Virus record (IMG/VR): IMGVR_UViG_3300025594_000021 | Coordinates: 1 to 37,534 of that record | Strand: one strand, 5' to 3' | Origin: a virus | Length of the DNA: 37,534 bases | Shown here: positions 1-37,534 of the stretch, piece by piece | How positions within the stretch are numbered: the stretch's first letter is position 1 | Layout of the letters: every line of letters begins with the position of its first letter | Made by a program: the position numbers and the translations under genes | The notes under the pieces: model-generated | What the model was told of the DNA's origin: nothing | Database searches by the model: none | Seen by the model: the letters and a program-made list of their open reading frames with translations, nothing else

Positions 1-58
1 AGTAGGAGTTTGGGCGCGCGGTATTCTGGCTGGATTATTTTTTTGAGGAGGTCGTTGG

Positions 59-703
59 GTGGGACGCAGGAAAGATGCGCCCGCCACTCAGGCGGCGAAG
101 GGATTTCCCGGCCGGCGCAAGGCGCGCGAGATGCAGGCGGCGGTCGAACTGGCCGCGCGCGCGCAGCCCGCGGCCGACCAGGTCGCCGCGGCGCGTGATC
201 CTTTCGCGGCTCCGAGCATGTTCCGAACCGCGCCGTCGTACTACGCCCGGGCGCTCGCCGTCTGGTCGGACACGATCCGCGGCTTGCGCGTCCTGGGCCG
301 GCTCGATTCGCGCTACGCCCCGTCGATCGCGATCTACTGCGTCGCGGTCCAGGAGTGGGAAGCGGCCTGCAAGCACATCCGCCAGAACGGCTTCGTTCAG
401 GAGGTGGTGCGCACCACGGGCGACAAATGGTTCCGGCCGAATCCGATGCTCGACGTGCGCTCGGCTGCCGAGACCACGATCAAGGAAAAGGCCCGCGAGT
501 TCGGCCTGTCGCCGCTGTTCGATCAGGATCTGCTGAAGGTGCAGACCTTCAACCGCTCGCAGGGCAAGAGCCAGGGCGAGCTGCCTCTCGACGGTCCTGA
601 CGAGGATGGGGCGTCGGGGGAAGCACAGGCGCGACAGGCAGGCGAGGATCCTCTCGACCTGATGAACCGGGCCGATTCGCCGCCGCCTGATCGGCTCAAC
701 TAG
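59..703 (+). CDS. terS: terminase small subunit (P27 type)
   Basis: 214 residues, beginning at a GTG codon chosen because a strong ribosome site (GAGGAGGT, 45-52) lies six bases upstream. Small terminase subunits bind the phage packaging site and feed DNA to the large subunit at the portal. The basic N-terminus (GRRKDAPATQAAKGFPGRRK) followed by a helical middle with aromatic-rich segments (around residues 57-110) and an acidic, Pro-rich tail is typical of the P27-like family. It sits directly before the large terminase, which is the strongest support. The G+C-rich coding pattern matches the neighbours. No HNH endonuclease or other gene is visible in the 58 bases to the left, so whatever precedes it is outside the window. 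Confidence 0.85.
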   Translation: MGRRKDAPATQAAKGFPGRRKAREMQAAVELAARAQPAADQVAAARDPFAAPSMFRTAPSYYARALAVWSDTIRGLRVLGRLDSRYAPSIAIYCVAVQEWEAACKHIRQNGFVQEVVRTTGDKWFRPNPMLDVRSAAETTIKEKAREFGLSPLFDQDLLKVQTFNRSQGKSQGELPLDGPDEDGASGEAQARQAGEDPLDLMNRADSPPPDRLN

Positions 704-709
704 ACCATC

Positions 710-2515
710 ATGGTCGAGGAGCGTTCGGGCCCGTCGCCCGACACGGCGGCCGATCCGCACGCGCTGCCGCCCTGGCTTGCCGAAGTGGCGGCCGACCCGG
801 CCTATGCCTGGGCGCTGTCGGGTTGGCGCCGTGCCGCGTCGCTGCCCGGCGCCTGGTTCGACGAGGCCAAGGCGCAGAAGGTGGTGGACGCCTGGCCGAA
901 GATCCTGCGGCTCACGGAGGATCGTTTCGACGGCAAACCGTTCTGGCTGCTGAAATGGCAGTCGATCACGGTGCGCCTGCTGGTCGGCTGGAAGAAGCCG
1001 GTCGAGATCCTGGACGAGACGACGGGCAAGCCGCGCATCGCCTGGGTTCGGGTGTTCCGGCGGCTCGATCTCTGGATCGCGCGAAAGAACGGCAAGTCGG
1101 AGTTCCTCGCGGGCCTCGGCATCCTGTTCTTCCTGCTCGAGAAGGTGCCGGGCGCGCAGGGCTTCGTCTTCGGCCGCGACGAGAAGCAGGGCATGGTGCC
1201 CTTCCGCAAGATGAAGGGCATGATCGAGAAGTCGATCGGCCTGATGGTCGGTCGAGACGGCACCCGCCGCGTCGTCAACCAGGCGAAGAGCATCTTCGTG
1301 CCCGAGACCAGCGGGCTCTGCGAACTGCTCTCGGGCAAGCCCGACGGCAAGCATGGCCGCGCGCCGACGGTGATCATCGGCGACGAGATCCACGAATGGC
1401 TGACGCGCGTCCTCGCCGACACCTTGCGGCAGGGCACGGCGACCCGCCTGCAGCCGATCGAGCTCTACGCTTCGACCGCCGGCGTGAAGACGGCGCGCAT
1501 CGGCTACGAGTGGTTCGAGGAGAGCATGGAGATCCTCGAGGGGACGAAGGACGACCCGACCACGCTGGTCGTGTTCTTCGGCGCCGCGGCCGAGGACGAC
1601 TGGACCGACGAGGCGGTCTGGCGCAAGGCCAACCCCTCGATCGGCATGACGCCGACCTGGGACTACATGCGCATCGAGGCGCGCAAGGCCAAGGGCAAGC
1701 CGGCGGCCGAAGCCGCGTTCAAGTGCTACCACCTCAACCAGTGGGTGGATCACGTTTCGGGCTGGATCCCCGTCTCGGTCTGGAAGGCGGCCACCGCCGA
1801 TGCCGAGGGTTGGAAGACACAGGCCGCGCGCTTCAAGGGCCGGCGCTGCTTTGGCGCAACGGACGTCTCGTCGGTGCGCGACCTGACCGCCCTGATCTGG
1901 CTGTTCGAGCCGGAGGAGCCGGACGGCGCCTGGGATCTGCTGCCGATCTTCTGGGTGCCGGAGGGCACGCTGGCGCAGCGGCAGGAGCAGGACCGCCGGG
2001 TCAACTGGCGGTCCTGGGTCGACCAGGGCGCGCTGCGGACGATGCCGGGCGAGGTCGTCGACCTGCAGGTCGTCGCCAATGCCATCCTGGAAGGCATGGC
2101 GGCCTTCGAGGTCCAGATGCTCGGCTTCGACAGTTGGGGCGTCTCGCAGCTGCAGATCATGCTGCAGGACGAGGGCGTCACGGCGACGATCGGCGACGAC
2201 CCGTTCATGGTCAATCTGCGTCAGGGCCATCGCACCCTGGCCGAGCCGACCAAGGAATTCGAGCGCCTGGTGTTCCAGCGCAAGCTCGACCACGCCGGGC
2301 ACCCGGTCCTGGCCTGGATGGCGCAGCACTGCGGCGTCCGCTTTGACGCCAATTTGAACTACGTCCCGGACAAGGCCGGGTCGAAGGACAAGATCGACGG
2401 CATCATGGCGTCCGTCATGGCGGTGGCGCTGACGATGGGCCCGGCCGCCGCCGGCCCCTCGGTCTACGAGGATCGCGGCATTCTGGAAATCGAGGTCGAG
2501 GAGTGGGCCCCATGA
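710..2515 (+). CDS. terL: terminase large subunit
   Basis: 601 residues. This is the ATP-driven DNA packaging motor and headful/cos nuclease. A Walker A-like loop (ARKNGKSE, about 124-131) and a Walker B strand with the catalytic acid pair (VIIGDEIHE, D225-E226) are clear. The C-terminal nuclease half starts near GATDVSSVRD (D385), and further acidic positions occur at GFDSWG and near DKIDGIMAS at the end, as in HK97-type terminases. It starts six bases after the small subunit with almost no Shine-Dalgarno sequence, suggesting translational coupling. It overlaps the portal gene by four bases (ATGA). Length is normal for the family. Confidence 0.95.
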   Translation: MVEERSGPSPDTAADPHALPPWLAEVAADPAYAWALSGWRRAASLPGAWFDEAKAQKVVDAWPKILRLTEDRFDGKPFWLLKWQSITVRLLVGWKKPVEILDETTGKPRIAWVRVFRRLDLWIARKNGKSEFLAGLGILFFLLEKVPGAQGFVFGRDEKQGMVPFRKMKGMIEKSIGLMVGRDGTRRVVNQAKSIFVPETSGLCELLSGKPDGKHGRAPTVIIGDEIHEWLTRVLADTLRQGTATRLQPIELYASTAGVKTARIGYEWFEESMEILEGTKDDPTTLVVFFGAAAEDDWTDEAVWRKANPSIGMTPTWDYMRIEARKAKGKPAAEAAFKCYHLNQWVDHVSGWIPVSVWKAATADAEGWKTQAARFKGRRCFGATDVSSVRDLTALIWLFEPEEPDGAWDLLPIFWVPEGTLAQRQEQDRRVNWRSWVDQGALRTMPGEVVDLQVVANAILEGMAAFEVQMLGFDSWGVSQLQIMLQDEGVTATIGDDPFMVNLRQGHRTLAEPTKEFERLVFQRKLDHAGHPVLAWMAQHCGVRFDANLNYVPDKAGSKDKIDGIMASVMAVALTMGPAAAGPSVYEDRGILEIEVEEWAP

Positions 2516-3891
2516 ATCTTCGTGGCATGCTCGCTCGCGCGCTGCTCGGGCCGGACCTGTCGGCCGAGCGCTTCGGCCCGTCGCATGGCGTGTCGGACGC
2601 GAATGGCTGGTTCGTCCGCATGTTCGGCGGCAAGACCAAGGCCGGGATCAGCGTCTCCGAACTCGGCGCGCTGCACCTGCCGGTGGTCTATGCCTGCGTC
2701 AACCGGATCAGCAATCCGGTCGCCGGCGTGCCGGTCGGCATCTTCCGCAAGGGTCCGAAGGGCGAGGTCATCGCGGTGACGGATCACCCGTTCGCGCAGA
2801 AAATCAAGCTGCGGCCGAACGACCTGATGTCGTCGCGGACGCTGCGCAAGACCCTGCAGGGCCACGCCCTGCTCTGGGGCAACGGCTATGGCGAGATCGA
2901 GCGCAATGGCCGCGGCCAGTCGGTCGGGATCTGGCCGCTGCTGCCCGATTCAACCGAGCCGCGCCGTATTCGCGACGAGCTTGTCTACGAGACGACCATC
3001 TCGGGCCAGCGTCACCAGATGCAACAGCGCGACGTGATGCACATCATGGACCTGTCGCATGACGGCTATCGTGGCCTTTCGCAGATCGCGATGGCGCGCC
3101 AGGCGGTTGGCATGGGCCTCGCCATGGAGGAGTTCGGCGCAAAGTTCTTCGCCAACGACGCCAAGTCCGGCGGTTTCCTGATGCACCCGGGCCGGCTGTC
3201 GTCGAATGCTCAGGGCAACCTCGCCGGCAAGCCGCGCGCCGGCGGCTCGGACCAGCGCAGCGATTCCGGCGCCCAGCTCGAAAAGCAGGGCGGGCTCAAG
3301 AATGCGCACCGCGTCAAGGTGCTCGAGGAGGGCGTCAAATACGTCTCGACCACGATCCCGCCCGAGGATGCGCAGTTCCTCGGCTCGCGCGAGTTCCAGA
3401 TCGCCGAGATCGCCCGGATCTACGACGTGCCGCTGGTGCTGCTGCAGAGCCATGAGAAATCGACCAGCTGGGGCTCGGGCATCGAGCAGCTGATGATCGG
3501 CTTCGTCCGTCAGACGATCGAGCCTTGGGTCGGCGCCTGGGAGCAGGAGTTGAACTGGAAGCTCTTCACCGACGAGGAGCTCGAGCAGGGCTACTACGTC
3601 AAGTTCAACCTCAACGCCCTGCTGCGCGGCGACATGGCCGGGCGCGCTGCCTTCTACAAGGCGCTGTTCGAGCTTGGCGTGCTCTCGCCGAACCAGATCG
3701 CCGCGCTCGAGGAGCAGGATGGCATAGGCGCCGATGGCGACGTGCATTTCGTGTCGAACAACGTCCAGTCGATCGAGCGCGCGATCAACCCGCCCGAGCC
3801 GCCTCCGATCGGCCACAACGGCGGCCCGCCGCTCGACCAGCCCGCCGACGACCCGACCGATCCGGCCGACGAAGAGGAGCCCGGCGCATGA
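2512..3891 (+). CDS. portal protein, HK97 family
   Basis: 459 residues. The portal forms the dodecameric ring at the single head vertex through which DNA enters and leaves. The ATG at 2512 is preferred over the upstream GTG at 2503 because it overlaps the terminase stop as ATGA and has GAGGAG eight bases upstream. Features seen are the N-terminal LHLPVVYACVNRISN region, the central HALLWGNGYGEIERN segment, EIARIYDVPLVLL, and a Pro/Gly-rich acidic tail. These fit the HK97/phage portal (PF04860) pattern. It is followed by the protease with another four-base overlap, so terminase, portal and protease are one coupled unit. Confidence 0.93.
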   Translation: MNLRGMLARALLGPDLSAERFGPSHGVSDANGWFVRMFGGKTKAGISVSELGALHLPVVYACVNRISNPVAGVPVGIFRKGPKGEVIAVTDHPFAQKIKLRPNDLMSSRTLRKTLQGHALLWGNGYGEIERNGRGQSVGIWPLLPDSTEPRRIRDELVYETTISGQRHQMQQRDVMHIMDLSHDGYRGLSQIAMARQAVGMGLAMEEFGAKFFANDAKSGGFLMHPGRLSSNAQGNLAGKPRAGGSDQRSDSGAQLEKQGGLKNAHRVKVLEEGVKYVSTTIPPEDAQFLGSREFQIAEIARIYDVPLVLLQSHEKSTSWGSGIEQLMIGFVRQTIEPWVGAWEQELNWKLFTDEELEQGYYVKFNLNALLRGDMAGRAAFYKALFELGVLSPNQIAALEEQDGIGADGDVHFVSNNVQSIERAINPPEPPPIGHNGGPPLDQPADDPTDPADEEEPGA

Positions 3892-4805
3892 AATACGCGC
3901 ATATCCTGATGGCGGTCACCGAAGAGCGCTGGGCCCTGCAGGAATCGAAGCTGCAGGCGATCATCGACTTCCTCGCCGCGCAGTCATCGGGCCAGAAGCT
4001 CTCGGCCGAGGAGGTCGCGGCGCGGATCCCGGTGAAGGTCGAGCGCGAGGCCGCCCGCCAGGTCGGGCGCGTTGCGCTGCTGCCCTTGCGTGGCGTCATC
4101 GCCAACCGCATGAACATGATGACCGAGATCTCCGGCGGAACCTCGTCGGAAGGCTTCGGCATCGCCTTCCAGGCGGCGCTGCGAGCCGATGACATCAAGG
4201 CGATCGTCATCGATGTCGATTCGCCCGGAGGCATGGTCAGCGGCACGGCCGAGCTCTCGCAGATGATCCATGCGGCGCGCGGCGTGAAGCCGATCGTCGC
4301 TCATGTCAACGCGACCGCCGCCAGCGCCGCCTACTGGATCGCTTCCGCCGCGACCGAGATGGTCGTCACACCATCGGGCGGCGTCGGCGATATCGGCGTG
4401 CTCGGCATGCATGACGATGTCAGCGGCGCGCTCGAAAAGGCCGGCGTCAAGAAGACGATCGTCAAGGCCGGCAAGTTCAAGGCGGCGGTGAATCCGTTCA
4501 CGCCGCTCGACGACGAGACCCGGGCTCGCATGCAGGCGCGTGTCGATGCGGCTTACGGCACGTTCGTCGCCGACGTCGCCCGCAACCGCGGCGTGGCGCT
4601 GGCCCGTGTTCGCGAGGGCTTTGGCCAGGGCGAGATGGTCGACGCCACTCAGGCCGTGGCCGAGGGCATGGCCGACCGCGTCGGTACGCTCGAGGAAACG
4701 CTGCAGCGCTTCGGCGCCTCGCTCTATGGCGAGGTGATCGCGCAGCCGCCGGCGGGCCGCCGCTCGGCCCTGCAGCGCGACAAGCGGGCGCTGGCTCTTT
4801 CGTAA
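3888..4805 (+). CDS. prohead protease, S49 (SppA/ClpP-fold) family
   Basis: 305 residues. It probably matures the capsid by cleaving the scaffold-like N-terminus of the major capsid protein. The ATG at 3888 overlaps the portal stop (ATGA) with GAGGAG upstream; longer in-frame readings would run through the portal gene and are rejected. The IDVDSPGG strand-turn (about 108-115), a Ser in NATAASAAYW (Ser146) and a Lys in KAGKFKAAVNPF (probably Lys198) match the Ser-Lys dyad of S49 peptidases. No separate scaffold gene is seen, consistent with the HK97 arrangement in which the capsid delta domain is the scaffold. A hairpin follows the stop codon. Confidence 0.92.
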   Translation: MKYAHILMAVTEERWALQESKLQAIIDFLAAQSSGQKLSAEEVAARIPVKVEREAARQVGRVALLPLRGVIANRMNMMTEISGGTSSEGFGIAFQAALRADDIKAIVIDVDSPGGMVSGTAELSQMIHAARGVKPIVAHVNATAASAAYWIASAATEMVVTPSGGVGDIGVLGMHDDVSGALEKAGVKKTIVKAGKFKAAVNPFTPLDDETRARMQARVDAAYGTFVADVARNRGVALARVREGFGQGEMVDATQAVAEGMADRVGTLEETLQRFGASLYGEVIAQPPAGRRSALQRDKRALALS

Positions 4806-4826
4806 CACCCGCCGACCGGCGGTCAC

Positions 4827-4858
4827 GGCCTCGCTCGCGTGCCGGCGCGGGCGAGGCC
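4827..4858 (+). terminator. hairpin between protease and capsid genes
   Basis: An inverted repeat with arms GGCCTCGC and GCGAGGCC, extendable to about 13 pairs around a TGCCGG loop, followed by a short TCTTTG tract. It lies in the only sizeable gap between the protease and capsid genes. The T-run is weak, so it may act as a partial terminator or as an mRNA-stabilising 3' end that lets capsid mRNA accumulate separately. No promoter was recognised downstream, so read-through is expected. Confidence 0.5.
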
Positions 4859-4893
4859 TCTTTGTATCCGGCATTCAGCACCAGGAGACACCC

Positions 4894-6192
4894 ATGCTGA
4901 AGGCACTGCGCGAAAAGCGCACCAAGCTGGTCGCGGATATGCGCGGCATCATCGATCTCGCCGAAAAGGAGGATCGCGACCTGTCGGCCGAGGAGCAGTC
5001 CCAGTTCGACACGCTGCAAGCCGAGAAAGAAGGCCTCGACAAGCGCATCGCGCGCCTCGACGCGCAGGATGCGACCGAGACTGCGCTCGGCGCCGTCATT
5101 CCCGCCGCCGCGCGCGGCAATGGCGTCCAGCCGATCCCGCGCCGTCCGAACGAGGCGAGCAAGGAGTTCGAGAGCTTCGGCGAGTTCATGGCGGCGGTGC
5201 GTTTCAACCGCAACGACCAGCGCCTGACCTTCGTCGAGGGCGTCGGCGCCCAGGCCGGCGAGAACGGCCTGCAGGCCGAGCTGCGCATGGACAACGACAC
5301 CCAGGGCGGCTTCATGGTGCCGACCCAGATGCGCAACCAGATCATGCGTGTTGATCCCCAGGCTGCCCTGGTCCGTCCGCGCGCCCAGGTCATCCCGGCC
5401 GGCAGCCCGCCCGACGCCTCGATCACCATGCCGGCGCTCGACCAGTCCGGCGCCAACCCGGGCAATATGTACGGCGGCGTCGAGGTCAAGTGGATCGGCG
5501 AAGGCGACGAGAAGCCCGAGACCGATGCCCGCCTCAGCGAGATCACGCTGACGCCGCACGAGGTCGCGGGCTTCGTCACCGTCACCGACAAGCTGCTGCG
5601 CAACTGGGCCGCGTCCGACAGCTTCATCCGCAACCTGCTCTCGGGCGCGGTCGATGCGGCCGAGGATTACGCCTTCCTGCGCGGCTCCGGGATCAACCAG
5701 CCGCTCGGCGCCCTCAACGCCGGAGCGACCAAGTTCATCAACCGGGCCACGGTCAACACGATCACCTATCCTGACCTGGTCAACATGGTCGCGGTGCTGC
5801 TGATGCGCGGGGGCTCGCCGATCTGGTCGATGCCCCAGTCGGCCCTGCCGAAGATCGCGACGATGACGGATCCGGAGGGCCATTACATCTGGAAGCCCGA
5901 TGCCCGCGACGGTTTCGCCGGCACCCTGCTGGGCTATCCGCTGCGCTGGAACAACCGGGCGCCGGCGCTTGGTTCGAAGGGCGACGTGCTGCTGGCCGAC
6001 TGGAATTACTACCTGGTCAAGGATGGCTCGGGCCCGTTCATCGCGGCCTCCGAGCACGTCAAATTCACCTCGAACAAGACCGTCATCAAGATCTTCTGGA
6101 ACGTCGACGGCGCGCCCTGGATGAAGGCGCCGATCAAGGAAGAGAACGGCTACGAGGTCTCGCCCTTCGTCGGACTCGACGTCCCGGCCTGA
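4894..6192 (+). CDS. major capsid protein, HK97 fold
   Basis: 432 residues with a good ribosome site (CAGGAGAC). The first 70 or so residues are charged and predicted coiled coil (LREKRTKLVADMRGIIDLAEKE), matching the delta/scaffold domain removed by the prohead protease. After a Pro/Arg linker (about 75-90), the mature domain shows HK97-family landmarks: DTQGGFMVPTQM, the GEGDEKPETDARLSEITLTPHEVAGFVTVTDKLL E-loop/P-domain region, the FLRGSGINQPLG segment, and the C-terminal AASEHVKFTSNKTVIKIF strand. Position after portal and protease is canonical. No sign of crosslinking chemistry can be judged from sequence alone. Confidence 0.95.
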   Translation: MLKALREKRTKLVADMRGIIDLAEKEDRDLSAEEQSQFDTLQAEKEGLDKRIARLDAQDATETALGAVIPAAARGNGVQPIPRRPNEASKEFESFGEFMAAVRFNRNDQRLTFVEGVGAQAGENGLQAELRMDNDTQGGFMVPTQMRNQIMRVDPQAALVRPRAQVIPAGSPPDASITMPALDQSGANPGNMYGGVEVKWIGEGDEKPETDARLSEITLTPHEVAGFVTVTDKLLRNWAASDSFIRNLLSGAVDAAEDYAFLRGSGINQPLGALNAGATKFINRATVNTITYPDLVNMVAVLLMRGGSPIWSMPQSALPKIATMTDPEGHYIWKPDARDGFAGTLLGYPLRWNNRAPALGSKGDVLLADWNYYLVKDGSGPFIAASEHVKFTSNKTVIKIFWNVDGAPWMKAPIKEENGYEVSPFVGLDVPA

Positions 6193-6221
6193 TCGCGCCC
6201 CACCTGCGCGTCATGCGCCTC

Positions 6222-6242
6222 GGCGCCGGCCAGTCCGGCGCC
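6222..6242 (+). other. perfect hairpin after the capsid gene
   Basis: Arms GGCGCCGG and CCGGCGCC with a five-base CCAGT loop, an eight-pair perfect stem in the gap after the capsid stop codon. There is no T-run, so intrinsic termination is unlikely; it could protect the 3' end of the abundant capsid message. Confidence 0.45.
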
Positions 6243-6285
6243 GCCCTCACCCTCCCCGCCATCACCGTCCTGAAAGGAGCTCGCC

Positions 6286-6711
6286 ATGCGCGACCTCGCC
6301 AATTCCGTGCATCTCAAGCGGGCCATCAGCCCGGCCGCGGCCGTCACCGACAACACCCCGTTCGTCTCGCAGATCGTCGACAAGACCGGGTACGAGCAGC
6401 TGATGTTCGCCATCCTGATCGGCGCCCTGGCCGATGCCGACGCGACCTTCGTCGTTCTCCTCCAGCATGGCGACGCCGCCAACCTCTCCGATGCGGCCGA
6501 CGTGCCGGATGCGCAGCTGACCGGCACCGAGGCGCTGGCCGGCTTCACCTTCGCCGCCGACGATCAGCTGCGGAAGATCGGCTATGTCGGCCCCAAGCGC
6601 TACGTCCGCATGACGATCACGCCGGCCAACAACACCGGCAACGCCTTCATCGCGGCCGTCGCCATCCTGTCGAGCTCGCGCTACGCGCCGACCCCGAATC
6701 CGCCGGTCTGA
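6286..6711 (+). CDS. small head protein, possible decoration protein
   Basis: 141 residues with a strong ribosome site (GAAAGGAG). I do not recognise a named family with certainty. The protein is Ala-rich, lacks membrane segments and Cys, and looks beta-rich (VRMTITPANNTGNAFIAAVAILSSSRY near the end). Many alphaproteobacterial siphoviruses carry a protein of this size immediately after the capsid gene that decorates the head, which is the basis of the suggested role. It could equally be another minor head protein. Its strong ribosome site suggests it is made in quantity. Confidence 0.6.
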   Translation: MRDLANSVHLKRAISPAAAVTDNTPFVSQIVDKTGYEQLMFAILIGALADADATFVVLLQHGDAANLSDAADVPDAQLTGTEALAGFTFAADDQLRKIGYVGPKRYVRMTITPANNTGNAFIAAVAILSSSRYAPTPNPPV

Positions 6712-6774
6712 TCGCCGCTCCCGCCTTTTCCTGAAATGGATGGCGCCGGGCGCCGTCCCGTCGAGGACTGACCC

Positions 6775-7329
6775 ATGAAAGACATCGTGATTTCGGAGTG
6801 CGTCGATGTGCGCACCGGCAAGCGCCATCAGCGCGGCGAGGTGTTTCCCTCGGACGACGTGCTGCAGATCGACCGCCTGACCAAAGCCGGCTGCCTTTCG
6901 CCGTCGAACACGGCCCAAGCCAAGGCCGCTCTCGCCGAGCGCGAGGCCGCCGAGGAACTGGCGAGCAGGGCGAGCCGCGCTGCCGAGCGCCAGCGCCTGG
7001 CCGCGGCCGAGGCCACCGCGGCGGCAAGCAGCAAGCTCAACGAGGCGATCGCCGCGCTCGAGCTGCGCCGGACCGAGGCCGAGACGGCGGCGACCGAAGC
7101 CGAGGAGCGCGCGCGCCTGGCCGAGGAGGCCGCGACGGCGTCCGCCACGCGCGTCTTGGAGATCGAGGCGGCGATCGCCGAATTGGCGAGGCGCCAGGAC
7201 GAGGCCGACACGGCGATCGCCACGGCCACGGCCCGCAAGGGCGAGGTCGAGGACGAGCTGCAGGCGCTCGAGGCCAGGCTCGCCCAGGCGAGCGAGGACG
7301 CGGCCGCCGCCCGCAAGAAGAAGCCCTGA
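6775..7329 (+). CDS. coiled-coil head-region protein, function unknown
   Basis: 184 residues. The first 45 form a compact domain (ISECVDVRTGKRHQRGEVF...IDRLTKAGCLS), after which almost the whole protein is an Ala/Glu/Arg-rich heptad pattern ending in a basic RKKKP. A short N-terminal domain of this type with a 'variable tail' is common in capsid-adjacent genes of alphaproteobacterial phages. The long coiled coil could be a head fibre or internal scaffold-like protein; this is inference. It is followed after three bases by the connector gene. No catalytic motif is visible. Confidence 0.6.
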   Translation: MKDIVISECVDVRTGKRHQRGEVFPSDDVLQIDRLTKAGCLSPSNTAQAKAALAEREAAEELASRASRAAERQRLAAAEATAAASSKLNEAIAALELRRTEAETAATEAEERARLAEEAATASATRVLEIEAAIAELARRQDEADTAIATATARKGEVEDELQALEARLAQASEDAAAARKKKP

Positions 7330-7332
7330 CCG

Positions 7333-7902
7333 ATGCCTTACGTCGTCGTCGTCACGCCGCCCGGCGAGATCCTGCCGCTCGATGACGTGAAGCGGCATCT
7401 TCGCGTCGACCATGACGACGAGGATGATCTGATCGAGGGTCTGATCCAGGCGGCTGTGGCGACGCTCGACGGCCCCGATGGCTGGCTCGGCCGGGCCCTG
7501 GGCGAGCAGAGGCTCGAACTGCGCAGCAACGGTTTTCCTGTCGGTTGCGATGGCGCGATCGATCTCCCGCTTCAGCCCAGAACCCTCGTCAGCGTCTCCT
7601 ATGACGACGTCGCGGGCTCTGCCCATCTCGTCGATCCCGCCGACTGCAAGCTGCATGGCGCCGGCGTCTATGCCCGTTCGGGTTTCTCCTGGCCCTCGAC
7701 CGCCTGCCGGCCCGACAGCGTGCGGATCCTGTACGACGCGGGGACCAACGACGTCCCCAAGCCGGTGCTCGCCGCGCTCAAGCTGATGATCGGCGATCTC
7801 TACCGCTGGCGCGAAACGACCGCGCCGATCGCCGGGGCGTCCGTTCCGATGTCGACCACCGTCGAAATGCTGCTCGCGCCCTTCCGCGTCTGGCGGGGCT
7901 GA
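7333..7902 (+). CDS. head-tail connector (gp6-like / phiE125 gp8 type)
   Basis: 189 residues. The opening PGEILPLDDVKRHLRVDHDDEDDLIEGLIQAA is the hallmark of the gp6-like connector family: an N-terminal helix bundle binding below the portal. A beta-rich middle and a C-terminal helix (PVLAALKLMIGDLYRWRE) complete the pattern. These proteins form the first adaptor ring between portal and tail. It begins three bases after the preceding stop. Family assignment is confident from the motif and from its place between capsid and tail genes. Confidence 0.88.
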   Translation: MPYVVVVTPPGEILPLDDVKRHLRVDHDDEDDLIEGLIQAAVATLDGPDGWLGRALGEQRLELRSNGFPVGCDGAIDLPLQPRTLVSVSYDDVAGSAHLVDPADCKLHGAGVYARSGFSWPSTACRPDSVRILYDAGTNDVPKPVLAALKLMIGDLYRWRETTAPIAGASVPMSTTVEMLLAPFRVWRG

Positions 7903-7929
7903 CCTTTCTCTTCCGCAAGGATCCTCTTC

Positions 7930-8433
7930 ATGACCGTGACCTCCGAAATCTATGCGCAGATCAAGGCGCGCCAGACGGCCGCGCCCGATCTCGGGCAGGC
8001 CTCCGCCGAAATCAGCGCCGGCATCGCCGTCAAGCTGGGGGCCGGCACGCTCGCCGGCCAGGCCGACCGGATGTGGTCCGACGAGCGCACGCTCGCCGCC
8101 TCCGCGACCGAAAATCTCGACCTCGCCGGCGTCCTGAGTGACATCTTCGGCGCGGCGGCCAGCTTCGCCAAGGTCAAGGCAATCATCGTGGTCGCGGCTG
8201 CGGCCAACGCCGGCGACATCGTGCTTGGCGGCGCCGCCTCGAACGGCTTCGTCGGCCCCTTCGGCGCTGCCGCCCATACCGTCGCGGTGCGGCCGGGCGG
8301 CGTCGTCCTGCTGGCGGACGCCGCCGGCGGCTGGGCTGTCGCGGCGGGGACTGGCGATCTGCTTAAGGTCGCCAACGGCTCCGGCTCGGCGGCCGGAACC
8401 TACAAGATCATTGTGCTCGGCACCTCGGCGTGA
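7930..8433 (+). CDS. conserved-looking virion protein, function unknown
   Basis: 167 residues. The N-terminal part is Ala-rich (EIYAQIKARQTAAPDLGQASAE); the rest looks like a small beta-sandwich, ending VRPGGVVLLADAAGGWAVAAG...AGTYKIIVLGTSA. I do not recognise a family. Lying between two connector genes and overlapping the next gene by four bases (GTGA) makes a structural role likely, perhaps a head decoration or a head-tail joining accessory. No signal peptide or membrane segment is present. Confidence 0.55.
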   Translation: MTVTSEIYAQIKARQTAAPDLGQASAEISAGIAVKLGAGTLAGQADRMWSDERTLAASATENLDLAGVLSDIFGAAASFAKVKAIIVVAAAANAGDIVLGGAASNGFVGPFGAAAHTVAVRPGGVVLLADAAGGWAVAAGTGDLLKVANGSGSAAGTYKIIVLGTSA

Positions 8434-8777
8434 CGCTCGACGCCGGCAAGCTCGATCGGCGCGCGGCGTTCCACCGCCGCGCCGTGCTGGCGGCCGCGGT
8501 TGCCGGCAACCAGCGTGGCGGCTTCGAGGCCGTGCCGTTCCTGACCGTGTGGGCGAACTTTCGCCAGACGCCGGGTCGCGAGCAGGTCAGCGCCGGGCTC
8601 GTCGAGGATCAGATCGGCGGGACGCTGCGGATCCGCGACTGCCGGGCGGCGCGCGAGATCACGGCTGCGGATCGCGTGGTCATGTCCGGCGCGAACTTCG
8701 CGATCAGGAGTGTCGGCCTGCCCGAGGTCCTGCAGGGCTATATCGAGTTTGTCGTCCAGCGCGAGGTGGCGGGCTGA
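8430..8777 (+). CDS. head closure / head-tail adaptor protein
   Basis: 115 residues starting at GTG, with the start overlapping the previous stop as GTGA. The sequence fits the SPP1 gp16-like head-tail joining family: DAGKLDRRAAFHRR at the start, VWANFRQTPGREQVSAG in the middle, and FAIRSVGLPEVLQGYIEFVVQREV at the end. This protein closes the connector after packaging. Order (gp6-like connector, adaptor, gp10-like completion protein, terminator) supports it. One unknown gene (7930-8433) is inserted between connector and adaptor. Confidence 0.82.
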   Translation: MTLDAGKLDRRAAFHRRAVLAAAVAGNQRGGFEAVPFLTVWANFRQTPGREQVSAGLVEDQIGGTLRIRDCRAAREITAADRVVMSGANFAIRSVGLPEVLQGYIEFVVQREVAG

Positions 8778-9424
8778 TGGTCTTGCAGTCGGCGTTCATG
8801 CTGTATCAGGGCTACAAGCTCAGTCAGGACGCGGCGAAATATGGCCGGGCCGGGCTCGACGCGCTGGCGCTTTTGCGCACGCCCGGCCTGCAGGGGCTGC
8901 GAACGCTCGGCGGCTCGGCGATCGAGATCGTCGGGCTCGACAACCTGATCGGCTCGCTCGTCAAGCATGGTGTCAGGCTCGCTTTCGGCTCGCGCAACGT
9001 CGACGCCGGCGCCATGGACGAGATGCTGGCCCTGATGCGCGAGCGCGTGCCGCGCGACACCGGGCGGTTGTTCAACGGGATCTCCGGCGAGATCGACGAT
9101 GACGGCATCGCCACGGTGACGGCCTCGGCCGTTCGCGACAACGGCTTCGACTATGCCTTCCTCGTTGAGCACGGCACCAAGGCCGGCGTGCGTGGCAAGG
9201 CCAGCCAAGTCGCCGACGCAAATTACTTCGATGTCAACCTCGTCGACGGCACGGCGCAGCGCCGCAGGCCAAGCCGGCGCTCGACCCGGCGCAGCGGGCG
9301 CACCCATCCGGGCACGCCGCCGCAGCCGTTCTTCTTCAACTCGGCGCGCGAGGTCCTGGCCGAGCGGCAGCAGCGCCTCGAGGATGCGGCCGAGCGCGCG
9401 GCCGAAGAATCCGGATTGGCCTGA
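8777..9424 (+). CDS. neck/tail completion protein, HK97 gp10-like
   Basis: 215 residues. The ATG at 8777 overlaps the preceding stop (TGATG); the longer in-frame reading to the left overlaps two genes and is rejected. The core motif PRDTGRLFNGISGEI...YAFLVEHGTKA...PQPFFFNSAREVLAERQQRLE is the gp10-like signature. The first 70 residues (MVLQSAFMLYQGYKLSQDAAKYG...) are an extra helical extension not usual in the family's short members. A basic, Arg/Ser-rich insert (RRRPSRRSTRRSGRTH) precedes the C-terminal helix and could contact DNA or the connector. Confidence 0.8.
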   Translation: MVLQSAFMLYQGYKLSQDAAKYGRAGLDALALLRTPGLQGLRTLGGSAIEIVGLDNLIGSLVKHGVRLAFGSRNVDAGAMDEMLALMRERVPRDTGRLFNGISGEIDDDGIATVTASAVRDNGFDYAFLVEHGTKAGVRGKASQVADANYFDVNLVDGTAQRRRPSRRSTRRSGRTHPGTPPQPFFFNSAREVLAERQQRLEDAAERAAEESGLA

Positions 9425-9609
9425 TGGCCCGGGTCAAAATCACGGCGACCGTGCATGTCCGCTGCAACGCGGTCGCGATCCGGATCTATCCCGCCGGCTA
9501 TCGCGGCCCGGCGCCGGACGATCACATCACGCGGATCGTCGCGGCCGGCAAGGGTGTGCGCCTGTCGCGGCGCGGCGAAACCGTGAAGGACGCCGGCGAT
9601 GTCGCCTGA
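9424..9609 (+). CDS. small basic protein, function unknown
   Basis: 61 residues. Start overlaps the previous stop (TGATG), and its end overlaps the next gene by 11 bases, so it is translationally embedded in the head-tail operon. It is basic and contains a motif IRIYPAGYRGPAPDDHITRIVAAGKG. No family recognised. Its maintained overlaps and codon use argue that it is expressed. Confidence 0.6.
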   Translation: MARVKITATVHVRCNAVAIRIYPAGYRGPAPDDHITRIVAAGKGVRLSRRGETVKDAGDVA

Positions 9610-10042
9610 AATCGCTCTGCAATCGGCCGTCGTCGACCGTCTCGGCGCGGATATGGCGGTCATGGCGATCGTCGCCGGCCGGATCTTCGATCAGGTTCCG
9701 GCCGATCGCGCGCCGGGTGAGCCACCCTATGTCGAGATCGGGCCGATCAACCGCACCCGCTTCGAGGGCTGCGCCGCCGGCTGGCTGATCCGGATGCGGC
9801 TTTACGCGACCAGCACCGATTTTGGCCGGGTCGAAGCGTGGAATCTGGCCGATGCCATCGTCGCTGCGCTCGATGACAGGATCGACGAAACGGGCGCACA
9901 GGCCGTCGAGGCCCTCGCCCTGGCGGCTCCCTTCCGCATCCTCGACAGCCTGCGCGTCGTCCAGGCGGGGGATGTCGTCGACCCGCTGCAAATCAAGTCC
10001 GTCTTCGTCGACGTGCAGGCCGTGATCGCCCGCGTCGGCTGA
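9599..10042 (+). CDS. tail terminator protein (DUF3168-like)
   Basis: 147 residues. Opening MSPEIALQSAVVDRL, then VAGRIFDQVPADRAPGEPPYVEIG and a helix with AWNLADAIVAALDD fit the tail terminator / DUF3168 fold that caps the tail tube and joins it to the head. Position just before the tube gene is standard. It overlaps the previous small gene by 11 bases. Confidence 0.82.
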   Translation: MSPEIALQSAVVDRLGADMAVMAIVAGRIFDQVPADRAPGEPPYVEIGPINRTRFEGCAAGWLIRMRLYATSTDFGRVEAWNLADAIVAALDDRIDETGAQAVEALALAAPFRILDSLRVVQAGDVVDPLQIKSVFVDVQAVIARVG

Positions 10043-10078
10043 GTTTAGCCCCGTCTAACTTTTGAAAGGATCAGCACC

Positions 10079-10525
10079 ATGGCCGAACCCGATCTGCTGC
10101 CGGGCAACCGCTTCCGGCTCTATCGCGAGAGCGATATCACGCCGGGCACCTTCCTCTTCGTCTGCGTCGCGACGACGATCACCTTCAATCGCACGAACAG
10201 CTTCGAGGACACCACGGTCGCCGATTGCGACGATCCGACCGCGATCCCCAACCGCAAGTCGGTCAAAACCTCGACGGCCTGGAATCTGAACTTCTCGGGA
10301 AACTCGGACATCAAGCGGATCGAGGGCATCGAGACCGATTTCGAAGCCGAGGGCACGCATCGCTATCAGATGCTGCTGGACAAGCCCGCCGCCGATGGCG
10401 GCCGGACCTATACCGGCGCCGTCTTCGTCGAGACCTTCGAACTGGCCAAGCAGAATAACGGCCTCGTCACCTTCTCGGCGCAGATGCGCGGCGACGGCGA
10501 AATCGACCGGGCGGCCGTGGTCTGA
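10079..10525 (+). CDS. major tail tube protein
   Basis: 148 residues with ribosome site GAAAGGAT. Beta-rich sequence with FRLYRE, FLFVCVATTITFNRTNSFEDTTV, the WNLNFSGNSD strand and a TGAVFVETFELAKQNNGLVTFS hairpin; this is the tail-tube fold of siphoviruses. It polymerises around the tape measure. The gene stands between terminator and tail assembly chaperone. It lacks an extra Ig-like domain that many tube proteins carry. Confidence 0.85.
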   Translation: MAEPDLLPGNRFRLYRESDITPGTFLFVCVATTITFNRTNSFEDTTVADCDDPTAIPNRKSVKTSTAWNLNFSGNSDIKRIEGIETDFEAEGTHRYQMLLDKPAADGGRTYTGAVFVETFELAKQNNGLVTFSAQMRGDGEIDRAAVV

Positions 10526-11079
10526 TGATGGCGGTGGCCTCGACCACGATCCGCCGGGAGTTCGCGGGGCGAGAGCGCGATTTCCGCCTGGCGATCGGCG
10601 AACTCGGCGCGCTGGAGCGGGTCTGCGGCGCGGGCATCGGCGCGATCGCGCTGCGACTCATAGGACACCAGTTCTATGCCGCCGACATATGGGAGACGAT
10701 CCGACTCGCGCTGCAGGGCGGGGGCCTCGCCGAAATCGATGCCTCGGCGATCGTCCGGGGCTTTCGTGAAGGGCCGATTGGGGAAGAGTGCGTCCAACTT
10801 GCCAACGAGATTGTACTCGCTTCCCTCTGGGGAGCGGAGGCCGCCGATGCCAGTCGCAAGAAAGCGGAGACCGATGCGGCAATCGGCGATCTCAAGGCGC
10901 TCTACCGTCTCGGCGGAGCGATGGGCCTCGATCCGCGCCGTGTCGACGCGCTGACGCTCGGCGAGATGAAGGTGATGTTTGAGGGCTTCGCCGCCATGCA
11001 TGGCGGTGGTGAGACGGGTATCAGCCGCGAGGAGTACGAGGATGTTCTCGCCGAGGAGATCGCGGCCGGACGCGGTTAG
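10525..11079 (+). CDS. tail assembly chaperone, two-part
   Basis: 184 residues; start overlaps the tube stop (TGATG; a second ATG follows at 10528). The N-terminal 100 or so residues (FAGRERDFRLAIGELGALERVCGAG... FREGPIGEECVQLANE) match the gene-transfer-agent type of tail chaperone. After an Ala/Lys linker, residues about 122-165 (DLKALYRLGGAMGLDPRRVDALTLGEMKVMFEGF) resemble the separate small chaperone that follows in such clusters. In lambda-like phages the two parts are joined by a programmed frameshift; here they appear fused in frame. Family placement is confident from location; the fusion reading is inference. Confidence 0.75.
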   Translation: MMAVASTTIRREFAGRERDFRLAIGELGALERVCGAGIGAIALRLIGHQFYAADIWETIRLALQGGGLAEIDASAIVRGFREGPIGEECVQLANEIVLASLWGAEAADASRKKAETDAAIGDLKALYRLGGAMGLDPRRVDALTLGEMKVMFEGFAAMHGGGETGISREEYEDVLAEEIAAGRG

Positions 11080-11118
11080 GCCGACGACTTTGCTTTATGG
11101 CAGCAGTAGACGCAGAGC

Positions 11119-11481
11119 TTACAGAGGCGATCCTGCTTCCGCTCGCATCGAGGAACAGCGCGCATCGTCAGTTCCATTTGGAACGATGAAAAGCAAAGAT
11201 TTTAGCAGCGCTTTTCCGGGCTCTACCTCTCCTTTCGCAATATTATAATCCTTCTTGATGACAATCTTATTGCGAAGGAATTCGCATTGAATGTGTATAT
11301 TTCTCAGCCAAAATTTTGATCGATTAAGAACCGATAGGTCTAGCATCACGACAGTCGGTCTCATCAAATGTAAGTCTTGAACGTGAACTTCGACCGATCG
11401 CACGGCTTCTTCTATCGGCGATTGCGCCAACGCACAATCTGCCAAAGTCAACACGCAAAAGCTCAGTAGAATTCGCCTCAT
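11119..11481 (-). CDS. reverse-oriented secreted protein (moron)
   Basis: 120 residues. The ATG at 11481 is chosen because GGAGG lies eight bases upstream on the minus strand and because the protein then opens with a clear Sec signal peptide (RRILLSFCVLTLADCALAQ, predicted cut after ALA). The mature part is about 100 residues, mixed charge, with two Cys and no recognised domain. LADC is not a good lipobox because Asp precedes Cys. The gene is much lower in G+C than its surroundings (lines 11221 and 11281 count 37% and 35%) and opposes the late operon between chaperone and tape measure. That is the profile of a moron expressed from a prophage, perhaps for surface change or superinfection exclusion; the function is unproven. 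Confidence 0.78.
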   Translation of the reverse strand: MRRILLSFCVLTLADCALAQSPIEEAVRSVEVHVQDLHLMRPTVVMLDLSVLNRSKFWLRNIHIQCEFLRNKIVIKKDYNIAKGEVEPGKALLKSLLFIVPNGTDDARCSSMRAEAGSPL

Positions 11482-11504
11482 TACAACAACCTCCAGAGTG
11501 TTAA

Positions 11505-13469
11505 ATGGCGCAAGCTTTAACAATTCGGTTCGGAACCGACGTGAGTGGTGCCCAACGGGGCATGGCCGATCTCGCAAGCGCGGTCGCCGGCAACATGGCG
11601 AAGATTTCGACCACCATGCTTGCCGCCGGTCGCAATGTCGATCAAGGCCTGCTTGCGACGGTGGCGCGCACGACGGCTAGCGTTACGGCAATGCAGTTAG
11701 CTCTGGCCGGCGGTGTTCTTGTGGGTTTTGCGGGCCTTGGAAAAGCTATCGCTGATGCCAGCGAACAGCTCGACCGATTTGTCGAACTAGGCGCACGAGC
11801 TTCAAACCTCAACTTAGACGTTGAATCGTATCAGCGTTTTGTCGATGCCCTCGGCGGCGGCAAGGAAGCCCTTGCCTCATTGGAAAAGGGGTTGAGTGCC
11901 GTCAAGGAGAAATTTGGCGAGATCAGCAAGGTTCGGAGCTTACTCGGAGAGGTTTTCTCAAGTGGCTATACAGGCGATTTCGTCTCGCAAGGGCTGCGTC
12001 AGTTTGATTCTGCGGCCGATGATAAGGGGCGGCTTCGGGCGGCTGTAGTCGCGTTGCGCGAAATTCAGGATCTGGGGCTGAGTCTCGCTGCAACAAAGTT
12101 GAGCGAGCAGCTTTTCAGCCCGGAGGTCGCCGCGCGCATAGCGCAAGGCAAAACCGACGTAAGCGAAATCCTGGCCAGGATGGACGGCGCCAAGGGCGTC
12201 GAGATTATCTCAGCAGAAGATGTACGGCGCGCCGAAGAACTCAAGGATCGAATTGAAAAGGCAAAACAGGCGATTGCTGACGCGGTCTCCGCCTCCTTTA
12301 GCTTCGCCGGCGCAGGCGAGGTTGTGTTGAAGGTCTGGGCTGGAGTGCTGGAAACGGTGGCGAAGGTCGCCGGCGTCATCAAAACGTTCTCGACGTTCCA
12401 GCCCGCCAATCTCGTCAATCAGCAGATCACGTCGCTGGAGCGGCAGCTTCAGAACAGTGTCGGTGAAAACCCAGTCCGTCGTCGTGGCATGGAGGAGCAG
12501 CTTCGGAAGCTTCAAGGCCAGTCGATGCTTCAGGCCGACGCAAATCCCGCTATTCCATTTGGTCCGGATAATTACCAGAGCAGCCTGCCTGTCCCGAAGC
12601 CACCTAGGCAGCCGCCCGACATTGGCTCCATCCGCGCCGGCTTTGCCAAGAAAGCCGGCGGTGGCGGCGGCGGCTCGTCGGGCGAAGGGCTCGACCAGAT
12701 CGAGCGCTTCATTTCTCAGCTCGAGCGCGCCCGCGACGTCGCCCAGGCCGAACTGGACAATATCGGCAAGTCGAATGTCGAGCGCGAAAAGGCGATCGAG
12801 TTGGCGAAAGCCGCCGCCGCCGCGCGCGCCGCCGGCCGTGATCTGACCGAAGAGGAGCGCACCAAGATCCTGCAGCTCGCCGAGGCGCAGCAGGTCCTGA
12901 AGAACCGGATCATGGATGTCCGGCAGGCCCAGGCCGGCGCGGCCGAGGCGATGCGCTTTTTCGGCGACGCGGCGGCGGACGCCCTCGGCTCGATCATCTT
13001 CGACGGCGGCAAGGCCAAGGATGTCCTGCGCAATCTCGCAAAGTCCTTCGGCAAATCCGGCCTGCAATCTCTTTTCACCGGCCAGGGGCCGCTGGCCTCG
13101 ATCCTCGGCCTCGCTCCGAAGGCTTCGGACGGCCCCAACGCGGTCGGTGGTCTTGCCGGTCTGCTGGGCAGCTTCTTCAAGGCCGGCGGCGGCGACGTCA
13201 CTGCAGGGCGGGCCTACACCGTCGGCGAACTTGGCCGCGAACTCTTCGTGCCGTCGCAAAACGGCACGGTGATGCCGATCGGGCGCGGCGGCGCGGGGGC
13301 CGCTGGCGGCATGACCGTTTCCCCGACCTACCACATCTCGGTCGGCGGCAATGTCAGCCAGGCCGAGCTGATCGCCGTGCGCCGGCAGGTCGAGGCGGCG
13401 CAGCGCAGCCTGCCGCGCAGCGTCCAGACCATCATGCGGCAGACCGAACTCAGGGGCACGAGGGGCTGA
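11505..13469 (+). CDS. tape measure protein
   Basis: 654 residues. It sets tail length and is ejected into the host with DNA. N-terminal helices include a hydrophobic stretch (MQLALAGGVLVGFAGLGKAIADA, about 66-88); the C-terminal part has the familiar KAGGGDVTAGRAYTVGELGRELF motif followed by a Gly-rich tail. By the rough rule of 1.5 angstrom per residue the tail would be near 100 nm. Base composition changes inside the gene: the first 360 or so codons are about 50-60% G+C, then near 12600 it returns to the high level of its neighbours. The start has only a poor ribosome site and lies 23 bases from the start of the divergent moron. Confidence 0.9.
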   Translation: MAQALTIRFGTDVSGAQRGMADLASAVAGNMAKISTTMLAAGRNVDQGLLATVARTTASVTAMQLALAGGVLVGFAGLGKAIADASEQLDRFVELGARASNLNLDVESYQRFVDALGGGKEALASLEKGLSAVKEKFGEISKVRSLLGEVFSSGYTGDFVSQGLRQFDSAADDKGRLRAAVVALREIQDLGLSLAATKLSEQLFSPEVAARIAQGKTDVSEILARMDGAKGVEIISAEDVRRAEELKDRIEKAKQAIADAVSASFSFAGAGEVVLKVWAGVLETVAKVAGVIKTFSTFQPANLVNQQITSLERQLQNSVGENPVRRRGMEEQLRKLQGQSMLQADANPAIPFGPDNYQSSLPVPKPPRQPPDIGSIRAGFAKKAGGGGGGSSGEGLDQIERFISQLERARDVAQAELDNIGKSNVEREKAIELAKAAAAARAAGRDLTEEERTKILQLAEAQQVLKNRIMDVRQAQAGAAEAMRFFGDAAADALGSIIFDGGKAKDVLRNLAKSFGKSGLQSLFTGQGPLASILGLAPKASDGPNAVGGLAGLLGSFFKAGGGDVTAGRAYTVGELGRELFVPSQNGTVMPIGRGGAGAAGGMTVSPTYHISVGGNVSQAELIAVRRQVEAAQRSLPRSVQTIMRQTELRGTRG

Positions 13470-14188
13470 TGCGGCGCTTGATCGACTGGCCGCGCGACCT
13501 GCGCTGGCAGAGCCGCGAACCGTTGACCGGGCCGCGCACGGCCGGCTCGGGCTCCAGCGAGGGGCTGACCGGGTTCATGCAGAGTTTCGCCTCGCCTTTC
13601 GGCTGCTGGCGCTGGTCGTTTGCGTTCCCGCCGCTCAAGGGCGAGGCGTTCCGGCGCTATCGCGGCGCGGTGCTGGCCTTGCACGGCGGCGCCAATGCCG
13701 TCCGCGTGCCGTTCTGCGATCCCGACGGCCTCGGCTGGGCCGGCCTCGGCGTCGTGCTCGGCGGCCTGCGCCCGCAGGACGGCGCGCCCTGGACGAACGG
13801 CAGGCCCTGGAGCAACGGCCGCAACTGGCGGCTCGGCCGACCCGTGGCGCCGCTGGCGCTGCCGGCGCTTCGCGGCGATGTGGTCGTCGCGCTCGCCGAT
13901 GTCGCCTGGGGCCATCGCCTCGGTCTCGGCGACATGCTCGGCTTCGCGCCGTTCCATTTTGGGCTCTATTTCGTCACCGAGGCGCTGGGCGAAGGGCGCT
14001 ACCGGGTCTGGCCGCCGCTGCGGCGCGCGCTCGCGGTCGGGGATGTCGCCACGCTGACCCCGGTGCTGGCGATGCGCCTCGAAGGCGAGGGCGGCGCCTC
14101 CGCCGGGCGCGGCGCCGTTAGCGCCGACGGGTTGACGATGACGCTGGCCGAGATCGAGGACGCGGATATCCGCGACTTCTACCAGTGA
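13469..14188 (+). CDS. distal tail-type protein
   Basis: 239 residues; start overlaps the tape-measure stop (TGATG). Sequence FASPFGCWRWSFAFPPLKGEAFRRYRG, PWTNGRPWSNGRNWRLG and a C-terminal LTMTLAEIEDADIRDFYQ are seen. In this family of phages and in gene transfer agents the gene after the tape measure encodes the distal tail protein or an equivalent that starts the tail tip, which is the basis of the call. Homology to a named family was not established by eye. Confidence 0.65.
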   Translation: MRRLIDWPRDLRWQSREPLTGPRTAGSGSSEGLTGFMQSFASPFGCWRWSFAFPPLKGEAFRRYRGAVLALHGGANAVRVPFCDPDGLGWAGLGVVLGGLRPQDGAPWTNGRPWSNGRNWRLGRPVAPLALPALRGDVVVALADVAWGHRLGLGDMLGFAPFHFGLYFVTEALGEGRYRVWPPLRRALAVGDVATLTPVLAMRLEGEGGASAGRGAVSADGLTMTLAEIEDADIRDFYQ

Positions 14189-14766
14189 GCGGGCTGTTTG
14201 ACGGCGCGGAGATCGAGGCGCTCGGCGCGCCGCATGTCGCGCGCCTCTGGCTCGTCCGGCTCGACCTGCCCGGCGGCGTCGCGCGGCTGCATTCGGGCGT
14301 CGGCACGCATGTCATCGCGGGCGAGACCTGGCGCGGCGTCACCGACCCGATCGGCGGCCGGCTGGTCTCGATCGCCGGGGTCGAGGAGCCGGCCTTTGGC
14401 CAGGCGGCGGCGGTGACGCTGGTGTTGACCGGGGCCAATCGCGCCTTCCTGCAATCGGTCCACGCGACGCGCCGGGAGATCGAGGGCCGCGACGCCAATG
14501 TCTACTGGTGCGCCTTCGACGGCGAGACGCAACAGCCGCTGTTTGGGCTCAAGGGCCTGTTCACGCGCGGCATGATGTCGGCCCCGTCGCTGCACTGGGG
14601 CGGGCTCGGCGTCCGCACCGTCTCGCTGACGATCGAGAACGTCTGGGCTTCGCAGAACTTCAAGCCGGGCCGGCGCTGGAACCCGGCCGACCAGCAGCGG
14701 CTCTACCCCGGCGACAGGGGGCTCGACTATGTCGGCGTCTCGGTCAGCGAAAGCTGGACGTCATGA
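14185..14766 (+). CDS. tail tip / baseplate hub-like protein
   Basis: 193 residues, GTG start overlapping the preceding stop (GTGA). Beta-rich, with HSGVGTHVIAGETWRGV early and a C-terminal RRWNPADQQRLYPGDRGLDYV motif that recurs in phage tail tip proteins. It probably corresponds to the gp13-like (DUF2163-type) or lambda gpL-like position, linking distal tail to the NlpC/P60-like and J-like proteins downstream. ATGA overlap with the next gene shows tight coupling. Confidence 0.7.
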   Translation: MSGLFDGAEIEALGAPHVARLWLVRLDLPGGVARLHSGVGTHVIAGETWRGVTDPIGGRLVSIAGVEEPAFGQAAAVTLVLTGANRAFLQSVHATRREIEGRDANVYWCAFDGETQQPLFGLKGLFTRGMMSAPSLHWGGLGVRTVSLTIENVWASQNFKPGRRWNPADQQRLYPGDRGLDYVGVSVSESWTS

Positions 14767-15167
14767 GCGCGGCCTTGCTGGCGCGCCAGACAGCCCTGCG
14801 CGCGCATGTCGAGGCCGTCCAGGCCTCGCCCTGCGTCTGGGGCCGCGACGATTGCACCCGCTGGACGGCCGACTGGGTCGAGGCCGTGCGCGGCGTCGAC
14901 TTAGGCCTGCCGGCCTATGCCGGCGAGGCGCAGGGCCGCGCCCTGATCGCGGCGGCCGGCGGACTGGTGGCGCTCTGGTCCGAGCGGCTGGCCGCCGCCG
15001 GGATCTGGGACGCCGGCCTGCCGGCCTATGGCGATGTCGGCCTCGTCGAGACGCGGCTCGGCCCGATCGGCGTCATCGTCGCGCATGACGGCATCTGCGC
15101 GCTCCGCGCCGGGAACGGCGTCACCTTCCTGCGTCCGCGCCGCTTCCTGAAGCTCTGGTCGATCTAG
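14763..15167 (+). CDS. NlpC/P60-like tail protein (DUF6950 type)
   Basis: 134 residues, ATG at 14763 overlapping the previous stop. The motif SPCVWGRDDCTRWTADWVEAV holds the Cys expected of NlpC/P60-type cysteine peptidases in tail tips (lambda gpK position). IVAHDGICAL near the end could contribute the His. Such proteins cut peptidoglycan during DNA entry, though DUF6950-like members may be degenerate. The gene lies exactly where gpK-like proteins sit, between the hub and the J-like protein. Confidence 0.72.
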   Translation: MSAALLARQTALRAHVEAVQASPCVWGRDDCTRWTADWVEAVRGVDLGLPAYAGEAQGRALIAAAGGLVALWSERLAAAGIWDAGLPAYGDVGLVETRLGPIGVIVAHDGICALRAGNGVTFLRPRRFLKLWSI

Positions 15168-15168
15168 C

Positions 15169-17355
15169 ATGCTCAGACTCGCCCTGCTCTCGACGGCGGT
15201 GTTGTTTGCCACGCCGGCGCTCGCCGAGCCGATCTCGTTGACCCTGCTCGGCGTCAACGCGCTGCTCGGCACCTCGCTCACCGCCTCGACCGTGATCGTC
15301 GGCACGCTCACCGTCGGCCAGGCGATCGGCACCGCGCTTGTGGTCGGCGCGAGCCTGCTCGCCAGCGCCTTCAACCGGCCTGGCAAGGCGCGCGGCGCGA
15401 TCGATCCGAGCGCGGCGCGCAGCACCTTCGAGACCTCGCAATCGGGCGAGATCCGCTGCGTCGGCCGGGTCAGGATCGGCGGCGTCAAGCTCTTCGGCAA
15501 CACCGCGCTGCTTGATCGCTGGCGGCTGATCGGCCATTGCCGGGGTCCGATCTCGGGTGTGGAGGAGCATTATCTCGGCGGCAAGGAGGTCATCGTCGAG
15601 ACCGACGGCCGGGTCTCGACGCCGCCTTACCGCAACGAGGCCGGCTCCTATGTCTACATCTACAACAAGCCCGGCTTTGACTCGGAGATCTCCTGGCCTG
15701 GCCTGATCGCCGCCTTCCCGCAGCAATGGACGGCGGCGCACCGGGTCCGTGGCATCGCCCAGTCGGCGATCCGCTATGTTTCGCCCGGCCTCGGCAACAC
15801 CATCGCGCAGGAAAAATTCCAGCAGCTCTACCAGTCGGGGCCGCCCGAATACGAGCGCGTCCAGCGCGGCGAGCTGATCTACGATCCGCGCACCGGCTCC
15901 TCGGCCTGGTCGGATAACGGCGTCCTCGTCGTCCTGCACATCCTGCTCGGCTTTCCCGAGTTCGAGCTGGCCGATTTCGACGTCGGCTTCATCGGGGACG
16001 AAGCCGACAAGGCCGACGAGGCGGTGCCGACGCGCTTGGGTCTCGAGCCGCGCTCGCGCGCCTGGGGCCTGTGGGACGACGCCGAAACCAATCGCGGCGA
16101 CCTGCTCGGGCAAGTCCTGCTCTCGACCGGCTGCGAGCTTGTGGCGCGGCCGGGCGACCTGATGGGCATTCGCCTCGTCGATGACGTGCGCGAACCCGAG
16201 ATCACGATCGCGACTCGCCACATCGTCGATTTTACCCTGAAGGCCGGGCCGGACGGGGTCGAGCGGCCCAACCGCTGTCGGGTCAAGTACTACTCGCCGG
16301 AGCGCAATTTCGACATGGCGGAGATCCATCTGGTGGCCGACCGGGCGGTCGTGCCGGCGGTGCCGCTGGCCTGGTCGGTGGCGCAGGCCGAGATCGACCG
16401 GGTCGGCGAACGCTCGGTCGAGTACAGCCTGCCGTTTTGTCCGTCGGCGGCGCAGGCGCAGCGCATCGCGCGCCGGCTCTTCGCAACGGCCCGGGCCGAC
16501 AGCGGCATCGCCCAGACCAACATGGCAGGCCTCGCCTGCTGGGGTTTGAAAACCGTGGCCTTCGAGGTCGCCGATCTCGATCTGGTGCTGTCATGCGAGG
16601 TCCAGCCGGCGCGTGTCGACGACGAGGCCGGTCGCGTCGAAATTCCCTTCGTCGTCCTGCCCGCGTTGAGCGCCTGGAATGTCGGCGTCGACGAGGCGCT
16701 GCCGCCCGACGACGTGCCGGACATGCAGTATTTCAGTCAGGAGGTCGCGGCCCCGACATCGCCGCCGAGTCTGATCACGGTGGTGCTCTATCCGATCGCG
16801 GCGACCTTTGAGACCCGCGTCGGCTTCCCCAGCATTCCCGGCGGCCTGTCCTATTACGAGGCGGTGTTCCGGCGACTGCCCGGCGGTTTGCCGACGACAT
16901 GGCAGGGGCTCAACGCCGAGAGCCTGCCCTATGCCTGGGCGGCCGGCTCGCTCGTCGGGCAGGATATCGAGATACGCTACCGGCTGTTCGATCTCGATGT
17001 GAACCCGACGCCGTGGTCGCCGATCCTGGCGAGCCAGCCGACGATCGACAATACGCCGCTCCCCGCGCCGAGCATCAGCGCGGTGCTGACGCTTGACGAG
17101 CCGGACGGCAACGAAGCGACGATCACCGTGACGGCGCCGTCGCTGATGCGCGTGGCCGGCCTGACCTTCACCGGCATTGGCGCGCCAGGGCTGGTCGACG
17201 CCAGGCCCGGCCAAGTCTTCACATGGACGGCGGCCTTGCCGAACCGCAACGCCGAGATCCAGATTTTCACGTTCACGGCGACCGCCCTGACCAGCAACGG
17301 CACGACTTCGCCCGTCGGCTCGGCAACCGTGACCCTCGAACTCGTCTCAGGATAA
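15169..17355 (+). CDS. tail tip attachment (J-like / gp15-like) protein
   Basis: 728 residues. It is the central tail-tip protein contacting the host. The N-terminus is unusual: LRLALLSTAVLFATPALAEP is a textbook Sec signal peptide, followed by a second hydrophobic Gly/Ala segment (about 45-70, VGTLTVGQAIGTALVVGAS). Then come J-like landmarks: IDPSAARSTFETSQSGEIRCVGRVRIGG, LGGKEVIVETDGRV, YDPRTGSSAWSDNGVLVVLHIL and the R-R-L-F segment in QAQRIARRLFATARADS. The C-terminal third is beta-rich, Thr/Ser-rich and fibronectin-like. It follows the previous stop by one base. Confidence 0.85.
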   Translation: MLRLALLSTAVLFATPALAEPISLTLLGVNALLGTSLTASTVIVGTLTVGQAIGTALVVGASLLASAFNRPGKARGAIDPSAARSTFETSQSGEIRCVGRVRIGGVKLFGNTALLDRWRLIGHCRGPISGVEEHYLGGKEVIVETDGRVSTPPYRNEAGSYVYIYNKPGFDSEISWPGLIAAFPQQWTAAHRVRGIAQSAIRYVSPGLGNTIAQEKFQQLYQSGPPEYERVQRGELIYDPRTGSSAWSDNGVLVVLHILLGFPEFELADFDVGFIGDEADKADEAVPTRLGLEPRSRAWGLWDDAETNRGDLLGQVLLSTGCELVARPGDLMGIRLVDDVREPEITIATRHIVDFTLKAGPDGVERPNRCRVKYYSPERNFDMAEIHLVADRAVVPAVPLAWSVAQAEIDRVGERSVEYSLPFCPSAAQAQRIARRLFATARADSGIAQTNMAGLACWGLKTVAFEVADLDLVLSCEVQPARVDDEAGRVEIPFVVLPALSAWNVGVDEALPPDDVPDMQYFSQEVAAPTSPPSLITVVLYPIAATFETRVGFPSIPGGLSYYEAVFRRLPGGLPTTWQGLNAESLPYAWAAGSLVGQDIEIRYRLFDLDVNPTPWSPILASQPTIDNTPLPAPSISAVLTLDEPDGNEATITVTAPSLMRVAGLTFTGIGAPGLVDARPGQVFTWTAALPNRNAEIQIFTFTATALTSNGTTSPVGSATVTLELVSG

Positions 17356-17360
17356 TCGAC

Positions 17361-19514
17361 ATGCTTTTCACGAGAAGCGCGTCCGACGTGTTCAACCCGG
17401 TGACGTCGGGAGGTTCACCTCGCGCCGCGGATATGGGCGAAACCCAGGTCTGGGGTGTCGAGGTCGAGCGCGTGGCCGGAGCGGCGGCCCTCTCTGGCGG
17501 CGCGCTGGTCTACAACGCCAAGTCGGTGATGGATGCCGATCTCGCGCGCCCTGCCAATGCCGCGGCTTGGGTGATTTCCGATCCGGTCCCGGCCAATAAC
17601 GGCATCTACATGAAGTCGGGCGCTTCGACCGGCTGGATCCGCGTTGGCGATCTGCCGTTTCAGGTGATCCCGCTGACGGTCGCCGGCACCGCAAACACAC
17701 TGGTTGCCACGTCGTCGCTGCCGGTCCCGGTCACTGATCGTGGCGCAGTGCTGCTGTTCAACACGCCTGCGGCCAATACCGGGGCGGCGACGCTTTCAGT
17801 CAATGGCGGCGCGGCGTTGCCGATCCTTGATCGTCACGGCAACGCGCTAACGACGGGCTTCTTCGTCGCCGGCGGCGCGGCCATCGCCGTCAAGCAGGGC
17901 GGCGCCTATCGCACCTTTCTCGACACCGATGCCGGCGTGGCCAAGAACGCCGCCGAGGCCGCGCGCGACCTTGCCTTGGGCTACCGCGACGCCGCCGAGG
18001 ATTTCAAGGATGCCGCCCTTGAAGCCAACGCTGACGCGCAGGAGGCCCGCGAGGTCATTCAGGAACGGCTGCTCGGGTCGGGATCGACCTTCCCGACCTT
18101 GGATGGGGGCGGAAACCCGGTCCAGAACTATGCGCGCTTCTTCCTTGAGGGCCAGCCGGACGAAGACGACGACGGCGAGTATTACTACAAGGACACGGTC
18201 TGGATCAGGAACAACGGCGCGCAGCCCGCGCTTCTACCGCGGCGCGACCACTATATCGCGACGGAAGACGGGATCACCTCGGTCGCGGTCACGGGTGGCT
18301 ATGTGCCAGGCCAGATCACGGTCGCCCGCAACGGCGTCGGCCTGTGGCTCGGCGCCAGCCCGGGCGCGGGACCCAGCCTGCCCGATGCGACGGCGGCGGA
18401 TGGCGAGACCATTGTCTTCCCCGCGCCCGGCCTGAAGAAAGGCCACCGCGTCTCCTGGGAGATCACCCGGCCTTCGACGCTCGACGCGGTCACGGCGGCG
18501 GACGCGACGGTCGCGGCGATCTCCGGCTATGACGCCGAGAACGTCCAGGAGGCGCTGGAGGAAATCGTCACCAACCTTGCGGCGGTCGAGGCCGGCGGCA
18601 CGGCGGCGGTCTATCACGTCGCGGTCTCGACCGCGGCCAATGCGCTGACGGTGGCGCTCAAGACCGATGCGGACGCCAACCCTTCGGTCGGTTCGCCCCT
18701 GAGCTTCGGGTTCCGGACCGCCGCCGGCTCTCTCGTCGTTCGGCAGTTGACCGCGGCCTCGTCCTGCGCGGCCAGTCCCAGTTCGACTTTCGGCGCCAGC
18801 AGCGGCGTGCCGTTTTCGCTCTATCTCGCGCTGCTCGACGACGCCGGGACGCTGCGCCTCGGGCTGGTCAATCCGCGCATCGCGACCGGCCTGCTGGCGC
18901 TGCGTCGGCACGATATCGTCGATGCCCAGTCCGAGGGCGGAGCAGGCGCGGCCGACAGCGCCGGCGTGATCTATGCCGGCAGCTCCGTCACGGCCAAGGT
19001 CGCGCTCTATCTGGCGCGGCTCGACTGGGATAGCGGGCTGGCCACCGCCGGCCAATGGACTGATCCGACGCGCTGGGTCCTGCTCGCGCCCGGCGACCCG
19101 CTGCCGGGCGACACGCTGAACCGGCGCCACAAGACCGAATCGGGCGGCACCGTCACGGGCGGCACGTCGTTTGCGACCATCGCCTCCTTCGCGATCACCC
19201 CGCGCCGTCCGCAGAATGCGATCAAGGTCTCCGTGACGGCGGCGGCGACGATCACCGGCGTTTCCGGCGCCAACACCTCCCATACCGGCCAGTTGCTGCG
19301 CGGCTCGACCAATCTCGGTCTGCCGCGCGCGACCGGGGCCGGGTCGGGGTCGGGCGCCAACCTGCAGATCTCCGCGCCGTTCGCGATCGACATCGTCGAC
19401 TATCCCGGCGTGGCGAGCGAGGTGACCTACAACCTGCAGCATCAGACGTCCAACGGTGCGGCGATCGCCACCACGAGCGCCATCAGCTTCAGCCTCGAGG
19501 AGATCTGCGGATGA
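17361..19514 (+). CDS. tail fibre / baseplate fibre protein
   Basis: 717 residues from ATG 17361, five bases after the tip-protein stop; the longer in-frame reading would overlap that gene. N-terminal 150 residues look like an adaptor domain with beta structure. An Ala-rich coiled coil (about 185-235, NAAEAARDLALGYRDAAEDFKDAALEANADAQ) follows. VTGGYVPGQITVARNGVGLWLG (about 310) resembles the repeat module of phage fibre shafts. A motif SGYDAENVQEALEEI (about 393-407) and a Thr/Ser/Ala-rich beta C-terminus complete it. It likely trimerises and sits at the tail tip. Confidence 0.75.
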   Translation: MLFTRSASDVFNPVTSGGSPRAADMGETQVWGVEVERVAGAAALSGGALVYNAKSVMDADLARPANAAAWVISDPVPANNGIYMKSGASTGWIRVGDLPFQVIPLTVAGTANTLVATSSLPVPVTDRGAVLLFNTPAANTGAATLSVNGGAALPILDRHGNALTTGFFVAGGAAIAVKQGGAYRTFLDTDAGVAKNAAEAARDLALGYRDAAEDFKDAALEANADAQEAREVIQERLLGSGSTFPTLDGGGNPVQNYARFFLEGQPDEDDDGEYYYKDTVWIRNNGAQPALLPRRDHYIATEDGITSVAVTGGYVPGQITVARNGVGLWLGASPGAGPSLPDATAADGETIVFPAPGLKKGHRVSWEITRPSTLDAVTAADATVAAISGYDAENVQEALEEIVTNLAAVEAGGTAAVYHVAVSTAANALTVALKTDADANPSVGSPLSFGFRTAAGSLVVRQLTAASSCAASPSSTFGASSGVPFSLYLALLDDAGTLRLGLVNPRIATGLLALRRHDIVDAQSEGGAGAADSAGVIYAGSSVTAKVALYLARLDWDSGLATAGQWTDPTRWVLLAPGDPLPGDTLNRRHKTESGGTVTGGTSFATIASFAITPRRPQNAIKVSVTAAATITGVSGANTSHTGQLLRGSTNLGLPRATGAGSGSGANLQISAPFAIDIVDYPGVASEVTYNLQHQTSNGAAIATTSAISFSLEEICG

Positions 19515-20434
19515 GCTTCGCCTCCCGTATCGCCGACCATGTCCTGTACGCGCAGCCGCTGGCGCCCGTCGCCGATCTCCGCGATTTCCTCGATGCGCGC
19601 CACGGCTTCGGCGGCTGGGCCTACCGCACCGGCGTCGGCCTCGGCACCGACTGCCAGTTGGCGATCCATGACGCGCTCGACGCCCTGCGCGCCCGCTACG
19701 GGCGCGGCAGGCTGCTGATCCCGCCGACGGGGGCGTTCCGGATCGCGGCCGGGATCGACGCGGCCAAGCTCTCGGGAAACCTCATCGAGGGCGTCGGGTC
19801 GCAGGCCTCGATCGTCTATTACGACGCCGGCAGCGGCGTGCTGTTCCCGTTCTCCGGGGCGGGCGGCTATACCGGCGGCGGCGTCAAGGGCCTCGGCATC
19901 CTGCTCGAGGATGGCCGCCCGACGTCGACGGCCGGGGCCTTGCGGCTGGACGGCGATGCGAGCTTCCAGCCCGACCAGTCGACCTTCGAGGATCTCTACG
20001 TCACGGCGGCGGGCAGCAGCTACTGGTACGACATCCTGGTCGCGTTCGGCTCGGAACGCACCACGCCCCAGGGCATCCGCATCGTCACCATGAAGAACCT
20101 GCAACTGTTCCGGGGCCGCAACAGCGGCGCGCAGTTCTACAACTGCGTTGGCTGGACGATCGAAAACCTCGGAACCTTCGTCGGCTCGGGCGGTGGCAGC
20201 GACGTCTACATCTCCGGTGGCGGCTCCGGGCCGACCAACACGACGCAGATGGACCTGCGCGGGCTGACCTGCTCGGGCACGCTCAGCCTGTCGAACGCGA
20301 CGAAATGCACGATCTTCGGCCAGGCCGGCGCGGTCGCCGCCGCCACCAGCTTCAACTACCACGCCGGGCGGGTTTTCTCGTCCTCGTTCTCCGGCACGCT
20401 CGGCCCGCAGGGCGACCTCGAGGTGATCACATGA
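19511..20434 (+). CDS. tailspike-like right-handed beta-helix protein
   Basis: 307 residues, start overlapping the fibre stop (ATGA). The segment DCQLAIHDALDALRARYGRGRLLIPPTGAFRIAAGI is the classic opening of pectate-lyase-like beta-helices in phage spikes: helix, then 'tool' strand with LLIP. Repeating short beta segments follow (GSQASIVYY, GLGILLEDG, FEDLYVTAAG, IVTMKNLQLFRGRNSG, LRGLTCSGTLSLSN). It probably binds or degrades a surface polysaccharide. No active site can be assigned by eye. Confidence 0.75.
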   Translation: MSFASRIADHVLYAQPLAPVADLRDFLDARHGFGGWAYRTGVGLGTDCQLAIHDALDALRARYGRGRLLIPPTGAFRIAAGIDAAKLSGNLIEGVGSQASIVYYDAGSGVLFPFSGAGGYTGGGVKGLGILLEDGRPTSTAGALRLDGDASFQPDQSTFEDLYVTAAGSSYWYDILVAFGSERTTPQGIRIVTMKNLQLFRGRNSGAQFYNCVGWTIENLGTFVGSGGGSDVYISGGGSGPTNTTQMDLRGLTCSGTLSLSNATKCTIFGQAGAVAAATSFNYHAGRVFSSSFSGTLGPQGDLEVIT

Positions 20435-20814
20435 CGGCCGTCACGCTCCCGACGATGGAACAGCTCGAGGAGGCCGGGTTCGACCCGGCCTGCCCGCCCT
20501 ATCCGCCGGTCACGATCGACGGCGAACTCTATCGCGGCCTGCGCGACATCACGATCGACCTCGTGCCGGAATGGGCCGGGCGCCGCGACGAGGTCCGCGC
20601 CGCCTGCCGGGCCGTGGCGCTGGCGGCGGCGTACGAGGCGGTCGCGGCCGATGCCAGACGTCGTCTCGCGGAAACCGACCACTGGACGCTGCAGGCGGCG
20701 GAGGCCGGCGAGCCGCTGTCGCAGATACGCCGGGCTTATCGCAACGCCCTGCGGGTGATCGCCGGCAACCCCGCCGGCGTGACCGCCTGGCCGGTCCGCC
20801 CCGCCAGCGACTGA
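20431..20814 (+). CDS. tail fibre assembly chaperone-like protein
   Basis: 127 residues from the ATG overlapping the spike stop. The C-terminal part RRLAETDHWTLQAAEAGEPLSQIRRAYRNALRVIAGNPAGVTAWP carries the LAETD-W...YR-ALR-I...P...WP pattern of phage tail assembly chaperones (PF16778-like). It is probably a partner for folding or attaching the upstream fibre/spike. A rho-independent terminator follows 51 bases after its stop, ending the main late operon. Confidence 0.72.
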   Translation: MTAVTLPTMEQLEEAGFDPACPPYPPVTIDGELYRGLRDITIDLVPEWAGRRDEVRAACRAVALAAAYEAVAADARRRLAETDHWTLQAAEAGEPLSQIRRAYRNALRVIAGNPAGVTAWPVRPASD

Positions 20815-20865
20815 AGCTGCGCCTCGATCGGCGGATCGCTTCCGCCTGCCGCGATTTACGCAAGC

Positions 20866-20886
20866 GCCGCCGCCGGGCGGCTTTTT
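20866..20886 (+). terminator. rho-independent terminator after tail operon
   Basis: Stem GCCGCC / GGCGGC with a GCCG loop followed by five T. The 20 bases at 20875-20894 recur with one change at 25140-25159, after the accessory spike cassette. Genes downstream must therefore be transcribed by read-through or antitermination, or have an unrecognised promoter. Confidence 0.8.
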
Positions 20887-20907
20887 CATGCCCGAAAGGA
20901 TACCGAC

Positions 20908-21222
20908 ATGGCTCTCTCTGGAATGCACATCGCGTGCGGCTTCGCCGGCGCCGTCAGCGATCGCCGCTCGGGCCAGCCGCTGCTGGGCAAGCTCGCCTGG
21001 TCGCAGACCATGGCGATCGCGGGCACGACGGCCAATGCCGCGCCGGCGAGCAACTCGGCCAAGGGCGACCCGGTCTTTCAGCTCCGCGCCTCGGCCGATT
21101 CCTATGCCGCGCTTGCGGTGGCGCCAGACGCTACGTCGGGTGCGCGCATCTTCGTGCCGGCGAACGAGACGGTCACCGTCTACGGCGAGCCTGGCGACAA
21201 GGTCGCCTGGATCACCGCCTGA
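20908..21222 (+). CDS. small protein of the spike cassette, function unknown
   Basis: 104 residues with ribosome site GAAAGGAT. It opens MALSGMHIACGFAGAVSDRRSGQP and ends as a small beta domain (GARIFVPANETVTVYGEPGDKVAW). No family recognised. It lies directly after the terminator and 22 bases before the giant spike gene, so it may be a structural partner or decoration of the spike. Composition matches the phage. Confidence 0.6.
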   Translation: MALSGMHIACGFAGAVSDRRSGQPLLGKLAWSQTMAIAGTTANAAPASNSAKGDPVFQLRASADSYAALAVAPDATSGARIFVPANETVTVYGEPGDKVAWITA

Positions 21223-21244
21223 CCCCTCCGGCGGAGCGATCCTG

Positions 21245-24200
21245 ATGAAAACCGAATTCGGAAAGCTGAGGCTGCAGAAGCTCGGCAAACTCGCTCTCTC
21301 CCTCGGCACGGGTGGTGGGGTTCCCGCGCTGCCGCCGGTGATCCAGGCCAATGCCTGGTCGCAGCCGGTCTACGCCTTGCGGACGGGCGCGAACTGCTTG
21401 CCGCGTGCGACGCCGAACAAGATTCCCGGCGTTGACGCCAGCGCGGCGGGCATGGCTGTGGTCAACAATTCCGGCGGCGGCTTGAACTGGAAGACGGTGA
21501 CCATCACCGGAGCTGGTCGCGCGATCTCGGGCTGGGATTTCAGCGGCTGTCTCGTCGTCGTGCGCGGGTCGGGTTGCACCGTCGAGGACAATCTCTTTGC
21601 GCCGCCGCTGATCTGGAAGGTGTCCACCTCTGAGATCGTGGTCTCGTCCTACGCGCTCCAGATTGGCATCGGCGCGGATAATGTCGCGGACGCCCTCGTG
21701 CAGTTCAACGATTTCGACGGCGGGCTCGGAAAATGCAACACGGCGGTCTTTCTCGGGCAGGAAGCAGCTCGCGCGATCGTCGGCAATAACCGCTATCGCT
21801 ATTTCGCGTCCGACAACGTCAAGAGCCTGTGCCGCTACACCAGCGACGCCGATCGCCCGGTGCTCCGCGACAGCTTCCACGGCCTCGGCGGCTGGGGCAG
21901 CCCGACCGCGCATTACGATGCGATCACCATCGCTCGTGGTGGTGCTCACATCCTCAACAACTGCTTCGAAGAGACCCCCCAAACGGGGGCATACGGTCTC
22001 AACAATTCGGTCCGCCTGCAGGCCGACGTCCCCGGCTATGTCATCGACAATGTGCTCGTCGAGAACCTGGTCAGCTATGGCCGCACCGGGCCGTCCCTGC
22101 CGTTCCAGAATTCCAACGACAACAGCGCGGTCGGCGCGGTTCGGTTCCGCAACATCATCGTCGAGCCGAACGGCACCGGAGCGGTCTTTCCGACCGGCCA
22201 ACAGGACTCGGAAGGTTTTGTCGAGATCACCGGCGCGCTGCGCTTCCCCGACGGCGCGGCGATCGCGACGCCGGCGCTCAAGCCAGGGGGGTTCACCTAT
22301 GCGCCGACGCTGGCCTCCGTGCCTTCGGGCGCCGGCGCTGGCATCGAGGTCGGAACCTTCGGCGCGGTCGATGTGAACGGCGACGCGATCAGCTACTCAC
22401 TGCAGGACAGCGCCGGCGGCCGCTTCGCGATCGCGGCGGGCAACAAGCTCGTGACCGGCCTCGTCGCCACTGACTATCCAACCGCGACGAGCCATGCGCT
22501 GGTCGTCCGCATCCTGGATGCCGGCGGCAAATACATGGACCGCAACCTCACGATCGCGGTCTCCGAGGGCCTGCCGACGATCACGGTTGACCAGGCCAGC
22601 GTGCGCTTCCCGACGGTCAATTCACTGTCGAGCGCCATTGCCGGCGCGTCCTATTCCTATATCGCTGCCTCGAACCCGAGCCCGACGACCGGCACCTGGT
22701 ACAACAACGACCAGTGCTGGCTCGCGACGCTGGAGGTGCCATGGGAGCAGCTCGACGGCCTGACCGGGACCGCGCTCTGCGGTGTGCTCGGCAATCTCGG
22801 CACGACGGCCGCGACGCAGGCCCGGACCTTCGGCCTGTTCATCGGGCCGAGGAAGCATGCGACGCTTGCTGGCAAGCTGCAGCTCACCGCCAATTCCGAG
22901 AGCGGTCAGTCGGCCGACTGGTTCAAGCAGGCGCTCGACATCTCGGCGCTGCGGCGGATGCTCGTCGCCTTCCGGCGCGACGGCTCGAACTTTCGCTTCG
23001 AGATCTACTCCGACGGCGCGCTGGTCACGTCGGTGACGCAGGCTGTCGGGGCGTTCGCGACCTCTGCGCGGATCCAGGCGGGCTTTCCGATCGGGACGAT
23101 GGGCTCCTCGGCCGGCGTACCGCTGTCCTCGGGTTCGGTCATCGGCTTCCCCGGCTCCATCGGCCTGACCGGCCACTATGTCGGCGCGGTCACGCAAGCC
23201 GACCTCGAGGCGATATCGGCCGGGGTCCACCCGCTGACGCAGCTCACGGCGGCGAACTGGCGACAGTACCGCGATCTGCCCGATGTCACTTCAGGGTCGC
23301 TCGCCAAGCCTGCCGCCGCCACCGGCGACGCCACGGCGGCCTTCACCACCACCGGCACCGGATTCGGGCGCGGCAGCGACCTGACGCCCCGTCGCAGCGG
23401 CGCGAACTGGTTCGCCTCGAACTACATCCCGGACGGCTATGTCTGGGGCCTGCAGCCCGGCCAGACGACGGCGACGCTCACGCTCTCGGGCAAGGCCTCG
23501 GGCCTCACCGGGCTCGTCGAGGCGCGCGTCTTCGACGAGACCGGCCAGGTTACCAAGAACTGGACGGCGCTGACCGGCTCGACGATCGCGGGCGGCGTCT
23601 GGTCCGGCACGATCGCCGCCCCCAAGAACAGCGGCTGGGGCCATATCGACCTGCGGCCGGCGGCCGATCCGACGCTGGTGCACCGCCTGCGGGGCAAGCT
23701 CGGCGTCGGCTACAAGTTCGGCATCATGGGCCAGTCGCAGCTTGCGATCGCGCTCGGCGCGACGACGATGGCGAAAGCGCCCGGCGCAAGCGCGGCGCTA
23801 TCCTACCAGGCGTTCGACGCGACCACGCTGATGGCGACGCTGAAGCGCGCGACGCCGCTGCGGCCCCTGACTGATTTCATGGCCGTGGCGGCCGAAATCA
23901 GTCAGGCTTACACCACTGCCCCGATATGCCTCGTCGACATGGCTGTGGCGGGGACCGGCATCGACGAGCTGCTCGACGACAGCGAGGCCGATCGCCGGTG
24001 GTCGGACATCACGACCTCGCTGGCAATGTGCGGCGCGGACGTCTCGGCGGTCGTCATCAACTGGTCGACGAACAACCAGTCGACGTTCGCCATCCTGGAA
24101 GGCTATCTCGACCCGCTGATCCGGGGCGACGCTCCGGCCGGGGCCTCGCCTGCTTACACGGTGGACCACTATCTGCGCGACGGCCTGACCTTCCCGTCGA

Positions 24201-24907
24201 CCATGGCGATCGTGCTGTCGCCGCCGACGCGCCACACCGATGCGACCAAGGCTTCTGCGACGGACTTTTCCGGGGGAGCCTACACCGGCCCCGCCGGAGC
24301 GGCACGGGCGGACTACTACGCCTATCCGGCCGCTCACGCCGGCGTCGTCGCCGCGATCGGTCCACCGTTGAACGACATGGCGATCACGACCGGTGGCGGA
24401 CCGCACGAGCCGACGGATATCGACGAGGGGCCCTCGCGTATCGCCCGTCGCCTGCTGGTGGGCCTGCTGCGCGGCATCGCGATCGACACGACAGCCGACC
24501 CGGCGATCACTGGTGCGACGCTGGCGAGTAGCACGACGATCACGGTCAACGTCTCCCGGCCCAACGGCGGCACGCTGCAGACGGCCTGGGCGCTCAAGGG
24601 CGTCGCGGTGCCCGGCGGCGAAAGCACCGTCCAGGGCTTCGAGATATCGACGAACGGCGGCACGACCTGGTCGCGCTCCGGCTTCACCGCCGAGATCACC
24701 GACGCGGCCGGCGGCGTCGTCACACTGACCAAGGCCAGCGGAACATGGGTCACGGGCGTGCGGGCGCGTTACCTCGCCAACGGCCCGCTCGACTACGGCC
24801 TGCCGACCGAGGCGCTGCAGCTCTATCACGGCACGCTCTACGAGAGCGGGGCACTGGAGGGCGGCATCGGCCTGCCGGCACGTGGCGGATGGAGTGCAAC
24901 GCTATGA
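21245..24907 (+). CDS. giant multidomain tailspike with SGNH-esterase-like domain
   Basis: 1220 residues from ATG 21245 (GGAG eight bases upstream); longer in-frame readings overlap the preceding gene. Residues about 30-340 look like a right-handed beta-helix (VVNNSGGGLNWKTVTITGAG, FSGCLVVVRGSGCTVEDNLF). About 350-440 is cadherin-like (VDVNGDAISYSLQDSAGGRF). About 440-650 looks like a LamG-type sandwich. From about 820 a hydrolase domain shows GIMGQSQ (Ser831), AVAGTGIDE (Gly903/905), NWSTNNQ, and a late His in GPHEPTDI (His1054): the layout of SGNH/GDSL carbohydrate esterases. It likely binds and deacetylates surface polysaccharide. The domain boundaries are estimates. Confidence 0.72.
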   Translation: MKTEFGKLRLQKLGKLALSLGTGGGVPALPPVIQANAWSQPVYALRTGANCLPRATPNKIPGVDASAAGMAVVNNSGGGLNWKTVTITGAGRAISGWDFSGCLVVVRGSGCTVEDNLFAPPLIWKVSTSEIVVSSYALQIGIGADNVADALVQFNDFDGGLGKCNTAVFLGQEAARAIVGNNRYRYFASDNVKSLCRYTSDADRPVLRDSFHGLGGWGSPTAHYDAITIARGGAHILNNCFEETPQTGAYGLNNSVRLQADVPGYVIDNVLVENLVSYGRTGPSLPFQNSNDNSAVGAVRFRNIIVEPNGTGAVFPTGQQDSEGFVEITGALRFPDGAAIATPALKPGGFTYAPTLASVPSGAGAGIEVGTFGAVDVNGDAISYSLQDSAGGRFAIAAGNKLVTGLVATDYPTATSHALVVRILDAGGKYMDRNLTIAVSEGLPTITVDQASVRFPTVNSLSSAIAGASYSYIAASNPSPTTGTWYNNDQCWLATLEVPWEQLDGLTGTALCGVLGNLGTTAATQARTFGLFIGPRKHATLAGKLQLTANSESGQSADWFKQALDISALRRMLVAFRRDGSNFRFEIYSDGALVTSVTQAVGAFATSARIQAGFPIGTMGSSAGVPLSSGSVIGFPGSIGLTGHYVGAVTQADLEAISAGVHPLTQLTAANWRQYRDLPDVTSGSLAKPAAATGDATAAFTTTGTGFGRGSDLTPRRSGANWFASNYIPDGYVWGLQPGQTTATLTLSGKASGLTGLVEARVFDETGQVTKNWTALTGSTIAGGVWSGTIAAPKNSGWGHIDLRPAADPTLVHRLRGKLGVGYKFGIMGQSQLAIALGATTMAKAPGASAALSYQAFDATTLMATLKRATPLRPLTDFMAVAAEISQAYTTAPICLVDMAVAGTGIDELLDDSEADRRWSDITTSLAMCGADVSAVVINWSTNNQSTFAILEGYLDPLIRGDAPAGASPAYTVDHYLRDGLTFPSTMAIVLSPPTRHTDATKASATDFSGGAYTGPAGAARADYYAYPAAHAGVVAAIGPPLNDMAITTGGGPHEPTDIDEGPSRIARRLLVGLLRGIAIDTTADPAITGATLASSTTITVNVSRPNGGTLQTAWALKGVAVPGGESTVQGFEISTNGGTTWSRSGFTAEITDAAGGVVTLTKASGTWVTGVRARYLANGPLDYGLPTEALQLYHGTLYESGALEGGIGLPARGGWSATL

Positions 24908-25098
24908 TAGTCCACAGGTGCTGTCTCTTGGGCGCTTCCAACGTCCAGATCAAGCCAATGACATCTAGTGCCGCGACCGACGAAGAGATCAAATGGTTCG
25001 CCGAGCAATATCGTCAACGTGGCGAGGCCGTGCCGGCGAAACTCGTCGAGGAGCTCGACGCCATCACTCGTCGGCGCTCTGAGCCCCCGCACCCGTAG
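24904..25098 (+). CDS. small acidic/basic protein after the spike, function unknown
   Basis: 64 residues if begun at the ATG overlapping the spike stop (ATGA); an internal ATG at 24958 would give 46 residues, starting MTSSAATDEEIKWF. The helical segment EEIKWFAEQYRQRGEAVPAKLVEELDAITRRR is the only clear feature. Translational coupling favours the longer form, but the N-terminal 18 residues (with CC) look less protein-like, so the true start is uncertain. Confidence 0.45.
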   Translation: MIVHRCCLLGASNVQIKPMTSSAATDEEIKWFAEQYRQRGEAVPAKLVEELDAITRRRSEPPHP

Positions 25099-25130
25099 CA
25101 AGGGGGGGCTAAGCGCCGTCGAATCCCCCA

Positions 25131-25151
25131 GCCGCCTTCGGGCGGCTTTTT
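25131..25151 (+). terminator. rho-independent terminator after spike cassette
   Basis: Stem GCCGCC / GGCGGC with a TTCG tetraloop and five T. It is preceded by a second possible hairpin formed by runs of G (around 25101) and C (around 25126). The 20 bases at 25140-25159 are near-identical to 20875-20894. Confidence 0.88.
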
Positions 25152-25169
25152 CATGTCCGGAGCATCATT

Positions 25170-26213
25170 GTGACGAAGCGTTCCGAAGCCCTATTCCGAA
25201 AGCTCGCGCCGCGGATCATGCGCGATCTTATGGCTGCTTTCCCTTGGCAACGCGAAGATGCCGGAGCCTGCCTCGGCAATCTCGGCCATGAAAGCGGTGG
25301 CTTCCGCTTCCTGCAGGAGAAGAAGCCGATGGTCTCGGGCTCGCGCGGCGGTTGGGGCTGGGCGCAGTGGACCGGGCCTCGCCGGCGCGCCTTCGAAGCC
25401 TGGGTGAAGCAACGCGATCTCGATCCTGCCGGCTACGAGGCCAATCTCGGCTTCCTGTTGCGCGAGCTGGAGACGAGCGAAAAGGCGACCGTGCCGGCTG
25501 TTCGCAAAGCGCGCGGGCTCGAGGCAAAGGTAAAGGCCTTCGAGCTTGGCTTCGAGCGGGCCGGCATCAAGCACTACGAAAAGCGGATCGCCTGGGCGAG
25601 GATCGCGCTCGATGCGTTCGACGCTGCTTCGGACGCGCCGTCGTCGACGGCCGAGCGGCCTCCGGTTGTCGTTCGGCCGGACCTCGTGCCCGACGAGATC
25701 ACAGATCCGCACACGGTCAGTCTCGTCCAGGGCTGGTTGCGCAATCTCGGCTACACCGAGGTCGGCCAGCCGGACGGCAAGATCGGCACGTTCACCCGCG
25801 CAGGAATCCGGGCGTTCCGGGCCGAGAACGGCTTGCCCGAGAACGAATCGATCGACCAGGCGTTGATCGTTGCGCTCGCTACGGCCAAGCCCCGCCAGAT
25901 CGCGCCGGCGAGGGCCGAGGCGTCCCCGGCCGAGGTGCGCGACAAGGTGCCCGAGGCCAAAGCGACGTGGCAGGGCAAGATCGCCAGCTGGTGGACGGCG
26001 GCAATCGGCGGCGTCGGCGCCGCCCTGTCTGGCGCGATCGACTACCTCGGGGATGCCAGGGGTTATCTCGAGCCGGTGAGGGAGTTCGCCGGCGACGTGC
26101 CCGGCTGGGTCTGGTTTGCCGCGGTCGGCGCCGGCGCCTTCCTGCTTTCGCGGACCTTGCAGAAGGGCGAAGCCGCCAGCGTTCAGGCCTTCCAGGAGGG
26201 TGCACGGCGATGA
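25170..26213 (+). CDS. endolysin with lysozyme, peptidoglycan-binding and membrane parts
   Basis: 347 residues, GTG start with CCGGAG upstream. The N-terminal 150 residues are a phage tail-lysozyme-type muramidase: GACLGNLGHESGGFRF supplies the catalytic Glu (Glu41) and GGWGWAQWTGPRRRAFEAW is the family signature. Residues about 178-236 (TVSLVQGWLRNLGYTEVGQPDGKIGTFTRAGIRAFR) form a PG_binding_1 domain. The C-terminus carries two hydrophobic stretches (WWTAAIGGVGAALSGAIDYL and VWFAAVGAGAFLLSRTL), so the enzyme may be membrane-attached, which is unusual for a plain endolysin. First gene of the lysis operon. Confidence 0.88.
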   Translation: MTKRSEALFRKLAPRIMRDLMAAFPWQREDAGACLGNLGHESGGFRFLQEKKPMVSGSRGGWGWAQWTGPRRRAFEAWVKQRDLDPAGYEANLGFLLRELETSEKATVPAVRKARGLEAKVKAFELGFERAGIKHYEKRIAWARIALDAFDAASDAPSSTAERPPVVVRPDLVPDEITDPHTVSLVQGWLRNLGYTEVGQPDGKIGTFTRAGIRAFRAENGLPENESIDQALIVALATAKPRQIAPARAEASPAEVRDKVPEAKATWQGKIASWWTAAIGGVGAALSGAIDYLGDARGYLEPVREFAGDVPGWVWFAAVGAGAFLLSRTLQKGEAASVQAFQEGARR

Positions 26214-26557
26214 ATTCGCTGCTGATCGGCGCCGCAGCTGGCATCGCGCTCCTCGTCGGTGCCTATCAGACCGGGGTCTTGGCCGAGCGCAAGCGTGGCG
26301 AGGCGGCGACACTGCGGGCAACGGTCGAAATCATGAAGCGGCAGCAGGATGCGGCGCTGACCATCCAGACCCAGATGGCCGAGCGGGTGGCGCAGCTGCG
26401 CGCGACGACGCTCGAGCGCGAGGAGACCACGGATGAGATCATCAAAGGCTTGCGGGCTCGCCCGGCTGCTGCTGCTTGCCTGCTCAGTGATGCTGAGCGC
26501 CTGCGGGTCCGTTCGATCCCGATCGGACGCGCGCGTGCCGATTCCCGGTCTCGATAG
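26210..26557 (+). CDS. Rz: i-spanin (Rz-like)
   Basis: 115 residues, ATG overlapping the endolysin stop, with a strong AGGAGGG site. One N-terminal membrane segment (LLIGAAAGIALLVGAYQTGVLA) followed by a long charged helix (KRGEAATLRATVEIMKRQQ...ERVAQLRATTLEREETTDE) is the Rz topology: inner-membrane anchor with a periplasmic coiled coil. The o-spanin gene starts within it in another frame. Together they fuse inner and outer membranes in the last step of lysis. Confidence 0.85.
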   Translation: MNSLLIGAAAGIALLVGAYQTGVLAERKRGEAATLRATVEIMKRQQDAALTIQTQMAERVAQLRATTLEREETTDEIIKGLRARPAAAACLLSDAERLRVRSIPIGRARADSRSR

Positions 26558-26720
26558 TGCTGTACGCGAGCCCTGCAGAGACCCCGGTGTCGATCGCGAT
26601 GCGAGGGTGGCGATCGCGCAGCATCGGCGCGCCCTTGCTGATTGCGAGGACAGGCGCGGCGCTGCCGTTGAGCACATGGACCTCGTAACGGCCGGTTTTG
26701 GATTGGAGAAAACACGATGA
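26433..26720 (+). CDS. Rz1: o-spanin lipoprotein (Rz1-like), overlapping Rz
   Basis: 95 residues. ATG at 26433 has GAGGAG upstream and lies inside the Rz gene in a different frame; the gene then continues 163 bases beyond Rz. RLLLLACSVMLSAC gives a lipobox LSAC with Cys24 as the lipidated residue, the essential Rz1 feature. The mature part has further Cys (EPCRDP, LADCEDR), unlike the short Pro-rich lambda Rz1. Overlapping Rz/Rz1 architecture is well known; the assignment rests on lipobox plus overlap. Ends with ATGA overlap into the next gene. Confidence 0.85.
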   Translation: MRSSKACGLARLLLLACSVMLSACGSVRSRSDARVPIPGLDSAVREPCRDPGVDRDARVAIAQHRRALADCEDRRGAAVEHMDLVTAGFGLEKTR

Positions 26721-27184
26721 TCGTCGTTCGTGTCGCGCGCGGCATCTCCGAACATTTCCCGGCTCGCGCCACCGAATGGGGTTTCTCGGCCCTGATGATC
26801 TGGCTGGGTTCGCTCTTCCTGCAGCATCCGGCCCTGTTCGACGCCTCGCTGAGCTATGGCGGACTTGCCTATCTCGCCGACGAGATCGTCTGGGGCTGGG
26901 CCTGCATTGTCATCGGCGCATTGAGGCTGGTCGCCTTGGTGGTCAACGGCACCTTCGCCGATACCTGGTATGGGCGCTGGTCGCCGCACGTGCGCGGGGC
27001 CTGCGCCTTCCTGTCATGCGGGATCTGGTTTCCGGTCTTCGCAGGCTTCCTGGCGACGGAGCGCCCACTCTTGATCGTCTGTTATGCCGGCGTCGTGTTC
27101 GGCCTCGACGCCTACAACATCCGCCGCGTCTGGACCGATGCCGGCCGAGCCTCGAAAGCCCATGCCGATGCCGCCGGGATTTGA
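26717..27184 (+). CDS. holin-like membrane protein (about four segments)
   Basis: 155 residues, start overlapping the o-spanin stop. About four hydrophobic segments are seen: ALMIWLGSLFLQHPALF, GWACIVIGALRLVALVV, GACAFLSCGIWFPVFAGFL and LLIVCYAGVVFGLDAY. No catalytic motif. Placed after the spanins in the lysis operon, it could be the holin or an accessory antiholin, but multi-spanning holins of this type are usually smaller, so the role is inferred from position. Confidence 0.65.
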   Translation: MIVVRVARGISEHFPARATEWGFSALMIWLGSLFLQHPALFDASLSYGGLAYLADEIVWGWACIVIGALRLVALVVNGTFADTWYGRWSPHVRGACAFLSCGIWFPVFAGFLATERPLLIVCYAGVVFGLDAYNIRRVWTDAGRASKAHADAAGI

Positions 27185-27530
27185 ATGGGTCGCGGCACTC
27201 CCGCCCGGCTTCCAGGTGCTCGTCATGCTCGGCGTCGGGATCGGGCTCGCCATTTGGGGGCGTGGCGGCTTTCTCACGGGCAAGAAAGAGCCGGCGGTCT
27301 CGACAAAGGGCGTCATCCTCACGGCTGGCAGCATCACCGATATGTCGCCGGTGCGCGACCTCGTGGCGGCGGTCACCAGGCTGGCCGTGGCCAACGAACG
27401 GTGCGCCGACGAACTCGGCACCATCCGCCAAATTCTCGCCGAAGATTCGGAGAACCGGCAGGACGATCGCACCTATCGCCGCGGCCTCGAGGCAGGGCGA
27501 CGCGAGCCGACGCCGCGGCGGCGAACATGA
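27162..27530 (+). CDS. single-span membrane protein, possible second holin
   Basis: 122 residues if begun at ATG 27162, inside the end of the previous gene; ATGs at 27138 and 27168 are also possible and the ribosome site is weak for all. One membrane segment near the N-terminus (FQVLVMLGVGIGLAIWG) is followed by a soluble helical tail (VRDLVAAVTRLAVANERCADELGTIRQIL) and a basic end. Single-span topology recalls small pinholin- or antiholin-like proteins. Last gene of the lysis operon; a strong terminator follows 27 bases after the stop. Confidence 0.6.
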   Translation: MPMPPGFEWVAALPPGFQVLVMLGVGIGLAIWGRGGFLTGKKEPAVSTKGVILTAGSITDMSPVRDLVAAVTRLAVANERCADELGTIRQILAEDSENRQDDRTYRRGLEAGRREPTPRRRT

Positions 27531-27557
27531 ACTGGCGGGCGTTCCTCCCTAAACTTG

Positions 27558-27591
27558 GGCCGTCGTTCCTTTGCGGGCGACGGCCTTTTTT
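27558..27591. terminator. strong terminator between converging genes
   Basis: Perfect eight-pair stem GGCCGTCG / CGACGGCC with a 12-base loop, followed by six T on the plus strand. Outer arms CCCTAAAC (27547-27554) and GTTTAGGG (27592-27599) extend the structure. The TAA stop of the minus-strand zinc-ribbon gene lies inside the right outer arm, so it may serve both directions, though only the plus side has a T-run. Confidence 0.88.
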
Positions 27592-27593
27592 GT

Positions 27594-27836
27594 TTAGGGC
27601 CGATGTCCGGGCGTGCCAGGCGGCGGGTAGTCCGCGCGATGCCATGCGGGTCTGCTTTCGGGCGACGGCCGTCCGCATCGCGAGCAGCGATAGCGCGCGC
27701 CGATCGATGGGACCTCGATATCGGCCGGCAGCTCGTCAACCAGAATGTCGATGTGATGCCCGCAGCTGATTATGCACCAGAGGGTGACGTAGCGCGTCCC
27801 GTTCTGGCGCATGTTGGCGAGTGTCATCATCGGCAT
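27594..27836 (-). CDS. small zinc-ribbon-like protein, rhizobial type
   Basis: 80 residues from ATG 27836 (an in-frame ATG at 27827 would start at MTLANMRQNG). The opening MTLANMRQNGTRYVTLWC, the middle VPSIGARYRCSRCG with a CxxC pair, and the ending SRPAWHR match a conserved small protein common in rhizobial and bradyrhizobial genomes, recalled from memory, not searched. The Cys arrangement (Cys near 21-25, then CSRC) suggests a metal-binding ribbon. It lies between the lysis terminator and attP, facing away from attP, and has its own promoter if expressed. Its role in the phage is unknown. Confidence 0.7.
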   Translation of the reverse strand: MPMMTLANMRQNGTRYVTLWCIISCGHHIDILVDELPADIEVPSIGARYRCSRCGRPSPESRPAWHRADYPPPGTPGHRP

Positions 27837-27871
27837 GACCGCCCACTATCGGCTCGGCCATCCGAGTTCAA

Positions 27872-27882
27872 TGGGGAACGCG
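27872..27882 (-). repeat. left arm-type integrase repeat at attP
   Basis: TGGGGAACGCG, the exact reverse complement of CGCGTTCCCCA found twice on the other side of the attachment core. It lies 28 bases left of the core. This arrangement, inverted across the core, is that of arm-type integrase binding sites. Confidence 0.65.
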
Positions 27883-27909
27883 CAGGCGCGCCAACAGTAG
27901 GTTGACGCC

Positions 27910-27956
27910 GCTTCCCAAGCTGAATGTCGTCGGTTCGATCCCGATCGCCCGCTCCA
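27910..27956 (+). other. attP: attP core: 3' half of tRNA-Gly(CCC)
   Basis: The 47 bases read as the 3' half of a tRNA-Gly: anticodon loop TTCCCAA, anticodon-stem strand GCTGA, five-base variable loop, T-stem GTCGG / CCGAT around TTCGATC, acceptor strand CGCCCGC, discriminator T and CCA. The matching 5' half is absent: the bases left of 27910 do not complete the anticodon stem and no GCGGGCG acceptor strand is found. So this is a phage-borne copy that restores the tRNA on integration, not a working tRNA gene. The integrase gene ends 86 bases to the right. Confidence 0.85.
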
Positions 27957-28002
27957 AAAATCCTTTGGAACTCAGCTTGTTACGACGGCCTACCGTTGAA
28001 CT

Positions 28003-28034
28003 CGCGTTCCCCACGTTCCCCAGCGCGTTCCCCA
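28003..28034 (+). repeat. right arm-type integrase repeats at attP
   Basis: CGCGTTCCCCA at 28003-28013, CGTTCCCCA at 28014-28022 and CGCGTTCCCCA at 28024-28034: three tandem copies, ending eight bases before the integrase stop codon. The single inverted copy at 27872-27882 lies on the opposite side of the core. Probable P'-arm integrase binding sites. Confidence 0.7.
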
Positions 28035-28041
28035 AGGCTGT

Positions 28042-29289
28042 TTAGGGCTTGTTCTCGCCGGTCCTATAGGCCTGCCGCTTCGCCGCGATCGTCTTGCTCT
28101 TGCCGATGGCGCCGCGCGAATAGCGGGCGGTGGTCGAGGCCTGGGCATGGCCGACGGATCCGCGAATCGTGTCGAGATCTGCGCCCGCATCTTCGGCCTC
28201 GGTGATCGCGCCGGCGCGCGCATCGGTGTTCCAGACGCTGTCGGGGATGTCGGCCGCGCGGGCGATGACCCGCCAGTCCCGGGCATAGGCGAACTCGGCA
28301 TAGGGCCTGCCGGCGGTCTCGTCCCTGATCAGGGGCCCGATGCGCTGCGCGAGCGGGATCGATTCGAGCAGCGCCATGATGCTCGGAAAGAGCTTCAGGT
28401 CGTGCGAGACCAGGGAGCCCGTCTTGGTTGTCTCCTTCGAGATGACGAAGTCGCGGCCGAGATCACCCCAGGTCAGGCCATTGGCCCAGCGCCGCCAGCC
28501 CTTGCCGCGGCGGCCGCGCAGCACGAAACCGTCCGCACCCTCGCCCTCGGCCACCGGCAGCCATTCGCCGATCACGTCCTTCTGGCGCATGCCGGTCTCG
28601 AACTGGATCGCGGTTCCCAGCGCGAGCGACAGACGCTTCGCCTCAAGCGCCTGCGGGATGAAGGCTTCGACATGGTGCGACTCGAGGCGAGAGCGACGCC
28701 GCCGCGGCCCGGCGAACTCGGTGGCGCCGAGGATCGTCGACAGCCGTGTGCACTGCTCCGTCGCCAGCTCGGCCGCGAGACCGTAGCGCAGCATCTCCCG
28801 CAGCATCTTCATGATCTTGCAGGCGCGGTCGATCCGCTCCGGGCCGCCCGGCTTCTTCGGAGCCTTGGCCGCCTCATACCAGCGTCGGAAATCCTTGAGG
28901 CCGAGCGCGGCCAGGCTGCGCTGGCCGAAGGCCTTCTCGATCGTCCCGACGACATGGAGCTGGCTGCGGCGGGTGTTGTACTTCCAGGTCGCCACCGGGC
29001 TTTCGGCGTCGATCTGGAAGCGCCGCGACAGCGAGGCGATGGTGCCGTCGAAGCTCTTGTAGTCCTGCTTCTGGCCGCTCGACCAGGCCAGCATCTCGGC
29101 CTGGAAGCGCTGGCACGCGGCCGAGACCAAGGGCAGGTCGGCCGGCGTATCGGCATAGTGCAGCCGCACGGTTTCGGGCGTGAAGCCGGCCTTGGCGATA
29201 TCGGCGCGGGCGACCCAGTAGAACGCGACGGCGCCGCCGGCGCGCGTCCTTCGCTTCAGGCCTGGGGTTGGGTGATCATCTGAGCGCAT
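28042..29289 (-). CDS. int: tyrosine-type integrase
   Basis: 415 residues from ATG 29289, overlapping the Xis-like gene by 14 bases. The N-terminal half holds arm/core-binding helices (about 55-190). Catalytic residues: Arg235 in FETGMRQKDV, a Lys-bearing beta-hairpin near KETTKTGSL (about 285-292), Arg358 in NTDARAG, His381 in GHAQAS, and Tyr390 in TTARYSRG. The usual HxxR box reads TDAR, so the box-II His is absent; I recall this subtype from alphaproteobacterial elements, with TRAG or ARAG after Asp. Adjacent attP fits a tRNA-Gly-specific recombinase. It is the last gene of the leftward early operon. Confidence 0.93.
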   Translation of the reverse strand: MRSDDHPTPGLKRRTRAGGAVAFYWVARADIAKAGFTPETVRLHYADTPADLPLVSAACQRFQAEMLAWSSGQKQDYKSFDGTIASLSRRFQIDAESPVATWKYNTRRSQLHVVGTIEKAFGQRSLAALGLKDFRRWYEAAKAPKKPGGPERIDRACKIMKMLREMLRYGLAAELATEQCTRLSTILGATEFAGPRRRRSRLESHHVEAFIPQALEAKRLSLALGTAIQFETGMRQKDVIGEWLPVAEGEGADGFVLRGRRGKGWRRWANGLTWGDLGRDFVISKETTKTGSLVSHDLKLFPSIMALLESIPLAQRIGPLIRDETAGRPYAEFAYARDWRVIARAADIPDSVWNTDARAGAITEAEDAGADLDTIRGSVGHAQASTTARYSRGAIGKSKTIAAKRQAYRTGENKP

Positions 29290-29530
29290 CAAGATTCTCC
29301 GTTCCGTCCGTGGCGGACGGACCGAAGCTAGCGATTCCATATCGCTTGTTGAAATAGGCCATGACGGCGGGCCAGTAGCGGCCGCCCATGATCGGGTCGA
29401 TCCGGGGCAGGCCATCGCGCTCGAGCACGATGGCCCGGGCGCGCCAATCCGCCGCGGACTGGCTCAGGCGACGGGCGATCTCGGCCTCGCTCGGGAAGAG
29501 ACCTTCGTCCAGTTTGCGTGCGGCGCCCAT
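29276..29530 (-). CDS. excisionase-like small protein (putative Xis)
   Basis: 84 residues, start overlapping the DUF4326 stop. FPSEAEIARRLSQSAADWRARAIVLERDGLPRIDPIMGGRYWPAVMAYFNKRYGI is a winged-helix-like small DNA-binding domain: a helix-turn-helix followed by a strand and RYWP motif. Proteins of this shape are regularly found next to tyrosine integrases in alphaproteobacterial phages and are plausible recombination directionality factors. It overlaps the integrase start, so the two are co-expressed. Function is inferred from context and shape. Confidence 0.7.
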   Translation of the reverse strand: MGAARKLDEGLFPSEAEIARRLSQSAADWRARAIVLERDGLPRIDPIMGGRYWPAVMAYFNKRYGIASFGPSATDGTENLDALR

Positions 29531-29985
29531 CAGCCGGCGGCCTCGCAGGTCGGCCGGCGGCGCGGCATGACCGCATCGAGGATCGGCCTGAGCGCCTCGC
29601 GGCGAGCCTCGGCCGTGTCGTGATTGACCCAGGCCAGCAGGACGGCGGCGTGGCAGATGTCCGGTTCGCCTTGCCTCGGCAGGCTGCACCAGCAGGCGAG
29701 GTTCTTGCCGCGAAGGCGCTCCGTCTCCGCCTTGAGCACATAGGGATAGGTGCGCGAGCGTTCGCAGGTGAGATCGTCCATCGACAGCATGGCGAGGCCG
29801 TCGCAGGTGGCGATGAACCAGGCGACGCAATCGGCGCGAGGGCCGTGCTTGCCGACGACGAAGGGGTTCCCGTGCACGCTCGGCCGCGCCACGTTGACCG
29901 CCGGCAGACCGTTGGCGGCAAGCGACTCGTCCTGGAGGTCGAAGCCCTTGCGCCGCGAGAGCCGGAGGCGGACGGGGATCGTCAT
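29530..29985 (-). CDS. DUF4326-domain protein
   Basis: 151 residues, overlapping both neighbours by ATGA or similar. PAVNVARPSVHGNPFVVGKHG at residues about 27-47, and LRGKNLACWCSLPRQGEPDICHAAVLL at about 91-117, are the two halves of the DUF4326 pattern. The conserved Cys/His cluster (CWC...CHA) suggests a metal- or nucleophile-based active site. The biochemical function of the family is not known to me. Seen often in phage and plasmid early regions. Confidence 0.8.
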   Translation of the reverse strand: MTIPVRLRLSRRKGFDLQDESLAANGLPAVNVARPSVHGNPFVVGKHGPRADCVAWFIATCDGLAMLSMDDLTCERSRTYPYVLKAETERLRGKNLACWCSLPRQGEPDICHAAVLLAWVNHDTAEARREALRPILDAVMPRRRPTCEAAG

Positions 29986-30413
29986 GTTTCAGCTACGTTC
30001 TGGCGCTCAAGCTGATCGGCGGCCTGGTGCGCGCCGAAGCGGAACTCTTCGATCAGGATTGTCGACAGCTCGCGCCAAGGCGTGTCGTCGCGGCAGCCGC
30101 CCGCCGTTGCCGTCATCGCCGTGTGACCCATGACGCGCGCCAGAACGAGGATCGCCTGCATGGTGCTGTCCTCACCCTCCACCTTCTCGGCTTCGCGCAG
30201 CGCCTCCACGGCCGCGATGCCGAACACGCGCATCATGCGGACAAGAATGCGCTGTTCGGCATTGCCTGCGGTGTCCGCCCATTGCTGGTTGCGGATCATC
30301 TCCGCGACATATTCGTCAAACTCATCGCCCCGGCTTTCGCCCAGGAACGCCGCCAATTTCGGGAGCGCCCGGGTTCCGCTGGTCAACAGGCCGCGCCTCT
30401 TCGCCTCACCCAT
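29982..30413 (-). CDS. early protein, function unknown
   Basis: 143 residues with a good ribosome site (GGAGGG). It opens MGEAKRRGLL, a start seen in many small phage proteins, and is otherwise alpha-helical and acidic (YVAEMIRNQQWADTAGNAEQ, VEALREAEKVEGED). No domain recognised and no membrane segment. It lies 12 bases after the SSB stop and overlaps the DUF4326 gene. Confidence 0.6.
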   Translation of the reverse strand: MGEAKRRGLLTSGTRALPKLAAFLGESRGDEFDEYVAEMIRNQQWADTAGNAEQRILVRMMRVFGIAAVEALREAEKVEGEDSTMQAILVLARVMGHTAMTATAGGCRDDTPWRELSTILIEEFRFGAHQAADQLERQNVAET

Positions 30414-30425
30414 GGCGGTGCCCTC

Positions 30426-30905
30426 CTAGAACGGGATGTCGTCGTCGAGATGGGAGGTCGCGCGGCTGCCCTGCTCGGTCCTGCCGGGCTCTGATCGAGC
30501 GGGCTCGCGCGTGCGGGTCGAGCCATAGGAATCGGGATCCGGCGCCGGCCGCTCGGCCGATTCGAGCATGGTCAGCTCGCCGCGGAAGCGCTGCAGCACG
30601 ATCTCGGTCGAGTAGCGATCGGCGCCGGCCTGGTCCTGCCATTTTCGGGTCTGCAGCTGGCCCTCGACGTAGATCAAGGCGCCCTTCTTCAGGTACTGCT
30701 CGGCGACCTTGGCTATACCCTCATTGAAGATGACGATCGAGTGCCACTCGGTCCGCTCCTTCTTCTCGCCCGATTGCTTGTCGCGCCACGTTTCCGACGT
30801 GGCGATGCGCATACTGACGACAGGATCGCCATTGCCAAGGCGCCGGGTCTCGGGATCGCGGCCGAGGCGGCCGATCAGCTGGACCTTGTTGAGACTGCCG
30901 GCCAT
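30426..30905 (-). CDS. ssb: single-stranded DNA-binding protein
   Basis: 159 residues. The OB-fold reads clearly: SLNKVQLIGRLGRDPETRRLGNGDPVVSMRIAT, EWHSIVIFNEGIAKVAEQYLKKGALIYVEGQLQTRKWQD. A disordered Arg/Pro/Ser linker leads to an acidic tip ending DDDIPF, the motif by which bacterial SSB recruits partner proteins. So it is a full-length SSB that could use host replication and repair partners. Its start overlaps the previous stop. It is the only clear replication protein in the operon. Confidence 0.95.
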   Translation of the reverse strand: MAGSLNKVQLIGRLGRDPETRRLGNGDPVVSMRIATSETWRDKQSGEKKERTEWHSIVIFNEGIAKVAEQYLKKGALIYVEGQLQTRKWQDQAGADRYSTEIVLQRFRGELTMLESAERPAPDPDSYGSTRTREPARSEPGRTEQGSRATSHLDDDIPF

Positions 30906-31738
30906 CAGGCAGCCCTCGACGGGAGAGTGCGCCGCAGATAGGCCTCGATCTCCGTCGCCAGGACGCGCCAGCGCAGCGCGCCCTTCTGGACCGGCGTCGC
31001 CTGCATGCGCGCGAAGGCTGCCGGCAGGTCGAATTCGTCGAGGACGTCGAGCTGGTCGGGGTGGTCGCGCAGCAGCGGGTCCTGCTCGAAGACGGCGCAG
31101 TAGGCGGTGATGATGCCGGCGCGGACCATGCCGATATTGCCGTCGCCGGCCTTGACGATCGCCTGGAGCGCGGCGGTCAGCGTCGCGTCGCCATAGAGCT
31201 CGGCGAGCTTGTAGATGGTGTTGACGGCCAGCGTCTCGCCGCGGCCCATGTCAGAGGCCGCCTTCATGTCGGCGATCGTGACGCCGGCGGAGTCGCAGAT
31301 CGCCTGGATGCGCAGCGCCGCCTTGTCGCCGGCGGTGACGCGGGCCTTGTGCAGTACGGCCGGGCGCACAGCGAGCTGGCGGGTGTTGATCTCGGTGAAG
31401 GCCTCGGCCTGCTCGGCCTCGTCGACGATGACGACCATGCAGGGCACGGACTTGATGTTGCGCAGCCTGGCGGCATGGCAGCGGTGCTGGCCGTCGATGA
31501 TGGCATAGAGCCCGCCCTCGACCGGGGCGACGATCACGGGGGCGAAGCGCGACCAGCGGAAGCGCTCGGCAATGCGACGGATCTGCTGGCGGCCGCGCTG
31601 GCTCAGCGGTCTCTGGTAGCGATCGTCCATGCGTAGGACGTCGAGGCCGAGCCATTGCGTCTGCGGGGGGGGGCCGGGATGGGTGGTGAAGGCGATGCCG
31701 GCGAAGCCTTCGATGTCGATCTGGCGGAGCGCGTCCAT
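30905..31738 (-). CDS. ParB/Srx-fold protein with DGQHR motif (DUF6551-like)
   Basis: 277 residues from the ATG at 31738 overlapping the big ParB stop; a longer reading to the right overlaps that gene. DDRYQRPLSQRGRQQIRRIAERF then IIDGQHRCHAARLRNIKSVPCMVV is the ParB N-terminal/DGQHR layout, in which the DGQHR loop binds nucleotide. EINTRQLAVRPAVLHKARVTAG follows as in DUF6551 proteins. The rest is helical. Role unknown; candidates are DNA binding, nicking or partition-like clamping. Sits between SSB and the large ParB. Confidence 0.78.
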   Translation of the reverse strand: MDALRQIDIEGFAGIAFTTHPGPPPQTQWLGLDVLRMDDRYQRPLSQRGRQQIRRIAERFRWSRFAPVIVAPVEGGLYAIIDGQHRCHAARLRNIKSVPCMVVIVDEAEQAEAFTEINTRQLAVRPAVLHKARVTAGDKAALRIQAICDSAGVTIADMKAASDMGRGETLAVNTIYKLAELYGDATLTAALQAIVKAGDGNIGMVRAGIITAYCAVFEQDPLLRDHPDQLDVLDEFDLPAAFARMQATPVQKGALRWRVLATEIEAYLRRTLPSRAA

Positions 31739-33873
31739 CACGCGGCCTCCGCTTCGTCGGCCGGCTGGGCCAGCAGCAGCGCAATCATCTGATTCTTGCT
31801 CTTGCCGAAGGGCACTTTGATGCCGCGCGCCTCGAACTCCGCCCGTACGCCGGGTGTTTTCATGTCTTGAAGGCGGGCGCGCTCCTGGTCCTGCCAGATG
31901 CCCTGCGCCGCCTCGGCCGCGCTCTGGTGCTGCTCGGCCGGGGGCTGCGCTTCCGCCGCAGCCTCGGGCTCGGCGGTGTCCGCCGGCTCGGCCGGGGTCT
32001 CGATTGCGGCGAAAACCTCGCCGCGCAGCAGACGCGGCAGCCAGTTGTTGGCGATCGCCAGCCGGGTCGCGACCGCGCCGAGATCGGCCTTCTTGAGCTT
32101 GGCGTGTTTCGCCGGCTCGTCGCCGCAATCGGCGATGGCCGCGAGCGCCTCGGGCTTGGGCGCGGCCGAGAAGTAGGCAGCCGGGTCGAAGGCCTGGACG
32201 AGGGCGGCGCGGTGCTTCTCGACCGGCAGGGCGCAGCGCAGATCGGTGACGGCTTCGGGCTTGAGCGGATAGGAACTCGCAACCGCCTTGCTGGTGAAGT
32301 CGAGGCCGCGCGCAAGAACAGCCGCGACCAGCCCGTGGAGATCCGCGTCAGGCAAGGCCAGGCAGTGGCGGAAAACCAGACCGATATCCGCACGGGGGTG
32401 TGCGTTGCGATCCCAGGGCAGTTCCGGCCCCTGCCTTGCTCCTTCGAGCGCAATCTTGAGCGGCGCTCCCCTGCAGATGAAGCCGCTCACCATGGCCGCG
32501 AAAGCGATGCGCGGTTCGCCGGCGAGGACATGGGCGGCGGCCCGCGTTGCGGTCAACGCGAGATCGTCGAGCAACACGGCCGACAGGCGGGTCGGTTCCG
32601 GCGCCTCAACCTCGCCGTCCGGCGGCGGGCTCTTCGGCGCCGCCATGGCGGTGCGCGGCTCGGGCTTCGCATCAGGCTTGCCCTTGATGAAACCGCGCGC
32701 GATCGAGAGGGCGCCATCATGACCGACGGCGACGATGGCGATGGCCTTGGCGCGGCGCGCTTCGGGCAACGTCAGCCATGCGGCGCGGTCGTCGTCGTAG
32801 GCGGCGTGTTCCAGGCTCAACGGAGCGCGCTCGGCCTCGAGCGCATCCTGCTCGGCGAGAAGGACGGCGATCTCCGGCGTCGGCTCGACCTCGTCGTCGA
32901 AGCCGGCTTCCTCGAGTTCACCCTCAATCTCCTCTGCCCTGGTGTCGATCTCCTGTAGACGGGTCTCGATTTCGATCCGGCGCGGCGGCTTGGCCTGGGC
33001 CAGGGCGGCCGGCTTCGTGATACGTTGCCAACGATAGCTGTCGCTGGCAGCCGCGCCGAACAGGACCTCGCCCCAGCCTTCGGCGTGCTTCAACGCCGCG
33101 GCTTCGGCCGCAAGCTTCTCATCGGCCAGGCGCGTCAACAACCCGCCATCGGCAAACTGGCGCTTGTCGGCGAAAAGATCGGCGACCATTTCGCCGCCGG
33201 CGGCACGATAGGCTTCCTCGCCCACAAAGAGGGCTGCGCCCCGGTCGGCCGGCACGGCCGCATGCGTGAAGGCGTGTCGGATGGCGTAAGGTTCAAGGCT
33301 CCGACGGTCGCCCTTGGCGAGATAGGCGGCCTGGTCGGACGGTGAGGCGAGGGTGAAGGCCCGCGCCGCGTCGCCATTGATCCGGCCTTCCAGCCAGGCC
33401 TTGCGCACGTCCGGATGCAGCCGGCCGAGCGCCTGACGCTGTTCGACCTGGCGCAGGGTGATGCCGAAATGCGCGGCGATGTCGTCGTTCGTCTTGCCGC
33501 GCTCGGCCAGCGAGGCGAAGGCTTCGTATTCCGCGACCGGGTGCAGCGGCTTGCGCAGGATGTTGGCGGCGAGCGAAATCTCGAAGGCGTCGGCGTCGGG
33601 CTCGGGATCGCGCAGCACGACGTCGACCCATTCGATGGTCGCGACGTCGGCGGCGTCATCCTGCGCATCGATCTGGTTGAGCGCGGCGAGGCGGCGGTTG
33701 CCGTCGATGATCTCGATCTTGCCGTCGTCGCGCTTGCGGCCGACCAGCGGCTGCAGCAGGCCATGGGCGCGGATCGACGCGACGAGGTCGGCGACGTCGT
33801 CCTGCCCCGGTCGGACGTTGATGGCCACGCCGGCGGCGAGTTCGTTGAGGCGGTAGGCGACGACCCCTGTCAT
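31738..33873 (-). CDS. large ParB/RepB/Spo0J-like protein
   Basis: 711 residues. The N-terminal 190 residues are a ParB clamp-type domain: LNELAAG...NVRPGQDDVADLVASIRAHGLLQPLVG, IIDGNRRLAAL (GxRR motif), LAANILRKPLHPVAEYEAF (NxxR...P.E motif) and a helix-turn-helix NDDIAAHFGITLRQVEQRQALG. The acidic middle (about 310-370) looks coiled coil; the C-terminus (about 675-705, MKTPGVRAEFEARGIKVPFGKSKNQMIALLLA) resembles a SAP/HeH DNA-binding motif. Long ParB proteins of this kind are known from alphaproteobacterial plasmids and ICEs. No ParA partner is present in the window. Predicted CTP-dependent DNA clamp; function in the phage unknown. Confidence 0.85.
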   Translation of the reverse strand: MTGVVAYRLNELAAGVAINVRPGQDDVADLVASIRAHGLLQPLVGRKRDDGKIEIIDGNRRLAALNQIDAQDDAADVATIEWVDVVLRDPEPDADAFEISLAANILRKPLHPVAEYEAFASLAERGKTNDDIAAHFGITLRQVEQRQALGRLHPDVRKAWLEGRINGDAARAFTLASPSDQAAYLAKGDRRSLEPYAIRHAFTHAAVPADRGAALFVGEEAYRAAGGEMVADLFADKRQFADGGLLTRLADEKLAAEAAALKHAEGWGEVLFGAAASDSYRWQRITKPAALAQAKPPRRIEIETRLQEIDTRAEEIEGELEEAGFDDEVEPTPEIAVLLAEQDALEAERAPLSLEHAAYDDDRAAWLTLPEARRAKAIAIVAVGHDGALSIARGFIKGKPDAKPEPRTAMAAPKSPPPDGEVEAPEPTRLSAVLLDDLALTATRAAAHVLAGEPRIAFAAMVSGFICRGAPLKIALEGARQGPELPWDRNAHPRADIGLVFRHCLALPDADLHGLVAAVLARGLDFTSKAVASSYPLKPEAVTDLRCALPVEKHRAALVQAFDPAAYFSAAPKPEALAAIADCGDEPAKHAKLKKADLGAVATRLAIANNWLPRLLRGEVFAAIETPAEPADTAEPEAAAEAQPPAEQHQSAAEAAQGIWQDQERARLQDMKTPGVRAEFEARGIKVPFGKSKNQMIALLLAQPADEAEAA

Positions 33874-34085
33874 GAGGGTTCTCCAATGGTTGAGAGGAAG
33901 GCCTCCTTCGAGAGGCTGTAGACGGTGACCTCGATCGAGGTAGGGTCCGGCCAGAGCAGATCGCCTGCCGGATTGTCGGAGGCGATGCAGGCCTGGCGCA
34001 GGACGGTCTGGATGCGTCGCGCCAGTGCGAGATCCGTCACCGCGGCCGGCACGTCGATCGCGATGAGGACGGTGCGCGGCGTCAT
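33870..34085 (-). CDS. small early protein, function unknown
   Basis: 71 residues from the ATG at 34085, overlapping the HD-protein stop; a longer reading is not favoured because it overlaps that gene deeply. TVLIAIDVPAAVTDLALARRIQTVLRQACIA then IEVTVYSLSKEAFLS gives a beta-alpha-beta-like small domain. No family recognised. Overlaps the ParB start by four bases. Confidence 0.55.
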   Translation of the reverse strand: MTPRTVLIAIDVPAAVTDLALARRIQTVLRQACIASDNPAGDLLWPDPTSIEVTVYSLSKEAFLSTIGEPS

Positions 34086-34819
34086 CGTGCGGCCTGGCGG
34101 GTCAATTCGGCGATCGTGCCGGGGTTGGCCTTGGCCCGGGCGCGGGCGCCGTGAAGACGCGAGGCCCACATCTCGAAGCGCGTCACCCAGGCCTCGGCCG
34201 CCTTGGCCGGAGACAAAACCTTGATGCGCTGCTTCAGGTTGAGCGGCTTGATCGATCGGAGCTTCTCGTCCCAGGGCCTCGGCTGCGGCCCGAGCAGATG
34301 GTCGCGCTCGGCCAGCAGCAGCTGCAGATCGACATGGTGGACGCGGTCGCGCAGCAGCGCCGGCAGCGGCCAGGGCAGGCCGGCCTCGGCATGGAGATAG
34401 CGGTCGATCGGCTCGGCGATGCGGCGGCGCAGGCGCTGGATCGACAGGCGCGGGCCGGGGACGTCGCCGAGTTCCTGCCGGGTCTCGTCGAGGGCGATCT
34501 GCAGGGCGGCGAGGAAGGGCGAGGTCTGGTCGCCGAGCGGGCCCTCATGCCCGTCATGCAACAGGAAGGCCATGGCAAGCGCGTCGTCCTGGGTCTGGCC
34601 CCAGAGGAAGTCGGCGCCGATGCAGCAATGCTGCGCGACCGAATAGGTGAGCCCGCTCGGCAATTGGTTGGCGAAGCGGCCGGTCTGGCCGAGCGGGATG
34701 GCGATGTCGCGGCGGATGTCGAGCGTACCGGGCTCGATCGCGCGGCCGAGGATCAGCGCCCGCCCGGAGGCGAGCGGCAGCCAGGGCGCGGCCGCCGGCA
34801 CGGTGTCGGCCGGCTTCAC
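34082..34819 (-). CDS. HD-domain phosphohydrolase (YfbR-like)
   Basis: 245 residues with GTG start overlapping the upstream stop (GTGA). TYSVAQHCCIGADFL (His64) then LAMAFLLHDGHEGPLGDQTSPF (His88-Asp89, Asp97) reproduces the SVA(E/Q)H...HD...GD pattern of YfbR-type 5'-deoxynucleotidases, and a further Asp-bearing helix (LLLAERDHLLG) fits the fourth ligand. Such enzymes remove phosphate from deoxynucleotides; phage members may adjust host nucleotide pools, but substrate cannot be told from sequence. The C-terminal 80 residues are basic and helical. Confidence 0.8.
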   Translation of the reverse strand: MKPADTVPAAAPWLPLASGRALILGRAIEPGTLDIRRDIAIPLGQTGRFANQLPSGLTYSVAQHCCIGADFLWGQTQDDALAMAFLLHDGHEGPLGDQTSPFLAALQIALDETRQELGDVPGPRLSIQRLRRRIAEPIDRYLHAEAGLPWPLPALLRDRVHHVDLQLLLAERDHLLGPQPRPWDEKLRSIKPLNLKQRIKVLSPAKAAEAWVTRFEMWASRLHGARARAKANPGTIAELTRQAAR

Positions 34820-35160
34820 TGGCCGCTCTCCATGCGCTCATGCCGTCGATCGGTCAGGCGCTCAGCCATAGCCTCGATGGTGTCGAGATCATCGACGTCG
34901 GCGAGGTCGAAGGCTGCGTCGCCATTCAGCGACTTCGCGCGATAGAGCGCGTCGATGAACAGCGCCCGCGTCGCCTTCACGAGAGACGGTTCGCGCCCGG
35001 CCTCCTTTGCGGCGCGCCTGCGCTCGTCGGCCTGGCGCTGCAGCTCGGCCTCGGCCGGGCCGTCTTCGGCGGCGCGAGTCATGGCGTCACCAAGTCCGCG
35101 GTTGTCGGGCTGGTCGCGCGGCACGATGCCGCCGGCGACGGTTTCACGTGTCCCGATCAT
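34816..35160 (-). CDS. small helical early protein, function unknown
   Basis: 114 residues. Charged, Ala/Arg/Glu-rich helices (AEDGPAEAELQRQADERRRAAKEAGRE) then ATRALFIDALYRAKSLNGDAAFDLADVDDLDTIEAMAERL. No domain recognised. The ATG at 35160 overlaps the preceding stop; the ribosome site is weak, and a second ATG lies at 35082. Confidence 0.55.
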   Translation of the reverse strand: MIGTRETVAGGIVPRDQPDNRGLGDAMTRAAEDGPAEAELQRQADERRRAAKEAGREPSLVKATRALFIDALYRAKSLNGDAAFDLADVDDLDTIEAMAERLTDRRHERMESGQ

Positions 35161-35498
35161 CGATCACACCCCGCCCAGGCCAGCCGGCGCTCGACCATCG
35201 CCTTCGTCGAGCCGACCAGGCGCCCGAATGTCGAGGGCGTGCCGGGCGTGCGTGCCGCCAAGGCTTCGATCAGATGGCGGCAGGGATAGCCCATCTCGGA
35301 CTGCGCCAGCGCGATCTGCGAGCCGGTCCAGGCGACGCGGGCCGCGATGGCCAGTTCCCCCAGCGCGACCTTCGGCGAACCGACATGATCGGCGATACGG
35401 GTGGTGATGACGGCGACATCACCCATAAAGGCCGTGACCTGATCGAGCACGGCGATGCGGGCTGCGACCTGCGCCCCGGTGAGCGAAAGGGCGTCCAT
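35157..35498 (-). CDS. early protein, function unknown
   Basis: 113 residues, start one base from the preceding stop. Helical throughout (LTGAQVAARIAVLDQVTAFMGDVAVITTRIADHV, ALGELAIAARVAWTGSQIALAQSEMG) with a C-terminal basic helix. Two Cys at YPCRHL and WAGCDR. No family recognised. Confidence 0.55.
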   Translation of the reverse strand: MDALSLTGAQVAARIAVLDQVTAFMGDVAVITTRIADHVGSPKVALGELAIAARVAWTGSQIALAQSEMGYPCRHLIEALAARTPGTPSTFGRLVGSTKAMVERRLAWAGCDR

Positions 35499-35858
35499 CT
35501 ACACCGCCTCCATGCCGGCGGCGGCGGCTTCGGCGCCGGCATGCTCGCCGCGCTCGGCGATGCGCTTGCCCAGCAGCTTGGCGGCGTGAGGGCCGAGCGT
35601 CGCGGCCAGATCGACGTGGTAGCCGGCGCGGGCGAGGTCGTAGATGTCGGCATAGCCGCGCTCGATGCGGCCCTGGTCGAGCAGCTCGACCATGTCGGCG
35701 ATGACGACCTCGCGGACGCCGTCTTCGGTCGGCTGGTTCGGGCCGATCTCGACCCGGGTTTCGCGGGCATAGGCCCCGGCGAGGCGGCGCTTGATCAGGG
35801 TGGCGTTGACGGTCTCGACCGGGGTCGGACGGCCTGGCAGCGGGCGTTCGTGACGCAT
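35499..35858 (-). CDS. first gene of early operon, function unknown
   Basis: 119 residues from ATG 35858, which has GGAGG seven bases upstream; an upstream TTG at 35900 would overlap the operator and is rejected. PTPVETVNATLIKRRLAGAYARETRVEIGPNQPTEDGVREVVIADMVELLDQGRIERGYADIYDLARAGYHVDLAATLG suggests an alpha-beta protein. No known family. It lies first behind the repressor-controlled leftward promoter, a position often held by an immediate-early regulator. Confidence 0.6.
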   Translation of the reverse strand: MRHERPLPGRPTPVETVNATLIKRRLAGAYARETRVEIGPNQPTEDGVREVVIADMVELLDQGRIERGYADIYDLARAGYHVDLAATLGPHAAKLLGKRIAERGEHAGAEAAAAGMEAV

Positions 35859-35888
35859 GGCGGCGCCTCCATCGGGTTGCGATGAGGC

Positions 35889-35917
35889 AAGATTTTCCAA
35901 AAGAGAAAATCTGTCAA
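35889..35917 (-). promoter_or_regulatory. leftward early promoter with operator dyad
   Basis: On the minus strand: a consensus -35 TTGACA (35917-35912), 17-base spacer, and a weak -10 AATCTT (35894-35889). The spacer holds an inverted repeat GATTTTC-N7-GAAAATC (35891-35911), i.e. the repressor's probable operator. The promoter core GGACTTGACA also occurs at the rightward promoter near 37003. The leader to the first early gene is short with a good ribosome site. An additional inverted repeat CTGTCA...TGACAG (35911-35938) overlaps the -35. Confidence 0.65.
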
Positions 35918-35967
35918 GTCCAAAACTGAAAATGACAGGCCGAGTCAGGAGCCTGATTCGCGGCGAA

Positions 35968-35995
35968 TTGACTCAGCGGTTATCGTGAACACAAT
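35968..35995 (+). promoter_or_regulatory. possible promoter of the zinc-ribbon gene
   Basis: TTGACT (35968-35973), 16 bases, CACAAT (35990-35995), 24 bases before the ATG at 36019. An imperfect dyad GAGTCAGG-AG-CCTGATTC (35942-35959) and a GAGTCA/TGACTC repeat pair bracket the -35, suggesting a second regulator here. Moderate similarity only. Confidence 0.45.
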
Positions 35996-36018
35996 GAGAA
36001 CATTCAACGGAGGCGACC

Positions 36019-36264
36019 ATGGGTATCGCGTTTAAGGTCTACGTCCGCTGCACCAATTGCCGGAAGGATTACGGCTGCAGGCTGGAGCCGCCCGCAGCCG
36101 ATGATGCGCCGGCCGATATCGACGAGCTGCTGGAGAGCCAGTACCTGCAGGAGCAGCGCTTCACCTGTCGCGACTGCGACTGTCCGATCGGCGCGGTGAC
36201 GGGGGTCAAGCTGCTGGTCGACGACCAGGTCGAGAGCGTCAGGATACTGGAACCCTGTTCTTGA
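36019..36264 (+). CDS. small zinc-ribbon protein in the immunity region
   Basis: 81 residues, ribosome site GGAGG. CTNCRKDYGC near the start and CRDCDCPIG in the second half give a CxxC/CxxC metal-binding pair; the rest is acidic and helical. It is transcribed towards the repressor and their 3' ends overlap by 26 bases. Such small ribbon proteins could be regulators or DNA-binding partners; no specific family recognised. Confidence 0.65.
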   Translation: MGIAFKVYVRCTNCRKDYGCRLEPPAADDAPADIDELLESQYLQEQRFTCRDCDCPIGAVTGVKLLVDDQVESVRILEPCS

Positions 36265-36946
36265 TCTCGCGGACCAAAGCCAGAATGCGGACCTCGCGGC
36301 CATCATCGGGTTGAAGATTGCGTGGCACCACGATCGGCTTGTGGCGGGCATTGCTTGAGCGCGGGTGGAAGACCACGACGTCGTCCTGCAGCTCGACCTG
36401 CTTGACCGACCACTCGCGGAGCTGCCCGCCATCGCGCTCCTGCTGGACGACGACCACCATGTTGTCGCGCAAGGGAATGCCGATATCATCGTAATCGACG
36501 CCGATGACGCGCGAGCCCGGCAGGATCGGCGACGGCTCTAGCCGGTTCATCGAATCGCCAATGACATCGTAGGCCGTGCGCCGGGCGCGCGGGAAATCCG
36601 GATCGGCCGGCTCGTAGAACAGCTCCGGCTCGCTCTGGTCGAACTCGTCGATCGGGATGAACGAGCCGGCCTGAACGGGGCCCGCTACGACGACGGGCAA
36701 GAGTCGCCCTTCGGGCGCCGGCATGGCCTCCGGCCTCAAACGTAGATCCACGCCGGGCATCGCAGGCGGGGCCTCGTCGATGTAGCTGGCGATCACGGGC
36801 AGTTCCTCGACCTTGATCGCCCTGGTGCCGTTCAAGATTTTGGTCACGGCCGAGCCGGTTTTGCCGATGGCGTGCGCCAGGCCGCCCTTGGATTTGCCAG
36901 GCTTCCCAAGTCCAGTTTTTACCCACAGGCGCAGCTCGTCGTTCAT
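36239..36946 (-). CDS. phage repressor, XRE-type with S24 peptidase domain
   Basis: 235 residues from ATG 36946; a longer TTG start at 37009 is rejected as it would run through the promoter. Residues about 20-56 (GGLAHAIGKTGSAVTKILNG) are the HTH. The C-terminal S24/LexA-like domain has the likely self-cleavage site Ala93-Gly94 in VQAGSF, the Ser132 nucleophile in VIGDSMNRL and Lys182 in WSVKQVEL. It should therefore be a RecA-sensitive repressor, inactivated after DNA damage. It lies between the two matched promoters it probably controls. Confidence 0.9.
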   Translation of the reverse strand: MNDELRLWVKTGLGKPGKSKGGLAHAIGKTGSAVTKILNGTRAIKVEELPVIASYIDEAPPAMPGVDLRLRPEAMPAPEGRLLPVVVAGPVQAGSFIPIDEFDQSEPELFYEPADPDFPRARRTAYDVIGDSMNRLEPSPILPGSRVIGVDYDDIGIPLRDNMVVVVQQERDGGQLREWSVKQVELQDDVVVFHPRSSNARHKPIVVPRNLQPDDGREVRILALVREIKNRVPVS

Positions 36947-36953
36947 GCTGCAT

Positions 36954-36970
36954 TTTCCGAAATTCGGAAA
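36954..36970. promoter_or_regulatory. perfect dyad just upstream of the repressor start
   Basis: TTTCCGAA-A-TTCGGAAA, an eight-base perfect inverted repeat around one base, lying in the leader of the repressor gene. It differs in spacing from the N7 operators at the two promoters, so it may be an autoregulatory site for a different protein, such as the Cro-like product, or an mRNA hairpin that limits repressor translation. Confidence 0.5.
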
Positions 36971-37002
36971 GCTGCGCCAACCGCCGATATGGAAAATCGG
37001 AC

Positions 37003-37031
37003 TTGACAAGAATTTTCTAAAAAAGAAATAG
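37003..37031 (+). promoter_or_regulatory. rightward promoter with operator, near-leaderless transcript
   Basis: TTGACA (37003-37008), 17 bases, AAATAG (37026-37031). Within the spacer and -10 lies TTTTC-N7-GAAA (37013-37028), the same operator type as at the leftward promoter, and the core GGACTTGACA is identical. The predicted transcription start falls within about two bases of the ATG at 37039 and no Shine-Dalgarno sequence is present, so the message may be leaderless. Confidence 0.6.
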
Positions 37032-37038
37032 TCGCGAC

Positions 37039-37299
37039 ATGGAACCAGCCGCGACGATCATCACCCTCCTTGGAGGCGAGGCCAAGGTCAGTGAGATCAC
37101 TGGCCGCGGACTTACCGCCCCTTACAAATGGCAATATCCGGTCGAGAAGGGCGGCACCGGCGGGCTGATCCCGCAACGGTTGCACACCAAGCTCCTCGAT
37201 TATGCCCGCGCCAAGGGCATCGCCTTGGCCGCAGCCGATTTCCTGCCCGTTCAAAACACCGCCCCCGCGCCAGCGTCGATGCCGGAGCCCGTTTCCTAG
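37039..37299 (+). CDS. Cro-like small DNA-binding protein
   Basis: 86 residues. IITLLGGEAKVSEITGRGLTAPYKWQYPVEKGGTGGLIPQRLHTKLLDYARAKGIAL has the layout of Cro/YdaS-like phage regulators in Hyphomicrobiales: a small HTH with W in the recognition region, then a helix and an L-T-x-A-D-F-like end (IALAAADFLP). First gene of the rightward operon, divergent from the repressor, hence Cro-like by position. No ribosome site is seen (see promoter). Confidence 0.7.
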   Translation: MEPAATIITLLGGEAKVSEITGRGLTAPYKWQYPVEKGGTGGLIPQRLHTKLLDYARAKGIALAAADFLPVQNTAPAPASMPEPVS

Positions 37300-37365
37300 C
37301 GCGTCACGACCGGCCGCGCGGCCGATAAAGGCGCGGCGATTTCTCCGAAGGACCAGAGGTGCGGC

Positions 37366-37534
37366 ATGGGCGAGCGGGATTCGTGGTTTTTCCGGATGAA
37401 GGCGGCGCAGCGCGAGCTGATCCGCGTCTGCGGCGGCATCGAGGCCGCGGCGGCGATCGGCCTGGTGTCGGCGCCGCAGATGGGCCGGCTCAACAATGTC
37501 GGCGCCGAGGACCTGATGAGCGCCCGGGTCAAGG
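37366..37534 (+). CDS. phage regulator, cut off by the window edge
   Basis: The first 56 residues of a gene that runs past the right edge. MGERDSWFFRMKAAQRELIRVCGGIEAAAAIGLVSAPQMGRLNNV is a helix-turn-helix-like segment similar in shape to activators placed after cro in temperate phages of this group. Whether it is CII-like cannot be decided from the part shown. Ribosome site AGAGGT lies upstream. Confidence 0.6.
   Translation, partial: MGERDSWFFRMKAAQRELIRVCGGIEAAAAIGLVSAPQMGRLNNVGAEDLMSARVK

What the first reader, a model, noticed from the sequence alone, without database searches (positions are those of the whole stretch)
11080..12600. Reverse-oriented secreted moron beside a chimeric tape measure gene
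A low-G+C, minus-strand gene with a Sec signal peptide and a perfect ribosome site sits between the tail chaperone and the tape measure, opposing the late operon. Lines 11221 and 11281 count 37% and 35% G+C. The lower-G+C tract continues into the first ~360 codons of the tape measure and stops near 12600. The simplest reading is that moron plus tape-measure N-terminus arrived together. Its secreted product has no recognised fold, so it may be a new host-surface or exclusion factor, and being on the opposite strand it could be expressed from the prophage.
Basis: partly seen in the sequence, partly recalled or inferred. Interest (0 to 1): 0.72.

Follow-up and report, generated by a model that had tools for sequence, protein, structure and literature searches.

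The report
Swappable exported genes beside tape measure
Opposite the tail genes of this temperate phage sits a small gene for an exported protein, and related phages of alphaproteobacteria carry unrelated exported genes, or none, in exactly that slot, which suggests a swappable site for proteins that a dormant phage may use to shield its host from other phages.

Summary
The gene is real: window 11119-11481, minus strand, 120 aa, SD GGAGG 8 nt before ATG, Sec signal peptide. It fills the gap between the tail assembly chaperone (TAC, ends 11079) and the tape measure (TMP, starts 11505). G+C and GC3 drop from 11080 to about 12590 as claimed. The protein has no relative in any library searched.

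The main result is comparative. Reverse-strand genes with an N-terminal signal peptide or membrane helix occupy the same slot in 15 other, not near-identical phages or contigs, including Rhizobium phages 16-3 (unannotated), X2_25, TM3_3_14B, Y3_1 and N28_2 and Paracoccus phages Pthi1 and Pben1. Their products fall into about 11 unrelated groups. Phages with related TMPs carry unrelated slot genes or an empty slot, so the slot is an exchangeable cassette site. HK97 has its known exclusion moron gp15 at the same place, on the other strand.

Best explanation: a prophage-expressed envelope moron, most likely superinfection exclusion acting on TMP-mediated DNA entry. That function is inferred. Joint arrival of moron and TMP N-terminus is not excluded here, but in relatives the two are separable (L055 versus L065). 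No good promoter was found in the window itself.

The parts
11119..11481 (-). Slot gene (moron): 120-aa secreted protein of unknown family, G+C 45.5%
   Evidence: no significant match in Pfam, PHROGs, NCBIfam, PADLOC, PDB, phages, plasmids, viral or genome contigs
11490..11494 (-). Shine-Dalgarno GGAGG, 8 nt before the ATG
   Evidence: sequence
11425..11481 (-). Predicted Sec signal peptide, residues 1-19, cleavage ALA|QS
   Evidence: own hydropathy and cleavage-site scan; no dedicated signal-peptide program was run
10525..11079 (+). Tail assembly chaperone, GTA-gp10 type (left border of the slot)
   Evidence: PF11836 E 1.8e-17, phrog_8985
11505..13469 (+). Tail tape measure protein, 654 aa (right border of the slot)
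   Evidence: phrog_10574 E 2.6e-26; L055 TMP 43% over residues 398-654
11505..12590 (+). Low-GC3 N-terminal part of the tape measure gene, no detectable relatives
   Evidence: GC3 and homology break
13469..14188 (+). Distal tail protein
   Evidence: phrog_1302; 76% to L055
28042..29289 (-). Tyrosine integrase (temperate lifestyle)
   Evidence: phrog_1 E 1.3e-13
36239..36946 (-). CI-like repressor (temperate lifestyle)
   Evidence: phrog_4 E 8e-10, HTH_3

Best explanation
The gene is an exchangeable, prophage-expressed moron in a fixed slot between the tail chaperone and tape measure genes. Its product is exported to the periplasm. Most likely it, like the unrelated exported proteins that take its place in relatives, interferes with DNA entry of superinfecting siphophages, the step that the tape measure protein carries out across the envelope. 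Shown: the gene, its export signal, the fixed slot, exchange of unrelated exported genes in the slot, and temperate hosts. Inferred: expression in the lysogen, superinfection exclusion, and the target.
For: Slot: reverse-strand genes sit between TAC and TMP in the window, L005, L008, L012 (contig ends before TMP), L026, L040, L055, L063/L064, Pthi1, Pben1, X2_25, TM3_3_14B, 16-3, Y3_1, N28_2 and RcapNL. Geometry is tight: the 3' end is -37 to +40 nt from the TAC stop, and the ATG is 22-62 nt from the TMP start in most. A blind minus-strand scan of 99 TMP loci finds 6 strict hits within 70 nt of the TMP start (5 independent) against 0.107 expected. Annotated phages not picked by moron similarity: 4 of 17 slots against about 5 of 230 other junctions, p = 0.0016 (the 230 is an estimate). 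Export: all 16 have an N-terminal hydrophobic segment against 19 of 161 small plus-strand genes (some of the 16 were found by this criterion). Exchange: unrelated slot genes or an empty slot next to related TMPs. Promoter-like matches lie 15-36 nt before the slot gene's ATG in 12 of 16 filled against 4 of 16 empty slots. Occupied phages checked (window, N28_2, TM3_3_14B, Pthi1) have integrase and repressor genes. HK97 gp15, a superinfection exclusion moron, sits in the same slot; [quoted passage not shown] A membrane nuclease also targets TMP at injection (PMC13190303).
Against: There is no functional or expression data. The window's own best promoter-like match is no better than shuffles (p 0.72), and no terminator was found for the gene. 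The product has no relatives, so function rests on position and export alone. The same TMP type pairs with unrelated or no slot genes, so a cognate TMP partner is not indicated. The phages with empty slots include a Sinorhizobium prophage (phi3LM21). RcapNL's slot product has only a borderline hydrophobic segment.
Confidence: 0.5

Rival explanations
1. The slot holds general lysogenic-conversion morons: exported proteins that help the host envelope or fitness in other ways, with no role in phage exclusion. The slot is used because the TAC-TMP junction tolerates insertions.
For: Product diversity is wide (two-helix membrane proteins, a Cys-rich peptide, soluble secreted proteins). HK97 also carries morons, one of them reverse, at another tail junction.
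Against: Near-uniform envelope targeting and the position beside the protein that makes the injection path suggest a narrower role; gp15 in the same slot is an exclusion protein.
Confidence: 0.3
2. Moron and TMP N-terminus entered the window's phage together as one imported segment and form a cognate pair.
For: One continuous low-G+C tract from 11080 to about 12590, and a TMP N-terminus without relatives.
Against: The gene (GC3 0.47) and the TMP N-terminus (0.50-0.72) differ in composition. In relatives the two are separable: L055 filled and L065 empty with 72% identical TMP N-termini.
Confidence: 0.2
3. The reverse gene is mainly regulatory: its antisense transcript or convergent transcription tunes TAC and TMP expression.
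For: Four slot genes of different phages have the offset of a 4-nt convergent overlap with the TAC stop (L055, X2_25, 16-3 by sequence; Y3_1 by coordinates).
Against: The products keep signal peptides or membrane helices and ribosome sites; a regulatory RNA would not need them. Empty slots are common.
Confidence: 0.07
4. Not a gene: a chance ORF in a low-G+C spacer.
For: No homologue found anywhere searched.
Against: 0 of 5000 shuffles give such an ORF with SD and signal peptide; position and layout match the other 15 cases.
Confidence: 0.04

Closest known systems
Escherichia phage HK97 gp15 (superinfection exclusion moron)
   Same: Small gene in the same slot between the TAC frameshift pair and the TMP (8203-8391) in a temperate siphophage; envelope-targeted; acts on DNA injection (PMC10883804).
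   Different: gp15 is on the late-gene strand with a putative terminator, is 62 aa and is a predicted inner-membrane protein; the window gene is on the opposite strand, 120 aa, with a cleavable-type signal peptide and no terminator found; no sequence relation was found.
Streptococcus phage TP-J34 Ltp / lactococcal Sie2009
   Same: Envelope-located exclusion proteins that block DNA injection; TMP is the reported target of Ltp (PMC10883804 and its reference list).
   Different: Gram-positive hosts; Ltp is a lipoprotein. The window protein has no lipobox.
P22 SieA
   Same: Prophage-expressed envelope protein that blocks DNA delivery (PMC10883804).
   Different: Inner-membrane protein of a short-tailed phage aimed at ejection proteins; different protein type and locus.
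Reverse slot genes of Rhizobium phages 16-3, AP-16-3, NV1.1.1, Y3_1, N28_2, X2_25, TM3_3_14B and Paracoccus phages Pthi1, Pben1
   Same: Same slot, same orientation, exported or membrane product, alphaproteobacterial phages.
   Different: Proteins unrelated in sequence to the window's; annotated only as hypothetical, those of 16-3 and Pben1 unannotated in the records read.

Membership tests
Moron element | Extra gene between genes that are adjacent in relatives | tested here: met
   Empty slots with gaps of -11 to +18 nt between TAC and TMP in L065, L067, phi3LM21, Rivra, Susan, Shpa, ppBdUSDA122-1
Moron element | Base composition differs from the phage | tested here: met
   45.5% against 67.7%, lowest in the record; slot genes are below their locus in all 13 other listed cases
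Moron element | Own promoter | tested here: inconclusive
   Group signal in 12 of 16 filled slots, but the window's match is weak
Moron element | Own terminator | tested here: not met
   No terminator-like site between gene end and TAC; several relatives overlap the TAC stop
Moron element | Expressed from the prophage | not testable with these tools
   No transcriptome available
HK97 gp15-type exclusion protein | Position between TAC and TMP | tested here: met
HK97 gp15-type exclusion protein | Inner-membrane protein | tested here: not met
   Window product has only a cleavable-type signal peptide and no helix after it
HK97 gp15-type exclusion protein | Blocks DNA injection of related phages through TMP | not testable with these tools
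   Needs an infection assay
Ltp-type lipoprotein exclusion protein | Lipobox with Cys | tested here: not met
   LADC, with D before Cys, does not fit a lipobox; by inspection

The most novel reading that the evidence does not exclude
The TAC-TMP junction of temperate alphaproteobacterial siphophages is a dedicated exchange slot for reverse-strand exclusion genes: unrelated exported proteins, each driven by a promoter squeezed between its ATG and the TMP start codon, are swapped in and out while the TMP stays, so that reading this slot predicts the exclusion repertoire of a lysogen.
Probability: 0.35. Interest if true: 0.78.

Novelty: new variant of a known kind. Interest (0 to 1): 0.62.

Why it matters
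Superinfection exclusion proteins are often small and unrelated in sequence, so they are hard to find by homology. If this slot is dedicated to them, position and orientation alone would point to new exclusion proteins in prophages of Rhizobium, Sinorhizobium, Paracoccus and other alphaproteobacteria, including a gene left unannotated in the classical temperate phage 16-3. It would also make the question of how TMPs pass the envelope testable with a set of natural inhibitors.

Tried and rejected
Homologues of the window protein: none by profile, BLAST or pattern scans. Resemblance to the X2_25 slot protein (both have N-[IV]-x-I-x-C-x-F): not significant, 210 of 2000 shuffles score as high, BLAST none; rejected as evidence of homology. 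Structure of the full protein: pLDDT 38. Mature protein: one of five models at pLDDT 60, others below 40, six beta strands; fold searches gave no significant match, so no fold is claimed. Weak NCBIfam hits (E 0.055) were taken as chance. Minus-strand candidates in L015, L070 and L116 look like shadow ORFs of plus-strand genes and were dropped.

Full report
What was checked. The ORF at 11119-11481 (minus) is real and as described: ATG, GGAGG 8 nt upstream, signal peptide, low G+C. Shuffles of the gap never give such an ORF with SD and signal peptide (0 of 5000). The G+C and GC3 step in the TMP near codon 360 is real, and the N-terminal 362 residues have no relative in 164 loci whereas the C-terminal part does. 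That count for the C-terminal part is inflated, because many of these loci were fetched with it. The record is a viral contig identical to the window. It carries an integrase and a CI-like repressor, so the phage is temperate.

Relatives. The capsid finds many related prophages and contigs, and the tail block from Dit onward finds one contig, L055. L055 also has a minus-strand gene with AGGAGG and a signal-like N-terminus between TAC and TMP, unrelated to the window's. This led to a wider look. Blind scans and gap inspection found further cases in L005, L008, L012, L026, L040, L063/L064 and Paracoccus phage Pben1. Published annotations show them in Pthi1, RHph_X2_25, RHph_TM3_3_14B and RcapNL. 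Phage 16-3 has an unannotated one, annotated in AP-16-3 and NV1.1.1, and its relatives in RHph_Y3_1 and RHph_N28_2 lie in the same slot. L012's is related to it (E 2e-9), but the L012 contig ends before its TMP.

Strength of the pattern. On 99 TMP loci, a fixed scan for minus-strand ATG ORFs with SD and a hydrophobic N-terminus finds 6 within 70 nt upstream of the TMP start and 18 in the rest of 1.17 Mb, 0.107 expected. Two of the 6 are near duplicates, and two (window, L055) prompted the search; leaving these aside, three independent cases remain against 0.1 expected. In 17 annotated phages not chosen by slot-gene similarity, 4 have an annotated reverse gene in the slot, against 5 in about 230 other structural junctions (p 0.0016; the denominator is my estimate of about 14 junctions per phage). 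All 16 slot proteins have an N-terminal hydrophobic stretch against 12% of small plus-strand genes; several were found by that very feature, so the unbiased part is Pthi1, X2_25 and TM3_3_14B (clear) and RcapNL (borderline).

The slot is an exchange site. By BLAST the 16 proteins form about 11 groups. L055, L064 and L065 have related TMPs (L065 is 64% identical to L055 and 55% to L064 over nearly the whole length) but carry a secreted 77-aa gene, a two-helix gene and nothing. L008, L026, TM3_3_14B and X2_25 share a TMP N-terminal type with L067; the first four carry unrelated genes and L067 none. Pthi1, Pben1 and Rivra repeat this. In empty slots TAC and TMP nearly touch. So the slot gene changes while the TMP stays, against the idea that the two always move together. 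In the window itself joint arrival remains possible.

Expression. A simple sigma-70 score gives better matches before filled slot genes than at the same place in empty slots (Mann-Whitney p 0.001), with the -10 ending 15-36 nt before the ATG in 12 of 16. In several cases the -35-like TTGCCA appears to be the reverse complement of the TMP start (ATGGCAA or GTGGCAA); the same hexamer occurs in two empty slots, so part of the signal may come from that. The window's own match is weak. Whether the gene is expressed in the lysogen is not known.

Function. HK97 gp15 lies in the same slot and excludes superinfecting phages at DNA injection; HK97 hybrids with another phage's tail tube and tape measure escape it, and TP-J34 Ltp is overcome by TMP changes (PMC10883804). 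TMP contacts inner-membrane proteins during injection and is a target of a membrane nuclease defence (PMC13190303). An exported product in this slot therefore most likely acts on DNA entry. This is inference from place and export; none of the slot proteins here has been tested as far as I found. I found no paper describing the reverse slot genes among those searched; the library lacks most subscription journals, so this is weak evidence of novelty. It is filed as a new variant of a known kind (tail-region moron), not as a gp15 family member, because inner-membrane nature and strand differ.

Noticed in passing
L147:5113-5280 (-), Rhizobium phage 16-3 record 9037-9204: Unannotated 55-aa membrane-protein gene opposite the TMP, 42% to L012's and 44% to RHph_Y3_1's slot genes.
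   Followed up: yes
L040:16550-16741 (-): Slot gene for a short secreted Cys-rich peptide (about 8 Cys after the signal peptide).
   Followed up: no
L058:20177-20596 (-) and L062:19494-19913 (-): Paracoccus phages Pthi1 and Pben1 share a second reverse secreted gene (MKLAPMLLTALxVAxFGSAPAxADPGRGHGKGG) near the lysis genes.
   Followed up: no
L154:2256-2567 (-), Rhodobacter phage RcapNL: A second reverse gene with a signal-like N-terminus between head-tail genes.
   Followed up: no
L055:7867-7870, L148:3954-3957, L147:5113-5116: TAC and slot gene stops overlap in a CTAG palindrome in unrelated slot genes.
   Followed up: partly
window 15169-17355 (+): The large tail protein (81% to L055) starts with a signal-peptide-like stretch (LLSTAVLFASVTPALA), odd for a virion protein.
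   Followed up: no
window 30905-33873 (-): Two adjacent ParB-domain proteins (277 and 711 aa) beside an SSB in the early region.
   Followed up: no
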